Both the position numbers and the translations under genes were made by a program. A stretch of 64,000 nucleotides of DNA from the NCBI GenBank assembly GCA_017437125.1, contig JAFSBV010000031.1, positions 56,236 to 120,235 of the forward strand. Direction: 5' to 3'. The notes under the pieces are model-generated. The model did no database searches, was not told the DNA's origin, and saw only the letters and a program-made list of their open reading frames with translations. The DNA is from Bacteroidales bacterium (GTDB lineage Bacteria > Bacteroidota > Bacteroidia > Bacteroidales > UBA932). Below are positions 1 to 64,000 of this stretch, one piece after another. Each line of letters opens with the position of its first letter. Position 1 is the stretch's first letter.

Positions 1-90
1 ATGGTGAACTTCTTCTCGGCACAAAAATCCATTTCGCTGGAAGAGACTGACGAAATCCTAAAGATCTTGAACGGAGGGAGTGGAGCGTAA
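1..90 (+). CDS. BlaI/MecI/CopY-family repressor, C-terminal end (partial)
   Basis: Only the last 29 codons of a reading frame are inside the window, ending in TAA at 88-90. The visible residues (NFFSAQKSISLEETDEILK) resemble the tail of BlaI/MecI repressors, where a short amphipathic helix follows the dimerisation domain (family knowledge). The ATG at position 1 is probably an internal methionine, since the window edge cuts the gene. The downstream neighbour is a BlaR1-like M56 peptidase, which is the standard partner: the peptidase inactivates the repressor on sensing a cell-wall signal. The call rests on this short tail plus context, so it is moderately secure. Confidence 0.6.
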   Translation: MVNFFSAQKSISLEETDEILKILNGGSGA

Positions 91-118
91 CCTCTTGACA
101 CTCAATCGAATAGTTCCA

Positions 119-146
119 AACCCTGCTGTCCCAGCCATGCAGGGTT
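119..146 (+). repeat. Hairpin AACCCTGC-N12-GCAGGGTT between repressor and M56 gene
   Basis: A perfect 8-bp inverted repeat (119-126 and 139-146) with a 12-nt loop. No T-run follows, so it is not a classical intrinsic terminator. The same two arms with the same loop length, but a different loop sequence, occur at 6496-6523. It may be an attenuator or RNA-stability element; function unknown. Confidence 0.6.
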
Positions 147-189
147 ACCAAGTAAAGCATTGACTTTCACACACTTACATTGCACTCTA

Positions 190-2454
190 ATGTCAGCACT
201 AAGATATATAATCGAGGTCATAGTCTGCAGCGGCCTGTTCATGGTGTTCTACCGATGGCTGCTGGCAGGAAAGGTCAGCTTCAGGATATGCAGGGCCTAT
301 ATCATGGTGACTATGGCTCTTGCTCTCATCATACCGATGATGAACATTCCTGTATATACGGCGGATCCGGTGACGGAATCATTGCTGGAGACATTTGTGA
401 TGGAGGGTATCGAGAGCCCTGATGAGGCCATGGGGACATATGCGGAAGCAGACGGAGACATCTCGAAGGCAGGCGGAACGGAAAGCGAGGTGCAGAAAAA
501 GAACAGTAAAGGGAATACACGGATAGCGGCAGCCGTAAGGATATCTGCGATAATGATATATGTATTTACGGCAATGGCATCGATATTCCTGATCATAAGG
601 AACATATTGAATATAAGGAGATTGAAGAAGCGTTCAAGGCTGACTCATACCGATGAATATACCCTTGCGGAAAATGAAGAGATTACCACTCCGTTTTCTT
701 TCATACGGACAATTTTCATGGGCTTCAACTACGAGCCTCACGAACGGAGGCAGATCCTGACTCATGAAGCAAGCCATGTAAGACACAGGCATTCATATGA
801 GAGGCTTGCCCTCACTGCGCTTAGATCGCTGTTCTGGTTTAACCCGTTCTTCTGGATGGCAGAGAAGGATCTTGAGGAGGTGCAGGAATGGGAGGCTGAC
901 AAGGATGTGCTGAGCGAGGGACATGATCTGAAAGTCTATAGAACAACCATATTCAAGCAGCTCTTCGGGTATAATCCGGATATATCCTGCGGGCTGAACA
1001 ATTCAATGACAAAACAAAGATTTATTATGATGAACCGAACTTTGAACGGCAGAGGAGCCCTCCTCAGACTCGCTGCCACAATCCCCGCAATCGCAGCCAC
1101 ATTCCTCGCATTCGGCTGCGGTACAAAAGCTCAGGCAGAAGCCACGCCGGAAACGGCACAGACGAACTTGGCAGACAGCACGGACATAGAATATGTGATC
1201 CCATGCCTCCCTGTTGCCGGACAGGGTACTTACCACGACGGTATCGACTATATACTGGATGAAGGAGATGCCGTATGGGCGGCAGCAGACGGAAAGATAG
1301 TCGATATCCACGACGGATACAGAAGCCTGGTTGAATTCAGACCGGCAATAATCGAATTGCTGAAGCCTTGCACAAAGATCAAGGAAGAGCCAGGCATCAC
1401 CATATATGACTGCGGCAACGGAACCATAGCCACCATGGGATACAAAGTCGAAGGCTGTGATCATTTCACGAGCAATGCCAAGGGCACAGGAAAGGGCCTC
1501 AACGTTACGATCGAACATGCCGACGGAAGCAGGACGACATATGCCCACCTGTCAAGGATCCTTTTCAGAGACCCGTACATCAAGGCCGGTGAAATCATCG
1601 GATACGCAGGCAGTACCGGCAATGCCACCGGTGCACATCTTCATTTCGAGGTGATAAAGAGCGGAAAGGCTGTCGATCCTGGCGAAATGAAGCCGATCCA
1701 GTCGCTATCCCTTACCATAAAAGGTGACAAGGTATATCATGACCGTATGCCGCTTGACCTGGAGAAGGACGAAGTCACAAGGCTCGCAAGAAGATTTGCA
1801 GAAGTCAGCGACTATCCTACCATCCACCTCAACATCAAGGACGACGTCAAGGTAGGAACAGTGACCGATGTCAAGGATCAGTTAAGGAAGGCCGGAACAA
1901 CGCGTCTGACTGTCGATAATGATAGTGATGTAACCATAACCAAACCGCTTCCTCCGCATCAGGCATCGATTGTCGGGGTAAAGGTGGTGGATCTCGGAGA
2001 AGTCCTTGAGTCCGTCAGCCGGAGAAACCTCATACAGATAAAGATAAACAAGGACGGAAAGGTGCTGATGTTCGGCAATGACGGTGAACATTACATCAGC
2101 GAAGCAGACGACCTCGACATCGAGGTTCTTCAGAACATGATCATCAATCCTCAGGACAGAAGCGACCTTCCTGAAAAGGAATTAAAGGAACTCCCTATGC
2201 CGGACGGCAGCAATTCCAGGATGGAAGTCAGCAAGGCGATCGTGACCCTGGAGCCAAGCGAAGCCACAGACCAGAACGATTATCTCGTGCTGCAGAAAAG
2301 GGTAAGGCAGGCATATGCAGATATGAGAGAAGCCGCAGCTTCGGTAATATTCGGTCGGAAGATGGATGAACTTTCAAAGGAGGAAAAGCTCTTCATACAC
2401 ATGTACATTCCTGTTTCCATCTGCGAGGTCGCTCCGAAACCGGAGAAGAATTAA
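190..2454 (+). CDS. BlaR1-like M56 metallopeptidase fused to M23 peptidase and ExbD-like C-terminus
   Basis: A membrane sensor/antirepressor of the BlaR1 type with extra domains, 754 aa from ATG 190; a TTG ten codons upstream is possible but less likely, because the protein from ATG begins directly with the first membrane helix. Membrane helices lie at about 1-25, 30-50, 111-137 and 291-308. The cytoplasmic M56 zinc site is HEASH (192-196) with a downstream EWEAD. After the fourth helix an M23 (lysostaphin-like) domain spans about 340-500 with H349/D353 and the HLH motif (483-485) intact. The last about 250 residues contain two stretches resembling the periplasmic ExbD/TolR domain. BlaR1-ExbD fusions are known in Bacteroidota; the M23 insertion is less usual. 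It probably cleaves the upstream BlaI repressor. It ends tail-to-tail with the minus-strand gene. Confidence 0.8.
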   Translation: MSALRYIIEVIVCSGLFMVFYRWLLAGKVSFRICRAYIMVTMALALIIPMMNIPVYTADPVTESLLETFVMEGIESPDEAMGTYAEADGDISKAGGTESEVQKKNSKGNTRIAAAVRISAIMIYVFTAMASIFLIIRNILNIRRLKKRSRLTHTDEYTLAENEEITTPFSFIRTIFMGFNYEPHERRQILTHEASHVRHRHSYERLALTALRSLFWFNPFFWMAEKDLEEVQEWEADKDVLSEGHDLKVYRTTIFKQLFGYNPDISCGLNNSMTKQRFIMMNRTLNGRGALLRLAATIPAIAATFLAFGCGTKAQAEATPETAQTNLADSTDIEYVIPCLPVAGQGTYHDGIDYILDEGDAVWAAADGKIVDIHDGYRSLVEFRPAIIELLKPCTKIKEEPGITIYDCGNGTIATMGYKVEGCDHFTSNAKGTGKGLNVTIEHADGSRTTYAHLSRILFRDPYIKAGEIIGYAGSTGNATGAHLHFEVIKSGKAVDPGEMKPIQSLSLTIKGDKVYHDRMPLDLEKDEVTRLARRFAEVSDYPTIHLNIKDDVKVGTVTDVKDQLRKAGTTRLTVDNDSDVTITKPLPPHQASIVGVKVVDLGEVLESVSRRNLIQIKINKDGKVLMFGNDGEHYISEADDLDIEVLQNMIINPQDRSDLPEKELKELPMPDGSNSRMEVSKAIVTLEPSEATDQNDYLVLQKRVRQAYADMREAAASVIFGRKMDELSKEEKLFIHMYIPVSICEVAPKPEKN

Positions 2455-3692
2455 AGGTCTATTCGGAAGCCGGCTCTGGCTGTGAACATCAGGTCGTGTT
2501 CCAGACGGTATGTTTCCAGAGTTCCACGGTTGAGTTTCCAGGAAACATCAGGTTCTACGAAAAGTGCCGTACGATCTGAAATGTCGTACTGAAAGCCAAG
2601 GGAAACGCCTGCAGACCAGAGCGGTTTCTTCTCATGAAGCCTCTCGGAACCGGCTTTAGCATAAACGCACTTTTCTACCTGGCCTCCAAAACCAAGATAC
2701 ATATCCAGATTGCTTTTGTCCATTATCTTCCAGTCGCATCTGAGCGGTATGCCAAGGTAATGGACATTCTGCATATCGTTCTCGACAGAACCATCCGTAT
2801 ATGTCCTGGTTCTGCGCGACGCATACATTGAATAATTCAGACCTGTACTGAGAGAAAGACGGTCAGTCAGACCGAATCGTGCAGAAAGGCCGAACGATAC
2901 GGGCATATAATGATGCCAGTCTGTATCCTTCAGGCTTCTGCCGGCAAAAGAGTGTGCCTTCGTCATCGGTTCAGGATGGCTGAAAGTCTGCACCTCCGCT
3001 CCTGTAGTATCTGTCGGGTCGATCGGTTCCGGCATCGGCGACATGAACCTTGGTATCACGTTTCCGCCACCAAGACCGCCTGAAGCTGTGGTTCCCATGG
3101 ATACGCGCACCTTCCGACGCGGCATATCCTCGGCAAAGACATCTTCATTCCAATAATCCTCTTCCACAGACGTACTGCTGTCAGCAATCAGCTTCTCCGG
3201 TCCCGGAGTATCAGTATCTTTCACGACATCAAATGTTTCTGCCGTGTCCGGCATATGCTGTTCATCTGAGTTTTCATGCGGCCTCCGGATTTCCGGAGAT
3301 TCTGAAGCATCCGATGACTCTGATGATTCTGAAACATCGGCTGGTCGGGATGCATTCTGACCTGGATCGACAGCCTCCGCCATCATATCGCCAGTTATTT
3401 CAATCGGTTTCTCGGATATCTGGAACAATGACGAATCCGGCCGGACAGGAACATGCTCATGATTTTCCTCTGAATATTGAGGAACCTCCTCCGGCTCATT
3501 ACGGAAAACCAAGAATACGATGGCCAGTACTGCGGCGACAGAAGACACAGCACCAAGCCAACGCCACACAACAGCCTTGCGACGACGCTGCACAGCATCA
3601 TATTTCGCCCTGAACATATCAAGATCGCCATCAGGAAGAGGCGCTTCAATGTCCTTCAGCTCTTCAGCAAATATGTCAGTCCACTCTTCCAT
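2451..3692 (-). CDS. Membrane-anchored outer-membrane-beta-barrel-like protein coupled to ECF sigma factor
   Basis: A 413-aa protein from ATG 3692; a GTG one codon upstream is an alternative. The start overlaps the sigma-factor stop as TGATG, so translation is coupled. An acidic N-terminus of about 40 residues faces the cytoplasm, followed by a membrane helix at about 42-64, a long Ser/Glu/Pro-rich linker, and a C-terminal eight-strand-type barrel (about 245-413; PF13568-like pattern) ending in hydrophobic strands. In Bacteroidota such proteins encoded next to ECF sigma factors are often annotated as anti-sigma or porin-family proteins. Holding the sigma factor through the N-terminal tail is plausible by position but not shown by any recognisable anti-sigma domain. 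Its stop codon shares the palindrome TTAA with the convergent M56 gene. Confidence 0.7.
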   Translation of the reverse strand: MEEWTDIFAEELKDIEAPLPDGDLDMFRAKYDAVQRRRKAVVWRWLGAVSSVAAVLAIVFLVFRNEPEEVPQYSEENHEHVPVRPDSSLFQISEKPIEITGDMMAEAVDPGQNASRPADVSESSESSDASESPEIRRPHENSDEQHMPDTAETFDVVKDTDTPGPEKLIADSSTSVEEDYWNEDVFAEDMPRRKVRVSMGTTASGGLGGGNVIPRFMSPMPEPIDPTDTTGAEVQTFSHPEPMTKAHSFAGRSLKDTDWHHYMPVSFGLSARFGLTDRLSLSTGLNYSMYASRRTRTYTDGSVENDMQNVHYLGIPLRCDWKIMDKSNLDMYLGFGGQVEKCVYAKAGSERLHEKKPLWSAGVSLGFQYDISDRTALFVEPDVSWKLNRGTLETYRLEHDLMFTARAGFRIDL

Positions 3693-4249
3693 CACCCGTT
3701 TTCTCTTAAATAATCCCTTACATTTCTTGAAAGCTGCTCCCTGGCCTTGAAAAGGAGTGACGAAGATGTCTTCTCCTTAATTCCGAGCATCACCGATATG
3801 TCCTTATGAGAATAGCCTTCCACACAGAACAGATTGAATATCACCCTCTTGGCCTCTGGAAGTTCACTGACCATCCTCATGATCTGATCCTTAGGCACTG
3901 TCCTCATTTCCTCGACGGACGGCTCAGGTATCTTCTCATATTCCCTTTCCATAGACACGAATTGATATTTCCTTTCCCTGCGGATATGATCTATCAGAAG
4001 ATTGACCGTCACCTTCGACATCCATGATTTCAATGTTCCTGTCGGGCGATACTTCCCTATCGTGTCATATATCCTTATCATGCTGTCGTGCATAAGGTCG
4101 CGCGCAAGTTCCCGGTCTCCGACATACCTTATGCATATGGCATAGAGGGAGCCTGCATATCGGATATACATCTCCTTTCTGGCATTCTCATCTCCACGGG
4201 CACATAGCCGGGCCAGTTCCAGATCCTCTATGTTTACTGATTCTTTCAA
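3692..4249 (-). CDS. ECF-type RNA polymerase sigma-70 factor
   Basis: An ECF sigma factor directing RNA polymerase to a small regulon. Region 2 (ARGDENARKEMYIRYAG through DLMHDSMIRIYDTIG) and region 4 (LPEAKRVIFNLFCVEGYSHKDIS, then a recognition helix near LGIKEKT) are both present and of normal length. An in-frame ATG exists at 4297, but it lies inside one arm of a mirror-image promoter. I therefore prefer TTG 4249 (LKESVNIEDLE, 185 aa). The same -35/-10-like motif precedes the divergent gene at 4385, which suggests autoregulation together with that gene. The downstream gene overlaps the stop (TGATG) and is its likely membrane regulator. Start assignment is inference; the family call is strong. 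Confidence 0.85.
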   Translation of the reverse strand: MKESVNIEDLELARLCARGDENARKEMYIRYAGSLYAICIRYVGDRELARDLMHDSMIRIYDTIGKYRPTGTLKSWMSKVTVNLLIDHIRRERKYQFVSMEREYEKIPEPSVEEMRTVPKDQIMRMVSELPEAKRVIFNLFCVEGYSHKDISVMLGIKEKTSSSLLFKAREQLSRNVRDYLRENG

Positions 4250-4263
4250 ATTGCTTTCTGATG

Positions 4264-4355
4264 ATATAACGGACGACGGTCTTAAATACTTCCGCAAAGG
4301 TATGAATATTTTTTCTGCACATTGCGGAAGTATTTACGGAAGCCTGCCGTTATAT
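4264..4355. promoter_or_regulatory. Mirror-image divergent ECF-type promoter pair
   Basis: The motif TTGCGGAAGTATTTA, N10, CCGTTATAT occurs on the plus strand (4322-4355) and, with identical bases and spacing, on the minus strand (4297 down to 4264). The unrelated N10 spacers show that only the motif is conserved. The layout GGAA...CG(T)TA with 22 bp from the first G of GGAA to the CG matches ECF promoters (-35 GGAAC, -10 CGTC). It is predicted to drive the sigma-factor operon leftward and the small outer-membrane gene rightward. Confidence 0.7.
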
Positions 4356-4384
4356 ATGCAGTTAACAATTCAAACGGACAAGAC

Positions 4385-4966
4385 ATGAAAAGATTTTTTA
4401 CACTGATCGCAATCGCATTCCTGTCAGTTGCAGGAGCTGCGGACTCGGAAGCACAGGAATCAAGACTCTACAGAAAAGGATACGGCAGCAATGTAGAGCT
4501 CGGCATCATCGCCAAGGGATATCCTTACGGAAGCCTCTCCACCACACATGGATACAACTTCGGCAACGGCTGGTTCATCGGTGGCGGTGCTGCCTTTCAG
4601 TCCGGACTTTATCCAAGGATATACAGCTATCCCATACCTGCTGCCGGCAATGATGAAATCATAAATATCGAGCGCCCCAACCGAGAACAATTCGAGGGCG
4701 GTTTCCTGCTGAGAGGTTATCTTGACGCAAGATATGCTTTCAGAAACAACAGGTTCACCCCATTCCTGGAAGTGAGGACCGGAGCCACTTATGACCTTGC
4801 CCTTGAGGCATTCGGTGCCTTCATCATGCCTTCTGCAGGCATATCCTACGGCCGTATGTCCTTCTCTGCCGGACTTGACATGCACCTCGGCCAGGAGTCA
4901 AGCGGATGCCTGATCAGGCCTGATTTCAAGTTCATGCCATATTTCGGCATCGCTGTGAATTTCTAA
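4385..4966 (+). CDS. Small outer-membrane beta-barrel protein
   Basis: A 193-aa exported protein. The start at ATG 4385 (MKRFFTLIAIAFLSVAGAA) gives a clean signal peptide; the upstream in-frame ATG at 4322 lies inside the predicted promoter and is rejected. The mature part has alternating hydrophobic strands with glycine and aromatic residues (GNGWFIGGGAAFQSG, RFTPFLEVRTGATYD) and ends in phenylalanine after PYFGIAVNF, as expected for BAM substrates. It is divergent from the ECF sigma gene and shares its promoter motif, so it is the best candidate target of that sigma factor, perhaps an envelope-stress protein. Specific function unknown. Confidence 0.7.
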   Translation: MKRFFTLIAIAFLSVAGAADSEAQESRLYRKGYGSNVELGIIAKGYPYGSLSTTHGYNFGNGWFIGGGAAFQSGLYPRIYSYPIPAAGNDEIINIERPNREQFEGGFLLRGYLDARYAFRNNRFTPFLEVRTGATYDLALEAFGAFIMPSAGISYGRMSFSAGLDMHLGQESSGCLIRPDFKFMPYFGIAVNF

Positions 4967-5009
4967 GCACCGGAAACATAACCTGCTGACCTACAGCAGA
5001 TTCCCCATT

Positions 5010-5037
5010 CAAGGTTGTGCTGAGTTGCGCAACCTTG
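5010..5037 (+). terminator. Rho-independent terminator after the small barrel gene
   Basis: A 10-bp stem (5010-5019 with 5028-5037, one G-U pair) with an 8-nt loop, followed by ATTTTATATA. It lies 43 bases after the stop of the outer-membrane protein gene and before the carbonic-anhydrase-like gene. Confidence 0.7.
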
Positions 5038-5110
5038 ATTTTATATATAGCTGACAATCAACATATTACAGAGAAGCAACAGCAACGAATGCTTTGCAAT
5101 AGTTTTTTGC

Positions 5111-5118
5111 TATCTTTG
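5111..5118 (+). promoter_or_regulatory. Bacteroidota -7 box TATCTTTG
   Basis: Matches TAnnTTTG and lies 18 bases before the ATG at 5137. A TTTG at 5093-5096 is only 14 bp upstream, short of the usual 19-21, so the -33 element is uncertain. Confidence 0.5.
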
Positions 5119-5136
5119 AAGGACAATTGGGAATAT

Positions 5137-5643
5137 ATGGCGATAATCAAGGAACTCAAGGGCGACATGCCCATAATCGGCGAGCGTGCGTTTCTGGCGG
5201 AAACGGCCACGATAATAGGCACTGTGGAAATAGGTGACGACTGCAGCATATGGTATGGAGCCGTACTGCGTGGCGATGTCGGTGCGATACACATCGGCGA
5301 CCGTGTGAACATTCAGGACAATGCCGTACTTCATGCCACATATCAGCAGTCGGAGTGCATAATCGGTGACGATGTTTCCATCGGGCACGGTGCGAACATT
5401 CACGGATGCATCATCGGAAACGATGTGATAGTGGGCATGGGCGCGATTGTCATGGACAATACGGTCGTACCGGACGGAACCATCATCGCAGCCGGAGCCG
5501 TAGTGCCTGCAAATCAGACTCTCGAGCCAGGAATATGGGCGGGGATACCAGCCCGCAAGATAAAGGACGCATCCGAAGCTGTTCTGGCCAAGGCCCATGC
5601 CAACGCCGAGCATTATCTCTTTTATAAGAAATGGTATGAATAA
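5137..5643 (+). CDS. Gamma-carbonic-anhydrase-like hexapeptide-repeat protein
   Basis: A left-handed beta-helix protein of the gamma-carbonic anhydrase/YrdA/PaaY family, 168 aa, the usual length. Start at ATG 5137 (MAIIKELKGDMP), just after a -7 promoter box; upstream in-frame codons are not conserved-looking. Hexapeptide repeats run from about 20 to 140. The three zinc-binding histidines of the family are present as H66 (NAVLHAT), H84 and H89 (IGHGANIHG), so metal binding is expected. Whether it is an active CO2 hydratase cannot be told from sequence; many family members are weak or inactive. It is cytoplasmic, with the SpoU methyltransferase gene 18 bases downstream. Confidence 0.85.
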   Translation: MAIIKELKGDMPIIGERAFLAETATIIGTVEIGDDCSIWYGAVLRGDVGAIHIGDRVNIQDNAVLHATYQQSECIIGDDVSIGHGANIHGCIIGNDVIVGMGAIVMDNTVVPDGTIIAAGAVVPANQTLEPGIWAGIPARKIKDASEAVLAKAHANAEHYLFYKKWYE

Positions 5644-5649
5644 AACTGC

Positions 5650-5657
5650 TATATTTG
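5650..5657 (+). promoter_or_regulatory. -7 box TATATTTG directly before the methyltransferase ATG
   Basis: A full match to TAnnTTTG that ends only 4 bases before ATG 5662. If used, transcription would start at or next to the A of the start codon, giving a leaderless mRNA. No good -33 TTTG was found 19-21 bp upstream. Confidence 0.45.
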
Positions 5658-5661
5658 TACT

Positions 5662-6471
5662 ATGAGAATCGAAACCATAACATCGGCGCAGAATCCCAAG
5701 ATCAAGGATCTGCTGGCACTTCAGGAGAAATCGAAGGAAAGGAGGAAGAAAGGCCTGTTCGTGGTCGAAGGACGACGCGAGCTTCTTCATTGCATAGAGG
5801 CTGGATACGAGCCTCACACCGTGTTCATATGCCCTGAGATACTGCAGAAGGCCGATTTCGAGGAAATCGCTTCGAAATGCAGATGTAATTTCATCGAGAT
5901 TCCTCAGCATCTTTACGACAAGGTTGCATACCGCGGAGGGACAGAGGGAGTGATTGCCGAGCTGCACTGCAAGGAGATGAACCTCGAAAGTCTGAAGTTG
6001 AAGAAGAATCCTCTGATTGTGGTGCTTGAGTCCGTCGAGAAGCCGGGCAATCTCGGTGCTGTCCTCAGAAGTGCAGATGCTTCAGGAGTCGATGCCGTGA
6101 TCGTATGCGACCCGCTTACGGATATGTACAATCCGAATCTCATACGTTCGAGTATCGGAGCTATCTTCACGGTACCTGTAGCGACCGCTTCTTCTGATGA
6201 GACCATCAAGTGGCTCAAGGTCAATGGAATAAAGATATACACGGCCCAGCTTCAGGATTCAGAATGGTATTATGATACCGACATGAAAGGCGGCACGGCT
6301 ATAATTATGGGTACGGAGGCGACCGGACTTACCGACGCCTGGAGAAAGGCTGCCGACGCGCATATAAAGATCCCGATGCTCGGCAAGCTCGATTCTCTGA
6401 ACGTATCGGTATCGGCCGCAATCCTCATGTTCGAAGCTGTACGGCAGAGAAACAGAGTGGAACACAACTAA
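5662..6471 (+). CDS. SpoU/TrmH-family 2'-O-ribose RNA methyltransferase
   Basis: A knotted SAM-dependent methyltransferase that 2'-O-methylates rRNA or tRNA, 269 aa. The N-terminal substrate-binding domain covers about 1-100 (SAQNPKIKDLLALQEKSKER). The SpoU catalytic domain covers about 115-265 with motif 1 (EKPGNLGAVLRSADASG, with the conserved Asn and Arg), motif 2 (IIMGTEATGL) and motif 3 (LDSLNVSVSAAILMFEAVRQR). Exact RNA target cannot be assigned; RlmB-like rRNA targets are common. It lies 18 bases after the hexapeptide gene, but a -7 box overlaps the gap, so it may have its own, possibly leaderless, transcript. Confidence 0.88.
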   Translation: MRIETITSAQNPKIKDLLALQEKSKERRKKGLFVVEGRRELLHCIEAGYEPHTVFICPEILQKADFEEIASKCRCNFIEIPQHLYDKVAYRGGTEGVIAELHCKEMNLESLKLKKNPLIVVLESVEKPGNLGAVLRSADASGVDAVIVCDPLTDMYNPNLIRSSIGAIFTVPVATASSDETIKWLKVNGIKIYTAQLQDSEWYYDTDMKGGTAIIMGTEATGLTDAWRKAADAHIKIPMLGKLDSLNVSVSAAILMFEAVRQRNRVEHN

Positions 6472-6495
6472 CTGACAATCAACGACTTCATCAAC

Positions 6496-6523
6496 AACCC
6501 TGCATGGCAAGGAAGGCAGGGTT
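6496..6523 (+). repeat. Second copy of the AACCCTGC-N12-GCAGGGTT hairpin
   Basis: Arms at 6496-6503 and 6516-6523 are identical to those at 119-146, and the loop is again 12 nt but with a different sequence. It lies between the methyltransferase stop and aroE, 24 bases before the aroE ATG, with no following T-run. Confidence 0.6.
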
Positions 6524-6547
6524 ATTCGTTAAACTCCTGGATATCAA

Positions 6548-7480
6548 ATGGTTAAGTTGCACTATAAATTCGGGCTTATCGGTCACCCGATAGCACATTC
6601 ACTGTCCCCTGCCCTCTTCAAGGCCGGATATGACGGCAGATATCCATATGAACTGATCGAAACAGCTGATTTTGAAGAGGCGTATCAGAGATTCCTGGAC
6701 GGATATGACGGAATAAACGTCACGGCCCCGTTCAAGGAACTGGCTTATGCCAAAGCCGACATTCTTTCAGAAGAGTGCCAGACAGTCAAAGCTACAAATC
6801 TGCTTATAAAGACTCCGGAAGGCGTAAAGGCTTATAATTCCGACTATCTTGGTGTCAGGATGTGGCTTTCAGAGGTGGCAGAGCGTTTGAAAAAAGTATC
6901 TGAGCCACATAAAAAGGCATCCTCAGATGCCGTGACACTCGCGTCTGCGAAACTTTCGCAGAAAGTTGAAGCAGCGATGTCACCCGATCCGAACGACAGT
7001 GAGCGATCGGTATGCCCCTCGGGGCTGTCACGCAGTGACTGGGGGTTGACAATCAGGCCGACAATCCTGATTGTCGGCTTAGGCGGAGCTGGAAAGGCGG
7101 CAGCAGCTGCAGCTGAATCGCTGGGTATGGAGGTGATCCGCATGAACCGCACGGTAAGGGATGAACAGACACGGCCGCTGAGCGATTTCACAACATGTTT
7201 CAGGGAAGCTGATATAATCATATACAACATCCCGACGGCCATACCGGAGCTGAATGATCTGACAGACAGCGATTTCAATCCCGGAAAGCCGAAATTCATC
7301 ATGGAAGCCAATTATAAGAATCCGTCGTTTGACGAAGCATTCATAGCAGGAATGAAGAAGGCGAACCCGATGGCGGAATATACGGGAGGCAGAACATGGC
7401 TGCTGTACCAGGCCCTGACCGGATATCGGATTTTTACAGGAGAAACTCCTGATTTGGACAAGATGAGTGCTGTTTTATAA
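6548..7480 (+). CDS. aroE: Shikimate dehydrogenase with an internal insertion
   Basis: Reduces 3-dehydroshikimate to shikimate with NADPH in the chorismate pathway; cytoplasmic. The N-terminal substrate domain has GHPIAHSLSPALF (12-24) and NVTAPFKE (57-64, with the catalytic Lys). The Rossmann motif GLGGAGKAA lies at 177-185. The C-terminal GGRTWLLYQA matches the family. At 310 aa it is about 55-60 residues longer than usual Bacteroidota AroE. The extra residues (about 115-171) sit between the substrate domain and the nucleotide-binding strand and are low-complexity and hydrophilic. In DNA this insert is a run of six perfect small hairpins (6916-7075). The frame is intact and all catalytic motifs remain, so the enzyme is probably functional, with a disordered loop. 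Confidence 0.88.
   Translation: MVKLHYKFGLIGHPIAHSLSPALFKAGYDGRYPYELIETADFEEAYQRFLDGYDGINVTAPFKELAYAKADILSEECQTVKATNLLIKTPEGVKAYNSDYLGVRMWLSEVAERLKKVSEPHKKASSDAVTLASAKLSQKVEAAMSPDPNDSERSVCPSGLSRSDWGLTIRPTILIVGLGGAGKAAAAAAESLGMEVIRMNRTVRDEQTRPLSDFTTCFREADIIIYNIPTAIPELNDLTDSDFNPGKPKFIMEANYKNPSFDEAFIAGMKKANPMAEYTGGRTWLLYQALTGYRIFTGETPDLDKMSAVL
6916..7075. repeat. Array of six small palindromes inside aroE
   Basis: Perfect stems in order: GGCATC/GATGCC (6916-6931), TCTGCGAA/TTCGCAGA (6944-6962), CCGATC/GATCGG (6984-7010), GCCCC/GGGGC (7014-7025), GTCAC/GTGAC (7027-7039), GACAATCAGG/CCTGATTGTC (7048-7075). It coincides with the protein segment that has no counterpart in normal AroE. This looks like a palindromic repeat element inserted in frame, comparable in kind to the RPE elements of Rickettsia. 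Confidence 0.6.
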
Positions 7481-7549
7481 GAAAATATCACTATCTTGCA
7501 AAGTTTTTGGGCCAAGCCTTAAGAAAGACACATTTAAACACACAATATT

Positions 7550-8089
7550 ATGTCATTGAACAAAGCTATGCTGATCGGTAACGTTGGACGCGACCCTGAA
7601 GTACGTTACCTTGATGGACAATCCGGAAATGCAAAAGTGGCGACCTTCACACTGGCCACAACCGAGAGGTACAGGGACCGTAACGGTGAAACACGTGAAA
7701 ACACAGAATGGCACAACATCGTGGCCTGGAGGAATACGGCTGATGTTGTTGAGAGATTCGTAAAGAAAGGCACACAGCTCTATGTCGAGGGACGTATCCG
7801 CACAAGGTCATGGGATGACCAGACCGGTAACAAGAGATACACCACCGAAATCATAGCAGATACCCTCCAGCTCCTCGGAAAGAAGACTGACAATCCTGGT
7901 GCACAGCAGGGAGGATACCAGCAGCCGGCACAGGGCTACCAGCAGCCAGGATATGCAGCTCCGGCACAGCCTGCCGCTCCCGCATACAGCCAGCCTGCAC
8001 AGCCAGCATATAATCCTGCACCTCAGCAGCCTGCCGCAAGGCCTCAGAATGTGATCGACGAGGCACCGGATGACGATCTTCCATTCTAA
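7550..8089 (+). CDS. ssb: Single-stranded DNA-binding protein
   Basis: Binds and protects single-stranded DNA in replication, recombination and repair. The OB-fold spans about 1-110 (start MSLNKAMLIGNVGRDPE, then TEWHNIVAWR, VEGRIRTRSW). A flexible Gln/Pro/Ala/Gly-rich linker spans about 120-168, and the acidic tip DDDLPF at the C-terminus recruits partner proteins. Its 179 aa is typical. purA follows 36 bases downstream on the same strand and is probably co-transcribed. Confidence 0.97.
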   Translation: MSLNKAMLIGNVGRDPEVRYLDGQSGNAKVATFTLATTERYRDRNGETRENTEWHNIVAWRNTADVVERFVKKGTQLYVEGRIRTRSWDDQTGNKRYTTEIIADTLQLLGKKTDNPGAQQGGYQQPAQGYQQPGYAAPAQPAAPAYSQPAQPAYNPAPQQPAARPQNVIDEAPDDDLPF

Positions 8090-8125
8090 TTATCAGTGAA
8101 TTAACAGAATAACAATATACCGACA

Positions 8126-9388
8126 ATGAAACTTGATGTTGTACTCGGCCTCCAGTGGGGCGACGAAGGAAAAGGTAAAATCGTTGATGTGCTCGCAGGC
8201 AATTATCCTGTAGTTGCACGATTCCAGGGCGGTCCTAACGCAGGACACTCACTTCATTTCGATGGCAAGAGCTTCGTACTCAGGTCTGTTCCGTCAGGAA
8301 TATTCAGAGATGATGCAAAGAACATCGTAGGAAACGGTGTGGTTCTCGACCCTATCACATTCAAGGGAGAATGCGACAATATCGCTGAAAAGACAGGAAT
8401 CCCTGTAACCGAGCGTATCGTCATCGCAAAGAAGGCACATCTCATCCTTCCGACACACAGGCTTCTCGACGCTGCAAATGAAGCTGCAATGGGCAAAAGC
8501 AAGATCGGATCTACCCTCAAGGGTATCGGACCTACTTACACCGACAAGATCAGCCGTCACGGCCTCCGCGTAGGTGACATCCTTGCTCCGGACTTTGCAG
8601 AAAGATATGCAAAACTGCAGAACAGGCATATCACCCTCCTCAACCAGATGGGTTTCGAATGTGACCCTCATGCAGAGGACGCTGCATTCATGGAAGCGGT
8701 GGAATTCCTCAAGAAGTTCGAACTTGTTGACTGCGAATACTATATCAACGAACTTCTCAAGACAAACGAGATCCTCGCAGAAGGCGCTCAGGGCTCGATG
8801 CTCGATATTGACTACGGTTCATATCCATTCGTGACATCTTCTACGACTTCATGCTCTGGAGCATGTGTAGGACTCGGAGTAAGCCCTCAGAAGATCGGAC
8901 ATGTTTACGGTATATTCAAGGCATATTGCACACGCGTCGGCAGCGGTCCTTTCCCTACCGAACTCTTCGACGAGACAGGTGAGAAGATCCGTGCCATCGG
9001 ACATGAGTTCGGAGCAGTGACAGGCCGTCCGCGCCGTTGCGGCTGGCTCGATCTTGTAGCACTCAAATATGCCGTGATGATCAGCGGTGTCACCGACCTC
9101 ATCATGATGAAATCAGACTGCCTCGACACATTCGAGACAATCAAGGTCTGCACATCATACATCGTTGACGGAAAGCCTTCAAACCAGTGGCCTTTCGACA
9201 CATATGCAGACATCCAGCCTGTATATACAGAGTTCAAGGGATGGAACACAGACCTCACTCACTGCCGTGCGGAAGAGGATCTTCCACAGGAGTTCCGCGA
9301 GTACATCGCATTCATGGAGAACTTCCTCGAGGTTCCTATCAAGATCATCTCTGTAGGTCCGGACCGTGAGGCTACCATCATGAGATAA
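8126..9388 (+). CDS. purA: Adenylosuccinate synthetase
   Basis: Joins IMP and aspartate using GTP to give adenylosuccinate, the first committed step to AMP. It has the N-terminal signature LGLQWGDEGKGK (8-19, catalytic Asp and P-loop-like glycine loop), the GPNAGHS motif (37-43), SKIGSTLKGIGPTY (about 118-131), and the C-terminal GTP-binding region with KSDCLD. The 420-aa length is normal. Translation starts at ATG 8126, 36 bases after ssb. A strong bidirectional terminator follows. Confidence 0.97.
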   Translation: MKLDVVLGLQWGDEGKGKIVDVLAGNYPVVARFQGGPNAGHSLHFDGKSFVLRSVPSGIFRDDAKNIVGNGVVLDPITFKGECDNIAEKTGIPVTERIVIAKKAHLILPTHRLLDAANEAAMGKSKIGSTLKGIGPTYTDKISRHGLRVGDILAPDFAERYAKLQNRHITLLNQMGFECDPHAEDAAFMEAVEFLKKFELVDCEYYINELLKTNEILAEGAQGSMLDIDYGSYPFVTSSTTSCSGACVGLGVSPQKIGHVYGIFKAYCTRVGSGPFPTELFDETGEKIRAIGHEFGAVTGRPRRCGWLDLVALKYAVMISGVTDLIMMKSDCLDTFETIKVCTSYIVDGKPSNQWPFDTYADIQPVYTEFKGWNTDLTHCRAEEDLPQEFREYIAFMENFLEVPIKIISVGPDREATIMR

Positions 9389-9403
9389 TCCACCAGGGAT
9401 ATA

Positions 9404-9483
9404 GAAACAAAAAAAACGACTGTGGTCGAGCGGAGCATTTTCTTATGCTTCTGCGAAGCGAGCCACAGTCGTTTTTTTGTTTT
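9404..9483. terminator. Bidirectional terminator between purA and the esterase operon
   Basis: An A-rich run followed by CGACTGTGG (9417-9425) pairs perfectly with CCACAGTCG (9463-9471) followed by TTTTTTTGTTTT. The 37-nt loop contains a further small stem (AGCAT, TTTCTT, ATGCT). T-runs on both strands serve the plus-strand purA and the minus-strand esterase operon. Confidence 0.85.
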
Positions 9484-9497
9484 ATATCACCGTTCTC

Positions 9498-11531
9498 CTA
9501 TCTGAAAAGAAGCTGTGCGAACTGGTAAAGGCTGCGACGCCATGTCTGCCATTCGTGAGCTGTCTCAGGAGAAACATAATAGTGGGCGTTCATGCCTGAA
9601 GCCTTGAGCTCTTCGGTCACGACCTTAGGATCATGGCCATAGCGAGGAACCTCGACCTCACGGCTTCCGAAGCTTATGAACACAAGCTTGTACGCATCCC
9701 TGAATCCTTTTGTCTGATCTGCTTCCTCAGCAGAGATCACTCCGCCACTGAATATTCCGAGAGCAGAGAACACATCCGGATTAGCCATAGTGATGGCCTT
9801 TGTCTGCATTCCTCCCATCGAGAGACCGGCCATTGCGCGATACTTGCTGTCCGCCTTGGTACGATATCTCGCATCAACCATAGGAATGATGTCGTTTATA
9901 AGGGTATTCATGAAGCCGTCAGCCCAGTTTGAAGGAAGTCCCATGCCTGGAGCACGCTGACCGCCCTGAGGCCTTGCCTGCTCACCTTCAGGACGCTGTG
10001 CAGGACGTGGCATTGTCCATGTACCGTTATCCATGACGATTATGAACTCTTCCGCCTTGCCCTCTGCGATAAGGTTATCCATGATAAGACCGGTCTTGCC
10101 CTGTTCCGGCCAGCCGTACTCATTCTCACCGCCTCCATGCTGGAGATAAAGAACAGGATATCTCTTCTTCTTGTTCTGATCATATCCTGGAGGAGTATAG
10201 ATGAAGCAGTGGCGCATCTCCTTGTTGGTCTCAGACCAGTAATTCACTTCACGGACATCTCCATGAGGCACATTCTTCATGGCATAGAAATCCTGATCAT
10301 GAGCCGGAATCTCGATACCGCTTCCCCAACGGCCCGCACCATAATAATAGAGTGTGCCCGGATCCGGAACCGACGCTCCGTCAACCTCAAACTGGTAATA
10401 GTGGAATCCCTCGTCCTGAGGAGCGGAATCTCCGGTCCATACACCGTCGGCATCCCTCTTCATAGGATATTTAACACCACCGATATCAAGCTTCACCGTC
10501 ACTGCATCCGGAGCCTTGAGCTGAGCACGTACGATTCGCTCCGAATTCACCATCGGATACTGCTTGCCAGGCTGATTTGAAGCAGAAGGCGCGAAGTCCT
10601 CCTTTACAGCCTTTGATATGCGCGCACGCTCGAGGAATGAAACCATTGCCTCAAGATTCTCAGGTGCATACATGCCCATTCCGTGTCCGCCACCTTCAAC
10701 AAGGTGGAGTTCTGTCTGAACGCCAGCCTTGGCAAGAAGCTCATGAAAATGCTCTCCCTGACATACAGGCACGACATTGTCGGCTGTACCATGGAAAACC
10801 ACGATCGGCGGATCTGAAGGATCGATATATGTTGTAGCATTGAGAGCCTTGAACGCTTCCTCATTTCCCTTGAAAGAGAATCCCATCACAGCTTCTTCAG
10901 GGCCATGATTCCAGTCATCAACCTCACGGCCACAGCTCATGAAATGAAGATCGGTAGGGCCTGACCAGCAGCAGGCTGCATCAACGAGGCTGCTGTAGTC
11001 CGTATATGCTCCAAGAGAACCCTCAAGTTCTGCGACTCCGCAGCTGGTAGCAGCCAGTGAAGCGAGATGCGCTCCGGAAGAGAAACCTGATGTCACGATG
11101 AAGTCTGTATCGAACTTATATTTATCCGCATTTCCACGGACAAAACGTACGACCGCCTTGATATCGTGTATCTGAGCAGGGAACTTTGCATCCATAGATG
11201 AGCGATGATTAGGTGTGACTACCGCATATCCCGCATCAAGAAGGGCATTCACGATGGTTCCGAGATCGGCCATTCCCTTTGAACTATTTGAGAACCATGC
11301 ACTTCCGTAAACATGTATAGCTACCGGATATGAGTCCTTCTCAACCTCAGGAAGATAGATATCGAGCTTGTGATAGACCTGATCGTCACCGACATAATCG
11401 ATATCCGCGAACTTTTCAGAGCAGTGAACCTTGATTTCCGGCATCTGCCAGCCACCGAAGCCCCCTGCAGGCTGAGCCTGAAGCGCAACTGCGCACATCA
11501 GGAATGATATGAAAGTAAAGAATCTCTTCAT
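9498..11531 (-). CDS. Two-module esterase: alpha/beta hydrolase plus CE1-type esterase
   Basis: A secreted 677-aa protein with signal peptide 1-20 (ends VALQAQ). Module 1 (about 25-305) is an alpha/beta hydrolase of the acetyl/feruloyl esterase type with nucleophile S151 in GFSSG, D251 (GTADNVVP) and H283 (GGGHG). An Ig-like E-set domain follows (about 335-410), then a CE1 domain (about 425-677) with S571 in GLSMGG and H659 (AHEW). It carries two complete active sites, probably removing acetyl and/or feruloyl groups from xylan. It is the last gene of the GH8-led operon, 11 bases after another CE1 gene with which it shares the E-set plus CE1 design. Exact acyl specificity cannot be read from sequence. 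Confidence 0.82.
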   Translation of the reverse strand: MKRFFTFISFLMCAVALQAQPAGGFGGWQMPEIKVHCSEKFADIDYVGDDQVYHKLDIYLPEVEKDSYPVAIHVYGSAWFSNSSKGMADLGTIVNALLDAGYAVVTPNHRSSMDAKFPAQIHDIKAVVRFVRGNADKYKFDTDFIVTSGFSSGAHLASLAATSCGVAELEGSLGAYTDYSSLVDAACCWSGPTDLHFMSCGREVDDWNHGPEEAVMGFSFKGNEEAFKALNATTYIDPSDPPIVVFHGTADNVVPVCQGEHFHELLAKAGVQTELHLVEGGGHGMGMYAPENLEAMVSFLERARISKAVKEDFAPSASNQPGKQYPMVNSERIVRAQLKAPDAVTVKLDIGGVKYPMKRDADGVWTGDSAPQDEGFHYYQFEVDGASVPDPGTLYYYGAGRWGSGIEIPAHDQDFYAMKNVPHGDVREVNYWSETNKEMRHCFIYTPPGYDQNKKKRYPVLYLQHGGGENEYGWPEQGKTGLIMDNLIAEGKAEEFIIVMDNGTWTMPRPAQRPEGEQARPQGGQRAPGMGLPSNWADGFMNTLINDIIPMVDARYRTKADSKYRAMAGLSMGGMQTKAITMANPDVFSALGIFSGGVISAEEADQTKGFRDAYKLVFISFGSREVEVPRYGHDPKVVTEELKASGMNAHYYVSPETAHEWQTWRRSLYQFAQLLFR

Positions 11532-11542
11532 GATGATATCTT

Positions 11543-14099
<2,557 letters not shown>

Positions 14100-14106
14100 A
14101 GTCTGA

Positions 14107-14892
14107 CTACTTGTTAAGAATGTTATAATTATGTACAGGGTTGCCGTTCTCATCAATGAAACGGACACAGAAATCACTCATACCTGGGCCATTGATCACA
14201 GCACCAGTAAGGATGTGACGACCCTTCTTGAGGGTTATTCTCTTTGAAGCGGCATCATCCATCACCATACGGCGGTCACCGGACATGATGAGAGCCTCTT
14301 CACCGTCGATCCACCACATTGAAGCAGAGTTTGATCCTACGGCAAGACGTACATTCTCGATATCCTCAGGGCAGTCGATAACTGTAACCACGCGGCAGAT
14401 AAGACCATAACGTCCAGTCTCTGTTCCTACTGCATAGCGGTAAAGCTTCACGTTGAAAAGCTTGCTGTCGAGTGCATGCCATGTGAGCTTGACCTTCTTC
14501 ATCTCAGTCTCAGGCTCTACACCCCACATCGGACGACCAGCTGTCATGTCAACCGGTTTCTGGTACTCGACCATCATAGTTTCCTTGTCACCATCCTTTG
14601 GAAGAGTGAACTCACCCTTGTTCCAGCCTGTATCAAGGTTCTTTCTGATGTAGCTATCAACAAAGACAGTGTTGCCACGGTTTGGCTTGCTGATAGGCTC
14701 GAGAAGCAGCCAACGACGGATGAATCCGAGTTCGTCAGGCTGGACAGCCTCTTCAACAGGTGTGCTGAAATAAGGAGCGAGAGCAGGATACGTCTCCACG
14801 AGATCCGCTTTCTTCTTCTTCGCATCAGCAGTGAAGGATGCAGCAGCAACGAGAGCGGCTGCAAGAATCAGTGTACGAAATAAATGTTTCAT
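14107..14892 (-). CDS. Secreted protein of unknown function in the xylan operon
   Basis: A 261-aa exported protein with signal peptide about 1-24 followed by a Lys-rich stretch (DAKKKKAD). No catalytic motif that I recognise. The mature part looks like one or two beta-sandwich domains: an N-terminal segment with GFIRRWLLLEPI and a C-terminal jelly-roll-like part (MWWIDGEEALIMSG, KKGRHILTGAVING) reminiscent of PA14-type binding domains. It sits between GH8 (28 bases upstream) and GH43 (7 bases downstream), so a role in xylan recognition or as an accessory subunit is plausible. Automatic labels such as acetylxylan esterase would not be supported by any visible triad. Confidence 0.5.
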   Translation of the reverse strand: MKHLFRTLILAAALVAAASFTADAKKKKADLVETYPALAPYFSTPVEEAVQPDELGFIRRWLLLEPISKPNRGNTVFVDSYIRKNLDTGWNKGEFTLPKDGDKETMMVEYQKPVDMTAGRPMWGVEPETEMKKVKLTWHALDSKLFNVKLYRYAVGTETGRYGLICRVVTVIDCPEDIENVRLAVGSNSASMWWIDGEEALIMSGDRRMVMDDAASKRITLKKGRHILTGAVINGPGMSDFCVRFIDENGNPVHNYNILNK

Positions 14893-14920
14893 GTGTAATT
14901 AAGTTTATGTGGTTTGTTGA

Positions 14921-16195
14921 TTATTCAGGAAATATCACCCTGTAGTTACCGCTCAGGTGCATGAATGCGAAGAGGCGGAGAAGGCCATCGTAATATGCAT
15001 CGAAATATCCGTCCTCATAAGGAACATTCTCCGAATTCCAGAGTGCTTCGATGAATTCACGGCTCATCTCATGCTCGCAGAGCAGAGAAGCGGCTGCAAG
15101 AGTAGAAACAAGACCTACGGAATGACGGAGTACCTTTGTCCATCCTCCTGCAGGGAGGATCTCGTCCTCTGAAGGAAGTGTTCCGTCAACGCGATACTGG
15201 TCAACGAATGTATCAATACCCTGACCATAGAAGAAACGCTGGATCTTTTCTCCGTACTCTCTCTGCCAATCCTTGTCTGCACATGACCATGAGTAGTCCA
15301 TCGCTATATTCATAGGCACACGCCATGAATCGTAACGGAAGTTGCCCGAACCGAAGTGACGGCCGTTATATGATCTTATCGATCCGTCATAGTTAGACAT
15401 GTCCGGATTAAGTCCTGTCTCAGGGTGGATGGCCTTGTGAAGATATTCACGTGATGCTGCGGCACATTCGTTCCAGAAATCGGCACGTCCGTCATCAGCC
15501 CATCTTGCCCACACCTCATAGAATGCTGGAATATGATAAGAAGGATCTGTGTAAGTATAGCCCCAGTTGTCCGGTGTGAATGTAATGAGCTTGTGATCAG
15601 TGTTGATGAAGTTCTTCACGCCCATCGAACCGTCCTTGGAGAAAGCGCAGTCAAGGATATGCTGGGCTTCCGCCTTGTAATTGATGCCAGTGTCGTTGCC
15701 CCATCTGTTGGATGCGAAGAGAAGGGCTGTCACATAATAAAGTTCTCCGTCAGAAGCCGGGCCCTGTGCATTGCGGGTTCCGTCTGTCTTGCAGCTCCAT
15801 GCGAAATATCCCTCGAAAGGACCTTCCTGATGCTGCATATACTTCTTGCACCAGCGGAAAAGCTTGTCAAAGACATCCTTCTTGTCAAGCTGGACAGCTA
15901 CCATCATTCCGTATGACATACCTTCAGTACGTACGTCGTTGTTCTTGATGTCTGAAACATAAGCGAGAGAATCCTCGACTTCGAAATAAACCTTGTCAGG
16001 ACCATAGAAGACTTCCTCGAAAACCTGGTTCAGTCTGGCCTCGACATCCTTTGGAGAATAACCGGCCTCGACGAAAACGTTTCTATATTTCTGAGTCTCG
16101 AAACCACCTTTTTCAGCAGGCTTGAGAGGCTTTGGGCCGCATGAAACGCAGAGTGCGGCTACAGTAAGAACTGTTAAGATCAAATGTTTTTTCAT
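14921..16195 (-). CDS. GH8 xylan-active glycosidase, probable reducing-end exo-oligoxylanase
   Basis: A 424-aa lipoprotein (SCG lipobox, Cys19). The GH8 (alpha/alpha)6 barrel has the general acid E91 in RTEGMSYGMM, D149 in ASDGELYY and the probable base D289 in FRYDSWRVP. The sequence pattern is closest to Rex-type enzymes (EC 3.2.1.156) that release xylose from the reducing end of short xylo-oligosaccharides. Endo-xylanase activity cannot be ruled out, because the loop histidine that blocks the cleft in Rex was not verified. First gene of a five-gene operon; a -7 box lies about 60 bases upstream and a terminator separates it from the preceding susCD pair. Confidence 0.88.
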   Translation of the reverse strand: MKKHLILTVLTVAALCVSCGPKPLKPAEKGGFETQKYRNVFVEAGYSPKDVEARLNQVFEEVFYGPDKVYFEVEDSLAYVSDIKNNDVRTEGMSYGMMVAVQLDKKDVFDKLFRWCKKYMQHQEGPFEGYFAWSCKTDGTRNAQGPASDGELYYVTALLFASNRWGNDTGINYKAEAQHILDCAFSKDGSMGVKNFINTDHKLITFTPDNWGYTYTDPSYHIPAFYEVWARWADDGRADFWNECAAASREYLHKAIHPETGLNPDMSNYDGSIRSYNGRHFGSGNFRYDSWRVPMNIAMDYSWSCADKDWQREYGEKIQRFFYGQGIDTFVDQYRVDGTLPSEDEILPAGGWTKVLRHSVGLVSTLAAASLLCEHEMSREFIEALWNSENVPYEDGYFDAYYDGLLRLFAFMHLSGNYRVIFPE

Positions 16196-16260
16196 ATAAG
16201 ATTACAGTAAAATCATATTAGCGTAATGTAAAATTAACTGTATATATGAGAAAATGCATT

Positions 16261-16268
16261 CAAAACTA
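16261..16268 (-). promoter_or_regulatory. -7 box (TAGTTTTG) for the GH8 operon
   Basis: On the minus strand this is TAGTTTTG, matching TAnnTTTG, about 65 bases before the GH8 ATG. The flanking 120 bp are AT-rich. No -33 TTTG sits at canonical spacing. Confidence 0.5.
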
Positions 16269-16337
16269 TGTCAAAATGAATTATAAATTAGTCAACAGAC
16301 AGCTTTATGTATTATTCTTTACCATAATGAACAAAAA

Positions 16338-16365
16338 GTGCATCTGAGCAAAAGCCCAGATGCAC
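16338..16365 (-). terminator. Rho-independent terminator after the second susCD pair
   Basis: A 9-bp perfect stem GTGCATCTG/CAGATGCAC with a 10-nt loop; on the minus strand it is followed by TTTTTGTTC. It lies 26 bases after the susD stop and isolates the susCD unit from the GH8 operon. Confidence 0.85.
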
Positions 16366-16391
16366 CGTTATCAAACTATTGGATCAAGTGA

Positions 16392-18179
16392 TTACTCAAC
16401 ACCTTCCCAACCACCTACATTCTTGAGGTTAGGGTTAACGACCATGAAGTCGTGTGGGAATGGGAAGTACTCATGCTTTCCTACTACGAAGCCAGCGTCG
16501 AGTGAAGAGTACTCAGTATAGAGTCTGTGCTCAGCCTCACCCTTAGTAAAGAATGCGTCGAATACTGTAGGAACCTTAGAGTGGATACCTGACTTGTTGA
16601 ATACTTCGTCAAGATTTACATAACCCTTCTTGCTCCAACGAACGAGGTCGTGGAAACGGCAGTTCTCGAACCACATCTCATACTGCTTCTCTTCCATGAT
16701 AGCCTGGATAGTAAGGTCAGAGCTGATCTTACCTGAACCAGAACGCTCCTGGATCTGATTGAGAGCCTTAAGACCTGCAGCCTTGTCGCCTGTCTCGAGA
16801 CATGCCTCAGCGTAGAGAAGGAGAGCCTCAGCATAACGTGCTACGTTGAAGTTTGTCTGGTTAGAACCAGGGCCGAGACCTGTCACGTTGTCAGCAGGAT
16901 AATCCTTACCGCCTGTGAGGATCTTCGGAGGCTTAACGAATACCATATGCTTCCACTCGAAGTAAGGGCCATGGCTGAATACACCAGCTGCTGAAGCGAT
17001 ACCACGCTTGTCATCCTTCTTCTTCTCAGCAAGAGAAGCATCGTTAAGTGGAGAGTTCCACTCCATTTCATAAAGCCACTCATCACCTGTGAGGAAGCAA
17101 GCGCGACGACGAGGTGAATCACCATCATGCTCGAGGAACTTCTGTGCGAAAGTCTCCTGGATTGCTCCACCGTTCCAGCCCTGGAATCCGTCATGCGGCT
17201 GTGGCTGAGAAGCGAGAGCGTCAGTTCTCCAGCAGAATACATTTGCTACCATCCAACGGCCACGGAAGATAGGCTGACCTGAACCCCATGCGTTGTTTGT
17301 ATAGGCAGGATCCTCAAGGAAGTTAGGCTCGAAAATAGACTCTGAGTTACCGTCACCAGCTGCATGGAAGTTTGTCCAATACTCCTCTGATGGAATAAGG
17401 GCATAGTCACCTGAGTTGATGAGGTCACCGAGATACTTCTTAGCTGTTGCAGCATCGTTGTTGAACATTGCTGCCTTACCTGCTACGAACTGTGCAAATC
17501 CCTTGCTCATACGAGCTGTTGCATCCTTGTCACCAGTACCGTTACGCTTTGGAAGTGAGCCTGAAGAGATTGCCTTCTCGCACTCTGCGATAACCCACTC
17601 AAGAACCTGTGACTGGCTTTCAGCGTTAGTCGGACGGTCATCACCTTCCTGAAGACGGTCGATGATCGGTGGACGCTCCCATGAAAGTGCAAGCATGAGG
17701 TGGAGGTAAGCACGCATTACGCGAGCCTCAGCAACAGCCTGAGCTGTGAAAGCACTTGTGTGCTTAGGTTCAGCCTGAGCCTTGTTCTCATTAGTGAAGT
17801 TAGAGATAACGAGGTTTGCATGGTAGATTGCAAAGCAATATCTCTGATAAGCCTGTTTCAGCGTACCGTTTGAGTTATCATATGTGAACTCGCAGAAATA
17901 GCGGAAAGGCTCATGGTCCTTAGGGTTACCACCTGCTGCCATGATATCATCAGCAGCATAGTTGAGCATTACCTGCTCAGGATTGTCGATACCTTCTGTA
18001 GAAGCTACCTGCATAAGATAGTTAGCATACATACTTGCAAGGGCAGCAGCTGCATCATCATCATTGGCATAGAAGTTCTCATATGCCACGACTCCCTTCT
18101 GAGGTATGTCAAGCATGGACTCACAAGAGTTTGCCACAAGGAGGGCGCATGCTAACAATGGAAATATAAACTTTTTCAT
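16392..18179 (-). CDS. SusD/RagB-family glycan-binding lipoprotein (second pair)
   Basis: A surface lipoprotein (595 aa, lipobox ANSC, Cys19) that caps the SusC channel and binds oligosaccharides. The N-terminus (MLDIPQKGVVAYENFY) and TPR-like helices up to about 300 (AVAEARVMRAYLHLMLALSWERPPI) are typical, as is the C-terminal end of the RagB/SusD fold with a block around EEKQYEMWFENCRFHDLVRW. Nineteen bases separate it from its susC. Located between xylan enzymes, it probably handles xylan- or arabinoxylan-derived oligosaccharides. Confidence 0.93.
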   Translation of the reverse strand: MKKFIFPLLACALLVANSCESMLDIPQKGVVAYENFYANDDDAAAALASMYANYLMQVASTEGIDNPEQVMLNYAADDIMAAGGNPKDHEPFRYFCEFTYDNSNGTLKQAYQRYCFAIYHANLVISNFTNENKAQAEPKHTSAFTAQAVAEARVMRAYLHLMLALSWERPPIIDRLQEGDDRPTNAESQSQVLEWVIAECEKAISSGSLPKRNGTGDKDATARMSKGFAQFVAGKAAMFNNDAATAKKYLGDLINSGDYALIPSEEYWTNFHAAGDGNSESIFEPNFLEDPAYTNNAWGSGQPIFRGRWMVANVFCWRTDALASQPQPHDGFQGWNGGAIQETFAQKFLEHDGDSPRRRACFLTGDEWLYEMEWNSPLNDASLAEKKKDDKRGIASAAGVFSHGPYFEWKHMVFVKPPKILTGGKDYPADNVTGLGPGSNQTNFNVARYAEALLLYAEACLETGDKAAGLKALNQIQERSGSGKISSDLTIQAIMEEKQYEMWFENCRFHDLVRWSKKGYVNLDEVFNKSGIHSKVPTVFDAFFTKGEAEHRLYTEYSSLDAGFVVGKHEYFPFPHDFMVVNPNLKNVGGWEGVE

Positions 18180-18198
18180 ATTAGTCGTCTGTTATTAA

Positions 18199-21100
18199 TT
18201 AGAATGTGATGTTTACACCAAGGAGCACCTTCTGCATTGTAGGATATGAACCCCAGTCGAGACCAGCACCTGATGAGCTGTTTGTTGAAGCTGTTTCAGG
18301 GTCAAGACCGAAATAGTTGGTGAATGTGAAGAAGTCATCAAGAGATACGTAGAAGCGGAGGTTGTTGATCGCTGCCTTCTTAGTGATCTTTGAAGGAAGA
18401 GTGTAACCGAGCTGCAACTGCTTGATTCTGAAGAAGTCACCCTTGAAGAGGTTTGCATTTGATGACCAGAACTGATAGTTACCTACAGTCTTTGAAGGAT
18501 GTGGATATGTACCGTTCTTTGCAGCCTCATAGTACCACTGGTAGTTGTTGCTGAAGCCTGTACGGTGCATTACCGGCATGATGTGGTTTCCACCCTGACC
18601 TGCGCCATAGAGAGTGAAGTCAAGACCCTTCCAAGCAAGGTTTACATTAAGACCGTATGTATAAGTAGGGATACCCTGACCGATGTACATCTTGTCACCT
18701 GCGTCGATAGATCCGTTACCGTCTACATCAGTGAATACTGGGTTGCCCTCGCTGTCTGTTCCCTCATAGTTGTAACCACGGAGGTACCAAACCGGATAAC
18801 CAGGCTCGAATGCAGTAGCGATCTGATAGTTAGTTGATGAAGCATCTGTTCTCTCGATACGTGCTACTCCCTCAGGAAGCTCAAGAACCTCGTTCTTAAG
18901 AGTTGAGAAGTTAGCGCTTACACCGTATGCGAAGTCACCGACCTGATCCTTCCAAGAAATTTCAAGCTCGACACCTCTGTTGAGAACTGTACCACCGTTG
19001 ATAGTCTGGCTGCTGTGACCGAACTCGATAGGAGGAGTTACACCGATGAGGAGGTCCTTGGTCTTCTTGTCGAAGTAGTCAACAGTTGCGCTCAAACGGT
19101 TGTTGAGGAAACGCATGTCGAGACCGAGGTCAATCTGCTCTGAAGTCTCCCAAGTAAGGTTTGGATTAGGAAGACCGTTTGGAGAAGATGAGAAGTCTGA
19201 ACCCATCTGGTCAACATGGTACTGATACCAGTTGTTACCGAGAGCGATAGTTGCTGAATATGGATATCCGCTGAGGACGCTGATGTTACCGTTGCGACCC
19301 CATGATGCACGGAGCTTCAAGAATGAAAGAACATTCTGAGAAACGTTATCCTTGATGAACTTTTCGTTGCTGATTGTCCAACCAGCTGATACTGATGGGA
19401 AGTAACCCCAACGGCTTGCTGCAGGAAGCTTTGAAGAGTCGAATGCGTCAGCACGGAAGTTTGCCTGGATGCTGTAACGGTTGTCATAAGAATAGATGAC
19501 ACGACCGAAGTAAGCAAGAGAAGCTGACTTGCCAGGAGCGTTTCCGATATTCTTTGAAGCGTCACCCTTCACATAGTTCAGATACTGGAACTGTGGGTCA
19601 TAAGCTGTGAGGATGTCTGCACCTGATGAGCTTGCGCTTACGTTGTCAGAGTTTGTCTCACGATATGACATACCGGCCATCGCTGTGATGTTGTGCTTTC
19701 TTGCGAATGTCTTTGTGTAGTTTGCGAAGTTCTCCCACTGGTAGTAGTAACCTGTGTTTGCGCTTGCAGAGATAGAGTAGTTGTCCTGTGATCCACGTGG
19801 TCCGATATAATAAGGAGCTGTGTAGCTGTGGCTTGAGCTCTGGTTGATACGGTAACCGAGACGTGAAGTGAATGTGAAGCCCTTGAAAGGAGTTACGTTA
19901 GCGAAGAGAGTACCACGCATTGTGATACCGCCGTTGCTTGAATCAGTAGCGTCACGCTTTGCAAGAGGTGAACCCTCAGCGTCTGAGTACTTGGTGTTTG
20001 CGAACCAACCGTTCTCGTCACCGAAGAAACGATATGGACGTGAAGCTGTACCATTCTGTACTGCATCATACTGAGTTCTTACGTCGAGAGACATTTCGTC
20101 AACAGATGTCCAATATACAGGAGTAAGAGGGTCCATGACGAGCATTGAGTCGAATGATGAACCGTAACCACGCTGAGAAACGCTCTTTGTAGCCCACTTC
20201 TCGAGTGAGAGGTTGCTACCTACTGTGAGCCATGTGAAAAGCTTGTAGTCAGCATTGATCTGAGCTGAAAGACGAGTATAAACGTCCTTGTCACCTACTA
20301 CAACACCATCATTCTTGAGGTAGTTGAGTGATGTGAAGAAGCTACCCTTGTTGTTTCCGCCAGAGAAAGTAAGAGAGTGCTGCTGGCTCCATGTAGGGTC
20401 GATATAAGCGTCGATCCAGTTCTGGTCGATAACGCCACCTTCATACATAGAATGCTTGTAGTCGAAGTCCTTGAGCTTGTTCTGAACGAAGTCGTCGCCG
20501 TACTCCATTGTAATATAGTCGAGGAAATCTTCACGACCCATTGTAGGTCTCTGCCTGTAGTTCTGGAGAGTTGCCTTTCCTGAATATGTAACAGATGCTC
20601 TACCGTTGGCTGCGCTACCCATCTTTGTAGTAATGAGAACGACACCGTTACCTGCCTGAGCACCATAAATCGCTGCAGAAGCTGCGTCCTTGAGGACCTC
20701 CATAGACTCGATCATAGAAGGGTCGAGATACTGGATGTTGTCCACCTGGAGACCGTCAACGATGAGGAGAGGTCCGATGTTACCAGAGTTTGAAGAGTAT
20801 CCACGTACACGGATCTCAGCACCTGAACCAGGGCTACCTGAATTGATGATGTGCACACCTGATACCTTACCCTGGAGAGCCGCAGCAGCGTCTGTGATAG
20901 ACTGGTTCTTGAGGTCATCTGCACCTACTGAAGCAACCGCTCCTGTGAGGTCTGACTTTCTCTGAACACCATAACCGATCACGACTGTCTCTTCGATCAT
21001 CTCAGTGTCTTCGACAAGCATTACATTATAAACTGCCTCCGAACCGATAGTGATGGTCTGAGTAGTGTAACCGATGCAGGAAACTGCGATGGTTGAGTTA

Positions 21101-21312
21101 ACAGGGACAGAAAGGTTGTACCTACCGTCCTCATCAGTCATTACGCCTGTGCTGGTATTACCGACCACAAAAACAGCTGCTCCGATAACAGGAACACCTG
21201 ATGCGTCAGTTACAGTACCGCTGATAGGCTTGTTCTGAGCGCTTAGGCCCAAAACAGAAATGGCAAAGATCATTACGACAGATGCCACTTTTGCACGTAA
21301 TTGATTAAACAT
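18199..21312 (-). CDS. SusC/RagA-family TonB-dependent outer-membrane transporter (second pair)
   Basis: A 22-strand TonB-dependent importer, 1037 aa. Signal peptide about 1-25 (ends LGLSAQ). A carboxypeptidase-D-like regulatory domain spans about 28-110 (ISGTVTDASGVPVIGAA), then the plug with the SusC signatures VVIGYGVQRKSDLTGAV and LLIVDGLQ plus AAIYGAQAGNGVVLITTK, then the barrel ending in VLLGVNITF. It imports oligosaccharides captured by the adjacent SusD. The -7 box TAAATTTG lies 79 bases before the ATG, the same arrangement as for xusA. A 480-bp upstream gap holds repeated motifs that may bind the HTCS regulator. Confidence 0.95.
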   Translation of the reverse strand: MFNQLRAKVASVVMIFAISVLGLSAQNKPISGTVTDASGVPVIGAAVFVVGNTSTGVMTDEDGRYNLSVPVNSTIAVSCIGYTTQTITIGSEAVYNVMLVEDTEMIEETVVIGYGVQRKSDLTGAVASVGADDLKNQSITDAAAALQGKVSGVHIINSGSPGSGAEIRVRGYSSNSGNIGPLLIVDGLQVDNIQYLDPSMIESMEVLKDAASAAIYGAQAGNGVVLITTKMGSAANGRASVTYSGKATLQNYRQRPTMGREDFLDYITMEYGDDFVQNKLKDFDYKHSMYEGGVIDQNWIDAYIDPTWSQQHSLTFSGGNNKGSFFTSLNYLKNDGVVVGDKDVYTRLSAQINADYKLFTWLTVGSNLSLEKWATKSVSQRGYGSSFDSMLVMDPLTPVYWTSVDEMSLDVRTQYDAVQNGTASRPYRFFGDENGWFANTKYSDAEGSPLAKRDATDSSNGGITMRGTLFANVTPFKGFTFTSRLGYRINQSSSHSYTAPYYIGPRGSQDNYSISASANTGYYYQWENFANYTKTFARKHNITAMAGMSYRETNSDNVSASSSGADILTAYDPQFQYLNYVKGDASKNIGNAPGKSASLAYFGRVIYSYDNRYSIQANFRADAFDSSKLPAASRWGYFPSVSAGWTISNEKFIKDNVSQNVLSFLKLRASWGRNGNISVLSGYPYSATIALGNNWYQYHVDQMGSDFSSSPNGLPNPNLTWETSEQIDLGLDMRFLNNRLSATVDYFDKKTKDLLIGVTPPIEFGHSSQTINGGTVLNRGVELEISWKDQVGDFAYGVSANFSTLKNEVLELPEGVARIERTDASSTNYQIATAFEPGYPVWYLRGYNYEGTDSEGNPVFTDVDGNGSIDAGDKMYIGQGIPTYTYGLNVNLAWKGLDFTLYGAGQGGNHIMPVMHRTGFSNNYQWYYEAAKNGTYPHPSKTVGNYQFWSSNANLFKGDFFRIKQLQLGYTLPSKITKKAAINNLRFYVSLDDFFTFTNYFGLDPETASTNSSSGAGLDWGSYPTMQKVLLGVNITF

Positions 21313-21390
21313 GGTTAGTTTGGTTATTGGTTATTGGTTTAAGATGTTGTTTCACATCCATGGTTTCGCCTGAATACAATTCAAGCAGTA

Positions 21391-21398
21391 CAAATTTA
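21391..21398 (-). promoter_or_regulatory. -7 box TAAATTTG for the second susC
   Basis: A minus-strand match to TAnnTTTG at 79 bases before the ATG. The identical octamer occurs 75 bases before xusA. A TTTG on the minus strand at 21426-21423 is 24 bp upstream, slightly more than usual. Confidence 0.55.
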
Positions 21399-21422
21399 GT
21401 CTTGTCGCGCGTAAATAAGTTT

Positions 21423-21446
21423 CAAAAGGAGTTCAAATTAGAACAA
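21423..21446. promoter_or_regulatory. Candidate regulator site, copy 1
   Basis: CAAAAGGAGTTCAAATTAGA followed by ACAA is a 24-bp sequence with 20 matches to 21703-21726. It lies immediately upstream of the -7 box of the second susC. Possible HTCS binding site; inference from repetition and position only. Confidence 0.4.
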
Positions 21447-21554
21447 GAATGAGTCAAACACGCCTTAGAGGGCCCGTAAACAGGTCATCTGAGACATAAA
21501 TGACTTCACCGATCCTGATTGAAGCTATTCACATAAATAATCGTTAAACTCAAA

Positions 21555-21585
21555 GGTGTAATCCGAGACCGCCTCGGATCACACC
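21555..21585 (-). terminator. Hairpin, probable terminator of the propeller/DUF6057 operon
   Basis: GGTGT-A-ATCCGAG / CTCGGAT-C-ACACC, 12 pairs with one mismatch and a 5-nt loop, followed on the minus strand by TTTGAGTTTAA. It lies in the 480-bp gap between the propeller gene stop (21793) and the second susC (21312). Confidence 0.6.
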
Positions 21586-21615
21586 CGCTCACAAATAAAA
21601 TTACTAACCGTCATT

Positions 21616-21654
21616 CCTCCTGGACGGACACTCACAAAAATCCGTCTGCGGAGG
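21616..21654 (-). terminator. Second hairpin in the 480-bp gap
   Basis: Stem CCTCC plus GACGGA pairing with TCCGTC plus GGAGG, with a small internal loop and a 12-nt apical loop. It lies closer to the propeller gene stop than the other hairpin. Weak T-run; terminator or mRNA 3'-end stabiliser. Confidence 0.4.
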
Positions 21655-21702
21655 GCCAACACTGTAAATGCAAAGCTAAACAATAGAAAAATCTCTCACA
21701 AT

Positions 21703-21726
21703 CAAAAGGAGGTCATTTTCGAACAA
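21703..21726. promoter_or_regulatory. Candidate regulator site, copy 2
   Basis: CAAAAGGAGGTCATTTTCGA followed by ACAA, near-identical to 21423-21446. Its second half (GTCATTTTCGAACAAAAT) also resembles 44447-44466 upstream of xusA. Other than these sites, hairpins and the -7 box, I see no gene in 21313-21792. Confidence 0.4.
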
Positions 21727-21792
21727 AATCCCGCCATCGTCGCAGATCGGAAAATACAAGGATTCTTTGGTCAGATTCTGAAAGAAAATGTT

Positions 21793-23265
21793 TCAATTTC
21801 GAAAGTTTACCTGAATTTCAGCCCCGGATTCAGCAAAATCAGCAATTCTGCGTCCGTCCAATGCTGTTTCTCCTATTAAAAACTCCGGAATATTGTACGA
21901 AAACATCAGAGAGCCATAATATGCAGCAGGATCTTTCTGAGGGATAAGGAAAGACTTATGAGCATTTCCGTCCTTGTCTATATATGACATATAAGGCCTT
22001 GTATAAAGGCCGTCATCCCTTCTGCTGCTGAAGATGAGCCATCTGCCGTTGCTGCTCCACGAATGATAGCTCTCCACATCTTCGCTGTTGACTCCGTCCA
22101 TAAAACGGCAGTCTCCGGATTCCGTATCATATATATACAGGTCGGCATCCTTATGCCATATGGAGAAGTTTCCGTAGTCAGAAAGAGTGAACACGAGGAA
22201 TCTTCCATCAGGAGACAGTCTCGGGAACGACGCGCTTCGTCCGGATATCCTTGCATTATATAAGGTATCCGCAACGCTGCCTAAAGAGCAGGAGACAGGA
22301 TCGAAATCAACGCGGCAAAGGCTGTACCTGACATCCTTGAACCTTTCGGGCATAGGCTCCACGGCTTCGGCAGTACAGAAATACAGGCTGCGGCCATCAG
22401 GGGAGAATGTCGGAAAGGTCTCGAAGGCGTCAGAGGATGAAAGAAGGTCAGATGTAACGATCTCATGGGCATCAACATCATAAACGACAACGTCAGAAGC
22501 CTCATCAAAGACCTCTATCCTGTCCGGATCCTTCATATGAAGGACCTGATTGGTCTGGTTCACCGAGAATGCAACATATTTACCCGAATGATGCCAATAA
22601 GGATATACGAGGGACGAGATCGTACTGTCAGTCTTTGTATTCAGCTTCTCCATATTTCCGTCACGGAACACATATGTACCGGCAAACTCTGAACGCATAT
22701 GGAAAAGTATCTGATCAGGATCACGGTCACGGAATGAATGACAGTTGACACAGTTGCCCTTTCCCTGAGCATTACGATAGATCTCGCGCTCTGCAAAGTC
22801 GGAGAGAGAGCGTTGACATATGCTCATTTCCTTCCATAGGCTGTATCCCGGAGGAATCTTTCGATATACGATAAATGGATCGGTTTCTTCTTCAGAGATA
22901 TGGATGGAGAAGGGTTCTGCAGACAGCCATTCTGACCTGTCCTTCATGCACAAGGTGCAGGTCAAGGTCTCGCCGGCATGTTCTTCAAGCATCCTTGCCC
23001 ACATGCGTCTGCCGAAGCGGAAAAGTCTCCCGTGCGCACGCAGGCTGTAGCGTGAATCCCCTGCCTCAATATTCAATATCCAATCCCTGCCAGAATCACC
23101 GATGACTTCAAAATTCATCGGAGCGATATTGAAAGGAACCGTAACATCCTTATAATCAGGATATATCTCAGGAACCGAATCCATTCTTCCCGACACTTCC
23201 ACATCGGGCGAGCATGCCCATATGAAACAGAGCAGGCATATGCATATCATAAAGGATCTTCTCAT
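21793..23265 (-). CDS. Lipoprotein beta-propeller with CxxCH heme-type motif (copy 3, divergent)
   Basis: A 490-aa lipoprotein (lipobox IWAC, Cys18). An N-terminal beta-rich domain (about 25-140; PDYKDVTVPFNIAPMNFEV is shared with the two paralogues) is followed by the motif CVNCH (172-176), the signature of covalent c-type heme attachment. A histidine (H189, in FHMR) lies exactly 13 residues later, as in the paralogues. Residues about 210-450 form a WD40/TolB-like (PD40) propeller (WHHSGKYVAFS, FSPDGRSLYF, LSPDGRFLVF, WSSNGRWLIF). It is the last gene of the six-gene operon, its ATG overlapping the membrane-protein stop by 4 bases. Function unknown; heme binding is predicted, not shown. It is the most diverged of the three. 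Confidence 0.7.
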   Translation of the reverse strand: MRRSFMICICLLCFIWACSPDVEVSGRMDSVPEIYPDYKDVTVPFNIAPMNFEVIGDSGRDWILNIEAGDSRYSLRAHGRLFRFGRRMWARMLEEHAGETLTCTLCMKDRSEWLSAEPFSIHISEEETDPFIVYRKIPPGYSLWKEMSICQRSLSDFAEREIYRNAQGKGNCVNCHSFRDRDPDQILFHMRSEFAGTYVFRDGNMEKLNTKTDSTISSLVYPYWHHSGKYVAFSVNQTNQVLHMKDPDRIEVFDEASDVVVYDVDAHEIVTSDLLSSSDAFETFPTFSPDGRSLYFCTAEAVEPMPERFKDVRYSLCRVDFDPVSCSLGSVADTLYNARISGRSASFPRLSPDGRFLVFTLSDYGNFSIWHKDADLYIYDTESGDCRFMDGVNSEDVESYHSWSSNGRWLIFSSRRDDGLYTRPYMSYIDKDGNAHKSFLIPQKDPAAYYGSLMFSYNIPEFLIGETALDGRRIADFAESGAEIQVNFRN

Positions 23266-24719
23266 TTCGCACCCTCCAATATTCCATATAATTCATAAAA
23301 CTGCGAAAGCACATGCTGTGACGGATCAGCCTGCAGCATATCCCTCATATCCCCTTTCAGTCCGTCATATCTGAGATATTCATCCTGAACCGGAAGCAAT
23401 GCTGCAGAAGGATGCTCAAGGGCAGAATACGCTTCTGAGGCCCATTTCCGATAGAACAAGGTCTTTTCAAGAATCCTGATATACTTCTCTGCCACTTCAT
23501 ATGCTCCAAGGGCGATGTTCGTTCTCACCAGAATCATCAGCTGACGAGGATTACGCATTCCGGGAGTGACCAGATTGGCATCGAACGCAGCCTGACGTGC
23601 AGCCGCATGATATCCCCATGATTCATAGACAATGCTCTGGAGAGTGAATCCGGTCTTGAGATTCTTAGTCGGATACATGAGACTTGTCAGATCCTGAGGA
23701 TTATAGTAAGCAAAATGCTCCGTGAGCGTTCCTTTCTGAGCCAGGGCAAGATTCATATAGCTGATGAAGAAGGTCGGAAAGCGTCTGTCGGCAGTCTCTA
23801 TGATCTCCTCCCACTCTCCTTTCTCTGCCATATGCTGCTCAGTGACGAGGCGGTAATGCACATTGCTGTGTACCTTTCCGTAAATGTTCCATGCAATGAT
23901 GAACGAACATGCCAGGCCTGCTGCTGCAACCGCCACGGAAGCCTTAGATTTAAGATTCAGCCTTCTCAAGCCTATGGAAACAAGCATAAGTAGAGGAACG
24001 GAAGCCCATGCATACAACGGGAAGAAATATGTCGATGGATTGCTGTAATACATGAATGGAGTCAGGGCGGACTCCCATCCGTCAACAAGAGACAGGCGTA
24101 CATATATCCATGCGGTAAGAAGCAGAACCGCAGGGTAAATGAGCGCCGGAAGCCCTCTGAGGCCGTATCGGACAATATCAAGGACTAATGCCGACACTGC
24201 AAATACGATCGCGGCACTTCCAGATGCATGATAAAGCAGAGGAACCATGATCATCCCGGCCGCAGCACGGATCAGAGGCTTCTCCTGCGGAAGGCAGGCA
24301 TATGCAAGTATCGCAGCCAGAGCAAGAATGAATGCCACATGACCGTGATACATATAATAGTCATTCTCCAGACAGAGAAAGAGAAATGCCGCAGGGATAA
24401 ATGAGAATCCGGCCATCATCGGACCTTCAGGTACAATGGCCGACAATATCCTGTATGTCAGGATGCCTGCAAGAAGATATAAAAGAGCAGTAATCACTGT
24501 TCCGACATACGGGATGCACATGAACTGAGTCATGAATGAGGACAGAATAAGGGCAAGTCCTCCCGGCTGAAGGAGCCTGGACGCAATATCCGCCCGGTCA
24601 TATAGGAAAAGATTCACGCTCTCCAGATTGAAGAAACGGAATTCCTGGGCGAGATGTATGCCTATAGCCATAAGCACGACTGCCACGCTCCACATTATCA
24701 AGACCTTCCTGTCTTTCAT
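23262..24719 (-). CDS. DUF6057-like multi-pass membrane protein (copy 3)
   Basis: A 485-aa protein with about nine hydrophobic segments in residues 8-280 and a helical, TPR-like C-terminus (about 285-485). The pattern QPGGLALILSSFMTQFMCIP, close to the N-terminus, recalls the DUF6057 family of Bacteroidota (recognised by pattern, not by search). Its stop overlaps the start of the CxxCH propeller gene (ATGA), and it lies 12 bases after the second membrane paralogue. Together with the other copies it suggests a membrane component working with the heme-motif lipoproteins. Biochemical role unknown. It is clearly more diverged than copies 1 and 2. Confidence 0.6.
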   Translation of the reverse strand: MKDRKVLIMWSVAVVLMAIGIHLAQEFRFFNLESVNLFLYDRADIASRLLQPGGLALILSSFMTQFMCIPYVGTVITALLYLLAGILTYRILSAIVPEGPMMAGFSFIPAAFLFLCLENDYYMYHGHVAFILALAAILAYACLPQEKPLIRAAAGMIMVPLLYHASGSAAIVFAVSALVLDIVRYGLRGLPALIYPAVLLLTAWIYVRLSLVDGWESALTPFMYYSNPSTYFFPLYAWASVPLLMLVSIGLRRLNLKSKASVAVAAAGLACSFIIAWNIYGKVHSNVHYRLVTEQHMAEKGEWEEIIETADRRFPTFFISYMNLALAQKGTLTEHFAYYNPQDLTSLMYPTKNLKTGFTLQSIVYESWGYHAAARQAAFDANLVTPGMRNPRQLMILVRTNIALGAYEVAEKYIRILEKTLFYRKWASEAYSALEHPSAALLPVQDEYLRYDGLKGDMRDMLQADPSQHVLSQFYELYGILEGAK

Positions 24720-24731
24720 ACCTTCATCATT

Positions 24732-26159
24732 TTAATAAACATATGCCCAATACGTTTCAGCGTATTTCCTCTTGGCTTCTGCACTTCTCCCCTTCTGCAT
24801 CAGATCCGTAAAGTCGATGAAGCAGTTCCATATTTCCTTATCGACCTTGAATCTTTTCAATATGTCCGGATTCTGACTTGCTATCAGGACAAGAGCCTCC
24901 TGATAGAGTCTTGGAGCCGATATTTCCTCTTTGTAATGCTGACTGAAAGCTCTGAGGAAGGATTCTGCGTCCTTCTCGGCCAATGTAGCACAAAGCAAAT
25001 AATCCAGATACTTTCTGTTCTCAGGATATCTCTGCACAAGAGAGGTCATATCAGGGATAAAGGAGGTGAATATGAACTTGTCAGAGGATACGGCATATGC
25101 AGGTTCCGAATTTCTGATTCTGTCAAGGGCTGGAAGCCTTCTGCTTATCCACCTTCCATGACAGCTTGAATGCGACAATATGTCGATGTATTTCCTGGCG
25201 AGATCGTAGTCCTTCAAGCCGATGTAAAGGTCTGCCATATATCTTACCGCATCAAAACATACTCCATACGACGACTGGAGGGCGTAATGATATGAATGAT
25301 AGACAGCAGGATTCGCAAGTCCCAGTGAACGGTAGAAGAGGACATTGAAGCTCCTGCAGAACAGGAAGTCCTCATGCTGGAACAGAAAGTCGTCAGCATC
25401 GGACAGGCCGTAACTGAATGCATAATCCGGAAGTCTTCCGGTCTCGGACAATGCAAGCAGCACATATCTGCGTGCGAATCTGTTTCTCAGCGCATCCTGG
25501 CGCGATACGGTCCGAAGGATTCCGTCCCAGTCTCCGTTTTCTCCGAGATATTCCAGATGTGCGACTTCTTCGTGATATCTGCCAAGTTTGTCATTGTCCA
25601 GAAGCATGAATACCGAAATACCGACAGAGACGACAGGTATTGCCAACATGAGCAGATAATGGTGGAGAACGCCGGGAAACGGTATGAAGTTTCTTTTGCA
25701 GAGAGCCGATAAAGAGGCTGCAAGGGCGCATCCGGCGGCAATCAGGAGCATGGTCACGGTTTTGGAAAGGTTCATGTCTCCCAACTGCAGTAAGACAGCA
25801 GGAGGAAGCAGGAGGAAAGCCGCCCACAGAAGCTGATCCGGCTCACGAAAGATCTTACGGATGACTACACCCGCACATGCGGCAATTCCCACAGGGACAA
25901 GGGCCTGAATCAATGCGCCAAGTACAGGGAACCTGAAGAACTGGAGCAGGAAGGCTCCGATATATTGAGGAATATCCTTGAATGAATCCAGCATTATTCC
26001 CGTATAGTCCGGAACCGTCGAGAAGAAGCTATAGCCCTCCATCCATCTCATGAAATACGGATACATAAAGAACCAGACTGCCCAAAGGGCAAGGGTTGCC
26101 ACGCCCAGCAACAGTCCATATGCCGAAAACGGTCTTTCGCTGATCAATCGTTTCATCAT
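24732..26159 (-). CDS. DUF6057-like membrane protein with helical C-terminus (copy 2)
   Basis: A 475-aa protein with about six hydrophobic segments within residues 10-200 (LLLGVATLALWAVWFFMYPY at the start), then a soluble region of about 275 residues built of helical repeats (DLYIGLKDYDLARKYIDILS resembles a TPR unit), ending KYAETYWAYVY. It aligns along its length with copy 1: both share LWAVWFF, EGYS, YIGAFL.QF, EYLGEN and the terminal YADTYWAY-type motif. Its start overlaps the stop of the preceding propeller gene by 4 bases (an alternative ATG is one codon in). Function unknown. Confidence 0.6.
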   Translation of the reverse strand: MMKRLISERPFSAYGLLLGVATLALWAVWFFMYPYFMRWMEGYSFFSTVPDYTGIMLDSFKDIPQYIGAFLLQFFRFPVLGALIQALVPVGIAACAGVVIRKIFREPDQLLWAAFLLLPPAVLLQLGDMNLSKTVTMLLIAAGCALAASLSALCKRNFIPFPGVLHHYLLMLAIPVVSVGISVFMLLDNDKLGRYHEEVAHLEYLGENGDWDGILRTVSRQDALRNRFARRYVLLALSETGRLPDYAFSYGLSDADDFLFQHEDFLFCRSFNVLFYRSLGLANPAVYHSYHYALQSSYGVCFDAVRYMADLYIGLKDYDLARKYIDILSHSSCHGRWISRRLPALDRIRNSEPAYAVSSDKFIFTSFIPDMTSLVQRYPENRKYLDYLLCATLAEKDAESFLRAFSQHYKEEISAPRLYQEALVLIASQNPDILKRFKVDKEIWNCFIDFTDLMQKGRSAEAKRKYAETYWAYVY

Positions 26160-27619
26160 TGCTTCGGTATAAAGATTTCAGCTGCTTCACGTGGAAGTTC
26201 CACCTTTCCATCGATGAATTCAGGCACATTGTAAGACTTCATTCTCAATACATTATGACGTGGATCCTCCTGAGGGAGCAGGAATGGTTTCCCGGGATTG
26301 CCGTCCTCATCGAGATGGGCGATGAAGAGCCTGGTATAGCGTCCGTCCAGTCTTCTGCTGCCGAACACGATCCATCTACCGTCAGACGACCATGAATGAT
26401 AGCTGTCGGCCTGATCTGCATCATTCCATAGAGAAACATCGGCATCCCCGCCCTCTTCCAGATCCAGCATCCTGAGATCAGCTTCCTGATGCCATACAGG
26501 GAATGTTCCGTACTGCGACCATGTATAAAGAAGATATCTTCCTTCAGGGGATATGCGCGGATATGATGCACTGCCGCCGTCCTCAGCCGCACAGAACACT
26601 GTGTCGATCTTTTCTCCCAGCGTTCCTGTTTCAGGATCGAATGCGACGCGGAGAATATCGTATCTTATATCTGTGGAAAATAGTACCGGAAGCGTATCGG
26701 AAGCATATGATGAGAAATAAAGATATCTGCCGTCAGGAGACCATGAAGGGAAGGTCTCGAGAGTTTCTTCAGTCATAAAACGCGGATCTGTGATCAGCCT
26801 GTTGTTCTTCAGATCATAAACCACCAGATCTGAGGCGGTATCGAACACTTCAACAGGCTGCCGGCCCTCGTCGAAGAAGATCTGATGGGTCGTGTTGGAA
26901 GAATACGCTATGTAATCCCCTTCCGGATGCCAAGCAGGATATGTCGTGCTCTTTACAGGGCTTATATCTCCGAAATCAACCTTAGAGAGCTTGCCTTCAT
27001 GATATATCACCGTACCGCCATTCGCACCACGGGCATGGAACATCATGCTTTCAGAAGAAAAGGCAGGGAAATTATGACAGTTCAGACAAGTTCCGTCATC
27101 TGCCTTGTTCGTGACGATGGCTGTTTCTTCAAAAGAGGTGAGATCACGTTGATATATGCCCAGCTGCCGCCATCCCACATATCCCGGTTCGATGAGACGA
27201 TATGCGACCCATCCGTCTATCTCATCATCCGATATATATATGTTGAAAGGAGTGTATGTAACTCCCTCGGGCCATTCTTCACTCCATACCGAAACCTCGA
27301 TGCTTAAAGTCCCTCCCTTTGAATCCTCCATGAGTTCGCGCCACTTCTTCTCTGGAACAGCTATGACCCCATCCTTGCCGATGATTCTGAATGATGCATC
27401 GGATCCGGCCATGAAGTTTGCCTGCACATGATCGGCATCTTCAATCATGAAGTTAAGGGGTGCTATATTACACGGAACCGTAACTCCCTTATAATCAGGA
27501 AATATCTCAAGCTCGACATCTGTCACATATGATGTATCGCGCCATATCCTGCAGCCTGAGAGGCCATAGACGAGCACGAAAAGAATGAATATCTTGAGAA
27601 TGCCTTTCATCATTTTCAT
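26156..27619 (-). CDS. Lipoprotein beta-propeller with CxxCH heme-type motif (copy 2)
   Basis: A 487-aa lipoprotein (lipobox LSGC, Cys23). The N-terminal beta domain (about 30-140) carries PDYKGVTVPCNIAPLNFM. The heme-type motif is CLNCH (178-182), with H195 in MMFHARG 13 residues after the motif histidine as a possible distal ligand. The PD40 propeller spans about 215-450 (AWHPEGDYIAYSSN, WSPDGRYLYF, ISPEGRYLLYTWS, WSSDGRWIVFGSRR). It is very similar to copy 1, so a recent duplication. Coupled at both ends: its ATG overlaps the stop of membrane copy 1 and its stop overlaps the ATG of membrane copy 2. If heme is attached, the Ccm machinery and a periplasmic or surface location are implied. 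Confidence 0.72.
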   Translation of the reverse strand: MKMMKGILKIFILFVLVYGLSGCRIWRDTSYVTDVELEIFPDYKGVTVPCNIAPLNFMIEDADHVQANFMAGSDASFRIIGKDGVIAVPEKKWRELMEDSKGGTLSIEVSVWSEEWPEGVTYTPFNIYISDDEIDGWVAYRLIEPGYVGWRQLGIYQRDLTSFEETAIVTNKADDGTCLNCHNFPAFSSESMMFHARGANGGTVIYHEGKLSKVDFGDISPVKSTTYPAWHPEGDYIAYSSNTTHQIFFDEGRQPVEVFDTASDLVVYDLKNNRLITDPRFMTEETLETFPSWSPDGRYLYFSSYASDTLPVLFSTDIRYDILRVAFDPETGTLGEKIDTVFCAAEDGGSASYPRISPEGRYLLYTWSQYGTFPVWHQEADLRMLDLEEGGDADVSLWNDADQADSYHSWSSDGRWIVFGSRRLDGRYTRLFIAHLDEDGNPGKPFLLPQEDPRHNVLRMKSYNVPEFIDGKVELPREAAEIFIPKQ

Positions 27620-29052
27620 CGATAAGAATAAGCCCAGTATGTATCCGCATACTTCCTCAAAGCCTGAGTTCCTCTGCCGGAATTCATCATCTGCATGTAG
27701 TCGGCAAAATCATTCCAGGTATCATCGCTGATCGTGATTCCGTCAAGAACAGAAGGATCGACGCTGTATATGAGTACCAAGGCTTCCTCATAGAGGCGCG
27801 GAATATTACGGCCGTCAGGATACTGCCATCTTGCAATATATCTGAATATGTTCTTGAATTTGTCTCCTTCTTCATCTGCAAGCAGGGCGCAGAGCAGAAG
27901 ATCGGAATACTTCGGATTATCCGGATGGCGGTCAACCATTGACGAAAGAGTATGGGCGAAATCAGCGATTACGGATTTATGCTCGTCCACGCCGTACTCA
28001 GGAACAGCATCCCTGATTGCTTCAAGCTGCGGCAAACGGTCCTTCACCCATTTCCTGTGACAGGTGGTATGACTCAGGATCTCGAGATATTTCTTAGCCA
28101 GTTCATAGTCCTTCAGCTCGAGATATGTGTCAGCCAATCGTCTCAATGAAGCAGCTCCAATACCGGGAACCGACTGGACACCAAGCTGATAGGCCTGATG
28201 AATGACAGCATTATGCATGTCGAGACATTGATAGAACAATGCGTTATAGTTCAAGCTCATCGGATCTATGTTCTCATAGAACAGGAAACCGTCAGAACCT
28301 TTCAGACCGTACCTGAATGCATATTCCTTAAGATTGCCTGTTTCAGAGAGAGCCAGCAGAGCGTAATGACGCTTCATCGCATCTGCCGCAGCGTCCTGAA
28401 CGGACACTCTCTGCAGGATCTCCATCCACTGACGGTTCTCTCCCAAATATTCCAGACGCGCCAGTTCCTCATGTTCCCTGTTCCTCGGATCCATGAAAAC
28501 GAGAATGAATACGGAAAACGCCATAACAACGGAAGTCATGATAAGGTTCATGAACCTGAACGAAAGGAAAGACGGGCTTTTCCACTCCGGCTTCCATACT
28601 ATGGTGACCAGCGACACGACAATCAGCAAGGCCGTAAAGATCAGGCAGATGTTGAGCGTATGTACCAGCAGGAGATCCCAGAACTGTCGAAAGACCACGA
28701 GAAGTACAGGAAGGCAGGAAACCCACATCATTCCTGAAGGATCTCTGAAAAGACGCATCAGCATGAGTCCCGTGCATACTGCAGGCCACACTGCCAAAGC
28801 CGACTGTATGACGGCTCCAAAGAAAGGCATGGCATAGAACTGATGCAGGAACGCACCTATATATCCCGTAAATCCATGAGGGATACGGCCGTATATGGTC
28901 ATGAAATCCGGCAGAGTCGTAAAGAGGGAATAACCTTCAAGCCAGATATGATAATACCTGAAGCAGAAGAACCAGACTGCCCACAATATGATAAAAAGCA
29001 GCAGGGAGACAGCAGTCAGAATCCTGCCTGATGTTGATGAGATCTTCTTCAT
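27616..29052 (-). CDS. DUF6057-like membrane protein with helical C-terminus (copy 1)
   Basis: A 478-aa protein with about six hydrophobic segments in residues 10-195 (RILTAVSLLLFIILWAVWFF first) and a soluble helical region from about 200 on, including a TPR-like unit (DTYLELKDYELAKKYLEILS). It ends YADTYWAYSYR, nearly as in copy 2. It starts 6 bases after the first propeller gene and its stop overlaps the next propeller ATG (ATGA), so the two protein types are probably made in equal amounts. Function unknown; a partner or scaffold for the heme-motif lipoproteins is inferred from the repeated pairing. Confidence 0.6.
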   Translation of the reverse strand: MKKISSTSGRILTAVSLLLFIILWAVWFFCFRYYHIWLEGYSLFTTLPDFMTIYGRIPHGFTGYIGAFLHQFYAMPFFGAVIQSALAVWPAVCTGLMLMRLFRDPSGMMWVSCLPVLLVVFRQFWDLLLVHTLNICLIFTALLIVVSLVTIVWKPEWKSPSFLSFRFMNLIMTSVVMAFSVFILVFMDPRNREHEELARLEYLGENRQWMEILQRVSVQDAAADAMKRHYALLALSETGNLKEYAFRYGLKGSDGFLFYENIDPMSLNYNALFYQCLDMHNAVIHQAYQLGVQSVPGIGAASLRRLADTYLELKDYELAKKYLEILSHTTCHRKWVKDRLPQLEAIRDAVPEYGVDEHKSVIADFAHTLSSMVDRHPDNPKYSDLLLCALLADEEGDKFKNIFRYIARWQYPDGRNIPRLYEEALVLIYSVDPSVLDGITISDDTWNDFADYMQMMNSGRGTQALRKYADTYWAYSYR

Positions 29053-29058
29053 AGCGGA

Positions 29059-30510
29059 CTATTGTTCTGGTTCAAAAAGTTTCTCTACAGAGTCAGGAAG
29101 GATCACTTCTCCATCTATGAACTCCGGTACATTATAAGATTTCAGACGCCAGATATTATGGCGGGGATCCTCCTGTGGAAGAAGGAATGGCTTTCCCGAT
29201 ACGCCGTCCTCACCCATATGGGCCAGATAGAGACGTGTATATCTGCCGTCGCCCCTACGGCTTCCGTAAACGGCCCATCGTCCGTTCGAAGACCACGAAT
29301 GATAGCTGTCTGCATGCTGAGGATCATTCCATAGCGAGACATCAACATTCTCACCGGTTTCAAGATCCAGTACGGCAAGATCCGCCTCGTCATGCCATAT
29401 AGGGAATGTTCCGTATGACGACCAAGTGTATAGCAGATATCTTCCGTCAGCAGAAATACGCGGATATGAAGCGCTTCCTCCGGAAAAACGGGCATTATAC
29501 AACGTATCGATCTGTTCACCGAAAGAACGTGTCTGAGAGTCGAAAGGTACGCGAAGCAGATGATAATGCATACTTTCTACCTCATCAGGGAGTTCATGGG
29601 CATCAGAAGCCACATAATAGAGGTATTTTCCGTCAGGAGACCATGCAGGAAAGCTTTCAAGGACTTCCGCCGTCATGAAACGGGGATCCGTGACTACTTC
29701 ACCTGTACGTGTATCGTAAAGGATCAGGTCTGAAGCATTGTCATAGACTTCTATCGGCTTCTTTCCGTGAAGATAGAAGGACTGTCTTGTCGAATTTGAC
29801 GAAAATGCGATGAATCTGCCGTCCGGATGCCAGGCAGGATATGTAGTGTTCTTCTTAGGGCCGATTTCGTTGAAATTTATCTTTACAAGACGGCCGTTGT
29901 GATACAATATGGTTCCACCGTTCTCCCCTCTTGCATGGAACATCATGCTCTCGGATGAATATGAAGGGAAATGGTGGCAGTTCAGGCAGGTTTCATTGGT
30001 GGTACGATTGGAAACGATCACCTTCTCATCGAATGAGGAAAGGGATCTCTGATAGAGCCCCACCTGTCTCCAGCTTCTGTAACCAGGTTCGATAAGTCGG
30101 TATGCCACGTACGGATCTATCTCATCCTCAGCCACATATACCTGAAAAGGGCTGTAACGGACACCGTCCGGAGACGCATTGTCCCAGACAGAGACCACGA
30201 CTGAAAACGACGAGCCTTCGGCTGCGTCCAGAACCAGTTTCCACTCCTTTTCAGGGATGGATATCACTCCTTCTTTTCCGATAATTTCCGTGACGGCATT
30301 ACCGTCCACGATGAAAGAGGCCTGAATATGAGATGCCTCCTCGACCATGAAGTTCAAGGGAGCTATATTCGACGGTACGGTCACGCCGGAATAGTCAGGA
30401 AAGATATCCGGCTCTGAATCCGACACAGATGCCGGTTCCTTCCATGTGCTGCATGAAGCAAGCATCATGAAAAGGCCGGAAAGCATTATGGATCTGAGAT
30501 TAAAACGCAT
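29059..30510 (-). CDS. Lipoprotein beta-propeller with CxxCH heme-type motif (copy 1)
   Basis: A 483-aa lipoprotein (lipobox LASC, Cys20) and the first gene of the six-gene operon. The N-terminal beta domain (about 30-145) carries FPDYSGVTVPSNIAPLNFMV. The motif is CLNCH (175-179), with H192 in MMFHARG 13 residues after the motif histidine. The PD40/TolB-like propeller spans about 210-445 (AWHPDGRFIAFSSN, WSPDGKYLYY, ISADGRYLLYTWS, WSSNGRWAVYGSRR). It ends SYNVPEFIDGEVILPD, a tail shared with copy 2. A -7 box lies 26-33 bases upstream and the xus-operon terminator just before that, so this operon is separately transcribed. Confidence 0.72.
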   Translation of the reverse strand: MRFNLRSIMLSGLFMMLASCSTWKEPASVSDSEPDIFPDYSGVTVPSNIAPLNFMVEEASHIQASFIVDGNAVTEIIGKEGVISIPEKEWKLVLDAAEGSSFSVVVSVWDNASPDGVRYSPFQVYVAEDEIDPYVAYRLIEPGYRSWRQVGLYQRSLSSFDEKVIVSNRTTNETCLNCHHFPSYSSESMMFHARGENGGTILYHNGRLVKINFNEIGPKKNTTYPAWHPDGRFIAFSSNSTRQSFYLHGKKPIEVYDNASDLILYDTRTGEVVTDPRFMTAEVLESFPAWSPDGKYLYYVASDAHELPDEVESMHYHLLRVPFDSQTRSFGEQIDTLYNARFSGGSASYPRISADGRYLLYTWSSYGTFPIWHDEADLAVLDLETGENVDVSLWNDPQHADSYHSWSSNGRWAVYGSRRGDGRYTRLYLAHMGEDGVSGKPFLLPQEDPRHNIWRLKSYNVPEFIDGEVILPDSVEKLFEPEQ

Positions 30511-30535
30511 ACATATTGCACATTATCCTAATCAA

Positions 30536-30543
30536 CAAAGATA
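30536..30543 (-). promoter_or_regulatory. -7 box TATCTTTG for the propeller/DUF6057 operon
   Basis: A minus-strand match to TAnnTTTG; predicted transcription start near 30531, about 20 bases before the ATG at 30510. A short dyad CACCATCTGGTG lies upstream (30564-30575). Confidence 0.55.
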
Positions 30544-30587
30544 ATAATTATATCAGTGATTATCACCATCTGGTGTCATAAAAGAAA

Positions 30588-30619
30588 CAGGGCGGCTGAA
30601 AATGATTTCAACCGCCCTG
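30588..30619 (-). terminator. Rho-independent terminator of the xus operon
   Basis: CAGGGCGG plus TGAAA pairs with TTTCA plus CCGCCCTG (13 bp, one mismatch) around a 4-nt loop, followed on the minus strand by TTTCTTTT. It lies 19 bases after the GH10 stop codon. Confidence 0.88.
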
Positions 30620-30638
30620 AATCAGTTATGTCAATGGA

Positions 30639-32957
30639 TTATTTTCCACCCTGAAGACCTTCTGCAAAGCCTGCATAAGTATGCTTTCTGTTATAGTCCT
30701 TATCCCAGAGACCTACAGGCTCACCGCCTCTCCAGCCAGTTCCGAGAGCACCGCCAGCGTCAACAGTGCACCACTGAGTGATACCATACTGCTGAGCTGC
30801 AGGGATGATTCTGAGATACTCGCTTACGATGAACTTATAGTACTGAGCCATTGCATGATGCTGTTCCTCAGTCATATTGACTGTCGCTACTGTCTGACCG
30901 TCTGCATCCACATATCCCATATCGAGCTCTGAAATCTTGATGAGCTTGCCGGATGCAGCAAGGATCTCGAACATCTTGGTGACATGCTCCTGCTTGCTCT
31001 TCTGGATATCCTGATTTGCATAGCATGAGACATGCATCTGTGTTCCGATACCGTCGATCTTTGTCTCACCGTCAGACTCCCAGACCTTGATCCACTCGAT
31101 GAGGCTCTTTACCTTGGCGTTGTCATCCCAATCAGATTCAAGGTTATAGTCATTGATGAAGAGCTTGAGATCACCGGCATTTCCACCAGCCTCGGCAAAG
31201 TACTGACGTGCCTTGCCTACTACGATACGTACATAGTCCTCGGCTCCGAGGTAATCCTGCCAGTAGAAATTGTTGGCAGGGTCGCCTGTTTCTGCAGACT
31301 GGAGGTCGTACTTGCCGTCGCCGTCATAGTCAGCACCTGAAACCGCCTCATTTACAGCATCCCATGCAACGACCTTACCCTTGGTAGCTTCCATCATACC
31401 CTTGATCCATGCATCCATGGCCTTTGTAAGGGTATCCTTCTTTTCTTCCGGAGTCAGAGGTGTGTTTCCGCCAGGGAGCTCGATTGTATAATGATCCACG
31501 ATTCTTGCAGCGCTTCCGTATCCGGCCGGATACTCCTTGGCAACGAAGTTTGCAGTTCCTGCTGGATCGTCGCAGCTTCCGTTGACTATGACCTCCGTAC
31601 CGTTGATCTTCAGGCTGATGCTGTCGAAGTAATACTTGTTGGCATTAGGGAAGTCATTGAGATTGAATGCGATGGCATCACCACCATTCATCTCGGCAGC
31701 AACTGTACCTGATGCTGTATATGTCTCCCACTCAGGAGTGAAGTTTACAGTACCGATGGCAGCCCAGTGGATATATCCGCCAGGTCCGATATGAGTCTGC
31801 GTTCCTGCAGATGCCTCCTTCTCAGCACGTACCTCCATAGATACTTCCCATGAATCGCCCTGCTTCATAGGTGAATCAGGGAAATAGAGCCAGAACTGAG
31901 TATCCCATGCAGCAGAAACCATATCCTGTGACTCAACTACGATACATGTCTTCTCTACATCCTGAGTCTTAGGAACCTCCACCATCTTGACCACCTTGTA
32001 TTCATCGACGATGGTTGCAAGTCTTGGACTTCCGTCCTCGCCATATGTCTTTGAGTAGAAGTTCTCATTGACTGCAGGATCATCGAAAGTACCGTTTACG
32101 ATCTGCTCGACGCCGTTAAGCTTGAAGCTCACGTTGTCGAAATAATAGGTATTTGCCTGCTGGAAGTCATTAAGGTTGAATGCAATCGAATATCCGCCGG
32201 CACCCTCAGCAGGTATTGTACCTGACGCTGACCATGTAGTCCATTCTGTCTTGAATGCAGGATTTCCGATAGCGGCCCAGTGCAGATATGCACTTGGAGC
32301 AGCATGGATCTGAGTACCTGGAGAAGCCTCCTTCACTGCATAGATATCCATCGAAACTTCCCAAGAGTCACCCTCCTTGAATGTTGTAGGAACAGCAATC
32401 CAGAACTGTGAGTCCCATGCCTGTTCTACCATATCCTTAGCCTCAACAACGCAGCAAGTCCTTTTCTCATAGAAAGTTTTTTCTACAAGCTCAGGAGTGT
32501 AGTTCGGATCGACTCTGTCAGCGATGAGAGAGTTGAGGAACTTGTTGTTCTGCTGTGAATGCCAAGCCAAAGTATGTCCATAGACGGTCATTCCGGCAGC
32601 CTCTGCCTTCTCCACCAGCGATGTCACCTGATCGAAGTTCATCTTACCGTTGTTTCCTACAACTGAAGAATGCTTCATTGCGTTGCCCGGAGTCACCTCA
32701 TCAAAGTTGGAAACCGCGAGAAGATACTCCTGTCCACCACCGACATATGCACTGGCCGTTACGCCTGCTCCCAACTTGAAGTCAGGAGAGGCTTCACGGT
32801 CAACATAGTTCTTAAGGACATCCAGGTCCTTGAGATATTCATACTGTTCCAGATATGCCGGCTTTTCTACCGGAAAATCCTCTACCTCCTGCATGGCGCA
32901 AGAAACGAAACCGAAAGCAGCGGCAGCAAGGAACAAGAATTTTGTATAATGTTTCAT
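30639..32957 (-). CDS. xyn10C: GH10 endo-beta-1,4-xylanase with two CBMs inserted in the catalytic barrel
   Basis: A surface lipoprotein (lipobox VSC, Cys20), 772 aa, that cuts the xylan backbone. The first part of the GH10 barrel spans about 42-160 (GHTLAWHSQ, 127-135). Two tandem CBM4/22-like modules of about 160 aa each (about 168-325 and 336-495) interrupt it; they are clearly duplicates (both contain WDxQFW, GDSWEVSM and AIxFNLNDF). The barrel resumes from about 500 with acid/base E537 (WDAVNEA) and nucleophile E677 (KISELDMG). This design is known from Xyn10C-type enzymes of Prevotella and Bacteroides. It is the last gene of the conserved xus operon, 20 bases after xusE. Confidence 0.93.
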   Translation of the reverse strand: MKHYTKFLFLAAAAFGFVSCAMQEVEDFPVEKPAYLEQYEYLKDLDVLKNYVDREASPDFKLGAGVTASAYVGGGQEYLLAVSNFDEVTPGNAMKHSSVVGNNGKMNFDQVTSLVEKAEAAGMTVYGHTLAWHSQQNNKFLNSLIADRVDPNYTPELVEKTFYEKRTCCVVEAKDMVEQAWDSQFWIAVPTTFKEGDSWEVSMDIYAVKEASPGTQIHAAPSAYLHWAAIGNPAFKTEWTTWSASGTIPAEGAGGYSIAFNLNDFQQANTYYFDNVSFKLNGVEQIVNGTFDDPAVNENFYSKTYGEDGSPRLATIVDEYKVVKMVEVPKTQDVEKTCIVVESQDMVSAAWDTQFWLYFPDSPMKQGDSWEVSMEVRAEKEASAGTQTHIGPGGYIHWAAIGTVNFTPEWETYTASGTVAAEMNGGDAIAFNLNDFPNANKYYFDSISLKINGTEVIVNGSCDDPAGTANFVAKEYPAGYGSAARIVDHYTIELPGGNTPLTPEEKKDTLTKAMDAWIKGMMEATKGKVVAWDAVNEAVSGADYDGDGKYDLQSAETGDPANNFYWQDYLGAEDYVRIVVGKARQYFAEAGGNAGDLKLFINDYNLESDWDDNAKVKSLIEWIKVWESDGETKIDGIGTQMHVSCYANQDIQKSKQEHVTKMFEILAASGKLIKISELDMGYVDADGQTVATVNMTEEQHHAMAQYYKFIVSEYLRIIPAAQQYGITQWCTVDAGGALGTGWRGGEPVGLWDKDYNRKHTYAGFAEGLQGGK

Positions 32958-32977
32958 GATTTCGTTACTTTAAATGG

Positions 32978-34492
32978 TTACTCCTTATAGGTAGGAACAT
33001 AAGTCTCAATATTTACTTCACGGCTGCGTGATACCAGGGTATCCCTTGAAGCGAACTGCTTTGAACCGAAGTCGATCTTGTAATCGATATAGATACCGTC
33101 TCTGTCCTTGTTACCCCAAGCGAGCTTTTCACCATTCTCCACATACTTACCGCTTCCGCTTGCAGTTATGCCTTCTGTACCTGAAGTGATCGTACAGTCG
33201 CCGTTTGCCGCGAAGTCAAGAACGAGGTCGCATGTAACCGATACGATTTCACGCTTCTCTTCCATTCCGTAGCCAACACCAAGGCTCTCGAAGCCTGACC
33301 AGCTTGCCCAACCGTCCTTAGACTGATTCTCGAAGTCTCCGTTTGCGATGAGATTGGTTGAAGTGCCATCCTCAACGAAAGATACGTCATCAAGATAAAG
33401 AGTTCCGACAAAGTCACCGAAGTTCCATGTAAGCTTGTCATAGATATCCTTGTCAGGCTTGATTGTCATGGTTCTCTCCTCCCACTGTGTAGGGAATCCC
33501 ATACCGTGGTTGTAGTTCTGGTCGCCTGTAGTAGAAGACTGAAGGAACACGCTGCACCAGTCATACTGAGCTGTAGCCTTTGCCATACACTTGAATGTAT
33601 ATGTCTTACCTGACTTCATAGGCTCTGAAAGCTGATACCATACCTGAGCTCCCCAGTTGGCATCCTTCTTCTCAGTATTGATGATGGTGAGACCTGAACC
33701 CGCATCACCAGGGAAGTACGAAACCTTCTCGACATTTGTCGATACCGGAAGAACTACAGAGTTGAGAGTCTCTGTTGTAAGGAAGCATACCTCATCATCC
33801 TCCACATATGTTTCATGACGGACATTCTCTGTAGTAACGCCGTTCTCAGTGATCTGATCGACGCCACGACGGAGCCAGCTTCCATCCCATGGATTGATGT
33901 ACTTCACGCAATAGAGTGTGTAGTCCATAGGAGCCACATTCCACAGAGCTGAATTTGTACGGATAGGGTTGTCACCTTCGAGGAGAGGAGTACCTGTGAG
34001 GATCTGATCCGCTCCTTTCACGATGTTCTTCATTACTACAGGTATCACATACGTATTCTTGAGAGCATCAGGATCTGCGAAGAAAGCATCGCTCAGAGAT
34101 ACCTCTACGCCACCCAGATGGCTTCCGCCATAAATGAGCTGATCGTCAGCAAGAGTATAATATGATTCCGGCATAGCCTTTACAGGCGAACCGTCTGCAA
34201 AATACAGGTTCTCGGTCAATGTGTTGTCAACTTCGATGTCGATCACTACATCCTTACCCTTATAGGAACCACCTATTGTACCATAGATGATACACTTGTG
34301 CTCATTGTCGAGGGAGGTGTCGAATGTCTCAGACTTGCCGAGAACTATGGTACGGACAGGATACTGATATGCAAAGTATGCTGTGATTCCGCCCTCATAG
34401 TCAGGGAAGATAGCTTCCTTGTTATGGCAAGATGCAAGACCGGCCAAGACAACTCCAGCAGACAGAACTCTGAAAATATTTCTTAATTTCAT
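32978..34492 (-). CDS. xusE: XusE-like surface lipoprotein with DUF1735 and CBM-like domains
   Basis: A 504-aa lipoprotein (lipobox LASC, Cys22) at the conserved position between xusD and xyn10C. The N-terminal part (about 25-165) has the DUF1735 pattern (FPDYEGGITAYFAYQYPVRT, YVIPVVMKN). The middle (about 240-395) resembles a CBM4/9 jelly roll (GKTYTFKCMAKA, GTLYLDDVSFVEDG, NLIANGDFE). The C-terminus has a further beta-rich domain ending DTLVSRSREVNIETYVP. It is probably a surface xylan-binding protein; no catalytic residues are visible. The symbol is assigned from synteny with the xusABCDE-xyn10C cluster of Prevotella bryantii. Confidence 0.8.
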   Translation of the reverse strand: MKLRNIFRVLSAGVVLAGLASCHNKEAIFPDYEGGITAYFAYQYPVRTIVLGKSETFDTSLDNEHKCIIYGTIGGSYKGKDVVIDIEVDNTLTENLYFADGSPVKAMPESYYTLADDQLIYGGSHLGGVEVSLSDAFFADPDALKNTYVIPVVMKNIVKGADQILTGTPLLEGDNPIRTNSALWNVAPMDYTLYCVKYINPWDGSWLRRGVDQITENGVTTENVRHETYVEDDEVCFLTTETLNSVVLPVSTNVEKVSYFPGDAGSGLTIINTEKKDANWGAQVWYQLSEPMKSGKTYTFKCMAKATAQYDWCSVFLQSSTTGDQNYNHGMGFPTQWEERTMTIKPDKDIYDKLTWNFGDFVGTLYLDDVSFVEDGTSTNLIANGDFENQSKDGWASWSGFESLGVGYGMEEKREIVSVTCDLVLDFAANGDCTITSGTEGITASGSGKYVENGEKLAWGNKDRDGIYIDYKIDFGSKQFASRDTLVSRSREVNIETYVPTYKE

Positions 34493-34522
34493 AATATTCT
34501 ATTTTAAATGTCTAATAACTCG

Positions 34523-36316
34523 TTACCAACCTGTATTCTGATCGAGGTTGCTCCATTTCTGGACTTCACCGTCAGGAATAGGTCCATAGTACATGTAGTC
34601 CTTGTAGTTACGGTTCTCAACATCGATGATATTGTACTTGAGGGCTCCGCCTACCTGCTTGACATCCATTCCCTTGACAGGTTCGTTAAGGTTGAGCTTC
34701 CAACGTCTCATATCCCAGAAACGCTTGTTCTCGAAACTCAGCTCGATACGGCGCTCGTTGCGGATAAGCTCACGCATCATTGCCGGATCGCCTGCACATG
34801 TCTCAAGATATGGATCGCTTCCACCAGAACCGATACCGGCACGCTGACGGATAGCCTTGATCACGTCATATGCGCTGTATCCGTGTGAACCGGCACCTCT
34901 TGGGCCCCAAGCTTCGTTTGCAGCCTCTGCATAAGCGAGGAAGATCTCAGTGAAGCGCATATATACCGGATAGTGGTACTGAGCAAGCTGAGTTGTCGAG
35001 TTAGGGTCGCAGTCATCACGGAGAAGCTTGCGGAGATAGTAACCTGTACGAGTAGAGTTAGCGATCTTGTTAAGACCGTTGTCGTCATCAGAGTAAGAAC
35101 CTGTGATGATCTCTGTGTCACGATATACTGTACCGTTGTACATCACGTACTGGCTCAGACGTGGGTCACGTCCTGCATACGGATCGTTAGCAGAGTATCC
35201 GCTGCCTGAAGCATTGATAGGATAACCGCTTGCCATAGGGAATGCATCAACGAAGTTCTGGGTCGGATTGATACGGCCTCTACCGTAAAGAGTAGGAGGG
35301 AAGTTGTCAAGCTCCTGAGAAAGACCGAATGCATAATCCTCGGTTCCCTTGTTCTTGTTACCTCTCCAGATGATCTCCTTAGGGTTTGCACCTGAACCGA
35401 GACCGTCGATTTCAGCCTTCTGCATATACCAGAGATGACCGTTAGGATCCATTCCTGCTACACCGCCTACGAAAGCGAGTACGTCAGCAGCGAGGTTTGC
35501 AGCCTCTTCATAAGTTACATCAGTACCTGCTGCAAAAGCCGGGCTGGCAGCAAGGAGAGCTGTCTGAGCCTTGATGGTCTTACAGATGAGACCGTTGATG
35601 AGACCGCTCTTTCTGAGACCGAATACTGTATTGTAATCCACGAAGTTGGCACCTTCGATAGTCTTATACTTTGCAGGAAGATCGTTGTTGCTGGTAAGAT
35701 CCATGTAAGTGAGAGGAAGCAGTTCGAGCGCTGCCTCGACATCTGCATAGATCTGCTCGACGCAAGCCTGGAAAGAATCACGAGATTTGTTGAAGTCAGT
35801 ACCAGGACCTTCTACATAATTAATGACAGGAACTCCAAGGAGCTGGTCACCAACCCAACCGCCATGGTTTCTGAGAAGATAGTACATGTTCAAGGCACGA
35901 AGAGCGTATGCCTGGCCACGTGCGTGGTCCATGAACATCTGCTGCTTGTGAGGCACTGCAGACCACTTTACGGTCTCAACGTTCTCAAGGAACACATTAA
36001 GGTACTGGATAGTAGCCTTACGTGCCACCCACTGTGACATAGGGTCATAGGATGCTGTCCAAGATCCCTGAGCCATCTTGCGATAATTGCTTTCAAGGTC
36101 GTTGGTCACCGCATCGTCTGTAGCGATGTCTGTAGTACTCTTGGTCTCGAAAGGAAGATTCGCATATGCATATCCCAAGATACCCTGAGCACTTGACGCA
36201 TTCTTGAAGACCACGTCTGCTGTCTGTGCATTTTCCACAGAAGGCTCGAAGAGGTCATCACAAGCGCTGAATGTGGTTACCAAAGCCACAAATGCTATAA
36301 TGTTTTTCAGTTTCAT
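34523..36316 (-). CDS. xusD: SusD-like xylan-oligosaccharide-binding lipoprotein XusD
   Basis: A 597-aa SusD/RagB lipoprotein (lipobox FSAC, Cys19). It shows the N-terminal CDDLFEPSVENAQ region, helical repeats (ARGQAYALRALNMYYLLRNHGG), and the C-terminal block NERRIELSFENKRFWDMRRW that is typical of the fold. It partners with XusC, whose gene lies 18 bases upstream; xusE lies 30 bases downstream. Family knowledge: SusD proteins act as a lid over the SusC pore on the cell surface. Symbol assigned from position in the conserved operon. Confidence 0.9.
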   Translation of the reverse strand: MKLKNIIAFVALVTTFSACDDLFEPSVENAQTADVVFKNASSAQGILGYAYANLPFETKSTTDIATDDAVTNDLESNYRKMAQGSWTASYDPMSQWVARKATIQYLNVFLENVETVKWSAVPHKQQMFMDHARGQAYALRALNMYYLLRNHGGWVGDQLLGVPVINYVEGPGTDFNKSRDSFQACVEQIYADVEAALELLPLTYMDLTSNNDLPAKYKTIEGANFVDYNTVFGLRKSGLINGLICKTIKAQTALLAASPAFAAGTDVTYEEAANLAADVLAFVGGVAGMDPNGHLWYMQKAEIDGLGSGANPKEIIWRGNKNKGTEDYAFGLSQELDNFPPTLYGRGRINPTQNFVDAFPMASGYPINASGSGYSANDPYAGRDPRLSQYVMYNGTVYRDTEIITGSYSDDDNGLNKIANSTRTGYYLRKLLRDDCDPNSTTQLAQYHYPVYMRFTEIFLAYAEAANEAWGPRGAGSHGYSAYDVIKAIRQRAGIGSGGSDPYLETCAGDPAMMRELIRNERRIELSFENKRFWDMRRWKLNLNEPVKGMDVKQVGGALKYNIIDVENRNYKDYMYYGPIPDGEVQKWSNLDQNTGW

Positions 36317-36334
36317 TGTTCTCTGGTTTAAATG

Positions 36335-39178
36335 TTAGAATGTGAGCTTTACTCCGAGATTGTAGAAACGTGTCTGAGGAGCAGATCCTACAGCCATTTC
36401 CATATGCTTGCGCTCTGGAGAGATGGTGAGAAGATTGCTTCCGCTGACATATGCCGAGAATCCCTTTACGATCTTATTGTTCTGAAGTACTGACTGAGGC
36501 ATTTCGTAAGTAAGCTGAACCTTTGCGAGGTCTATACGGTTTGCCTTGTACATCCAGAAGTCTGAAGTCTGAAGGTTGTTTGCACCTTCTGAAACAGTAA
36601 GACGTGGATAAGTTGCAGTTGCAGCTGTCTCCGGAGTCCAACGGTCACGGACGATAGCTGAATACTTGTCTTCTGCATCGATCCAATAGTAAGAGCTGTT
36701 CTTCAGACCGTAAGCGCCATAACCTGCAGTCGCGATAGCGAAGAGAGAGAAGCTCTTGTACTTGAGAGTGAGGTTTGCTCCGAGAGTGAGAGGGCTGCCA
36801 TACCATCCGCCCTTTCCAAGGAATACCTGGTCGTCTGAGTTGACTACACCGTCACCATTCTGGTCGATATACTTGATGTCACCTGGACGTGGTGTACTTC
36901 CGAGGTTCTGCTCAGGCCAGCCGTCAATCTCCTCCTGGCTCTGGAAGAGGCCTGCGCTCTTATATCCCCAGATACCGTCGAGAGGCTTACCCTCACGCTG
37001 TCTGTGGTCTGAATAAACCTCGTCACGAAGGCTTGCCAATGTATCATACCATGTAGCATTCACGCCTGCGCCGAAGGTGAAGTCACCCCATGTCTTGTTG
37101 TAGTTCACACTTACATCAAAACCGGTACGTGCATTGTTGTTATAGTTCATCCAAGGGATGAATGACTGATCAGGATAAGATGTAGCCATGTGTGAAGGCC
37201 ATGTAGTTGTGTTGTCAATCAGATATCCCTCCATTGACTGGATGAAGTAAGATGCATCGAATGTGAGTGTCCTGTTGAAGAAGGCACCTCTGAGGTTTGC
37301 AGAAACCTCTCTGCGCTTGATGAAGGTAAGAAGTTCGTTCTCACCACGGGTAGATACCGCATACTGTGAATCCTCACCGTCAGCCCATCCGTAGCCCCAT
37401 CTGTCTGTTGCCCATGTAGGAGCATAGAGATAGTAGCCTTCGATATCGATATCCTGGTTGACCTCACTTGCAGAAACACTGAAAGTAAGCTGGTTGACAG
37501 CATCCGAATCCTTAAGGAACGACTCGTTCGCGATGTTCCATCCGAGAGTTACCGATGGAGAGAATGCGCCACGATGACCAGGAGCAAGCTTTGCAGAGTG
37601 TACTGCAGCACCGCTGAAATCGAAGTAATATCTGTGATCATAGTTATATGATGCGAGAACACCGAGATTGGCGTTTGCCACGCGGTGGTAGTTACCAGCG
37701 AGAGTCTGACGGAATGCACCTGCAACGAGCATTGCGTTTACATTATGCTTTCCTGCGAAAGTCCTGTCATAGTTGAACTGACCTGTCCAGAGGATGGTCA
37801 TGTCGGCATCAGAGCCGCTGATATTCTGGTTACCGGACTTCTCGTCGAGTCCCTCCTGCTTGAGGTCTGTAATGTACTCTTTACCATTGTACATTGACCA
37901 TGTAGGAGTGAAGATCGCATAATTGTTGTCGTATGAAGTCGAATATGACGTCGCATAGTCCAAAGCGAATACAGTCTTGAACGAAAGACCCTTGAGGACG
38001 CTCTGAAGGTCGATATCGACTCCTGTATCGAACTGGAACTGACGGCTTGTCCACTTGCTTCTTCCAGCTGCATACATATCGCCGAAAACATGTGTCTTGT
38101 TCTGCTGGGTACCTGCAAGGAAGTACTTCTCTCCATTCATGGTGATGATGTTATGAGAAGCGTTTATGAGATCCAGTGCACTTGAAGCATTAGGATCGAT
38201 CAGGCTTACAGGAATAAGCGGAGCGGCATGCTGTGGGAAGTTAGGACGCATTGTAGCGGCAGCCTCCCAATAGTTGCCCTTTCCAGACTTGGAGTCATAG
38301 AATGTAGTGTTCGCATTGATGTAAGCCTTGATGAAGTTGTTAAGCTTGATATCAACGTTACCACGTACATTGAAACGGCTTGTATTGTTGTTTGCAGCCT
38401 CACCAACCTTGAGGAAATCACCCTGGTTGTAGTAGCTGATGTTGCTGTAGAAGTGAGCGTTTCCGCCACCACCTGAAATCTCGGCAGTCACATCGGAACG
38501 GTTATACGCCTTTGTGATGTACTCTGACGAATAATAGTTGATGTCCGGATAACGGTAAGGGTTGAGTCCCGCACTGTGATAATAGATCTCGTCCTGGGTA
38601 TAGAGTGCCGGCTTGCCGTCATTTGCAAGAGCCTCGTTATAGTAAGTCATATACTCGGCTGCACCGAGGTATTCCGGATAAGCCTTTGCAACATGTACAC
38701 CTGTATTGGCACGTACACTTACACTGAGTCCGTCATTTGTACCACGCTTGGTAGTGATGAGGATGGCACCCTTAGCTGCACGGCTTCCATAAAGCACGAC
38801 TGCCTGAGCACTCTTCAGGAAAGTGATCTGAGAAATTTCTGTAGGAAGTATATTGTTGGCAGCACGTGGAACACCGTCGATAAGCACGAGATATCCCTGA
38901 TCGTTGTCACTGTCCATACCCCAGAGTGAGTTACCGTTGAAACCACTTACATATGCCTGCATGTTGTCAAGGCTGTATGTATTGTAGTTCTTGTCAGTCA
39001 GTTCCTCATAGTCCAATACGGCAACGCTACCGATAAGGTCACTCTCGGCAACCGTACGATATGCGACATGGACCTGAGTATCGCCATCTGATTCATTCTC
39101 TGCTGTCTGAGCGTTCATCATGAAAGGAGAAGCAGCCAGCATTGCAAATAGAATGAAAGTTGATTTAATATATTTCAT
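36335..39178 (-). CDS. xusC: SusC-like TonB-dependent transporter XusC lacking the N-terminal regulatory domain
   Basis: A 947-aa outer-membrane transporter. After signal peptide 1-23 (ends FMMNAQ) and a short linker, the plug starts almost at once (YRTVAESDLIGSVAVLDYEEL, GYLVLIDGVPRA, AVVLYGSRAAKGAILITTKRG). The carboxypeptidase-D-like extension found in xusA and the other susC is missing, which explains its shorter length. The barrel continues normally to the terminal LGVKLTF. It imports xylan oligosaccharides together with XusD. It lies 40 bases downstream of xusB and 18 upstream of xusD. The two susC/D pairs in one operon are a hallmark of the xus locus. Confidence 0.9.
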   Translation of the reverse strand: MKYIKSTFILFAMLAASPFMMNAQTAENESDGDTQVHVAYRTVAESDLIGSVAVLDYEELTDKNYNTYSLDNMQAYVSGFNGNSLWGMDSDNDQGYLVLIDGVPRAANNILPTEISQITFLKSAQAVVLYGSRAAKGAILITTKRGTNDGLSVSVRANTGVHVAKAYPEYLGAAEYMTYYNEALANDGKPALYTQDEIYYHSAGLNPYRYPDINYYSSEYITKAYNRSDVTAEISGGGGNAHFYSNISYYNQGDFLKVGEAANNNTSRFNVRGNVDIKLNNFIKAYINANTTFYDSKSGKGNYWEAAATMRPNFPQHAAPLIPVSLIDPNASSALDLINASHNIITMNGEKYFLAGTQQNKTHVFGDMYAAGRSKWTSRQFQFDTGVDIDLQSVLKGLSFKTVFALDYATSYSTSYDNNYAIFTPTWSMYNGKEYITDLKQEGLDEKSGNQNISGSDADMTILWTGQFNYDRTFAGKHNVNAMLVAGAFRQTLAGNYHRVANANLGVLASYNYDHRYYFDFSGAAVHSAKLAPGHRGAFSPSVTLGWNIANESFLKDSDAVNQLTFSVSASEVNQDIDIEGYYLYAPTWATDRWGYGWADGEDSQYAVSTRGENELLTFIKRREVSANLRGAFFNRTLTFDASYFIQSMEGYLIDNTTTWPSHMATSYPDQSFIPWMNYNNNARTGFDVSVNYNKTWGDFTFGAGVNATWYDTLASLRDEVYSDHRQREGKPLDGIWGYKSAGLFQSQEEIDGWPEQNLGSTPRPGDIKYIDQNGDGVVNSDDQVFLGKGGWYGSPLTLGANLTLKYKSFSLFAIATAGYGAYGLKNSSYYWIDAEDKYSAIVRDRWTPETAATATYPRLTVSEGANNLQTSDFWMYKANRIDLAKVQLTYEMPQSVLQNNKIVKGFSAYVSGSNLLTISPERKHMEMAVGSAPQTRFYNLGVKLTF

Positions 39179-39218
39179 TGCCTATTCTTTAATAGTTATA
39201 CACTTAATTCTCCTTTTC

Positions 39219-41189
39219 TTACCAGCCCGGATTCTGTGGGAAGTCAGCATAGAGGTAAACCTCGCTGTCTGGCAATGGGAACCAATAATGTTTTGTACCG
39301 AATACGCGCTCGAGAATCACCTCTTCACGGAAGTTGGCAACCTGAGCATCCCTCGGATCATTCTCTCCGCTTGTGTACCAGTCGTTAGGAAGGACACGGT
39401 CGAACTCCTGGGAAGTCTTTATCGTATAAGGAGCCTCGGTAAGGAGGAGCCAGCGCTGGAGGTCGTTGAAACGATGTCCCTCGAACATAAGCTCTACCGC
39501 ACGCTCACGACGGATCTCGTCCATGTAGTCATTGCCTGTGAACTTGGCATGAACATCACCTGCTCCACAACGCGCGCGTACCTTATTAATAGCTGCTTCT
39601 GAAGTAAGGCTGCAATTTGAAGACTTGTTGCTTCTCGAGAAGCCCGGATCCTTGGCTGCAGTAGCCTCAGCATACATAAGATATACATCTGCAAGACGCA
39701 TATAAGGAAGATATACGTGAACAGCAGAACCCCAGTCATAATCTCTGTCGATCACATTACATGTATGAGGGACGAGTTTCTGGATGAAGTAACCTGTACG
39801 GCTTCCGTTTGCAATCGGACGCATGTTTCCACCTGTGTAGAGTTCGCAGAATCTGTAAGCCTCACGGTCACCTGCTGCACCATGGAGATACTGGAAACCG
39901 TCAAAGACTATATCATGATAGAAACGAGGGTCACGATCCTTGAAAGGGAAGTTAGGATCAAATCCTGATTCAGGATCATCAAGAGGAAGACCGTTGGCCA
40001 TACCGTACATGTTCACAGCATTCGCTGTAGGCTGGTGGATGACGTTGTCATGCTCGACAAGACCAGCAACCTTAGGACCGAATACCTTTGTGGTGTTCCA
40101 GTGAGAACCGTTGAAGTCTGAAGAAGGACCACGGAAGATAGCCTCTACAGTACCAGGCATAAGCCAGTTCTGCTTACGGGTGTAGAAGTTGTCGGTAAAG
40201 CGTGTAGCCGCATCCTTTGACTTCTCATGCGTATATACATTCTCAAAGTCATAGTCAGCAAGCGAATACTGGGTCTGACCTGACTCGACAAGAGCAAGAA
40301 GCTCACCGAAAGCCTCAGAAGCCTTGTTCATGTAATCTGTATTGTACTGGTATGTCTTTCCGCTCTGGATGGCACCAAGCTGAGCACCGTGCTCCATAAG
40401 TGGAGAACCAGCCCAAAGGTAGCACTTGCCGAGATATGCGAGAGCCATCACCTTGTTGATACGGAGCATGTTCTTTCCTGAAGTAGCCTTACCTGCAGAT
40501 GTGTCGTCCCAGTTTATAGGAAGAAGGTCAGCCGCCTTGCGGAAGTCCTCTGCACATCTGTCTGCGCATTCCTGATAAGAAAGACGGGCAAGGTTAAGCT
40601 CTTCATTGGCCTCGAATGCCTTGTCGATATATGGAAGACCGCCGAACCAGTTGATGAGTTCGAAATGCCACCATGCGCGGAAGAAATGGAGCTGACCTGC
40701 GATAAGGTCCTTCTCCTCCTTTGTAGCAGAAATCATCTTGTCAGCGGCAAGAGCCTCAAGACCGACATTTGCCTTACGGATGCAATACCATGCATGCCCC
40801 CAGAGAGAGTGGTCGAACTTGTTGGTAGAAGTAGGATTGCTGCTTGGCTTGTAGAGCCAGTTTCCACCACTGCCGTTGTTCCAGATATATCTGAAGTTAC
40901 CAAGGTCAGCCTGATGAGTCATACGGTTGTCAGCCTCAGGGTTGAAGATCTCGTCATCTCCCCAGTTCCAAGACGGACACCAGTTGCATTTTTCCTTGTC
41001 AGGAATACAGTTGTAGATCTCCTCCACGAAACCCTGGAAGTTTCGGAAGTTCACGAATGGGGTCTCACCTGATATGGTGGAATCAGCCTCCTTGTCGAGA
41101 TATTGCTCGCAAGAAACAGCAGACATTCCAAGAATCAAGGCAGCTCCCAGAGATATTACTATATTAAATATTCTTTTCATTACTTTCAC
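39219..41189 (-). CDS. xusB: SusD-like lipoprotein XusB
   Basis: A 656-aa SusD/RagB lipoprotein (lipobox AVSC, Cys27; an alternative start three codons in would still leave a complete signal peptide). Typical segments: EQYLDKEADSTIS after the lipidated cysteine, helical repeats with GQLHFFRAWWHFELINWFGG, and the block RRERAVELMFEGHRFNDLQRW near the C-terminus, ending in PDSEVYLYADFPQNPGW. It follows xusA by 3 bases, so the pair is tightly coupled. Expected to bind xylan oligosaccharides at the cell surface. Confidence 0.92.
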   Translation of the reverse strand: MKVMKRIFNIVISLGAALILGMSAVSCEQYLDKEADSTISGETPFVNFRNFQGFVEEIYNCIPDKEKCNWCPSWNWGDDEIFNPEADNRMTHQADLGNFRYIWNNGSGGNWLYKPSSNPTSTNKFDHSLWGHAWYCIRKANVGLEALAADKMISATKEEKDLIAGQLHFFRAWWHFELINWFGGLPYIDKAFEANEELNLARLSYQECADRCAEDFRKAADLLPINWDDTSAGKATSGKNMLRINKVMALAYLGKCYLWAGSPLMEHGAQLGAIQSGKTYQYNTDYMNKASEAFGELLALVESGQTQYSLADYDFENVYTHEKSKDAATRFTDNFYTRKQNWLMPGTVEAIFRGPSSDFNGSHWNTTKVFGPKVAGLVEHDNVIHQPTANAVNMYGMANGLPLDDPESGFDPNFPFKDRDPRFYHDIVFDGFQYLHGAAGDREAYRFCELYTGGNMRPIANGSRTGYFIQKLVPHTCNVIDRDYDWGSAVHVYLPYMRLADVYLMYAEATAAKDPGFSRSNKSSNCSLTSEAAINKVRARCGAGDVHAKFTGNDYMDEIRRERAVELMFEGHRFNDLQRWLLLTEAPYTIKTSQEFDRVLPNDWYTSGENDPRDAQVANFREEVILERVFGTKHYWFPLPDSEVYLYADFPQNPGW

Positions 41190-41192
41190 TGA

Positions 41193-44100
41193 TTATAAAG
41201 TAAATTTAACACCCAGGTTGAAACGTCTTACCGTAGGGTAAGCACCACCGCCTCCACCATATCCGTTGAGGTTAGACTCACGGTCGTCAGGCATTCGTGT
41301 CCAAAGCCAGAGGTTGTTTCCGTTGAGATAAATCTTGAGAGAGCTCAGACCGATCTTCTTTACCCATCCGCCATATTCAGTATAAGCGATTTCAAGGTTC
41401 TTTACACGGAAGTATGATCCGTCGAAGAGGAACTGAGTAGCTTCATTGTAGCTTGGAGTTCTGTTGAACGCCGGTACCACAACTTCAGGATTTGCAGCAG
41501 TCGGAGACCACCACTCACCTACATTATAAACAGTATTAAGCTTGCTTCCGAAGCTATGGAGAGGAACGTCGCGGGTAACGTTTGTAACACCATAGAGCTG
41601 TACGAATGCGCTGAATCCCTTGAACTCGAATCCGATTGTCGCATTATAAGTATTCTCAGGAGTTCCTGTGTATCCGTAAGGAGCAGAGTCCTTGCTGTCG
41701 ATCACACCGTCACCGTTGAAGTCAACTATATAATAGTCACCAGGGAGCTTCTGCGAATCGTTGTTGTCATGTGCAGGAGAGCCATAGACCTCATCCCAGT
41801 TCTTGAGGAAACCGTCATCGATATGAGATCTGTACTGTCCGATCGCATAACCTGCCTGCTTCTGATAGTCAGGAAGGAGCTCAGGGTCATCCTTCTTGAG
41901 AATGACATTTCTTGCATGAGTCATGTTGAAGTTACCCCAGAGACGGAGAGAGTTTGCGAACTGCTTGTTCACGCGAAGTTCGAGCTCATATCCGCTTGCA
42001 CGTACCCTACCGAGGTTGACAGTAGGAGGAGTACCACCGAAATATGCAGGAACCGAACGGTCACCGCCGTTTACGAGGATATCTGTACGGTCATCACGGA
42101 AGAATTCCAAGCTACCGGCGAAAAGACCCTTGAACATTGAGTAGTCGATACCGATGTTCATCTTGGTAACGGTCTCCCACTTCACGTCAGGGTTACCGAT
42201 TGCAGACTCTCTGTACCAGTCATAGATTGAAGCTGTCTGGTTGAGGTCCATGGTAGTTGTTCCACCGAATGCCCACTGAGACATATAAAGCCAGCGCTGG
42301 CCGACATTGTCGTCTCCGATCTGTCCGTATGAAGCACGGAGCTTGAGCATCTCGATGATTCTCTTCTCGCGGAACCACTTCATGAAAGGCTCCTCACTGA
42401 TCATCCAACCGAGGGCTCCGGACTGGAAGAATGCGAAACGGTTGACATCAGCAAACTTCTCAGATCCGTTGTAGGCACCGTTGTACTCTGCGAAGTAACG
42501 GTTGTTCCAGCTGTAAGTAAGACGGAAAGCCCAGTCCTCACGATAATAAGGAATCATAGAACCTGTCGCATTCTCGGAACGGCTGAAGAGTCCCATCGCA
42601 GAAACATCATGCTTCTTGAATGTACGCATCCAGTTGACCTGACCCTGGTAATAGAGATTACGGAGAGTTGACCAGTTGTTCACAGAACCACCGCCTGTAG
42701 TCCACTTGATAGGCTGTGAATAGTCAAATCCATGATATGAATCGAACTGGCTCTTGAGATACTCCTGACCTGTAAGAGGATCGATCCATTTACGCTGAGG
42801 ATCATTATACATGTCGCTGACTCCACGACCTGACTCCACGAACTGGTTGTCCCAAGAGATCAGACCTCTGAGGGAGAGACCCTCTGTAATGAAGCTGAGA
42901 TCCTGCTCGAGAGTGAAGTCCGTATTGATTCGGTTTGTTGTTGTCTCAAAGAGACCGCCGACAGAAAGGTTCTCTGCAGAGTTGGTAACGTTTGAAGTCT
43001 GCGGATAATATCCCCAGGCTCCGTCAGAATATACAGGAAGGAACACATCCGGTGCAATGTTGTAAGCACCTGCCCACTGCTGCTGGATCTGCCAGATATC
43101 GTTGGTAGAGTTCATTGTAGGAGCTGTCCTTCTTGCGCTTGAGCCGGCAAGATTCACCTTAAGGGTTGTAGTGTTGGTGATCTTGAAATCGACATTACTG
43201 CGGACATTGACACGGTCATAACCGTATCCTGACTCATATCCACGGTTGTTAGGATATACCTTGAAGAGGTCACCTTCATTCACATAATCGGCTGATGCAA
43301 AATATCTTACGAACTTTGTACCACCGCTTACATTCACATTGGCATTGTATGACATCGCGAAATCATTGAAAAGGGCCTTCTGCCAGTCAACGTTCGGGTA
43401 ACGCTCCATCTGTTCGATGGTAGTCTGGTTACGGTAATTCTCAATGAAGGACTGAGGACGGATGTACTCCCATGAATCCGCTCCGTTCACTGCGAGTTCA
43501 TGCTCGAGAGAAACGTTGCGTGCCATAAGCGCGTCATATGAATCCATCTTGTTAGGAAGCTTTGATGGAGCCTTCATTGTCGCGTTGAAGCCGACATCGA
43601 TCTTTGCCTTTCCTTCCTGACCACGCTTTGTAGTCACGAGGATGACACCGTTCGCACCTTTCACACCATAGACGGCTGTAGCAGATGCATCCTTCAACAC
43701 CGAGATGCTCTCGACTGAAGAAATATCAACGGATGTCATAGGACGCTCGATACCATCCACGAGGACAAGAGGATCGTTTCCGTTCCATGAGCTGCCGCTT
43801 CGGATGGTGATCTTAGGGTCTTCTTCACCTGGCATACCTGTACTCTGGGTAGTCACGACTCCCGGAAGGTTACCGGTAAGGGCTGCTCCGACACTGCTTA
43901 TACCGGCAGAACGTTCGAGCACCTGACCTGTAGTCTGTGTGATCGCACCGACAACGGAAGCTTTCTTCTGCTGTCCGTAACCGACCACGATGGTCTCCTC
44001 CAGCATGAGGGTATCATCATTGAGAACGATCCTCATTGCAGACTGCGAAGCCGGAACCTCTACAGTCTCCATACCGATGAAAGAGACAACGAGTACTGCA

Positions 44101-44321
44101 TTCTGATCGACGGTCATGCTGAAATTACCGTCAAGGTCAGTAATGACACCCACTGTTTCATTGCCCTTGAGAGCAACTGCTGCACCAATGACAGGTTCGC
44201 CATTGCTGTCAACAACGACTCCTTTCGCTGTAAAACGCTGTGCCGACGCAGTGATGCAGCAGCAAAGCATAAGAAGAATCAGCGAAGGAATCCTCCAATT
44301 GGTTTTGTTACATTGTTTCAT
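41193..44321 (-). CDS. xusA: SusC-like TonB-dependent transporter XusA
   Basis: A 1042-aa outer-membrane importer and first gene of the xus operon. Signal peptide about 1-28 (ends ITASAQ). A carboxypeptidase-D-like domain spans about 30-110 (GVVVDSNGEPVIGAAVALKG). The SusC plug shows EETIVVGYGQQKKASVVGAI, PLVLVDGIERP and ATAVYGVKGANGVILVTTKRG. The barrel ends RRFNLGVKFTL. It is divergent from the HTCS regulator gene, with 282 bases between start codons. The -7 box TAAATTTG is 75 bases upstream. Confidence 0.94.
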   Translation of the reverse strand: MKQCNKTNWRIPSLILLMLCCCITASAQRFTAKGVVVDSNGEPVIGAAVALKGNETVGVITDLDGNFSMTVDQNAVLVVSFIGMETVEVPASQSAMRIVLNDDTLMLEETIVVGYGQQKKASVVGAITQTTGQVLERSAGISSVGAALTGNLPGVVTTQSTGMPGEEDPKITIRSGSSWNGNDPLVLVDGIERPMTSVDISSVESISVLKDASATAVYGVKGANGVILVTTKRGQEGKAKIDVGFNATMKAPSKLPNKMDSYDALMARNVSLEHELAVNGADSWEYIRPQSFIENYRNQTTIEQMERYPNVDWQKALFNDFAMSYNANVNVSGGTKFVRYFASADYVNEGDLFKVYPNNRGYESGYGYDRVNVRSNVDFKITNTTTLKVNLAGSSARRTAPTMNSTNDIWQIQQQWAGAYNIAPDVFLPVYSDGAWGYYPQTSNVTNSAENLSVGGLFETTTNRINTDFTLEQDLSFITEGLSLRGLISWDNQFVESGRGVSDMYNDPQRKWIDPLTGQEYLKSQFDSYHGFDYSQPIKWTTGGGSVNNWSTLRNLYYQGQVNWMRTFKKHDVSAMGLFSRSENATGSMIPYYREDWAFRLTYSWNNRYFAEYNGAYNGSEKFADVNRFAFFQSGALGWMISEEPFMKWFREKRIIEMLKLRASYGQIGDDNVGQRWLYMSQWAFGGTTTMDLNQTASIYDWYRESAIGNPDVKWETVTKMNIGIDYSMFKGLFAGSLEFFRDDRTDILVNGGDRSVPAYFGGTPPTVNLGRVRASGYELELRVNKQFANSLRLWGNFNMTHARNVILKKDDPELLPDYQKQAGYAIGQYRSHIDDGFLKNWDEVYGSPAHDNNDSQKLPGDYYIVDFNGDGVIDSKDSAPYGYTGTPENTYNATIGFEFKGFSAFVQLYGVTNVTRDVPLHSFGSKLNTVYNVGEWWSPTAANPEVVVPAFNRTPSYNEATQFLFDGSYFRVKNLEIAYTEYGGWVKKIGLSSLKIYLNGNNLWLWTRMPDDRESNLNGYGGGGGAYPTVRRFNLGVKFTL

Positions 44322-44395
44322 TACGGGTTAGTTTAATTAATATAGTTTTTGCTGATCTTTCAATCTTCACACACGCATGCATAATGATAAACATA

Positions 44396-44403
44396 CAAAT
44401 TTA
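44396..44403 (-). promoter_or_regulatory. -7 box TAAATTTG for xusA
   Basis: The minus-strand octamer is identical to that in front of the second susC (21391-21398), at nearly the same distance from the ATG (75 versus 79 bases), giving leaders of similar length. No clear -33 element. Confidence 0.55.
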
Positions 44404-44446
44404 CCCCTATTAATTCTAAAAGACTATTGTAAAACTGTCAAATAAT

Positions 44447-44466
44447 GTCAATTTCCGAACACAAAT
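44447..44466. promoter_or_regulatory. Candidate regulator site in the xusA/HTCS intergenic region
   Basis: GTCAATTTCCGAACACAAAT resembles GTCATTTTCGAACAAAAT at 21712-21729 upstream of the second susC. It lies about 45-60 bases upstream of the xusA -7 box. Candidate HTCS site, by inference. Confidence 0.35.
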
Positions 44467-44575
44467 ACCCTTTTCTGGACGATTTTACCATCCGCACCCT
44501 TGTCACATATCAATATTTTGTCAGAAATGAATCAAAATTTAAACACGATGAATCAATAGTTAGGAATACAATACT

Positions 44576-44583
44576 TACCTTTG
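44576..44583 (+). promoter_or_regulatory. -7 box TACCTTTG for the HTCS gene
   Basis: A full TAnnTTTG match 20 bases before ATG 44604. It supports that ATG rather than the upstream in-frame ATG at 44445, which would lie before the transcript start. Confidence 0.55.
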
Positions 44584-44603
44584 AATTCAAATCAAAAACA
44601 AGG

Positions 44604-47600
44604 ATGAAACGTATAATTTCACTGCTATTTTTTCTCGCTATCATAACGACAGGGCAGATGAACGCCCAGCGCTATTACTATTTTGAACACCTGAAGACCA
44701 CGAACGGACTTCCGAGCAACACGATATATTGCACTATGCAGGATAAGGCCGGATTCATGTGGATCGGTACCAGGGACGGACTCTGCCGGTATGACGGAAA
44801 GTCATTCACCCGTCTTTCCGAGATAGCTCCGATACACAAGCGTACCGGTCTTGTAATGGCAGTAGCCGAAGATACAGCCGGAAGGATATGGTTCTCATCC
44901 TCTACCGGTGCAGGTTTCTACGATCCATATACTGACGAGGCGAAGAATATGGGAATGATCGGAGAGTCCATGTCCTTCGACATCGAGGCTGACAGATACG
45001 GCAACGTATGGTTCGCTTCAGAGAGTCTTTTCCGATATGACACCTCAAATCAGGGAATGCACACATACTCCTTCCCTGACACACAGCCGAATATGCTGGC
45101 AGTTGACAGCATGGGAACCCTCTGGGTCATGATGAGGGACGGAAGCGTTTATACATACGACAGGCTGAATGATGTGTTTTCAAAGCAGAGCCCGAGTGAA
45201 AGCATTAAGATCATCGAGCCTATCAATGACGGCAGGATGCTGGTTGCAACTGACAAGGACGAGGTATATATCCTGGACTGCATGTCATTGAGAACGCAGC
45301 TCATATACAGTTCTACAGACAAGAAAAGGAACATACGCTGTCTCTGCGAAGGTGACAAGGGAGAATTCTGGATAGGAACCGATGACGGACTCTTCATCAG
45401 GAGGGAGAACGAAGCATACATGGGCGAGGCCTTCCATAACGAAGCGACTCCGGCATCAATTTCTGCAGACTACATAACCAGCATTGACAAGGATAATTAC
45501 GGAAACATCTGGATCGGTACTTATTATACCGGTCTTAACATCTGGAAGAACAATGGAGAAGAAATGTCTCTCTACTTCACCAACCCTTCCGACAACTCGA
45601 TAAAGGGAAACATCGTGCGCAGCATATGCAATGATGCAAGCGGAAACATATGGTTCTGTACGGAAGACGGATGGCTCAACAGGCTCTCGCCTCAGAACAA
45701 CCAGGTAAAGAACTATCAGATAACGGAAAGATTGAACATGCAGGGTCTTGTAATGGACAACGACATGCTATGGATATGTTCATATGGAAAGGGACTGCAC
45801 AAATTCGACATAAACAGGGAAAGAGTGATCAGACGTTATGAATTCCCTTCAGACAGAGTCAGCACTGGTCTCAAGACGAAAGATGGCGACATATTCATCG
45901 GAACAGCGGCAGGACTTTACATATATGTTCCCGAGAACGACAGTTTCAGAAGTATAGAAGACCTGAAGGACAGCTTCATCCACTGCATGTATCAGGACAG
46001 GAGCGGTACGATCTGGATCGGAACATACGGTGACGGTCTGTACCGCATGGACAGGAAGGGAAAGATCATTTCACATATAGTACCCGGAAAAGACAAGGAT
46101 GATTACGGACTCACATCAAGATTCATCACTTCATTCTTTGAGGACAGCAGGCACAGGATATGGGTGATGACAGAAGGTGGCGGAGTCTGCTATGCGGATG
46201 CTGTCAACGATTCTGCCGGAAACCGATATTACAAGAACATCAGCAGCGACGACGGACTTCCGTCAGACATCACATGTGCGATGGCTGAAGATAAGGACGG
46301 AACCCTGTGGATTTCAACGGCAAACGGAATAGCCAGCATATCAGGAAGCACTCTCACCGTCACAGGTCTTGTCAACGGCAGCAATGAAATCACGGGCTAC
46401 CAGTACTCTTATGGAGCCGTCTGCACGAGCCGTACAGGAATATTCTACTTTGGTAACACCGACGGTATGGTTGCATTCACTCCGTCCAAGATGAACAACA
46501 CAAGGAAGCAGTACGACCTCCAGATCACATCCATCGAGGCAAGGACTTCCGAGCATATCACAGACCTCAAGAATCCGGGTAAGTCAGCCATGACCTCTGA
46601 CGAGATCAAAGTCAGACATAAGGATGCCTCCGCCATATATATACATTTCGTCGTTCCCGAGTATTCGACCAGGAACATAATATATGCATATAGCATCACG
46701 AGAGGAAAGAAGGTCAGGTTCTCCAGCACGACAAGGGACAATTACGTAATGCTCAGCGGATTACGACCAGGAAAATACAGATTTGACATCGCTGCAGCAG
46801 ACACAAGGAACGAGGCTTCAGGCAAATCATTGGACATCAGGATCATGCCGCATCCTCTCCTGAGCGGCTTTGCCTGCATGATTTACGGTCTGCTTGGATT
46901 ATGCCTGCTCGGAGCAGCTCTATATATGCTGAATATCCGCAGCAAGAATGAGAAAGCAAGGCAGTATTCAAAGCTTGTGAACAAGAAGGAGAAGGAGATA
47001 TATAATGCGAAGATCAACTTCTTCACGAACATCACACACGAGATCAGGACTCCTCTGACACTTATCAAGATGCCTATCGACAAGATAATGGCTGCAAAGA
47101 GATATACTCCTGAGACGGAAAAGGATCTCAAGACAATACAGGCAAACACAGACAGGCTTCTCAGCCTGACTAACCAGATCCTTGACATGAGAAAGATGGA
47201 GCGCAACGAGATGAAGCTCTCATTCATAAAGGAGGATCTCTGCTCTATCGTAAGAAAAGCCATAGGACTTTTCGAGCAGATGGCTATGGATCAGCACATA
47301 AAGATGAGTATAAACATGCCTGACGAGCCTGTGAACATCATGTGTGCCAAAGACTCCGTTCTGACGATCATCAGCAATCTCCTCTCAAATGCCATTAAAT
47401 ACGGCAAGGAGCAAATCAACATAGCTGTCGAGTGCAAAGATGGAATAACCGCTGTCGTGAGAGTTGACAGTGACGGAGAGATAATTCCTGAGACAGACAG
47501 AGAGAAGATATTCCAGATCTTCTTCCAGAGAGACGGAGCTGCAAAGGAAGGCCAGGGAACAGGTCTGGGACTTCCATATGCAAGGAATCTTGCGAACATG

Positions 47601-48512
47601 CACAACGGCAAGCTATATCTTGACAGCAATGTACTGGAAATGAATTCATTCGTACTCGAACTTCCGGTTGAACAGGAGAACTATGTGAAGATATCCATGG
47701 CTCCTGCGAGCACAAAGCCGGCTGAAAGGGAGAATACCGAATATGACAATTCAAGGCATACCGTTCTCGTGGTCGAGGATTCCGAGGAAATGCGTGAATA
47801 TCTTGCAGACGAGCTCGCTTCAGACTATAATATCAGGACTGCAGCGAACGGAGCAGATGCACTGGAGATCATAAGGAACGACAAGATCGACATAGTGATA
47901 AGCGACATCATGATGCCTGTCATGGACGGATGCGAGCTCTGTAACGCCATCAAGAGCGATTCTGACCTGAGTCACATCCCTGTCATCCTCCTGACAGCAG
48001 TTGTAGGTACTGAGACAAGAATAGAGACGCTTGAGGTGGGTGCGGACGGATATATCGAGAAGCCGTTCCCTATAGAGCTCCTGAGATCGAACATCAGCAA
48101 TCTCTTCAAGAACAAGGAGATTTCATACAGGCAGTTCATGAACAAGCCTCTGACACATTACAACAGCGTCACTGCGAACAAGGTTGACCAGGAGTATATG
48201 GACAAGGTACATGACTTCATCATGAAGCATATTGCAGAGACAGACCTCAACATCGAGAATCTGACCCTCCAGCTCGGCACAAGCAAGTCGTCACTTTACC
48301 GCAAGCTCAAGGCCAATACGGGCCTCAGCATCAACGAGTATATACGACTTTGCAGACTCAAGCAGTCGGCAGAACTCCTGTCCTCTCAGAAATACAAGAT
48401 CAACGAAGTGGCGTTCATGACAGGATTCTCGTCACCGTCATACTTCGCGACCTGCTTCCAGAAGCAGTTCAACATAACTCCTTCGGAGTTTGTAAAGAAT
48501 CTGGGTCAATAA
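44604..48512 (+). CDS. Hybrid two-component system regulator (HTCS), xylan-responsive
   Basis: A one-protein sensor kinase and transcription activator, 1302 aa. ATG 44604 begins a signal peptide (MKRIISLLFFLAIITTGQMNAQ) and follows a -7 box. The periplasmic part (about 23-745) is a double propeller of Reg_prop repeats (MWIGTRDGLCRYDG, FWIGTDDGLF, IWIGTYGDGLYRMD) ending in a Y_Y_Y-type domain. A membrane helix lies at about 755-778, then HisKA with H812 (THEIRTPLT), HATPase with NLLSNAIKYG (about 925) and GTGLGLPYA (about 985), a receiver domain with D1101 (SDIMMP), and an AraC-type DNA-binding domain (about 1203-1302). It is divergent from the xus operon, the same position as XynR in Prevotella. 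The probable ligand is a xylo-oligosaccharide. Confidence 0.95.
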   Translation: MKRIISLLFFLAIITTGQMNAQRYYYFEHLKTTNGLPSNTIYCTMQDKAGFMWIGTRDGLCRYDGKSFTRLSEIAPIHKRTGLVMAVAEDTAGRIWFSSSTGAGFYDPYTDEAKNMGMIGESMSFDIEADRYGNVWFASESLFRYDTSNQGMHTYSFPDTQPNMLAVDSMGTLWVMMRDGSVYTYDRLNDVFSKQSPSESIKIIEPINDGRMLVATDKDEVYILDCMSLRTQLIYSSTDKKRNIRCLCEGDKGEFWIGTDDGLFIRRENEAYMGEAFHNEATPASISADYITSIDKDNYGNIWIGTYYTGLNIWKNNGEEMSLYFTNPSDNSIKGNIVRSICNDASGNIWFCTEDGWLNRLSPQNNQVKNYQITERLNMQGLVMDNDMLWICSYGKGLHKFDINRERVIRRYEFPSDRVSTGLKTKDGDIFIGTAAGLYIYVPENDSFRSIEDLKDSFIHCMYQDRSGTIWIGTYGDGLYRMDRKGKIISHIVPGKDKDDYGLTSRFITSFFEDSRHRIWVMTEGGGVCYADAVNDSAGNRYYKNISSDDGLPSDITCAMAEDKDGTLWISTANGIASISGSTLTVTGLVNGSNEITGYQYSYGAVCTSRTGIFYFGNTDGMVAFTPSKMNNTRKQYDLQITSIEARTSEHITDLKNPGKSAMTSDEIKVRHKDASAIYIHFVVPEYSTRNIIYAYSITRGKKVRFSSTTRDNYVMLSGLRPGKYRFDIAAADTRNEASGKSLDIRIMPHPLLSGFACMIYGLLGLCLLGAALYMLNIRSKNEKARQYSKLVNKKEKEIYNAKINFFTNITHEIRTPLTLIKMPIDKIMAAKRYTPETEKDLKTIQANTDRLLSLTNQILDMRKMERNEMKLSFIKEDLCSIVRKAIGLFEQMAMDQHIKMSINMPDEPVNIMCAKDSVLTIISNLLSNAIKYGKEQINIAVECKDGITAVVRVDSDGEIIPETDREKIFQIFFQRDGAAKEGQGTGLGLPYARNLANMHNGKLYLDSNVLEMNSFVLELPVEQENYVKISMAPASTKPAERENTEYDNSRHTVLVVEDSEEMREYLADELASDYNIRTAANGADALEIIRNDKIDIVISDIMMPVMDGCELCNAIKSDSDLSHIPVILLTAVVGTETRIETLEVGADGYIEKPFPIELLRSNISNLFKNKEISYRQFMNKPLTHYNSVTANKVDQEYMDKVHDFIMKHIAETDLNIENLTLQLGTSKSSLYRKLKANTGLSINEYIRLCRLKQSAELLSSQKYKINEVAFMTGFSSPSYFATCFQKQFNITPSEFVKNLGQ

Positions 48513-48630
48513 AAAATCAGCTGCACCGCATATTCTGAAACTGAATCCCTCCCACTCCTGCGGAGCGGGTCCCTCTTCACAAGGCCACGGGCGGCCATGG
48601 TTTCAGAATATGCGGTGCAGCTGATTTTTT
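48511..48630. terminator. Bidirectional terminator with a 31-bp perfect stem
   Basis: Positions 48511-48541 and 48600-48630 are exact reverse complements (31 bp), beginning with A6 and ending with T6, so it can terminate on both strands. The 58-nt loop holds smaller palindromes (CTCC-TGC-GGAG and GGCC-ACGGGC-GGCC). It touches the stop codons of the HTCS gene and of the convergent GH43 gene. Confidence 0.88.
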
Positions 48631-48631
48631 G

Positions 48632-49636
48632 TTATTGAGCTATTCCGGTGCGGGTCTGAATTACCGGACGGATGGTTCCGTCATCATTGTATTGCATTTC
48701 GTCAACACAGATGCTTCTACGTCCTGTAGCCGGTCCGTAACCGTCCAGGGAAAGCGTGGAGTTGTGATAGAACAGATACGATTTCCCTTTGTAGTCTATT
48801 ACACCCGGATGGATTGTGAAACTGTCTTCCGCCATGCCGGAAAGCTCTCCCATGCATGTCCACGGTCCTTCAATATTCTCAGCCATGGCATATGAAATTG
48901 TCTCACGTCCCTGTCCCATGGATGCATAGACATTATAATAATGTCCGTTACGCTTATAGATCCAAGGGCCTTCGACATAGTTTTCCATCGGGAGGACGAT
49001 GATCTCGCCGTCAAGTTCGATCATGTTCTTCTTGAGCTTGACCAGGAAGCATGTACCGTTGCCCCAGGACATCCAAGGCGTACCGTCATCATCAATCATC
49101 ACGGATGGATCGATATCATTCCACCAGCCGCGAGGTCCGTTGTCAGTCATGTCATCGAGTACGAGAGCATGACCGAGAGCATCAGCATATGGTCCTGCCG
49201 GATTATCCGCGACTGCAACACCTATAGCCTTGCAGTCGGGATTTCCGCTCTGTGTCGAAACATAGAAATAATATCTTCCATCAGGTCCCTCGACAGCCTG
49301 AGAGGCCCAGGCCTCACCTACAGCCCATGTGAAGTCCGTAGGTTTCATAACAACACCATGATCAGTCCATGTCTTCATATCCTCGGTCGAATAGCAGAGC
49401 CACTCTGTAATGTTGAAACCATATTTTCCCTCATATCCGGGTCTGTCTTCAAAGCATTCGTCATGACCGCAGAACACATACATACGGCCGTCAGATGCCA
49501 CCATCGGTGCAGGATCGGCTGTATAATTGTCTCTGACGATAGGATTGCCCTCATATGTAAAGGTCTTCTGAGCGACCTTTGGGGCACAGGCGGCAAACAC
49601 AGACAGCGCTGCCGCCAGAACAAAGAGTCTTCTCAT
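48632..49636 (-). CDS. GH43 glycosidase lipoprotein (arabinofuranosidase/xylosidase type)
   Basis: A 334-aa lipoprotein (lipobox FAAC, Cys17) consisting only of a GH43 five-bladed propeller. Catalytic residues: D41 (YTADPAP, base), D176 (NDIDPSV, pKa modulator) and E222 (VEGPWIY, acid). Conserved DGRYYFYVST and YFNVY-like strands are present. Likely activity: removal of arabinofuranose or xylose from (arabino)xylan oligosaccharides; the subfamily needs a search to assign. It is the last gene of the CE15-CE6/CE1-GH43-GH43 operon, 10 bases after the related GH43-CBM6 gene with which it shares overall plan. Confidence 0.88.
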   Translation of the reverse strand: MRRLFVLAAALSVFAACAPKVAQKTFTYEGNPIVRDNYTADPAPMVASDGRMYVFCGHDECFEDRPGYEGKYGFNITEWLCYSTEDMKTWTDHGVVMKPTDFTWAVGEAWASQAVEGPDGRYYFYVSTQSGNPDCKAIGVAVADNPAGPYADALGHALVLDDMTDNGPRGWWNDIDPSVMIDDDGTPWMSWGNGTCFLVKLKKNMIELDGEIIVLPMENYVEGPWIYKRNGHYYNVYASMGQGRETISYAMAENIEGPWTCMGELSGMAEDSFTIHPGVIDYKGKSYLFYHNSTLSLDGYGPATGRRSICVDEMQYNDDGTIRPVIQTRTGIAQ

Positions 49637-49646
49637 GGTATATCGA

Positions 49647-51038
49647 TTATCTGAATGTCACCCAGTCTATCTCGGCATTTGAATCATTGACGAGCTTGAC
49701 AGAAAGATCCTGAAGTCCCTTCACCTTTGCAGGCATGTCGAATGAAACCTCGGCCCACTCTCTTGCATCAGGAAGCTCGAACTCACATACTGCATCACCG
49801 GCCTTTACCTCAACTACAGCTCCAGGACCGGCCATATATCTGAATGTCACCTTCTTAGGAGCCTTCTTTCCGAAATCGAGCTCATTGAAGCATACTGCAT
49901 CACCAGCATTGTCAAAGATGGTCTTCCATCCCTTGAAATAATCTGTAGTGTCGAGATAATCGATATCTGCACCGTTTATTGTGCTGTAACGGTCGATCTG
50001 AACCTTATGAGAAGCCTTTACAGGGCCTACGCCGCGCTTTGTAGGCTTGATTTCCTGGATTGTGCCGTCCTCGTTGAAGTACAGCTTCTCGATCTGAGCC
50101 GAACGGTTCTTGTCAAAATGTGGAGAATAGGCATTGTGGTGATAGAAGAAATACCACTGTCCCTTGTAGTTCACGATACTGTGGTGGTTGGTCCAGCAGC
50201 CGTTCTCATGCTCGGCCATGATGATGCCCTTGTACTCGTAAGGACCCATAGGGTTCTTGCTCATCGCATAACCGATAACCTCGGTATTCTCTCTTACATA
50301 TGGATATGTAAGATAATAGTTGCCGTTGTACTCGAATGCGAACGGACCTTCTGCCTGACGGCTTGGAAGTCCCTGGAGGCAGCTTACACCGACCATCTCG
50401 AATTCGCGGTCTCCCCACTTCATCACCTGCTTAGGATTGTCCTCTGCGAGCTCGATCATATTGTCCTTGAGCTTCGCGCAGCGGCCGTTGCCCCAGAAGA
50501 TGTAAGCATTTCCGTCAGAAGCCTGAAGGACGCAAGGGTCAATACCGTTGATGCCCTTGATAGGCTCTGGAAGGATCTCGTATGGTCCTTCAGGATTGTC
50601 TGCGATAGCGACACCGACAGCAAATCCTCCTGTCTTGGAAGCATTAGGGAAATAGAAATAATACTTTCCGTCCTTCTCGACGCAGTCAGGAGCCCACATC
50701 GAATATGCATCAGGTCTTCCCCAAGGAACATCCTCCTGAGTTACAATCACGCCATGGTCTGTCCAGGTGGTGAGATCCTCAGATGAGAACACATGATAGT
50801 CAGCCATGCTGAACCATGCCGAACCGTCATGATGAGTGATCACGCTTGGAATGTCGTGAGAAGGAAAAACATAAAGCTTTCCGTTGAATACACGTGCAGT
50901 AGGGTCTGCCGCAAACTGATTGCTGATGATAGGGTTCGTACCTGTAATCATCACGTTTTCAGGAAGATTGCACTCCTCCTGAGGCTGTGCGCATGCTGCA
51001 AGGCCGAATACGGCCGCAATTACCAATAATTTTTTCAT
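49647..51038 (-). CDS. GH43 glycosidase with C-terminal CBM6-like domain
   Basis: A 463-aa lipoprotein (lipobox LAAC, Cys16) from ATG 51038; an ATG two codons earlier gives a less regular signal peptide. The GH43 propeller spans about 35-325 with D45 (AADPTA), D167 (NGIDPCV) and E230 (QAEGPFAF) as base, modulator and acid. A jelly-roll domain of the CBM6 type spans about 340-463 (GADIDYLDTT at its start, AEIDWVTFR at its end). Expected activity on arabinoxylan side chains or xylo-oligosaccharides. It starts 6 bases after the esterase gene, so co-transcribed. Confidence 0.88.
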   Translation of the reverse strand: MKKLLVIAAVFGLAACAQPQEECNLPENVMITGTNPIISNQFAADPTARVFNGKLYVFPSHDIPSVITHHDGSAWFSMADYHVFSSEDLTTWTDHGVIVTQEDVPWGRPDAYSMWAPDCVEKDGKYYFYFPNASKTGGFAVGVAIADNPEGPYEILPEPIKGINGIDPCVLQASDGNAYIFWGNGRCAKLKDNMIELAEDNPKQVMKWGDREFEMVGVSCLQGLPSRQAEGPFAFEYNGNYYLTYPYVRENTEVIGYAMSKNPMGPYEYKGIIMAEHENGCWTNHHSIVNYKGQWYFFYHHNAYSPHFDKNRSAQIEKLYFNEDGTIQEIKPTKRGVGPVKASHKVQIDRYSTINGADIDYLDTTDYFKGWKTIFDNAGDAVCFNELDFGKKAPKKVTFRYMAGPGAVVEVKAGDAVCEFELPDAREWAEVSFDMPAKVKGLQDLSVKLVNDSNAEIDWVTFR

Positions 51039-51044
51039 ATGCAT

Positions 51045-54132
<3,088 letters not shown>

Positions 54133-54291
54133 AATTTGTGGTTTTTAGTACTTACAATTTTAAAAAATAAATATGTATATGACTTGCAGAAACGCATCAA
54201 ATTATTGCACTTTAGTACCATCGCCCGCTTTTGCAATACGGCTGTTGGATTTTTCATCACCATATAATTGACCGATCTTCAATATCAAAAC

Positions 54292-54327
54292 AGAACGAGG
54301 TTACGTCTTTTGACGAAACCTCGTTCT
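54292..54327 (-). terminator. Terminator of the MFS operon
   Basis: An 11-bp stem AGAACGAGGTT/AACCTCGTTCT continuing into CGTC/GACG around a TTTT loop; on the minus strand it is followed by GTTTTG. It lies 37 bases after the MFS stop codon and upstream of the CE15 operon. Confidence 0.85.
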
Positions 54328-54364
54328 GATATAACACTGATAATCAAGTTCTTGCAGAGAGCCA

Positions 54365-55738
54365 TCACTGAGCCGGTTCATCAAGGCCAAGTTCAGGACG
54401 CTTCCTTGAAGAGAAGAAGAGCATGAGCGAGACTGCTATAGCAATCACTCCAAGCAGGATGAATATATATTCCGCATGGATGGCAGCCTGCACTTCCTGC
54501 ACATGATTGCCGGCTTCCGTGATAGTATCGGTGAATATACGTCCGATATATATGGGAACAGCCCACATTCCGAGGTTCTGCACCCAATAGATCAGCGAAT
54601 ATGCAGTTCCGAGATTCTTCTCAGGGATGATCTTCGGAACAGACGGCCACATTGCCGACGGAACGAGGGAATATCCTATGCCGAGGAGGGCTATCGCCAC
54701 ATATGCATAAACCGGCACTCCCTGAGGAGCATATGTTATGATCAGATGAGACACCAGTACGAGGGCAGATCCCACGATCATCCAGAGAGTCGCCTTGCCG
54801 ACCTTGTCAACCAGTGCTCCGAAGAGAGGGGTGAAGAGGATGGTGAAGAACGGGATCATGGCAAGAAGCACAGTCGCTATCTCAAGATCCACTCCGAAAA
54901 GCGGAAGGAGGATAGAGACTCCGAACTTCTTGAAACGGATGACACAGCAGTAGAATGTGACGCAGAGGATGGCGATCATAAGGAAGCGAGGATTGCTCAA
55001 CACCTTCCATATGTCGGAAAATCTGAACTTGTCTTCCTCAGCCGTCTTGACCTTGTCGGTCTCTCCGGTCTCTTTGTCGAAACGGGCATCCATAGCCACG
55101 AAAACGGCCCAGAGGATGGTTCCCACGGCAAGGACAGCAAGTCCTATAAGTGCAGGCCTGTTCGTCTCGGCCAGAGTATAGATCTCACCTGCCGCCTTCT
55201 GCCTGACGATCATAGGGGCTACGAGGATGGCCGTCGCCGTTCCGAAACGTGCAATGGCAAGCTGAAGTCCCATGGCAAGGGCCATATTGCGTCCCTTGAA
55301 CCATTTTGCTATCGACCTTGTTACAGAAACACCGGCGATCTCGCTGCCGAGTCCGAAAAGCATGCAGCCCGCATATGCCACTACAAGAGAGGTTTCCGGA
55401 TTGAATCCTGCGGAAATCGCGAATGTCACGAGGGCCGCACCACCTGTCATCATTCCCACGAATATGGATCCGACAAGGCGTACACCGAACCTGTCAAGCA
55501 GGGCTCCGCATATTATGAGACCTCCCCATATGCACAGGAATGAATATCCGCTTGCATAGAAACCGTAATCTGCCATATCCCATCCGAGTTCGAGCATCTC
55601 CGGATTCTTGAAGAGCTCCGACAGGGACGAGAACATGTCGTCAAAGAAATATGACGCGAACATAGGAACAACAAGGCATGCCAGCGCAAGCCAGCATGCC
55701 CACTTGTTGTCCCTGATAGTCTTTTTCAGGGCTGACAT
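54365..55738 (-). CDS. Major facilitator superfamily transporter (copy 2)
   Basis: A 457-aa inner-membrane protein with 12 predicted helices and the MFS motif GALLDRFGVRLVG after the second helix. The central cytoplasmic loop (about 215-245, DARFDKETGETDKVK) is charged. The sequence style (GxDMADYGFYASGYSF, KWFKGRNMALAMGLQLAIARFG) is close to oxalate/formate-antiporter-like MFS members. The substrate is unknown; its place beside the xylan locus suggests a sugar, sugar acid or released acid such as acetate, but this is inference. One base separates it from the paralogue upstream. A terminator follows. Confidence 0.82.
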   Translation of the reverse strand: MSALKKTIRDNKWACWLALACLVVPMFASYFFDDMFSSLSELFKNPEMLELGWDMADYGFYASGYSFLCIWGGLIICGALLDRFGVRLVGSIFVGMMTGGAALVTFAISAGFNPETSLVVAYAGCMLFGLGSEIAGVSVTRSIAKWFKGRNMALAMGLQLAIARFGTATAILVAPMIVRQKAAGEIYTLAETNRPALIGLAVLAVGTILWAVFVAMDARFDKETGETDKVKTAEEDKFRFSDIWKVLSNPRFLMIAILCVTFYCCVIRFKKFGVSILLPLFGVDLEIATVLLAMIPFFTILFTPLFGALVDKVGKATLWMIVGSALVLVSHLIITYAPQGVPVYAYVAIALLGIGYSLVPSAMWPSVPKIIPEKNLGTAYSLIYWVQNLGMWAVPIYIGRIFTDTITEAGNHVQEVQAAIHAEYIFILLGVIAIAVSLMLFFSSRKRPELGLDEPAQ

Positions 55739-55739
55739 G

Positions 55740-57092
55740 TTATTTCTTTATGTTAGGAAGTTCAAGTCCGTAACCCTTCTTCCTGTCTTCTGCCTTGAGG
55801 AGGAAAGACATGATGAACGCCAATACTCCGAATGAAGCGAAGATGATCATAGGCACCAAGTATCCTCCTGTTGCCTTGAGGGCGTTTCCGATAATGAGCG
55901 GAACGAAGCAGAGTCCTACATTCTGGATCCAGAAGATGAGCGAATAAGCGCTGCCGAGGATCACGGGATCGATAATCTTAGGAACTGATGGCCAGAGAGC
56001 TGCAGGAACGAGCGAGAATGACACTCCGAGAACCACGATGAGGAGGAGTGCGAACCACTTGTGAGGGAATGCAGGGAGGAGGAACGCGAAGCTGAGGTGG
56101 CATACTGTCATGATGATGGCACCGAGCATGAGCATTGTAGCGCCCTTTCCCTTTGTATCGAGGAATCCTCCGAGGAACGGAGTAAGAACCATTGCAAGGA
56201 TAGGGAACCATCTGAAGAGATCCGCAGCCTCGGATGCAGGGATCTGAAGAGTTACCTCAAGGAAGTTTGTCGCATATCTCTGGAATGGGAAGATAGCAGA
56301 GTAATAGAGGACGCAGAGAAGGGCCACGATCCAGAACATCTTGCTTCTGAAGATCTTGCCGAGGTCGCTGACCTTGAATTCCTCACTTGATTCGCCACCG
56401 TCCACAAGGCCTTTCTGCTTGTCAAGCTTCGCATCCATTACAGAGAAAACGATGAAGTTGATGAGACCGATGAGAAGAAGAACCACGCAGAAGAGGATAG
56501 GAGCCTCGATGTTTCCGAACTTGTCGGCAAGACGAGGTGAAGCAGAAAGCACCGCGAACACGCCGAGACGTGCGATAGCCATCTCAAGACCCATTGCAAG
56601 GGCCATTTCCTTGCCGTCGAACCATTTTGCGATAGCCTTGGATACTGTGATTCCGGCCATTTCGCAGCCGCATCCGAAGATCATGAATCCGAGGGAAGCC
56701 ATCTTCGCGCTGCCTGGAAGCGCAGTCCACCATGAACTGAGCCACTCGCAGAACGCCGTAGCCTGGAACCAGTCAGTGATTCCGATATACTTGATGGATG
56801 CTCCCACCACCATCAGCGAAGTGGAAAGGATACCCGTGAAACGTACTCCCATCTTGTCAAGAATGATTCCGGCAAGAATGAGGAAACCGCACACGTTAAG
56901 AATGTACTCAGAAGCCGCATATGTTCCGAAAACAGAGCTGTCCCATCCTCTTGACGCCTCCACGAGAGACTGGAGAGGTGACATTACATCGACGAACATA
57001 TACGCAAAGAACATGGCAAGCGCGATGAGGATCAGCGCAGCCCATCTTGCAGCAAAGCTGTCATTTAGATACTTTTTGATTGTTTCTGCCAT
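55740..57092 (-). CDS. Major facilitator superfamily transporter (copy 1)
   Basis: A 450-aa paralogue of the next gene with the same 12-helix plan: motif GIILDKMGVRFTG, KWFDGKEMALAMGLEMAIARLG and a charged central loop (DAKLDKQKGLVDGGE). Side-by-side paralogues with a 1-base gap suggest tandem duplication and either two related substrates or a two-subunit arrangement. It is divergent from dxs (132 bases between starts). Substrate cannot be told from sequence. No -7 box was recognised on this strand. Confidence 0.82.
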   Translation of the reverse strand: MAETIKKYLNDSFAARWAALILIALAMFFAYMFVDVMSPLQSLVEASRGWDSSVFGTYAASEYILNVCGFLILAGIILDKMGVRFTGILSTSLMVVGASIKYIGITDWFQATAFCEWLSSWWTALPGSAKMASLGFMIFGCGCEMAGITVSKAIAKWFDGKEMALAMGLEMAIARLGVFAVLSASPRLADKFGNIEAPILFCVVLLLIGLINFIVFSVMDAKLDKQKGLVDGGESSEEFKVSDLGKIFRSKMFWIVALLCVLYYSAIFPFQRYATNFLEVTLQIPASEAADLFRWFPILAMVLTPFLGGFLDTKGKGATMLMLGAIIMTVCHLSFAFLLPAFPHKWFALLLIVVLGVSFSLVPAALWPSVPKIIDPVILGSAYSLIFWIQNVGLCFVPLIIGNALKATGGYLVPMIIFASFGVLAFIMSFLLKAEDRKKGYGLELPNIKK

Positions 57093-57167
57093 AATATTTG
57101 TATTTATTGTATTTTCAGATGATACACGATCTCATTTCCGGAGACACACAGGCCGAATCAAGAAATC

Positions 57168-57199
57168 TTTGCGAAGATAGCGTTTTTTTAGTACCTTCG
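57168..57199 (+). promoter_or_regulatory. dxs promoter, TTTG-N20-TACCTTCG
   Basis: TTTG at 57168-57171 and TACCTTCG at 57192-57199 (7 of 8 bases of TAnnTTTG with one substitution), spaced 20 bp, within the normal 19-21. The predicted start is about 20 bases before the dxs ATG. Confidence 0.65.
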
Positions 57200-57224
57200 C
57201 AAGTCAAACTGCTTTGAAGAACAT

Positions 57225-59135
57225 ATGGATCAGAACCATACGACATACACAATTCTGGAAAAGGTGGATTCACCGAAAGATATCAAAGGTCTCGGAATGG
57301 CGGAACTGAAACAGCTCTGCGCCGAGATCCGTCAGTATATGGTTGAATGCTGTTCTGTCAATCCGGGACACCTCGGTTCAAGCCTCGGTGCCGTGGAACT
57401 CATTGTAGGCCTTCATTATGTATATGATGCACCGGAAGACAAGATGGTGTTCGATGTAGGCCATCAGGCATATGCGCACAAGATCATCACAGGAAGACGC
57501 GAGGCGTTCAGGAAGAACAGGATGAAGGACGGAATCAGCGGATTCCCGAAGAGGTCCGAAAGCGTGTATGACGCATTCGGGGCAGGACATTCATCTACTT
57601 CCATCTCTGCAGCACTGGGATTTGCCGAGGCGGCAAAGCTTCAGGGACTTCACCAGAAAACAGTTGCCCTGATCGGAGACGGATCTCTCACCGGAGGGCT
57701 GGCGTTCGAGGGGCTGAACAACGCCGGAGCGAGCAAGGCAGACCTTCTTATAATCCTGAACGACAACAACATATCGATCGACAGGAACATAGGCGGGCTT
57801 CACGAATATCTTCTCCGGATAACCACCAACAAGAAATACAACCAGGCCAAGCGCCAGGTATGGGACTGCCTTGGTGAGGGATGGTTCAGAAACGCCATCC
57901 AGCGTATGGTCGGCAGCATGAAGTCATCACTGGTCAGCAGAAGCGGAGGAGATCTGTTCCAGGCTATGGGACTCAGATATTTCGGTCCGATCGACGGCAA
58001 CGACATCGAGCAGGTGATCGACACCCTCAGGAGGCTCAAGGAGATAGGCGGCCCGCTGATCCTTCACACCCTGACCACAAAGGGCAAGGGCTATGCTCCG
58101 GCAGAGGCTAACCAGACCGTATGGCACGCTCCGGGAACATTTGACCCAGAAACAGGAGAAAGGATAAAGAGCGAGAAGGGTGTCAGCAGATATCAGGATG
58201 TTTTCGGACAGGTTCTTCTCGAACTGGCGAAAGAGAACCCTGAGGTAGTAGGAGTTACGCCTGCCATGGCCTCGGGATGCGGAATGAGCATTCTTGCCAG
58301 GGAAATGCCTGAAAGATTCTATGATGTCGGAATAGAAGAGGAACATGCCGTGACCTTCTCTGCAGGACTTGCAGCAGGAGGACTCAGGCCGTTCTGCAAC
58401 ATATATTCTTCATTCTCGCAAAGGGCATACGACCAGATAATCCACGACGTGGCTCTCCAGAACCTCCCGGTAATACTCTGTCTGGACAGAGGAGGAATCG
58501 TAGGAGAAGACGGCGCCACGCATCACGGATGCTATGACATGTCGATATACAGGACCATCCCCGGAGCCGTAATAGCCGCGCCGAAGGATGAAATCGAACT
58601 TAAGGACATGATGCACTCCGCTCTTAAAAGCGAGGGAGGCCCTTATATAATAAGGTATCCGAGAGGATATGGCGAAGGCAGGGACTGGATGTCACACAAA
58701 GCCGAAGTCCTTGAAACAGGCAAAGGCGAGCTGATGATGGAAGGATCCGAGATCGCAGTCATCGCTGCCGGCCCTATGGCAAACAGGGCAGCGGAAGCAG
58801 CGGAAAGGATGAAGGCTGAGACAGGATGGAATCCATCTGTATATAATATAAGGTATATAAAGCCTCTTGATACGGACATGATGAAAGAGATATCGGCTTC
58901 ATGCAAGTCCGTGATAACGGTAGAAGACGGCAGCGTCATAGGAGGACTTCACGGTGCAGTGGCTGAATACATGGGCACTATGCAATCACCACTCCCCGTA
59001 AGAGCTATAGCCATTCCTGATACTTACCTGAGTCAGGGAACACAGAAGGAGCTTAGAGAGGAATGCAGTCTTACAACAGATGGAATATATGCCGCAATAG
59101 AGGATGAAATGAAAAAAATCTCAAAAAAAGTCTAA
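57225..59135 (+). CDS. dxs: 1-deoxy-D-xylulose-5-phosphate synthase
   Basis: Condenses pyruvate and glyceraldehyde 3-phosphate, the first step of the MEP isoprenoid pathway, with thiamine diphosphate. 636 aa, normal. NPGHLGSSLGAVEL (46-59) contains the conserved catalytic His. GDGSLTGG (151-158) and NDNN (179-182) form the ThDP/Mg site. The pyrimidine domain has EEEHAVTFSAGLA, and VGEDGATHHG is close to the usual VGEDGPTHHG. The C-terminal transketolase domain ends near 630. Monocistronic by appearance: its own promoter upstream and the tRNA-operon promoter just after the stop. Confidence 0.96.
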   Translation: MDQNHTTYTILEKVDSPKDIKGLGMAELKQLCAEIRQYMVECCSVNPGHLGSSLGAVELIVGLHYVYDAPEDKMVFDVGHQAYAHKIITGRREAFRKNRMKDGISGFPKRSESVYDAFGAGHSSTSISAALGFAEAAKLQGLHQKTVALIGDGSLTGGLAFEGLNNAGASKADLLIILNDNNISIDRNIGGLHEYLLRITTNKKYNQAKRQVWDCLGEGWFRNAIQRMVGSMKSSLVSRSGGDLFQAMGLRYFGPIDGNDIEQVIDTLRRLKEIGGPLILHTLTTKGKGYAPAEANQTVWHAPGTFDPETGERIKSEKGVSRYQDVFGQVLLELAKENPEVVGVTPAMASGCGMSILAREMPERFYDVGIEEEHAVTFSAGLAAGGLRPFCNIYSSFSQRAYDQIIHDVALQNLPVILCLDRGGIVGEDGATHHGCYDMSIYRTIPGAVIAAPKDEIELKDMMHSALKSEGGPYIIRYPRGYGEGRDWMSHKAEVLETGKGELMMEGSEIAVIAAGPMANRAAEAAERMKAETGWNPSVYNIRYIKPLDTDMMKEISASCKSVITVEDGSVIGGLHGAVAEYMGTMQSPLPVRAIAIPDTYLSQGTQKELREECSLTTDGIYAAIEDEMKKISKKV

Positions 59136-59140
59136 AAAGT

Positions 59141-59171
59141 TTTGGAGATTTAAAAATAATACCTACCTTTG
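59141..59171 (+). promoter_or_regulatory. tRNA-tuf operon promoter, TTTG-N19-TACCTTTG
   Basis: A perfect match to the Bacteroidota housekeeping promoter: TTTG at 59141-59144, TACCTTTG at 59164-59171, spacing 19 bp. The predicted start near 59177 is about 40 bases before tRNA-Thr. Confidence 0.85.
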
Positions 59172-59218
59172 CAATCCCGTTAAGGAAACATAATCTGAAA
59201 CGGAAACAAAACAACAAT

Positions 59219-59292
59219 GCCGATGTAGCTCAGTTGGCCAGAGCACGTGATTTGTAATCTCGGGGTCGTGGGTTCGATTCCCTCCATCGGCT
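59219..59292 (+). tRNA. tRNA-Thr (anticodon TGT)
   Basis: Acceptor GCCGATG pairs with CATCGGC; T-loop GGTTCGATTCC-type sequence; anticodon TGT at 59253-59255 in loop TTTGTAA. The anticodon stem (CGTGA/TCTCG) has one T-T mismatch in the middle. No encoded CCA. Confidence 0.93.
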
Positions 59293-59314
59293 CAAAAGTT
59301 CTTACGAGAATTTT

Positions 59315-59397
59315 GGGAGAATACCAGAGTGGCCAAATGGGGCAGACTGTAAATCTGCTGGTTTATACCTTCGGTGGTTCGAATCCATCTTCTCCCA
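59315..59397 (+). tRNA. tRNA-Tyr (anticodon GTA)
   Basis: Acceptor GGGAGAA pairs with TTCTCCC, with the long variable arm expected for bacterial tRNA-Tyr (class II). Anticodon GTA at 59349-59351. Discriminator A; CCA is not encoded. Confidence 0.95.
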
Positions 59398-59401
59398 CTA
59401 G

Positions 59402-59430
59402 AAGCCCGACAAAATACCGATCGGGCTTTT
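59402..59430 (+). terminator. Terminator-like hairpin between tRNA-Tyr and tRNA-Gly
   Basis: AAGCCCGA/TCGGGCTT with an 11-nt loop and a run of four T at 59427-59430, just 4 bases after tRNA-Tyr. It is followed at 59432-59454 by a second 9-bp hairpin (CTTTGAAAA/TTTTCAAAG). It could partly terminate the leading two-tRNA transcript or mark processing points. Confidence 0.55.
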
Positions 59431-59460
59431 ACTTTGAAAAGGAATTTTTCAAAGAAACAA

Positions 59461-59533
59461 GCGGAAGTAGCTCAGTCGGTAGAGCATCAGCCTTCCAAGC
59501 TGAGGGTCGCGGGTTCGAACCTCGTCTTCCGCT
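59461..59533 (+). tRNA. tRNA-Gly (anticodon TCC)
   Basis: Acceptor GCGGAAG pairs with CTTCCGC; anticodon TCC at 59494-59496 with a perfect TCAGC/GCTGA stem; T-arm GGGTTCGAACC. CCA is not encoded. Confidence 0.95.
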
Positions 59534-59541
59534 CAAACTAC

Positions 59542-59613
59542 GCCAGTGTAGCTCAGGGGTAGAGCGCTTCCTTGGTAAGGAAGAGGTCGTGAGTTCAATT
59601 CTCACCACCGGCT
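59542..59613 (+). tRNA. tRNA-Thr (anticodon GGT)
   Basis: Anticodon GGT at 59574-59576 with stem CTTCC/GGAAG. The acceptor GCCAGTG faces CACCGGC, so position 4 is an A-C mismatch where a G-C pair would be expected. CCA is not encoded. The second threonine tRNA of the cluster, 42 bases before tuf. Confidence 0.92.
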
Positions 59614-59654
59614 CTGCTTTTTTTGTTGTATATATACTTTAAATACATAAAGAT

Positions 59655-60842
<1,188 letters not shown>

Positions 60843-60861
60843 TCACTGTCAACAATATCAG

Positions 60862-60883
60862 GTGGGTGCCTGAAAGCACCCAC
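60862..60883 (+). terminator. Hairpin after tuf
   Basis: An 8-bp perfect stem GTGGGTGC/GCACCCAC with a 6-nt loop, then TTT. Twenty bases after tuf and 7 bases before tRNA-Trp. The short T-run suggests partial termination or mRNA 3'-end protection. Confidence 0.6.
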
Positions 60884-60889
60884 TTTCAT

Positions 60890-60963
60890 AGGGGAATAGT
60901 ATAAGGGTAGTACAGCGGTCTCCAAAACCGTTAGTCTGGGTTCGAATCCTGGTTCCCCTGCCA
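60890..60963 (+). tRNA. tRNA-Trp (anticodon CCA)
   Basis: Acceptor AGGGGAA pairs with TTCCCCT; anticodon CCA at 60922-60924; T-arm GGGTTCGAATCC. The discriminator G (60960) is followed by an encoded CCA (60961-60963), unlike the other four tRNAs here. Confidence 0.95.
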
Positions 60964-61046
60964 GAAAATATCAAAGGTTACGATTTGGTAATGTTTAACA
61001 GACGTTGCAACCCGCTTCCAATCTGCAATGTCCATTAAATGTAAAG

Positions 61047-61235
61047 ATGAGAAAGTTTATCAACTATCTGAAAGAGTCATATGCTGAGATGACCAAGAAG
61101 GTAACTTGGCCTACTTGGGACAAATTGCAGAGTTCCGCTATCGTTGTGATGGTGGCTTCAGCTATTTTTGCCCTTGTGATCTTCGCGATTGACTTTGTTA
61201 TTGAGGCCGCAATGAAATTTATCTATACTCTCTAA
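61047..61235 (+). CDS. secE: Preprotein translocase subunit SecE
   Basis: A 62-aa single-helix subunit that clamps SecY in the Sec channel. Start at ATG 61047 (MRKFINYLKESYAEMTKKVTW); the longer in-frame extension reads into the tRNA spacer and is rejected. The amphipathic helix with KKVTWPTW is the conserved SecE signature, followed by one membrane helix (about 27-50). It lies directly before nusG (12 bases), the usual order. Confidence 0.95.
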   Translation: MRKFINYLKESYAEMTKKVTWPTWDKLQSSAIVVMVASAIFALVIFAIDFVIEAAMKFIYTL

Positions 61236-61247
61236 TATACCACGATT

Positions 61248-61832
61248 ATGAGCGAAAGCAGCAAGAAATGGTATGTATTGAGGGCAGCAGGCGGCAAAGA
61301 GAAAAAAGCCAAAGAGTATCTCGAAAAGGAAATTGAGAGATGTGGCCTTCAGGACCTGGTTTCACAGGTTCTTGTTCCAACCGAAAAAGTCTATAGGATC
61401 CGTGATGGAAAGCGTATCTGTACAGAGCGCCTTTTCTATCCTGGTTATGTGCTTATCGAAGCTGAACTTACAGGTGAGCTTCAGTACATCATCCGAAACG
61501 AAGTCCCTCACATGTCAGGCTTCCTCACAGAGAAGCGTGACGTGAAGAGAGGAGACGGAAAGTCTCAGGAAGAGAAGCTTCCTATACCACTCAGAGATGA
61601 CGAGGTAAAGAGAATTCTCGGTGAGCAGGACGAAATGGCAGGAACAGAGGCAGAAACTGTCGTTGATTACATCCCTGGTGATGCAGTAAAGATCACAGAC
61701 GGTCCTTTCAATGGATTTGACGGTACTGTAGAGGAGATCGTAGAAGACAGAAGCAAGCTTAAAGTCATGGTCATGATCTTCGGCAGAAAGACAATTTTGG
61801 AACTCAACTTTACACAGGTAACTAAAGAATAA
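61248..61832 (+). CDS. nusG: Transcription termination/antitermination factor NusG
   Basis: Couples RNA polymerase with ribosomes or Rho. 194 aa. The NGN domain (about 5-125) has [16 protein letters not shown] and [12 protein letters not shown]. The KOW domain (about 140-190) has [22 protein letters not shown] lineage-typical charged insert (about 100-125, [15 protein letters not shown]) separates them. Followed by rplK after 8 bases. Confidence 0.97.
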
Positions 61833-61840
61833 TCAGAATT

Positions 61841-62281
61841 ATGGCAAAAGAAGTAGCTGGATTTATTAAACTCCAGATCAAAGGTGGCGCAGCTAATCCA
61901 TCACCACCAGTTGGTCCAGCCCTCGGTTCGAAGGGTCTGAACATCATGGATTTCTGCAAGCAGTTCAATGCCCGTACGCAGGAAAGCGCAGGTAAGGTAT
62001 TGCCAGTAGTGATCACTGTCTATAGCGACAAGTCATTCACTTTCGTAGTGAAGCAGCCGCCTGTAGCAGTACAGCTCAAAGAAGCTGCAAAAATCTCTGC
62101 AGGATCTGCTGAGCCAAACAGAAAGAAAGTCGGTACAATCACTTGGGATCAGGTGAAGGCTATTGCTGAGAGCAAGATGCCGGATATGAACTGCTTCACC
62201 CTCAAGTCAGCTATGACAATGGTGGCAGGTACCGCAAGAAGCATGGGTATCAAGGTAGAGGGAGAATTTCCTGAACTCTAA
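61841..62281 (+). CDS. rplK: 50S ribosomal protein L11
   Basis: 146 aa. The N-terminal domain begins [32 protein letters not shown], with the Pro-rich linker motif PPVGPALG. The C-terminal rRNA-binding domain has [18 protein letters not shown] and the glycine-containing [12 protein letters not shown]. It forms the GTPase-associated centre with L10 and L12. The gene lies 15 bases before rplA. Confidence 0.98.
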
Positions 62282-62296
62282 AAATCACACGCAACA

Positions 62297-62989
62297 ATGG
62301 GTAAACTTACTAAAAATCAGAAGGCTGTAATCGCCAAGTACGATGCAGCAAAAGAGTATAAGCTTGCTGAGGCATGTGAACTTGTAAAGGAAATCACCTA
62401 TACTAAGTTTGATGCATCTGTAGAGCTTCATGTAAACCTCGGTGTTGACCCACGTAAGGCTAACCAGATGGTTCGTGGCGTCGTTACTCTTCCACACGGA
62501 ACAGGTAAGACTACACGCGTTCTCGTACTCTGTACTCCAGACAAGGAGAACGAGGCTAAGGAAGCTGGTGCTGACTTTGTAGGTCTTGACGAGTATATCG
62601 AGAAGATCAAGGGCGGTTGGACAGACGTTGACGTCATCATCTGTACACCATCGGTAATGGCTAAGGTGGGTATCATCGGTAGAATCCTCGGTCCAAGAGG
62701 TCTCATGCCAAACCCTAAGACCGGTACCGTTACAATGGAGATCGGAAAGGCTGTCAAGGAAGTAAAGGCTGGTAAGATCGACTTCAAGGTTGACAAGACC
62801 GGTATTGTTCACGCAGCTATCGGAAAGGTATCGTTCACAGGTGCTCAGATCTATGATAACGCAAAGGAGCTCCTTTCCGCTATCATCAAGCTTAAGCCAC
62901 AGGCTCTCAAAGGTACATATATGAAGGGCGTAGCAATATGCTCTACAATGAGCCCTGGTATCACTGTAGATGTTAAATCAGTTGAGTAA
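62297..62989 (+). CDS. rplA: 50S ribosomal protein L1
   Basis: 230 aa. N-terminal [21 protein letters not shown] and [13 protein letters not shown], the central [18 protein letters not shown] signature, and the C-terminal part ending VDVKSVE. L1 binds 23S rRNA at the E-site stalk and represses the rplKA mRNA in many bacteria; I did not find a convincing L1 mimic site in the short upstream gaps. Confidence 0.98.
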
Positions 62990-63014
62990 TAATGTGCTGT
63001 AAAATTTGAACGTT

Positions 63015-63524
63015 ATGAGAAAAGAAGAAAAACTCGATATTATCAACGCGATTTCAGCACAGTTGGAGGAGACTCCTAACTTCTACATCACTGACATCGC
63101 AGGACTCAATGCTGAGAAGACACACGCTCTTCGCAAGGCTTGTTTCGAAGCTGGCGTAAAGCTCGTTGTCACTAAGAACACTCTCGTTACAAAGGTTCTC
63201 GAGGCTTCTGATAACGAGGAGATGAAGAAGCTCACTGAGGTGCTTGCAGGTCCTACTGCAATCATGTACACAGTAGCTCCTAACGCTCCTGCAAAGGTAA
63301 TCAAGAAGTTCAGAGAGACAGGAAGCGAGAAGCCTGCTCTCAAGGGAGCATTCGTACAGGATTGGCCGGCATTCATCGGCGCAGACCAGCTTGATAACCT
63401 CTTCGCTATCAAGTCACGTGAGGAAATGATCGCAGACATCATCGGTCTCCTCCAGTCACCAATCCGCAACGTCATGTCAGCTCTTGAGCACAAGGATGAC
63501 GACAAGGCTGAAGCAGCAGAATAA
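63015..63524 (+). CDS. rplJ: 50S ribosomal protein L10
   Basis: 169 aa from ATG 63015 (MRKEEKLDIINAISAQ); the TTG three codons upstream is not needed. FYITDIAGLNAEKTHALRKACFEAGVKLVVTKNTLV is the conserved N-terminal region that binds rRNA, and the C-terminal helix (MSALEHKDDDKAEAAE) carries the L7/L12 dimers. Only 25 bases separate it from rplA, so there is little space for a separate L10 leader. Confidence 0.97.
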   Translation: MRKEEKLDIINAISAQLEETPNFYITDIAGLNAEKTHALRKACFEAGVKLVVTKNTLVTKVLEASDNEEMKKLTEVLAGPTAIMYTVAPNAPAKVIKKFRETGSEKPALKGAFVQDWPAFIGADQLDNLFAIKSREEMIADIIGLLQSPIRNVMSALEHKDDDKAEAAE

Positions 63525-63562
63525 TTTAAAGAAAACAAAAACAATTTTAAAAATATACAATT

Positions 63563-63931
63563 ATGGCAGACATTAAAGCACTTGCAGAAGAGTTGGTAAA
63601 CCTTACTGTAAAAGATGTACAGGAGCTTGCACAGATCCTCAAAGATGAGTACGGAATCGAGCCAGCAGCTGCAGCAGTAGTTGCAGTAGCAGGTCCAGCA
63701 GCAGCCGCTGAGGCTGAGCAGACAGAGTTCGACGTTATGCTTGTATCTCCAGGCGCAGCTAAGCTCGGCGTAGTTAAGGCTGTTAAGGAGGCTACAGGTC
63801 TCGGACTTAAGGAGGCTAAGGAGATCGTTGACAAGGCTCCGGTAGCTGTTAAGGAGAAAGTTTCTAAGGCAGAGGCTGAAGCACTTAAGGCTGCCCTCGA
63901 AGAGGCAGGAGCTGAAGTTGAGATTAAATAA
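63563..63931 (+). CDS. rplL: 50S ribosomal protein L7/L12
   Basis: 122 aa. The N-terminal dimerisation helix region ([21 protein letters not shown]), an Ala-rich hinge (about 33-52) and the C-terminal factor-binding domain ([39 protein letters not shown]). It recruits translation GTPases as the stalk protein. Last gene in the window; rpoB is expected next. Confidence 0.98.
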
Positions 63932-63963
63932 CTTCACCCCTTCCCCGAGATGGGAAAAAAGTC

Positions 63964-63996
63964 AGGTTTAGGGCCAAATAGGCCCTAAACCTTTTT
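63964..63996 (+). terminator. Hairpin after rplL (attenuator/terminator before rpoB)
   Basis: A 12-bp perfect stem AGGTTTAGGGCC/GGCCCTAAACCT with a 5-nt loop (AAATA) and a TTTTT run. It lies 32 bases after rplL, where many bacteria have an attenuator that lowers rpoBC relative to ribosomal proteins. Confidence 0.85.
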
Positions 63997-64000
63997 GTCG

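Follow-up and report, generated by a model that had tools for sequence, protein, structure and literature searches.

The six genes of this operon are three co-inherited pairs, two of them propeller-first (a tandem duplication) and one membrane-first. Each pair joins a propeller lipoprotein to a membrane protein of the family DUF6057 (PF19529). The pair is patchy in the order of its host yet tightly linked: it occurs in 36 of 295 genomes of that order, often in several copies, and both inside and outside polysaccharide loci. Gene pairing, co-divergence of the partners and invariance of a CxxCH motif in the propeller were established by calculation. It is a conserved module on which we found no paper, and the redox role suggested by the first-pass annotation is one of several readings.

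Gene organization of the operon

The operon lies on the minus strand of the window, which is the whole 64-kb stretch of DNA analysed here. Its first gene, P1 (29059-30510), encodes a predicted TolB-like six-bladed propeller lipoprotein of subfamily A, whose CLNCH motif (residues 175-179) is read from codons 29974-29988. M1 (27616-29052) is a DUF6057 protein of subfamily A in a short form, with about five TM helices and a TPR-like tail (PF19529 at 1.5e-53, hydropathy, alignment). Subfamily A also includes P2 (26156-27619; CLNCH read from codons 27074-27088), 59% identical to P1, and M2 (24732-26159; PF19529 at 1.2e-53, hydropathy, alignment), again a short form. M1 and M2 have about four TM helices fewer than full-length DUF6057. 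M3 (23262-24719) retains these helices and has a shortened tail; it belongs to subfamily B, as does P3 (21793-23265; CVNCH read from codons 22738-22752), and matches PF19529 at 5.4e-79 over profile positions 8-426 of 569. The propellers were assigned by Pfam, PD40 being above cut-off in all three, and by the tree. For DUF6057, M1, M2 and M3 scored 183, 183.3 and 267 bits against a cut-off of 29.8. The order propeller, membrane, propeller, membrane, membrane, propeller, reported by the first-pass annotation, was reproduced from the ORF coordinates, and so were its junctions: neighbouring genes overlap by four bases (ATGA) at P2/M1, M2/P2 and P3/M3, while 6 bases separate P1 from M1 and 12 separate M2 from M3.

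The same annotation gave the operon its own -7 box and terminators on both flanks, and counterparts of these were found by scanning. A TAnnTTTG pattern of the -7 type (TATCTTTG, 30536-30543, minus strand) ends 25 bases ahead of the P1 start. Terminator-like hairpins lie on the minus strand between the GH10 gene and P1 (30588-30619) and 3' of P3 (21554-21586). Hairpin, T-run and TAnnTTTG stand directly ahead of the first propeller in all three loci compared, namely the window and its two closest relatives, L079 and L080, although the TAnnTTTG pattern by itself is not above chance in the window (22 sites, 23.6 expected). Single hairpin sites are weak evidence, since the window contains 12 against 6.9 in shuffles. 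A scan for sigma-70 promoters of the window gave no excess (15 against 14.7).

Pairing and duplication

To quantify linkage we used 88 propellers from 80 loci, the best 80 of 566 relatives and thus biased to close ones. After frames and strands were re-checked, 82 of them adjoin a DUF6057 gene (81 on the same strand, one divergent; the first count was 78). Three of the other six are at contig ends (L132, L149, L154) and three look single (L100, L116, L152).

Trees of 71 pairs resolve two subfamilies: in both trees fifteen pairs with the propeller first group as a single clade (support 0.983 and 0.999), and four others fall outside it. P1-M1 and P2-M2 are closest to those pairs of L079 and L080 that start with the propeller, M3-P3 to those that start with the membrane gene. 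This placement indicates one duplication of the A pair in the window, alongside a single B pair. The two families of the first-pass annotation stand, but what it took for their alternation is a row of three pairs from two subfamilies. Starting from one pair of each subfamily, the state of L079 and L080, duplication of the A pair would have given three, and the A-type membrane proteins, short of about four TM helices, may be regulatory or scaffold forms. The distances within one partner family follow those within the other (r 0.87, where 999 permutations reached 0.23 at most), shared species history contributing to r.

The gene immediately after the propeller encodes an FkbO/Hyg5-like chorismatase or a Rid-domain protein in 8 of the 85 testable cases among the retrieved loci, and likewise on contig C43 of the source genome (for instance L009:14397-15437, L080:15828-16931 and L127:11441-12700). 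This is too rare for a third core component, and we rejected it as such.

The propeller lipoprotein

Exactly one CxxCH is present in every one of the 88 propellers, so the motif noticed in the operon is conserved in its homologues. It is also found in all 61 ORFs of another set, in which some loci overlap. In an alignment of 70 homologues the CxNCH column is filled throughout and the lipobox Cys20 is kept in 69; a simple lipobox pattern matches 63 of the 88, choice of start included. P1, P2 and P3 each show, by reading, a lipobox Cys and one CxxCH, and together with their PD40 matches this agrees with their description as CxxCH lipoproteins with PD40-type blades.

The propeller fold is a firm prediction. 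In an AlphaFold model of P1 alone the protein is a TolB-like six-bladed propeller whose blade 1 carries CxNCH in its inner strand. A Foldseek search gave 94 matches at E 0.001, headed by other propellers with low TM-scores; TolB came first only on a second look, with LRP6-type propellers and thiocyanate dehydrogenase-type enzymes lower. Although the predicted fold resembles TolB of the Tol-Pal system, the propellers reach just 35.3-38.8 bits with the NCBIfam TolB equivalog TIGR02800, below its cut-off of 343. TolB of Tol-Pal is not known to have a CxxCH or a DUF6057 partner.

Another reading is a non-catalytic, TolB-like assembly or scaffold. The membrane protein would then be an anchor devoid of enzyme activity, while the propeller, its CxNCH holding a structural metal or forming a disulfide, would assist in assembling or stabilising parts of the envelope machinery, for instance SusCD or the traffic of lipoproteins. 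We think this unlikely. Ten propeller residues (R138, R155, C175, N177, C178, H179, H192, R194, H404 and N460) do not vary among the 70 aligned sequences, which suggests a ligand site, and an acidic residue of the membrane partner, E38, is conserved in 56 of the 59 full-length DUF6057 proteins as well as in the short forms. It is far less probable that the propeller is a redox enzyme for copper or another metal, its His, Cys and Arg holding the metal as in thiocyanate dehydrogenase: such propeller enzymes rank under TolB and LRP6-type propellers in the Foldseek comparison.

Heme and the redox question

The first-pass annotation took CxxCH as a mark of heme attachment and the operon as a possible envelope redox or signalling module. 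The envelope part stood, and a redox role is one candidate among several. In its explicit form, the propeller would be a mono-heme c-type cytochrome with heme on CxNCH, its second ligand one of the conserved His (H192, H228 or H404, for example) and a conserved Arg near the propionates, while the membrane partner would relay electrons or sense the redox state. We consider this arrangement doubtful, if possible. It draws on the unvarying motif and on the heme-attachment family CcsA (PF01578), which, as read off the search listing, is present in 35 of the 36 propeller genomes and in 209 of the remaining 259 (Fisher 0.009, kinship ignored). The source genome has CcsA, whose gene by reading has a CcsB-like ORF on one side and an ORF with three CxxCH on the other. 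However, in the P1 model CxNCH occupies a strand instead of a helix, no cytochrome c family is among the 25 commonest of the 42 Pfam families matched by the 70 propellers, and DUF6057 has no conserved His in the alignment of its 59 full-length proteins. One genome (G276) has the pair and its CxxCH, but neither the genome search nor a 38-locus search found CcsA or CcsBA in it. Moreover, in hydrazine synthase the His of a CxxCH is reported to bind zinc (PMC12607021).

Heme on the propeller is possible. The propellers share with c-type cytochromes and hydrazine-synthase-like CxxCH proteins a CxxCH in an exported protein and host genomes that usually have CcsA; they differ in the position of CxNCH within a propeller strand and in having no cytochrome c family among their commonest matches. 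Three related candidates were rejected. A separate cytochrome c domain was seen neither in the model nor among the 25 commonest Pfam matches. A quinol-oxidising or heme-b partner was dropped because DUF6057 lacks a conserved His. As for a hydrazine-synthase-like identity, the paper on that enzyme gave just the zinc precedent (PMC12607021).

In the source genome, L078:5367-8451 encodes the CcsB-like protein, CcsA and then a 472 aa protein with three CxxCH, peroxidase-like by reading. ResB gave no Pfam match in this genome; the ORF that reads as CcsB-like is 280 aa long.

The DUF6057 membrane protein

The full membrane domain of DUF6057 has about nine predicted TM helices, and its membrane half matches GT-C glycosyltransferases moderately, both by fold and by profile. 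E38 is acidic, lies just past the first helix and is present in M1, M2 and M3; it is predicted to fall in the first periplasmic loop. In common with GT-C proteins (PMT_2/ArnT-like, Pmt4, STT3, AftD), the predicted DUF6057 membrane domain has TM1, a large loop in the periplasm that bears an acidic residue, and about nine TM helices, and for the family as a whole the profile match spans the entire membrane domain. It differs in having a TPR tail and a lipoprotein partner gene, and no match of DUF6057 proteins to GT-C families above any Pfam cut-off was seen. TMTC proteins are GT-C enzymes with TPR. The PMT_2 profile runs used nine reference sequences and the MFS runs seven, one being used twice in each. 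In a further run two of the five clusters looked again like TMEM260-like and MFS proteins. TMEM260-like proteins are GT-C; they showed no profile likeness to DUF6057, and the reversed control for them reached 16.4. Against the PDB the DUF6057 profile gave weak matches only, the best being a peptide transporter (E 0.0064). The GT-C relationship is moderately supported. So is a periplasmic position of the TPR domain: the first-pass annotation had left the TPR-like tail as cytoplasmic or periplasmic, and the tail was recovered, probably on the periplasmic side.

Shorter forms were also observed. Beside a propeller on contig C43, DUF6057 is represented by a 353 aa ORF (L009:11896-12957); the profile match starts at column 169 and the stretch that it covers contains stops, so that the protein seems to have a missing or disrupted membrane part at its N-terminus. 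In one family, several genomes encode a short DUF6057-like protein of about 320-405 aa (G280:C1:1006546-1007193 and G222:C25:14126-15274, among others); none was seen beside a propeller.

Proposed mechanism

One gene unit encodes both a propeller lipoprotein and a TPR domain that is probably periplasmic, which suggests a complex on the periplasmic side; the GT-C-like domain hints that a lipid-linked sugar is transferred, and the CxNCH site that there is a cofactor-dependent step or gate. It is tempting to propose that the GT-C-like membrane protein and the lipoprotein propeller, with its heme- or metal-binding centre, form a complex that modifies an exported glycoconjugate or protein. We favour this reading tentatively, at somewhat less than even confidence. 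DUF6057 would be anchored in the inner membrane by its GT-C-like domain, whose first helix is closely followed by a nearly invariant acidic residue, and would hold its TPR domain in the periplasm. The TPR domain would dock the propeller, in which the invariant CxNCH of the inner strand and further invariant His and Arg form a putative heme- or metal-binding site. The propeller may select or present the acceptor, to which the GT-C-like domain would transfer the lipid-linked sugar. Sugar transfer, docking of the propeller on the TPR domain and the ligand of CxNCH are what we infer here. A GT-C enzyme with a lipoprotein partner would be an extra glycosylation system in a phylum whose protein and surface glycosylation is partly understood, and a heme-carrying propeller would be an unusual mode of holding c-type heme.

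A more elaborate version, which we regard as improbable, is an envelope glycosyltransferase of Bacteroidota under redox or heme control. A lipoprotein propeller with a central c-type heme would set the activity or the choice of acceptor of a GT-C enzyme, at some loci a chorismatase-like protein would supply an aromatic factor, and the system would have been recruited into xylan loci.

Among the titles and openings of abstracts searched, no paper mentioned DUF6057 or PF19529, and none dealt with the propeller-DUF6057 pair in the literature on CXXCH propellers, PUL cytochromes, GT-C with tetratricopeptide, Bacteroides O-glycosylation or Bacteroidetes chorismatase.

Genomic setting

The window around the operon is a xylan locus, with GH10, DUF5627, GH8, GH43, BD-FAE, SASA and glucuronyl-esterase-type families, a hybrid two-component regulator and three SusD genes found by family search; its SusC genes were named by reading of ORFs. 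In L079 and L080 the order is propeller, DUF6057, DUF6057, propeller, downstream of susC/D. The L080 module is preceded by DUF5627 and GH10 and followed by GH5 and GH10; that of L079 has GH10 and GH5 on its after-side. The three loci thus have the same combination of pairs, each beside GH10 genes, and to this extent the link to xylan drawn by the first-pass annotation holds. It does not extend to the family: susC or susD lies within 7.5 kb of the pair in 10 of 23 loci having 7.5 kb on both sides, and 13 of 23 are without. For this reason the pair is not a xylan device as such and xylan specificity for the whole family was dropped; xylan is one of several settings of the pair. With contig-cut ends counted, susC or susD was found in 21 of the 80 loci. 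As in SusCD PULs, the pair adjoins susC/D in the window, C43, L079 and L080, and GH genes are present in the window, C43 and L080; the loci devoid of susC/D set it apart from such PULs.

Between the GH8 and GH43 genes of the window (14107-14892), a 261 aa ORF has no Pfam match at 1e-5 and no NCBIfam match at 0.01. In Bacteroides fragilis NZ_CP018938.1 (L013:10458-13386) the pair is downstream of susC/D, with sigma-70-factor and FecR genes; the gene table of this plasmid has no gene entered where the pair lies. Pairs are also present in Parabacteroides distasonis TSDC17.2-1.1.

Distribution

Among the 295 genomes sampled from the order, DUF6057 exceeds its cut-off in 38 (46 at E 0.001), and a strong propeller match (E 1.4e-52 or better) occurs in 36 (62 at E 0.001, the remainder partial). 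All 36 propeller genomes carry both families; the two further DUF6057 genomes have weak partial propeller matches. By place, at least 66 of 82 DUF6057 places (above cut-off) and at least 64 of 78 propeller places are paired, some pieces having been merged; these figures and the copy numbers are lower bounds, because three to five candidates per genome were scored for each family. In a class-level sample DUF6057 is above cut-off in 13 of 396 genomes, all 13 in the source genome's own order.

The source genome has six DUF6057 genes (one truncated) and six propeller genes, along with 17 SusD matches in 2.8 Mb. Contig C43 accounts for three genes of each family, beside susC/D. Two loci from MAGs titled Gemmatimonadetes and Clostridium (L144 and L156) also carry the pair, by mis-binning or transfer.
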